In this document: positions 1 to 11,524 of the stretch, in pieces
How positions within the stretch are numbered: the first letter of the stretch is position 1
How the letters are laid out: each line of letters opens with the position of its first letter
Assembly (NCBI GenBank): GCA_018400515.1
Contig: JAGYMR010000068.1
Location: 1-11,524, forward strand
Direction of reading: 5' to 3'
From: Tangfeifania sp.
Lineage (GTDB): Bacteria > Bacteroidota > Bacteroidia > Bacteroidales > Prolixibacteraceae
Length of the DNA stretch: 11,524 nt
Position numbers and translations under genes: made by a program
The notes under the pieces: model-generated
Seen by the model: only the letters and a program-made list of their open reading frames with translations
The model's database searches: none
Told to the model about the DNA's origin: nothing

Positions 1-1
1 G

Positions 2-1561
2 ATCGTGAATGGGGTGTGGTATTACAGCGAACAAACCTGGTGGGGCTGGTCTGCTCACCTGACCATGCAAAAAGCCCCCCACGGACTGCCCGATGCGGAG
101 GAACCGGTCATTGATCTCGGCGTGGGGGAAATGACCAGCATTCTCTCGTGGACCTGGTTTTTGTTCAGGGATGCGTTTGATAACATTCATCCCCTTATTG
201 CGCGGCGACTGAAAGATGAGATCATGAGAAAAGCGGTGACCCCCTTTTTTGAAAGAGACGATTTCTGGTGGATGGGACTGGAGGATGCCCGGGGCATCAA
301 TAACTGGAATCCATGGACCAACCACAACATGCTGACGGCAGTCCTTCTTTTGGTCGATGATCCGGAAAGGAGAACTGAAGGGGTTCAGAAGGTGGTGCGT
401 TCCCTGGATGTTTTTCTGAATGTTTATCCGGAAGACGGGGGATGCGATGAGGGACCCTCCTACTGGGGCAGGGCAGGAGCATCGCTGTACCAGTGTCTTG
501 ACCTGCTGAAAAGAGCAACCGGCGGAAAATTTGATGTGTTTGACCATCCCCTCATTCAAAACATGGGAACTTATATTTACAAGGCATACATCGATTACCC
601 CTATTTTATCAATTTTGCAGATGCGGATGCCACTACCGGCAGCCGCCCCCAGATCATCTACTGCTATGGGAAAGCCATTGGTGATCCCACGATGAAAAAA
701 TTCGGCGCTTTCCTGGCTCAAAAACAGGGCTGGGGTGAAGAGCCGCCCGGGGGAAAGGTCGATGAGCAGATCATGCAGCTGATGCACCTGAAGGAGATAG
801 AAAATGCCCGGGCGGAAAATGCTTTGATCCCCGATTTTTGGCTGCCTGACATCGAGGTGGCCGGGGCCCGCGATCGGGAAGGGGTTCCCAAAGGTTTCTT
901 TTTTGCTGCCAAAGGGGGGCATAATGCAGAGAGTCATAATCATAACGATCTGGGAAACTGTGTGATGTATTTTAATGGGCGCCCCTGCCTCATCGACATC
1001 GGCCGGGAAACCTATACAGCAAAAACCTTTAGCAGCCGCCGCTATGAGATATGGACCATGCAGTCGCAGTACCACAACCTGCCCCGGATTAACGGGGTGG
1101 ATCAGATGCCCGGCGGCCGTTTCAGGGCCATCAATACCTCTTTTGAGGCCCGTTCGAAAAGCGCCGTGTTTTCAACCGACATTGCCTGTGCCTATCCGGA
1201 TGAGGCTGCCGTGAAGAAATGGGTACGGACCTATCGGCTTGACCGGGGCAAACGGTTCACAATCCGCGATGAATATGAACTGAAAAGCGTGAAAGATGCC
1301 CCGACCACCCTTAATTTTGTAACGTGCTGTAAAGTGGTTGAACGGAAAGACGGGGTTTTGCACCTGGAAGGGGATGGGTATAAGCTGGAAATGAAATACA
1401 ATTCCCAGGCACTCACCCCGCGGATCGAATATAAGGAGGTCACCGACCGGCAGCTCCGCCGCTACTGGCCCGGGGGCATTTACCGGATTATATTTGCATT
1501 CAGCAGCCCGGAGGAGAAAGGAGAAAGCGAGATTGTCATAACCGAAAAGAGAGTGCAATAA
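2..1561 (+). CDS. Heparinase II/III-family polysaccharide lyase, 5'-truncated
   Basis: The reading frame is open to the left edge, so the gene starts outside the window; the GTG at 5 is probably an internal Val codon. About 519 residues remain, whereas family members are usually 600-800 aa with a signal peptide. Residue numbers count from base 5. The first part, rich in Trp and Asn (including NNWNPWTNHN near residue 99), resembles the alpha/alpha-toroid domain. The segment ESHNHNDLG at residues 309-317, followed by a Gly-Arg-Pro and an Ile-Asp-Ile-Gly stretch, is the hallmark start of the heparinase II/III beta-sandwich domain. The family eliminates uronic-acid-containing glycans (heparinoid, alginate-like or related) in the periplasm or outside the cell. 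The exact substrate or PL family cannot be read here. No susC/susD or sulfatase gene follows, so any utilisation locus would lie upstream. Confidence 0.85.
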   Translation: MVNGVWYYSEQTWWGWSAHLTMQKAPHGLPDAEEPVIDLGVGEMTSILSWTWFLFRDAFDNIHPLIARRLKDEIMRKAVTPFFERDDFWWMGLEDARGINNWNPWTNHNMLTAVLLLVDDPERRTEGVQKVVRSLDVFLNVYPEDGGCDEGPSYWGRAGASLYQCLDLLKRATGGKFDVFDHPLIQNMGTYIYKAYIDYPYFINFADADATTGSRPQIIYCYGKAIGDPTMKKFGAFLAQKQGWGEEPPGGKVDEQIMQLMHLKEIENARAENALIPDFWLPDIEVAGARDREGVPKGFFFAAKGGHNAESHNHNDLGNCVMYFNGRPCLIDIGRETYTAKTFSSRRYEIWTMQSQYHNLPRINGVDQMPGGRFRAINTSFEARSKSAVFSTDIACAYPDEAAVKKWVRTYRLDRGKRFTIRDEYELKSVKDAPTTLNFVTCCKVVERKDGVLHLEGDGYKLEMKYNSQALTPRIEYKEVTDRQLRRYWPGGIYRIIFAFSSPEEKGESEIVITEKRVQ

Positions 1562-1599
1562 TTTTAGAAAAATCCCCGTCGCTCAAAATTTATTTAATT

Positions 1600-1649
1600 C
1601 CTTCCCCGAAAAAAATGACTTATCCGGGAAGGCTGGCCATCGCTTTTTT
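1600..1649 (+). terminator. Possible terminator hairpin after the lyase gene
   Basis: CCTTCCC at 1600-1606 pairs perfectly with GGGAAGG at 1626-1632 (7 bp, 19-nt loop). A run of six T lies at 1644-1649, but 11 nt separate stem and T-run, which is long for a classical intrinsic terminator. It sits 39 nt after the lyase stop codon, where a terminator would be expected. Weak call. Confidence 0.25.
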
Positions 1650-1743
1650 ATGTGCCGCGGGATATATATCCGGAAAAAGGGCAGCCGGCTGATGCCAAAA
1701 GCAGGCACAATTCGTGAAATTTCCGGGTTAACCTGGCCCGTTT

Positions 1744-1774
1744 TTTGATCCCTTGTATTTTTCAGTTAAATTTG
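1744..1774 (+). promoter_or_regulatory. Bacteroidota consensus promoter for the TPR gene
   Basis: TTTG at 1744-1747 is followed after exactly 19 nt by TAAATTTG at 1767-1774, a full match to the -33 TTTG / -7 TAnnTTTG consensus of the Bacteroidota primary sigma factor. Transcription would begin near 1780, giving a very short leader (about 10 nt) before the ATG at 1789. The T-run that supplies the -33 box directly follows a small CGGG/CCCG dyad. Confidence 0.7.
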
Positions 1775-1788
1775 GATAAGAAAATTGT

Positions 1789-4017
1789 ATGACGGAGAAA
1801 GAGATAAAAACGGCCTTTTCTGAAATTACCCGGGCGGTCGCAGCGCGTAAACTGAAGCCTGCTTTTGATCACCTGGAGCAGTTAATCAGGGAGAATAACC
1901 TCGGGATGTACCTCGATGAATACCGCAACCTGGAAGAGACCTACCATTATATGCTGAAATACACCGTGGAAGGGATCAGGGATCCGGAAAGGCAAAAAAT
2001 TTACCGGAAGTTGATCGTTTCCGTATTTGAGCTGGCAGACAACGTGAATGAAGCCTTGCGTTTCCGGTTTTCATCATCGGTAACCTATGAGATGAAACGG
2101 GGATTTTCCGAACGGTTCATTCAGAACTTTGACACATTTTCTGCCGAATTGGAAGATTGCTACCTTCAGGATGAAAAATCGTCACATGACCCTGAAAAAG
2201 GAGCAGTCGATCCCGGACAATTGGCAGCATCCCGCGATTACCAGAAAAAAATGTTCCGGCTTTTTTATCATTTATGGTTTTCGGATAAACTGGATGATGC
2301 TGCCTTTGAATTTCTGAAGGATTTTTTTTCGAATGCACTTCATTCCGCCGTATACAGGGCACTGGCCGTTTCCGGCCTTACCCTCAGTCTCCAGCGGTTT
2401 TTCGATAAAAGGAAATTTTCATTGCTTTTCGAAGCCTATAATGCCGAAAACGGGGAAGTGAACCAACGGGCCCTGGTCGGACTGCTGGTTAATCTATACA
2501 AGTACGACGCCCGGCTGCCTTTTTATGCCGGAATAACCGGGCGGCTGAAAATATTAAATGAAGACCCCTCCTTTAAAAAGAACCTGGAACAGATCATTGT
2601 CCAATTTATCCGGAGTAAAGAAACCGAAGAAATTCAGCGAAAGATCAGGGATGAGATCATTCCGGAAATGATCCGGATAAGCCCCAACCTGAAGGATAAA
2701 ATGAACCTCGACAGCCTGATGGAAGAGGGACTGGGGGAAGATAAAAATCCGGAGTGGGAGGAGATCTTTAAGGATTCGCCGGGATTAATGGATAAAATGG
2801 AGGAGTTTTCGGAATTGCAGATGGAGGGGGCCGACGTTTTTATGGGATCCTTTTCGATGCTGAAATCATTTCCCTTTTTCCACCAGGTAGTCAATTGGTT
2901 TATACCCTTTTTCCCGCGAAATCCCTCCATCGCAAATGCAGTCGACCTGTCCGACAATGCCAACCGGCGTTTTGTGGAAACAGTAGACAGCGCACCTGTG
3001 CTTTGTAACTCCGATAAATATTCCTTCTGTTTCAGCATCCAGAACCTTCCTTCGGAGAACAGGGAGTTTCTGGCACAGGGGATGAAGGCCGAAATGGATC
3101 AGCTGAATGAGATCGAAAATGAGGAGGCCCTGATCACCCGGGGAAGAAAAAATGAATTCATTTCAAATCAGTACATTCAGGACCTTTACCGGTTCTATAA
3201 ATTACATCCGGGGAAAGCCGATTTTGAAGACATCTTTCTCTGGCGGTTCGATTTTCATAATAAAATGGCCCTGGGGGACATTCTGAAAGAGGATCCGAAA
3301 GTATTGCGGAACATCGCCGAGTATTATTTTGCCAAAAACCATTTTGAAGAGGCGGCCGAGATCTACCTGTTTCTTCTGGAAGAACAGCAGAACGGGGAAC
3401 TTTACCAAAAGGTGGCTTTCTGTTTCCAGAAAACGGGCGATTTTGAAAAGGCCCTGGATGCCTACAAAAAAGCGGAACTCTACGAGCTGAACAGGCTCTG
3501 GAACCTTAAGAAGATTGCCCTGTGCTACCGGAACCTGAAACAACCCGCAAAGGCGCTTGAATATTACAAGGAGGCTGAAAAGCTGGATCCTGACAGTCTG
3601 AACAACCAGTTAAACATCGGGCATTGTTACCTGGAGCTGAATAAATTCGGGGAAGCCCTGAAATGCTTTTTTAAGGTGGAATACCTGGCTCCCGGCAATA
3701 AAAAGGTCTGGAGGCCCATTGGCTGGTGCTCTTTCCTTTCCGGTAAAAAAGCGCAGGCCGAGAAGTATTTCCTGAAGCTGATGGACGACGAACCCAATAA
3801 ACATGACTTTATGAACATGGGGCATGTGCAGTGGAGCCTGGGAAACAGGAAAAAAGCGCTGGAGTATTATAAGAGATCCATTTCGGAAACCGGCTTCTCC
3901 CAGGCAGAATTTCTGGAGATTTTTGACGAAGACCTTCCGCATTTGCTGAACCAGGGAGTTGACAGCGAAGATGTGCCCATTATGCTGGATCAGCTGCGGT
4001 ACTTTCTGGAGGAGTAA
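1789..4017 (+). CDS. Large cytoplasmic tetratricopeptide-repeat protein, function unknown
   Basis: This 742-aa protein has no signal peptide and no membrane segment, so it is probably cytoplasmic. The C-terminal third (about residues 507-705) contains roughly six degenerate TPR units, with recurring pattern such as GDFEKALDAYKKAE, PAKALEYYKEAEKLDPDS, NKFGEALKCFFKVEYLAPGN and GNRKKALEYYKRSI. The N-terminal 500 residues are mostly helical and highly charged, with no domain I recognise. They are interrupted near residues 383-425 by a less charged segment containing LCNSDKYSFCFSIQNLP, which may be a separate small fold. TPRs normally act as protein-binding scaffolds; no partner can be inferred from the neighbours. 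The start ATG sits directly behind a consensus promoter. The gene appears monocistronic or co-transcribed with the secreted protein downstream. Confidence 0.85.
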   Translation: MTEKEIKTAFSEITRAVAARKLKPAFDHLEQLIRENNLGMYLDEYRNLEETYHYMLKYTVEGIRDPERQKIYRKLIVSVFELADNVNEALRFRFSSSVTYEMKRGFSERFIQNFDTFSAELEDCYLQDEKSSHDPEKGAVDPGQLAASRDYQKKMFRLFYHLWFSDKLDDAAFEFLKDFFSNALHSAVYRALAVSGLTLSLQRFFDKRKFSLLFEAYNAENGEVNQRALVGLLVNLYKYDARLPFYAGITGRLKILNEDPSFKKNLEQIIVQFIRSKETEEIQRKIRDEIIPEMIRISPNLKDKMNLDSLMEEGLGEDKNPEWEEIFKDSPGLMDKMEEFSELQMEGADVFMGSFSMLKSFPFFHQVVNWFIPFFPRNPSIANAVDLSDNANRRFVETVDSAPVLCNSDKYSFCFSIQNLPSENREFLAQGMKAEMDQLNEIENEEALITRGRKNEFISNQYIQDLYRFYKLHPGKADFEDIFLWRFDFHNKMALGDILKEDPKVLRNIAEYYFAKNHFEEAAEIYLFLLEEQQNGELYQKVAFCFQKTGDFEKALDAYKKAELYELNRLWNLKKIALCYRNLKQPAKALEYYKEAEKLDPDSLNNQLNIGHCYLELNKFGEALKCFFKVEYLAPGNKKVWRPIGWCSFLSGKKAQAEKYFLKLMDDEPNKHDFMNMGHVQWSLGNRKKALEYYKRSISETGFSQAEFLEIFDEDLPHLLNQGVDSEDVPIMLDQLRYFLEE

Positions 4018-4095
4018 ACAGGCGGGCGATTCATTTATGATTTATAATTCTTTTGTTTGTAAAGCATGTTCGTTTCATTTAACGGAAATCAGGTG

Positions 4096-4971
4096 ATGCG
4101 CAAGGCAGTTTTCATTTTGCTTTTCATTCTCTTTTTTTGTTCCGCCAGGAGTCAGCTGGTGGAGGTGCAGGCCAACTATACCAGTGCAGGCGATGTCGAT
4201 TTTGTGGCTTACAACCATTCGACCGCTCCGCTGTTTCTGAAGGTCGATTTTGCGGATCTGCAAAACACCACGTTTAACGAGCCGCTGCCCTATGTGAAAC
4301 GGATCGAACCGGGGTTTAACCGGTTGTTTACGTTGCTGCGTGACATGGACGGCGGGGTTCCCCGCTTCCATTATCAAACCGCTTATTTCCGTTCGGATCC
4401 CCTGGGGATCGTTGATCTGGAGTTTCCCTACCTGATCCCCCTGGCGCCCGGAACCACTGCCCGTCTCTTCGATGTGAAAAGCATCCGGGGTTTCTGGGGT
4501 TCCGGGGAGCCTGAATCGTGGGTGGCTACCGGCTTCCGCGTGGAGCCCGGAGACCCGGTGTATGCCACCCGCAACGGGATGGTGGTGGAAATTGCCGGAC
4601 AGGCGCGCACAAGCGACCCCCAACATTGGTACCATACCTGGAATAACACCGTGACCCTCCTGCAACCCGACGGAACCCTCATCTGTTACCGGAATGTGGT
4701 GGACAAAAAAGGAACCCTGAAAGTGGGGGAAAAGGTTTTTGCGGGACAGGTGATCGGGGAAGTTGCTTCCAACGCAACCCGACTGATTCTCCTGGTTTAT
4801 CAAAACAGCATTGAAACGGACGAGCTCCGGTTTATTATCCCGCAGTTTGTTACGGGCGAAAATCAAACAGGCCTGCTCATCACCGCCCGTGACTACCCCG
4901 TCATCCATCCCGAAGCGGTCAGGGGAAAAGAGATGACCCGCCGGGAGCGGCGAAAAATCCTGAAAAAGTGA
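4096..4971 (+). CDS. Secreted LytM/M23-like protein with degenerate active site
   Basis: I prefer the ATG at 4096 because it gives a textbook signal peptide (MRKAVFILLFILFFCSARS, then Q). The in-frame ATG at 4066 would add 10 polar residues in front. Residue numbers are from 4096. The C-terminal half follows a LytM/M23 trace: ATGFRVEPGDPVYATRNGMV (144-163) matches the HxGxD-xxxxG-tPVyA-xxxG segment, VTLLQPDGTLICYRN (186-200) matches the central strands, and VGEKVFAGQVIGEV (210-223) matches the VkxGqxVkxGqxIG turn. The metal/catalytic positions appear replaced: first His by Ala144, Asp by Arg148, the YxH His by Asn200, and the HLH motif by RLI (229-231). It probably binds cell wall or regulates another hydrolase rather than cutting, as EnvC and NlpD do. 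The C-terminus is strongly basic. The first 125 residues are an uncharacterised beta-rich region. Confidence 0.65.
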   Translation: MRKAVFILLFILFFCSARSQLVEVQANYTSAGDVDFVAYNHSTAPLFLKVDFADLQNTTFNEPLPYVKRIEPGFNRLFTLLRDMDGGVPRFHYQTAYFRSDPLGIVDLEFPYLIPLAPGTTARLFDVKSIRGFWGSGEPESWVATGFRVEPGDPVYATRNGMVVEIAGQARTSDPQHWYHTWNNTVTLLQPDGTLICYRNVVDKKGTLKVGEKVFAGQVIGEVASNATRLILLVYQNSIETDELRFIIPQFVTGENQTGLLITARDYPVIHPEAVRGKEMTRRERRKILKK

Positions 4972-4992
4972 TTCCCCCGGGGCCCCCTTTTT
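4963..4992 (+). terminator. Possible terminator at the end of the LytM-like gene
   Basis: AAAAAG (4963-4968, inside the last codons) can pair with CTTTTT (4987-4992) around a very G/C-rich centre made of C5, G4 and C5 runs. An A-rich arm, G/C core and T-run is terminator-like and could work in both directions, but the core has too little loop to form one clean stem. It stands at the correct place, between this gene and the promoter of the next operon. Confidence 0.25.
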
Positions 4993-5079
4993 ACTGAATT
5001 TCATTTGCCGCCACTGTAATGGACGGATAGAAACAGGAGGAATAATCCGTTTCCTGTAACTTCCTTGTTTTGTAAAAAG

Positions 5080-5139
5080 ATGAAACGAGCCATAAGAAAA
5101 ATTTCACACACAGGGGAATGTTTTTTTGGCGAGTTTCAT
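5080..5139. promoter_or_regulatory. Long imperfect hairpin in the intergenic region before tetR
   Basis: ATGAAACGAGCC at 5080-5091 pairs with GGCGAGTTTCAT at 5128-5139 as a 7-bp and a 3-bp helix separated by a tandem GA/GA step, with a 36-nt loop. It lies upstream of the tetR promoter and would not be in the tetR transcript, so it is either a DNA element, the end of a transcript from upstream, or chance. The rest of 4972-5175 shows only a 6-bp dyad (ACGGAT 5023-5028 / ATCCGT 5045-5050) and no convincing ORF on either strand. Confidence 0.3.
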
Positions 5140-5175
5140 GTGTTACCATTAAAAAAACAATTATAAATACATAAA

Positions 5176-5217
5176 AAATATACGTTATTTGTTTTATTGT
5201 ATTAAAATCGTATATTT
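5176..5217. promoter_or_regulatory. Inverted repeat over the tetR promoter, candidate operator
   Basis: AAATATACG (5176-5184) and CGTATATTT (5209-5217) are perfect 9-bp inverted arms separated by 24 nt. The right arm covers the -7 box and the -33 box lies between the arms. Arm centres are 33 bp apart, about three helical turns, so two protein dimers or a looped complex could bind on one face. The position fits autoregulation by the TetR-type protein encoded just downstream; binding itself is inference. A/T-richness makes a chance repeat possible. Confidence 0.4.
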
Positions 5218-5218
5218 G
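5188..5218 (+). promoter_or_regulatory. Bacteroidota consensus promoter of the tetR-led operon
   Basis: TTTG at 5188-5191, a 19-nt spacer and TATATTTG at 5211-5218 match the Bacteroidota TTTG / TAnnTTTG promoter perfectly. The start site would be near 5224, giving a leader of about 15 nt before the ATG at 5239. No equally good promoter was found inside the downstream cluster, so this one could drive all six genes. Confidence 0.75.
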
Positions 5219-5238
5219 TACTATAAAAGTAATTTTAT

Positions 5239-5835
5239 ATGGCCGAACAGGAAGTGAATTCAAAATACACGGACATTGTTAAAACCGCCCGCGGACTTTT
5301 CTGGAAGCACGGGGTCAGCAGGGTAACTGTTGAAGAGATTTGCAGGGAGGCGAATGTCAGTAAGATGACCTTTTATCGTTTTTTCCCGAATAAGGTTGCC
5401 CTGGGGAAGAAGGTGATTGATGACATCATGGATGAAAATACCGGGAAGTTCCGTGAAATAATGAAGGAGGACGCCCCTTTTGAAGAAAAGATCAAAAGGC
5501 TCCTGAAGCTGAAGTTGGAAGGGACCAGGGAGATCAGTGCCGAACTGGTAAACGATATTTATAAGAACAAGCGGCTGGGGTTGCACCATCACTGGCAGCA
5601 GCGGGCAGAGGAGATTACGGCGGAAGCGCTGCGCAGTTTTAAGGAGGCCCAGGAAAAAGGAGCCATTCGGAAGGATCTGAAAATAGAGTTTCTTTTTTAT
5701 TTCAGCACCAACATTGCGGGGATGCTTACGGACAAAAAGTTGTTATCCATGTTTGACAGCGTACAGGATTTGATCATGGAGCTGGTTAATCTGATATTTT
5801 ACGGAATATTTCCACCGGGGGAGAAAGAGAGGTGA
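5239..5835 (+). CDS. TetR/AcrR-family transcriptional regulator
   Basis: This 198-aa protein has the usual TetR length. Residues 10-56 form the N-terminal DNA-binding domain, with the helix-turn-helix TVEEICREANVSKMTFYRFF at about 30-49 and the typical FPNK that follows. The remainder is a helical ligand-binding/dimerisation domain too divergent to predict a ligand; HHHW at 116-119 is a noticeable His/Trp cluster. It is the first gene of the cluster: its TGA ends at 5835 and the beta-barrel gene starts at 5840. It therefore probably represses its own operon and responds to a lipophilic molecule or envelope state, as TetR proteins beside transporters often do. The ligand role is inferred from position, not sequence. 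Confidence 0.9.
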   Translation: MAEQEVNSKYTDIVKTARGLFWKHGVSRVTVEEICREANVSKMTFYRFFPNKVALGKKVIDDIMDENTGKFREIMKEDAPFEEKIKRLLKLKLEGTREISAELVNDIYKNKRLGLHHHWQQRAEEITAEALRSFKEAQEKGAIRKDLKIEFLFYFSTNIAGMLTDKKLLSMFDSVQDLIMELVNLIFYGIFPPGEKER

Positions 5836-5839
5836 AAGG

Positions 5840-7009
5840 ATGCGAAAAACAGGAAAAATAATTGCAGCCTCCTTTTTGTTCCTCTTTTATATTGTAGAAA
5901 GGGGGATAGCACAGGACAGGGAGCCGGAAAAGGGAGCTGCTTTTTCTCTTCATGGGCAGTTGTCGGGGTGGGAGCATTTGAACACCAACAATGTTTATCC
6001 CCTCCTGAGCGGGGGGCGCTACATTCCCCGCTTGTATTTTGAAAAGCCGTTGAAAGGGCAGGGGCTGTTCGATATAGAGGCCTCGGCAAACCTGTATGGT
6101 CAAATGGGATGGGATCCCCCGGATCGTTTTTCATTTGACGGGAAGGTCAAGCCCTACAGGTTTTGGGTCCGCTATTCGACACGTCAGTTAGAAGTGAGGG
6201 CAGGCCTGCAGAAGATCAATTTCGGATCCGCCTCGCTTTTACGCCCGCTGATGTGGTTCGACCAGGTGGATCCGCGTGATCCCCTCCGGCTTACCGACGG
6301 AGTATGGGGGCTTTTGGGGAGGTATTACTTTTTGAACAATGCCAATGTGTGGTTATGGGCGCTGATGGGCAATGAAGATCCCAAAGGATGGGAAACCATT
6401 CCTTCCAACAGAAGGATCCCGGGCTTTGGCGGCCGTTTGCAGCTACCGGTCCCCGCAGGGGAAGCGGCATTGTCTTTTCACCGGCGCCGGGCCGATGGCC
6501 GGAGAATTCCCGGTTTCGGAAATTCATTTTCTGAAATCCCGGAAAACAGGATCGGATTTGATATGAAACTGGACATAATTGCCGGGGCATGGGTCGAAGG
6601 GGTTTGGGTTAAGAAGGAGCAGGATGCAGGACTGCTTACCAATCAGGCGTTCCTCAATGCGGGCGCCGATTACACCTTTCATGTGGGGAACGGCCTCCTC
6701 GTGGTTTTTGAGCAGCTGTTGGCCGCCTACGACCGGCAGCCTTTTGAATTGGAGCGTACACTTTCCTTTTCATTGCTCAATATCTCTTATCCCATCGGGG
6801 TGTTCGATCAGCTGAGCCTGATCTCCTATTATGACTGGACCAATGATAAGGCTTATAATTTTCTGAACTGGCGGAAGCAATACAATAAAATAAGTTTGTA
6901 TTTTATGGGGTATATTAATCCCCGGGAGTACCAGATTCCCCTGCAGGGGGCCGGCGGGAATATTTTTGCCGGAAGTGGCCTGCAGGTGATGATCGTTTTT
7001 AATCATTAA
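5840..7009 (+). CDS. Predicted outer-membrane beta-barrel, DUF1302/alginate-export-like
   Basis: The 389-aa product begins with a signal peptide (hydrophobic core about 8-18, cleavage near GIAQ at 22-25). The mature part has alternating hydrophobic strands with many Trp, Tyr and Gly, ending LQVMIVFNH, as expected of an outer-membrane barrel. The segment VRAGLQKINFGSASLLRPL (119-137), then FDQVDPRDPLRL and a GLLGRYYF strand, resembles the conserved 'G-x-Q-x-I-x-W-G ... P-x-D ... DP-x-DP' block of DUF1302-type and related porin-like proteins; the match is recalled, not searched. RRIPGFG occurs twice (191-197 and 221-227). GAAAGG just before the ATG (5834-5839) overlaps the tetR stop region, suggesting translational coupling. 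In context it is a candidate outer-membrane receiver or pore for the Lol-like machinery downstream. It could alternatively be an unrelated porin. Confidence 0.65.
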   Translation: MRKTGKIIAASFLFLFYIVERGIAQDREPEKGAAFSLHGQLSGWEHLNTNNVYPLLSGGRYIPRLYFEKPLKGQGLFDIEASANLYGQMGWDPPDRFSFDGKVKPYRFWVRYSTRQLEVRAGLQKINFGSASLLRPLMWFDQVDPRDPLRLTDGVWGLLGRYYFLNNANVWLWALMGNEDPKGWETIPSNRRIPGFGGRLQLPVPAGEAALSFHRRRADGRRIPGFGNSFSEIPENRIGFDMKLDIIAGAWVEGVWVKKEQDAGLLTNQAFLNAGADYTFHVGNGLLVVFEQLLAAYDRQPFELERTLSFSLLNISYPIGVFDQLSLISYYDWTNDKAYNFLNWRKQYNKISLYFMGYINPREYQIPLQGAGGNIFAGSGLQVMIVFNH

Positions 7010-7055
7010 CGGCGGATGCGCATTGAATAAAAATTTTTCTAATCATATATAAACG

Positions 7056-7748
7056 ATGGAAAACGGAGCGATTATTTTAACAGAAAAACTGACCAAGTCC
7101 TTTCCAAACGGGAAAACGCTTTTTATGGCCCTGGAGGGCATTGATCTCCGGATCGGACAGGGAGAGTTTGCCGGGCTGATCGGCCCCAGCGGATCGGGAA
7201 AAACAACCCTGCTGAACATCGTGGGATCTCTGGATGTGCCCTCAGCAGGGGAAGCAGTCACCCTGGGATATCCGGTTAGTAAGCTTACCCCAAAAGAAGC
7301 TGCCCGGCTGCGGAAAACAAACCTGGGATTTATTTTTCAAACCTATAACCTGCTGGCGGTCCATACGGTGTATGAGAATGTCGAATTTCCCTTGTTGCTA
7401 TTAAAGATCCCTGCTGAAAAACGCCGGAAGATGGTCATGGATGCACTGGAGTGGGTCGGGTTGACCGAAAAAGTGAAATCCAGGCCTCCGCAATTGTCGG
7501 GAGGTGAATGTCAGCGGGTGGCCATTGCACGGGCCATGGTGAAAAAACCGTCGCTTGTGCTGGCTGATGAACCTACCGCCAACCTCGATGCCGAAAACTC
7601 GCACCATATCCTGAAAACAATGGCGCACCTCAATGAGGAACTGAAAACCACTTTTCTGTTTGCCACCCATGATGAAAAAGTAATCGGGTACCTCCGCCGG
7701 AAGATATTTTTGCTGGATGGCCGGATTGACAAAGATGAAACGGTTTAA
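7056..7748 (+). CDS. LolD-like ABC transporter ATP-binding protein
   Basis: All ABC ATPase motifs are intact in 230 aa: Walker A GPSGSGKT (43-50), Q-loop Gln95 in GFIFQTYNLL, signature LSGGECQR (147-154), Walker B LVLADE (167-172) with D-loop ANLD, and switch His205 in ATHDE. 'FQTYNLL' and 'LADEPTANLD' are typical of the LolD/MacB/FtsE subgroup, which powers mechanotransmission permeases rather than channel-type transport. The length is close to E. coli LolD (233 aa). Cys152 in the signature, where Gln is common, is a small deviation. No Shine-Dalgarno is evident; the A/T-rich leader is normal for Bacteroidota. It should pair with the two FtsX-type permeases directly downstream. Confidence 0.93.
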   Translation: MENGAIILTEKLTKSFPNGKTLFMALEGIDLRIGQGEFAGLIGPSGSGKTTLLNIVGSLDVPSAGEAVTLGYPVSKLTPKEAARLRKTNLGFIFQTYNLLAVHTVYENVEFPLLLLKIPAEKRRKMVMDALEWVGLTEKVKSRPPQLSGGECQRVAIARAMVKKPSLVLADEPTANLDAENSHHILKTMAHLNEELKTTFLFATHDEKVIGYLRRKIFLLDGRIDKDETV

Positions 7749-7785
7749 TAATGGATGCTGTTCTGAAAATTTTAATCTTTAACAA

Positions 7786-8961
7786 ATGAAACTGGCAATA
7801 AAACTGGCCTGGCGCAATTTGACCGGAGCGGGACTCCGGACCTGGCTCAATGTGATCGTGCTCTCCTTTTCATTTGTTGTCATTATCTGGATGAAAGGAA
7901 TCATGATCGGATGGGATCATCAGGCAAAAAACGACATGCAGGAGTGGGAGATCGGGAACGGGCAATACTGGCAAAACAACTACGATCCCTATGATCCCTT
8001 CTCCCTGACCGACAGCCATGCACCCATACCGGAGGAATTGAGTGAAGCCGTTGAAAAGGGCGTGGTAGTTCCGGTGTTAATTGTCCAGGGGACCATTTAT
8101 CCCTCCGGCAGGATGCAATCGGTCCGGATCAAGGGGATTCCGCCGGATCAATCGGTGCTGGCCCTGCCTACCCGGAAACTGGATACATTGGTGGCTGCAG
8201 TGCCTGCCATTGTCGGTACTTCCATGGCCCGGGCAAACGATTTGGAGCGGGGAGATTACCTGACTCTGCAGTGGCGGGATATTAACGGCACTTTCGATGC
8301 AGCTGAGGTGGTCATTGCCGGCATTTTTGCCACCAATGTTCCCTCGGTCGACGGAGGCCAGCTCTGGATCCCCCTGGAGCAGCTGCAGGAGATGATGCTT
8401 TTGCCCGGGGAGGCGACCGTTTTGACACTGGGCAGGGAAAATGCGGAATGGCCGGTATTGCAGCAGTGGAAACGCCAAACCGTCAAAGACCTCACGGCTG
8501 AAGTGGATGAACTGATAAAAACCAAAACCATCGGGCAGTCGGTTTTTTATGTCATCCTGCTGCTGCTGGCCATGCTGGCCATTTTCGATACACAGGTGCT
8601 GTCGATCTTCCGGCGTCAAAAGGAGATTGGAACCTATGTGGCACTTGGGTATACCCGCCCCGAAGTGGTAGGGCTTTTTACGGTGGAGGGTGCCATGCAT
8701 GCCGTTTTTGCGGCCATCCTTTCTGCTGTTTACGGCATTCCGTTTCTTTTCTGGCAGGCCCGTACGGGCTGGACATTGCCCGTGGAAGCCAGTGACTTTG
8801 GCATGGCCATGGCTCAAACTCTGTATCCCACCTATACCGCCGGTTTGGTGGTTTCAACTGTTCTGATCGTCTTAATTACTACCACGGTGGTCAGTTACTG
8901 GCCCTCCCGTAAGATTGCCAAAATGAATCCAACCGAAGCATTAAAGGGAAAAATTCAATGA
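7786..8961 (+). CDS. LolC/LolE-like FtsX-family ABC permease, first subunit
   Basis: This 391-aa protein has the classical type-VII topology: TM1 at about 21-41, a periplasmic MacB-PCD-like domain (about 45-245), then TM2 (251-274), TM3 (298-324) and TM4 (350-371). RRQKEIGTYVALGYT (276-290) is the cytoplasmic coupling-helix signature after TM2. The tail PSRKIAKMNPTEALKGK matches the conserved family C-terminus. The length is close to E. coli LolC/LolE, and no ATPase is fused, unlike MacB. It would form a heterodimer with the next gene product and extract substrate from the outer leaflet of the inner membrane. Whether it carries a LolC-type 'hook' for the periplasmic carrier needs a structure model. 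Its stop overlaps the next start. Confidence 0.88.
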   Translation: MKLAIKLAWRNLTGAGLRTWLNVIVLSFSFVVIIWMKGIMIGWDHQAKNDMQEWEIGNGQYWQNNYDPYDPFSLTDSHAPIPEELSEAVEKGVVVPVLIVQGTIYPSGRMQSVRIKGIPPDQSVLALPTRKLDTLVAAVPAIVGTSMARANDLERGDYLTLQWRDINGTFDAAEVVIAGIFATNVPSVDGGQLWIPLEQLQEMMLLPGEATVLTLGRENAEWPVLQQWKRQTVKDLTAEVDELIKTKTIGQSVFYVILLLLAMLAIFDTQVLSIFRRQKEIGTYVALGYTRPEVVGLFTVEGAMHAVFAAILSAVYGIPFLFWQARTGWTLPVEASDFGMAMAQTLYPTYTAGLVVSTVLIVLITTTVVSYWPSRKIAKMNPTEALKGKIQ

Positions 8962-10232
8962 TACGTTTTTTATTAAAAGGACTTCTGCGTGACAGCAGCC
9001 GGAGCAAACTGCCGGTGATGGTGGTCGCCAGCGGCGTGATGCTGTCGGTTTTGATGCATGCCTATGTTACCGGGATCATGGGCGACACCATTGAAATGAA
9101 TGCCCGGTTCTCCACCGGCCATGTGAAAGTGATGACACGGGTCTATGCGAATAATGTCAACCAACTACCGAATGACCTTGCCTTGCTGGATGCCCGTGAA
9201 TGGATCCAAAAACTCGAAAATGACTTCCCGCACATGCACTGGTCCGCCCGCATTAAGTTCGGCGGATTGGTGGATGTCCCCGACCATCAGGGGGAAACCC
9301 GTGCACAGGGACCTGCTGTGGGAATGGGGCTGGAATTATTGCAGCCGGATAGCAGGGAGGCTGAGAGGCTTAACCTGGCAGGCTCACTGGTAAGGGGAGC
9401 CATGCCGTCGGAGCCGGGAGATGCACTTATCAGTGAGGAGTTCTCCCGGAAACTCAACGTCAGCCCCGGCGATATGGTCACATTTATCAGTTCGGCCATG
9501 AACGGGAGTATGAGCATGTACAACTACCGGGTGGCAGGAACCGTCCGTTTTGGTTCGACCATGCTTGACCGCGGATCCCTGATCGCCGATATGGAGGATG
9601 TCCGGAAAGCCCTGGATATGCAGGATGCCACGGGCGAAATCACCGGCTTTTTCAATACAGGTTATTACAACCAGGAACAGGCTGAAAAAGTGGTTGAACG
9701 CTTCAATGCCGAGTACACCAACCCGCAAAATGAATTTTCCCCTTTGATGGTTTCCCTGCGGGACCAGGACAATATGGCGTTTTATGTTGATTTTTCGAAA
9801 AGCATGTCGCTGATTGTAACCCTTATCTTTATGCTGGCCATGTCGCTGGTCCTGTGGAATGCAGGCCTTCTCGGGGGATTGCGCCGTTATGGGGAGATCG
9901 GCCTGCGGCTGGCCATCGGGGAAGAGAAAGATCATGTTTATCTTTCCATGCTTGCAGAGGCTGTTATGATCGGGATCATTGGCTCCGTTGCCGGCACCAT
10001 GCTTGGTCTGTTTTTTGCCTGGCTGATTCAGAGATACGGCATTGATATCAGCTCCATGATGAAAGGAGCCTCGGTGATGATGCCTGCCAAAATAAGGGCA
10101 CACATCACACCGGTGGATTTTTATATCGGGTTTTTTCCGGGACTTGTATCTACTTTTATTGGAACGGCCCTTTCGGGCATTGGTATCTACAAACGAAAAA
10201 CGGCCCGGCTTTTCAAGGAACTGGATGTGTAG
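8958..10232 (+). CDS. LolC/LolE-like FtsX-family ABC permease, second subunit
   Basis: The ATG at 8958 overlaps the previous TGA in an ATGA junction, so the two permeases are probably made in step as a heterodimer. The 424-aa protein has TM1 at about 18-40, a periplasmic domain (about 45-275), TM2 (281-303), TM3 (334-357) and TM4 (388-411). GLRRYGEIGLRLAIGEEK (307-324) is the coupling-helix signature. Its periplasmic domain differs from that of the first subunit, containing GDALISEEFSRKLNVSPGD (154-172), a typical MacB-PCD/FtsX pattern. The C-terminus (YKRKTARLFKELDV) lacks the usual Pro-x-x-x-Ala...Pro-x-EAL motif, which the first subunit keeps, showing specialisation of the pair. Confidence 0.88.
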   Translation: MIRFLLKGLLRDSSRSKLPVMVVASGVMLSVLMHAYVTGIMGDTIEMNARFSTGHVKVMTRVYANNVNQLPNDLALLDAREWIQKLENDFPHMHWSARIKFGGLVDVPDHQGETRAQGPAVGMGLELLQPDSREAERLNLAGSLVRGAMPSEPGDALISEEFSRKLNVSPGDMVTFISSAMNGSMSMYNYRVAGTVRFGSTMLDRGSLIADMEDVRKALDMQDATGEITGFFNTGYYNQEQAEKVVERFNAEYTNPQNEFSPLMVSLRDQDNMAFYVDFSKSMSLIVTLIFMLAMSLVLWNAGLLGGLRRYGEIGLRLAIGEEKDHVYLSMLAEAVMIGIIGSVAGTMLGLFFAWLIQRYGIDISSMMKGASVMMPAKIRAHITPVDFYIGFFPGLVSTFIGTALSGIGIYKRKTARLFKELDV

Positions 10233-10302
10233 CTGATTCGGAGGTTGCTCCTTCCCCCGGCGGTTCCGGTTGCTGCCTGCAGCGGGCAAATATGGAAAAA
10301 AG

Positions 10303-10315
10303 AGATGTGACATCT
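10303..10315. promoter_or_regulatory. Short palindrome before the LolA-like gene
   Basis: AGATGT, a central G, and ACATCT form a perfect 6-bp-arm dyad ending 17 nt before the ATG at 10333. It lies in the 100-nt gap that is the largest inside the cluster. It could be a protein-binding site or a small RNA hairpin, but such dyads also occur by chance. No consensus promoter was found in the gap. Confidence 0.2.
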
Positions 10316-10332
10316 GATAATAAAAGATCGAT

Positions 10333-11070
10333 ATGAAGGAATTATTGTTAATGAGTTTATTTTTATTGGTTACAGGATGGGCAGGCGGTCAGCCGGATGC
10401 CGGTGAAATTCTGGAGCGGGTGGACCAAAACATGTCCTCTGAAAACAGGATTTTTGAATCCTCCATGACCATTCATGGCAAACGATCCAGCCGGACGCTC
10501 ACCTCCGTTACCTATTCCGTCGGAGATAAAAAATCATTTACGGAATATTTGTCTCCCCCCCGCGAAGAGGGAACTAAGATGCTGAAACTGGAGGATCAGC
10601 TATGGATCTATTCCCCGTCAACCGACCGCACCATTCAGATTTCCGGGCATATGTTGCGGCAATCCGTTATGGGGTCCGACCTTTCCTATGAAGATATGAT
10701 GGATGACCGGAAGCTTTCAGAGGTCTACAATGCTTCGGTGACCGGCAGCGATACCCTCGATAACCGGCCCGTCTGGGTCCTCCGGCTGACTGCCAGGGTG
10801 GAGGATGTGGCCTATGCCTCCCGGAAGGTTTGGATTGATAAAGGACGCTTTGTTCCTTTAAAGGAGGAACTTTTCGCGAAAAGCGGGAGGTTGTTAAAAC
10901 GGGCAGATATGCAGGATGTCAAAAAAATTCAGGGACGGTGGTTCCCAACCACCATCATTTACAAGGACATGCTTAAGCAGGGGGATGGCACCGAATTCAA
11001 AACCACCCGCGTACAATTTAATCAGGAAATTCCCGACTATATATTTACAAAAGCAGCATTAAAACGTTAA
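10333..11070 (+). CDS. Periplasmic LolA-like 'outer membrane lipoprotein-sorting protein'
   Basis: The 245-aa product starts with a signal peptide (core LLLMSLFLLVTGWAG, cleavage near residue 18). There is no lipobox Cys, so the mature protein should be soluble in the periplasm. The block LWIYSPSTDRTIQISG (90-105) followed by LRQSVMGSDLSYEDM (108-122) is characteristic of the LolA_like / TP0789-type family. These proteins have a half-barrel LolA/LolB fold with a hydrophobic cavity for acyl chains. VWIDKGRFVPLKEELF (166-181) is the strand pair typical of the fold. E. coli LolA matures to about 180 aa; this type is longer. Family members often sit beside FtsX-type ABC or RND exporters, as here. 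It is the likely carrier between the permeases and the outer membrane; the cargo is unknown. Confidence 0.85.
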   Translation: MKELLLMSLFLLVTGWAGGQPDAGEILERVDQNMSSENRIFESSMTIHGKRSSRTLTSVTYSVGDKKSFTEYLSPPREEGTKMLKLEDQLWIYSPSTDRTIQISGHMLRQSVMGSDLSYEDMMDDRKLSEVYNASVTGSDTLDNRPVWVLRLTARVEDVAYASRKVWIDKGRFVPLKEELFAKSGRLLKRADMQDVKKIQGRWFPTTIIYKDMLKQGDGTEFKTTRVQFNQEIPDYIFTKAALKR

Positions 11071-11081
11071 CGTTCTGCGGA

Positions 11082-11106
11082 GGCGATTTTTCCGGGTAAA
11101 ACCGCC
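11082..11106 (+). other. Hairpin just after the LolA-like gene
   Basis: GGCGATTTT (11082-11090) pairs with AAAACCGCC (11098-11106) with one A-C mismatch and a 7-nt loop. It begins 12 nt after the stop codon. There is no T-run behind it, so it may protect the mRNA 3' end rather than terminate. Confidence 0.4.
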
Positions 11107-11233
11107 TTCCTATCAGGCAGGAGGACAACCGTCCGTTGAAACGTTCAGCCCGTTCCGCATTACGGATCCGGGGAACCGCGGGAAAACAGTCTCCTGCATT
11201 ATTCCGGTCCCTGCTTCCGGAAATGGCTTTGAT

Positions 11234-11256
11234 CCTTTCCGGGAAAGGTTTTTTTT
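11234..11256 (+). terminator. Probable intrinsic terminator of the transport operon
   Basis: CCTTTCC-G-GGAAAGG (11234-11248) is a perfect dyad, folding as a 5-bp stem with a 5-nt loop in RNA, and is followed at once by eight T (11249-11256). A longer alternative stem uses the upstream CCGGAAA at about 11218. It lies 164 nt after the LolA-like stop and no gene intervenes. Confidence 0.5.
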
Positions 11257-11378
11257 GCGGGCAGCCGGAATCAGGCGCCGGGAGATGAAATAATGATCCT
11301 TTTTTTCAGGGGTTCCGGAACCGCAGCGGGCCCCTTCAGGGGGAATTTGCAAAAAAACACCCCTTCTTTTAATGGAGT

Positions 11379-11392
11379 AAAAAGTACTTTTT
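11379..11392. repeat. 14-bp perfect palindrome
   Basis: AAAAAGTACTTTTT is a perfect self-complementary sequence immediately upstream of a promoter-like TATATTAG (11395-11402, one mismatch to TAnnTTTG). It may be an operator, but the -33 box is poor and the A/T-rich context raises the chance expectation. Confidence 0.25.
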
Positions 11393-11439
11393 TGTATATT
11401 AGAAAAAAATTGAATCAACGGTGGAACGATGAAACGAGC

Positions 11440-11456
11440 ATGTAAAGTATTTACAT
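11440..11456. promoter_or_regulatory. Operator-like dyad near the right edge
   Basis: ATGTAAA and TTTACAT are perfect 7-bp arms around GTA. The size and spacing fit a site for a dimeric helix-turn-helix regulator. It is about 40 nt downstream of the promoter-like TATATTAG, so it could lie in the leader of a gene beyond the window. Confidence 0.3.
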
Positions 11457-11524
11457 CCAAGGTGATGGTTTAAATGCATGTGAGTTCCATACGATACCTT
11501 AGAAAACAGATAATTTTTATAATA

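Follow-up and report, generated by a model that had tools for sequence, protein, structure and literature searches.

A conserved six-gene cassette of Bacteroidota with a LolA-like carrier and an outer-membrane barrel, a candidate exporter of hydrophobic cargo

Introduction

What is moved across the cell envelope by a gene set that encodes an ATPase, two permeases, a soluble LolA-like protein and an outer-membrane barrel side by side? To our knowledge, the crossing of the periplasm by greasy molecules is understood for few systems. The question arises from a window of 11,524 nt of Tangfeifania sp. (GenBank assembly GCA_018400515.1, contig JAGYMR010000068.1, positions 1–11,524, forward strand), in which a first-pass annotation proposed a dedicated trans-envelope system and considered it a paralogue of the housekeeping Lol pathway, with the barrel acting in place of LolB.

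Organization of the locus and its boundaries

The set comprises six open reading frames on the forward strand, and rechecking of their coordinates reproduced exactly the order and the intergenic gaps (4, 46, 37, −4 and 100 nt) given in the first-pass annotation. The first gene encodes a 198-aa TetR-family regulator (P0001; 5239–5835; Pfam TetR_N, 50 bits, E = 2.2e-13), followed by a predicted outer-membrane β-barrel of 389 aa without a Pfam hit (P0002; 5840–7009). Next come a LolD/MacB-type ATPase of 230 aa (P0003; 7056–7748; ABC_tran, 108 bits, E = 9.2e-31) and two FtsX-type permeases, A with 391 aa (P0004; 7786–8961; 49 bits, E = 6.2e-13) and B with 424 aa (P0005; 8958–10232; 59 bits, E = 8.3e-16). 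The last gene encodes a LolA_like periplasmic carrier of 245 aa (P0006; 10333–11070; PF17131, 207 bits, E = 3.3e-61). Among the nine window proteins scanned with Pfam and NCBIfam models, none was an HlyD/MacA adaptor or TolC, as had been noted before, although genes for either may be present elsewhere on the chromosome or contigs of the host. A TPR gene of the window was considered as a further component, by comparison with the TPR proteins of Borrelia; none of the other 80 loci (best 80 of 242 relatives) contains a related gene, and it was therefore left out of the system.

The Bacteroidota promoter consensus consists of TTTG and TAnnTTTG, and a candidate promoter of this type, with TTTG, a 19-nt spacer and TATATTTG (TAnnTTTG), precedes tetR on the forward strand (5188–5218). 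The pattern TTG-N17–22-TAnnTTTG occurs in 18 of 41 TetR upstream regions, the window included (best 80 of 242 relatives; 200 shuffles gave a mean of 0.7 and a maximum of 4), and the stricter TTTG form in seven of the 41 (shuffle mean 0.2). A 9-bp inverted repeat found by eye, AAATATACG / CGTATATTT (5176–5217; arms 5176–5184 and 5209–5217), overlaps the promoter −7 element with its right arm and is a candidate TetR operator, although a weak one when taken alone: at least one such repeat was present in 33 of 300 shuffles, and 6 of 300 reached or exceeded the region's own count of two. The pair is also absent from the list returned by an automated repeat search of the region. Upstream of tetR in the relatives (best 80 of 242), a palindromic motif reached a log-likelihood of 98, compared with 35–40 in three shuffled sets. 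At the other end, a terminator-like hairpin, CCTTTCCGGGAAAGG followed by a T-run (11234–11258, forward strand), plausibly closes the transcription unit; it was assigned by consensus match, and the stretch scanned contains 20 such sites against 8.5 expected.

Conservation of the six-gene cassette

Relatives' loci were collected with permease B as the seed; of 242 confirmed relatives, the analysis used the best 80. Each gene was counted in those loci that had enough flank. The LolA-like gene was present in 71/71 loci, permease A in 72/72, the ATPase in 58/59, the barrel in 46/48 and TetR in 37/42. Where both flanks were complete, permease B was accompanied by all five other genes in 32 of 37 loci, and the gene order was the same across loci save for occasional extra or split reading frames. 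The first-pass reading would have been refuted by loss of the barrel or the LolA-like gene from most relatives, but nearly all of them retain both. Profile searches of 296 Bacteroidota genomes returned one and the same group of 11 for the barrel and for permease B, and the starting genome is one of them. Among 119 Bacteroidales genomes, there were 17 barrel and 18 permease B matches, of which 16 were shared, 15 of them on one contig. The six genes are thus a conserved cassette in some Bacteroidota, beyond what chance would produce. Carriers include cultured environmental species such as Mariniphaga sediminis and Maribellus maritimus. The literature searched, to which subscription papers mostly did not belong, yielded no description of this Bacteroidota set.

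Beyond the cassette, no neighbour family (proteins of at least 120 aa) recurred in more than 12 of 81 loci (best 80 of 242 relatives plus the window, many cut by contig ends), and hence no cargo-making gene was seen travelling with it. A mobile origin was considered and set aside, as permease B had no match in phages and the barrel matches among plasmids were only two Persicobacter records. One deltaproteobacterial occurrence (L007), with barrel and permease on two contigs, may reflect transfer or mis-binning; 247 genomes of its phylum gave only one other match, a weak one (86 bits).

The ATPase, the permeases and the relation to Lol

The Walker A, LSGGE signature and Walker B motifs of P0003 were all recognized by eye. 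Its best NCBIfam model is LolD (222 bits, below the cut-off of 308), which together with PF00005 in the ATPase and PF02687 in both permeases places the set among type VII (MacB/FtsX) ABC systems. P0004 and P0005 scored 52 and 32 bits against the NCBIfam lolCE model; its cut-off of 362 is a weak test, since the better lolCE-like copies of the hosts also fall below it (205–248 bits). Family profiles gave LolF as the best PDB match for permease A (E = 1.6e-8) and MacB for permease B (E = 2.5e-7). Alignments A3, A1 and A4 were built from 23, 20 and 21 picked rows. The set resembles MacAB–TolC in being a type VII ABC system, but its ATPase is separate rather than fused.

The resemblance to LolCDE–LolA–LolB is closer, with a LolD-like ATPase, two FtsX permeases and a LolA-type carrier, and a second Lol pathway, in which the barrel would be the outer-membrane acceptor for a subset of lipoproteins, is the strongest form of the first-pass proposal. 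The ATPase, the LolF-like profile of permease A and the LolA-like family of the carrier all point this way, and part of the proposal stands, namely a dedicated trans-envelope system paralogous to housekeeping Lol: all eight host genomes searched (of the 80) encode separate, stronger lolCE-like permeases, and seven of the eight a separate PF03548 LolA. As a lipoprotein route, however, it fares poorly. In a tree of 32 rows with one housekeeping LolCE-like copy from each of the eight hosts, permeases A and B are split from these copies by a 100/100 branch of length 3.3. The Hook is the LolA-docking hairpin of LolC; in sequence alignments to LolC, P0004 and P0005 carry a 5-residue gap inside it (P167–P179), and the Hook-aligned segment is shorter in all 12 system permeases checked than in the eight host housekeeping copies, whose segments are assumed to be working Hooks. 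The permease split and the shortened Hook segment argue against a lipoprotein Lol paralogue, as does the MacB-like profile of permease B, and the cassette further differs from Lol in having its own barrel and TetR. The view that Bacteroidota generally lack LolB no longer holds, as LolB is reported there (PMC11885536; PMC13103446), so that a barrel in its place is not needed. We consider a second Lol pathway unlikely.

The LolA-like carrier and the outer-membrane barrel

LolA folds hold hydrophobic cargo. P0006 matches PF17131 over the full length of the profile (positions 1–184 of 184; 206.6 bits, cut-off 30) and, by eye, has a signal peptide without a lipobox cysteine. PDB relatives of the family are 3buu, 9tp6, 3bk5 and 4z48. 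If the exporter reading favoured below is right, the database name of PF17131, 'outer membrane lipoprotein-sorting protein', is to be read with caution, as a label rather than a tested function.

The barrel, a guess in the first-pass annotation, is now backed by an AlphaFold model with 18 strands by our own count (pLDDT 85.3, pTM 0.78). The model required an alignment of relatives (A2; 46 barrels of 345–430 aa from 57 barrel ORF matches, best 80 of 242 relatives), as a single sequence gave a pLDDT of only 30.6. The N-terminal helix of the model is read as a signal peptide, which was also recognized by eye, and an inserted segment (residues 125–154) is strongly conserved. A fold search with the model gave OprD/Occ uptake channels as the best matches, together with AlgE, porins and LamB; Omp85 and FadL are not among the matches listed. 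The predicted structure is therefore a porin/OprD/AlgE-type channel fold, one that fits the uptake channels OprD and LamB and the exporter AlgE alike.

P0002 had no Pfam match to DUF1302 (PF06980) up to E = 0.1. In HHalign, the barrel family aligned with DUF1302 at 94% (E = 1.3e-7, 142 columns, within residues 1–169 at most), with controls at 5.8% (Porin_O_P), 0.6% (Wzi) and <1% (reversed). Removal of the signal peptides lowered this to 74% (E = 2.8e-5, 62 columns; controls <1%), and a smaller set of 17 barrels gave 70% with and 2% without them. One type-3 barrel aligned with the family at 22%, and two Vibrio barrels gave no match. By eye, the Vibrio barrels have a similar W/F-G segment. These comparisons are suggestive of a remote kinship with DUF1302, which is not firm. 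The channel fold and the possible kinship would suit an exit portal better than an acceptor of lipoproteins.

Comparison with other carrier and barrel systems

The 119 Bacteroidales genomes gave 39 DUF1302 matches, and for 37 of these a LolA_like gene was found at a distance of no more than 6 kb. Such pairs stand beside MMPL pumps or another set of ABC genes (loci were obtained for 30 of 126 strong rows of the LolA_like search). The TetR–MMPL–LolA_like–hypothetical operons of Bacteroidales (PG1178–1181 and relatives) share TetR and a PF17131 carrier with our cassette, as far as described, but have an MMPL pump instead of the ATPase and two permeases (PMC10434189). In loci of this type, the neighbouring proteins of 410–430 aa that were tested were DUF1302 in 3/3 cases. 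BT2792–2795, which we take to be a lead for bile tolerance, was rejected as the same system, as BT2794 is listed as an HlyD family protein.

Borrelia BBJ23–29, for which export of a non-polar ligand is proposed, also unites genes for a type VII ABC, a LolA-like carrier and a barrel of the outer membrane within a single cluster. As described, however, this cluster has one permease (a homodimer is proposed) and encodes TPR proteins, its barrel is of the Omp85 type and TetR is absent (PMC13078400). By tblastn, permease B has a match in the permease of Borreliella valaisiana lp28-8 (E = 4e-7), which groups with it and with Vibrio permeases (87/80), on long branches that may make the grouping false. 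The carrier of the Borrelia cluster was not matched by the LolA-like profile. AmeABCD of Castellaniella defragrans consists of an outer-membrane DUF1302-type protein, a LolA-superfamily periplasmic protein and an inner-membrane pump, and its deletion is reported to lower monoterpene tolerance and raise Nile Red build-up (PMC6394551). According to the same source, its pump is of the RND/HAE3 type, its carrier is DUF1329 and not PF17131, AmeC is an extra component and the outer-membrane protein has 605 aa.

Discussion

The cassette is best likened to AmeABCD and, as proposed, to BBJ23–29, rather than to a lipoprotein Lol paralogue. By a slight lean, we favour a shuttle-and-portal exporter that is self-contained and under TetR control, with a small hydrophobic molecule or a lipid as its cargo. 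Permeases A and B would assemble with two copies of the ATPase into an ABC machine of type VII (mechanotransmission), which would remove the cargo from the inner membrane and pass it on to the soluble LolA-like protein. This carrier would cross the periplasm and dock on the barrel, and the cargo would pass through the barrel or along its wall, to end in the outer membrane or outside the cell. TetR may keep the operon off until the cargo binds to it. Extraction of hydrophobic molecules has been proposed for another type VII ABC system, YbbAP (PMC12646458). Against this explanation stand the RND pump and the different LolA-fold family (DUF1329) of AmeABCD, the analogue for which data exist, the lack of a firm kinship between the barrel and DUF1302, and a barrel fold that uptake channels share.

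TetR genes come first in many efflux operons, as in this cassette, and the same mechanism could have a drug-efflux-like role in defence, clearing toxic amphiphiles or compounds released by competitors, with TetR as the sensor. The first position of TetR in the 37 of 42 loci, the lack of any recurring biosynthesis gene seen nearby (81 loci; best 80 of 242 relatives plus the window) and the monoterpene tolerance conferred by AmeABCD (PMC6394551) agree with such a role, which sequence alone cannot separate from the explanation favoured above. However, in P. gingivalis and P. intermedia the MMPL-type sets are reported to react when iron or hemin is short, which hints at envelope or metal physiology and not at toxins (PMC10434189, PMC10470040), and we judge a defence role quite improbable. 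An importer, in which the barrel takes up a hydrophobic nutrient for the carrier to deliver at the inner membrane, would suit the OprD/Occ matches of the barrel but is very improbable, given that the type VII ABC systems characterised so far extract, export or signal (PMC8277102, PMC12646458) and that no recurring catabolic gene was seen near the cassette in the same 81 loci.

More tentatively, and with some doubt, the shuttle-and-portal exporter may represent a modular class, in which a LolA_like carrier and a DUF1302-type barrel are combined with interchangeable inner-membrane engines, either an ATP-driven FtsX pair or a proton-driven MMPL/RND pump. Such a class would be distinct from tunnels (TolC) and bridges (Lpt) and would have come together on several occasions, in Bacteroidota, spirochaetes and Proteobacteria. 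The cassette is a compact, regulated accessory set, carried as barrel and permease by 11 of the 296 sampled genomes, and since all of its parts are encoded together, the cargo, its carrier and its exit lend themselves to joint testing. If the idea of a modular class is true, the LolA_like/DUF1302 pair would gain a common role with swappable pumps.

Organization and predicted transcription of the six-gene set

Six ORFs are present whose strand and intergenic gaps (4, 46, 37, −4 and 100 nt) agree exactly with the first-pass annotation. Pfam places the first protein in TetR_N, the third in ABC_tran, the fourth and fifth in FtsX and the sixth in LolA_like (PF17131), which this carrier matches over its full length with 206.6 bits; the second protein, the predicted outer-membrane barrel, has no family match. 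By eye, the ATPase retains Walker A, LSGGE and Walker B, and a signal peptide lacking a lipobox cysteine is seen on both the carrier and the barrel. A Bacteroidota-type promoter lies at 5188–5218, 20 nt before the tetR start, and together with a terminator-like hairpin at 11234 it makes 5.2–11.3 kb plausibly one transcription unit. Upstream of tetR, TTG-N17-22-TAnnTTTG occurs in 18 of 41 loci (0.7 on average in shuffles, at most 4), and an AT-rich palindrome reaches a motif score of 98 (35–40 in three shuffled sets), statistics that overstate independence because the loci are related. A 9-bp inverted repeat in the window, weak on its own, has its arms on either side of the −33 element, the right arm overlapping the −7 element. 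The operon is preceded by a Heparinase II/III-like protein (PF07940; 2–1561, truncated by the window start), a 742-aa TPR protein (1789–4017) and, immediately 5′, an M23-family peptidase-like protein (4066–4971). The TPR protein was rejected as a system member, as it has no relatives in the 80 other loci.

Conservation and distribution of the cassette

Permease B, the second FtsX protein, matched 6444 of 7999 scored candidates (E 0.001 or better), many of them perhaps general FtsX proteins; among the 120 matches listed, all with an organism name are from Bacteroidota (e.g. Tangfeifania, Mariniphaga, Gaoshiqia, Prolixibacteraceae and Saprospiraceae). Relatives came from one scan of genome contigs, of which the best 80 of 242 were used. 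Among loci with enough flank, the LolA-like gene accompanies permease B in 71 of 71, permease A in 72 of 72, the ATPase in 58 of 59 (absent from locus L018), the barrel in 46 of 48 (absent from L023 and L066) and TetR in 37 of 42 (absent from L010, L023, L036, L057 and L066), and all five partners occur together in 32 of 37. Gene order is constant save for extra ORFs within the set (e.g. L015, L054, L056 and L071) and split genes (barrel in L016, permease A in L067). Outside the six genes, even the most widespread neighbor family is limited to 12 of 81 loci. The six genes are a real cassette.

When 296 Bacteroidota genomes were searched with each profile separately, the barrel and permease B turned up in the same 11, and across 119 genomes of the order permease B was found in 17 and the barrel in 18, with 16 shared (starting genome included in both counts). 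Fifteen of these 18 barrels lie on the permease contig, 1.9–4.7 kb away; some of the three unshared cases may reflect assembly breaks, since the barrel match in genome G317 begins at base 2 of its contig. A permease B (G334:C2:60959–62236) and a barrel (G418:C12:23986–25110) each carry one in-frame stop, reflecting decay or sequencing error. A complete set is located on a 1.07-Mb plasmid of Persicobacter, order Cytophagales (L112:3405–9023).

Relation to other LolA_like sets

Of 119 Bacteroidales genomes, 75 have a PF17131 match above the cut-off. Of 30 LolA_like loci drawn for layout comparison, six have the layout of the window and two have LolA_like followed by FtsX; in most of the other 22, whose ORFs were identified only in part, LolA_like lies between a multi-TM ORF and an ORF of ∼410 aa. 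The multi-TM pieces tested were MMPL pumps (2/2), the 410–430-aa proteins tested were DUF1302 proteins (3/3), and TetR also stands in front in the fuller stretches (L147, L149, L153 and L154). The 119 genomes contain 39 DUF1302 matches (35 over the cut-off), 37 of them no more than 6 kb from a strong LolA_like match; the other two (G385:C184 and G354:C67) are under the cut-off. Mariniphaga sediminis has a second set (L146:2530–8455) in a different order, comprising TetR, LolA_like, two FtsX proteins, LolD, a CAP-domain-like protein (by eye) and a DUF1302-like barrel, so both ABC layouts occur in one genome. Two Vibrio records contain the ATPase, one permease, the LolA-like protein and a barrel-like protein. 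In the annotated one, Vibrio sp. HDW18 (L115:4868–10653), the barrel-like protein has 414 aa, genes for a histidine kinase and a LytTR regulator come next, and there is no TetR within the run. In Borreliella valaisiana lp28-8, a BBJ-type transporter cluster (L113:4830–12398) immediately precedes SagB/ThcOx and YcaO genes.

Distinction from housekeeping Lol and proposed function

All eight host genomes searched encode other, much stronger lolCE-like permeases (best 205–248 bits each), and seven encode a separate PF03548 LolA. In a 32-row tree that has long branches and includes one housekeeping copy per host but no LolC or MacB reference rows, housekeeping permeases split from all LolA_like-associated ones with support of 100/100, and permeases A and B each form one group. 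In sequence alignment, a five-residue gap in both window permeases overlaps the LolA-docking Hook of LolC, reported as P167–P179 (PMC8277102), and the Hook-aligned segment is shorter in all 12 system permeases checked than in all eight housekeeping copies. The permeases are distinct from the hosts' LolCE-like proteins; the Hook comparison is one of sequence, and the carrier may dock at another site.

The FtsX pair and ATPase would form a type VII ABC transporter working by mechanotransmission, the mode described for such pairs (PMC12646458, PMC8277102). Deletion of AmeABCD, a Castellaniella analogue, reportedly lowered monoterpene tolerance and increased Nile Red build-up (PMC6394551), and an MMPL/LolA-like protein and a neighboring porin were raised in Thalassolituus on long-chain alkane (PMC6304351). 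These data, together with the carrier family and a Borrelia proposal (PMC13078400), suggest that the cargo is a hydrophobic small molecule or lipid, the class that the closest relatives of the set favor. In Porphyromonas gingivalis, iron starvation is reported to raise expression of the PG1175-81 genes, TetR, MMPL and LolA_like among them, 13- to 136-fold, and hemin limitation to act similarly (PMC10434189, PMC10470040).

The first-pass annotation had proposed a dedicated Lol-like export route with the barrel replacing LolB. Its first half stands: a dedicated shuttle-type exporter is the best reading of the set, and for this exporter we infer cargo, direction and complex. The second half is not needed, since Bacteroidota are reported to possess LolB (PMC11885536), which thus need not be replaced. 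The six-gene set is a variant within a known but little studied kind of system.
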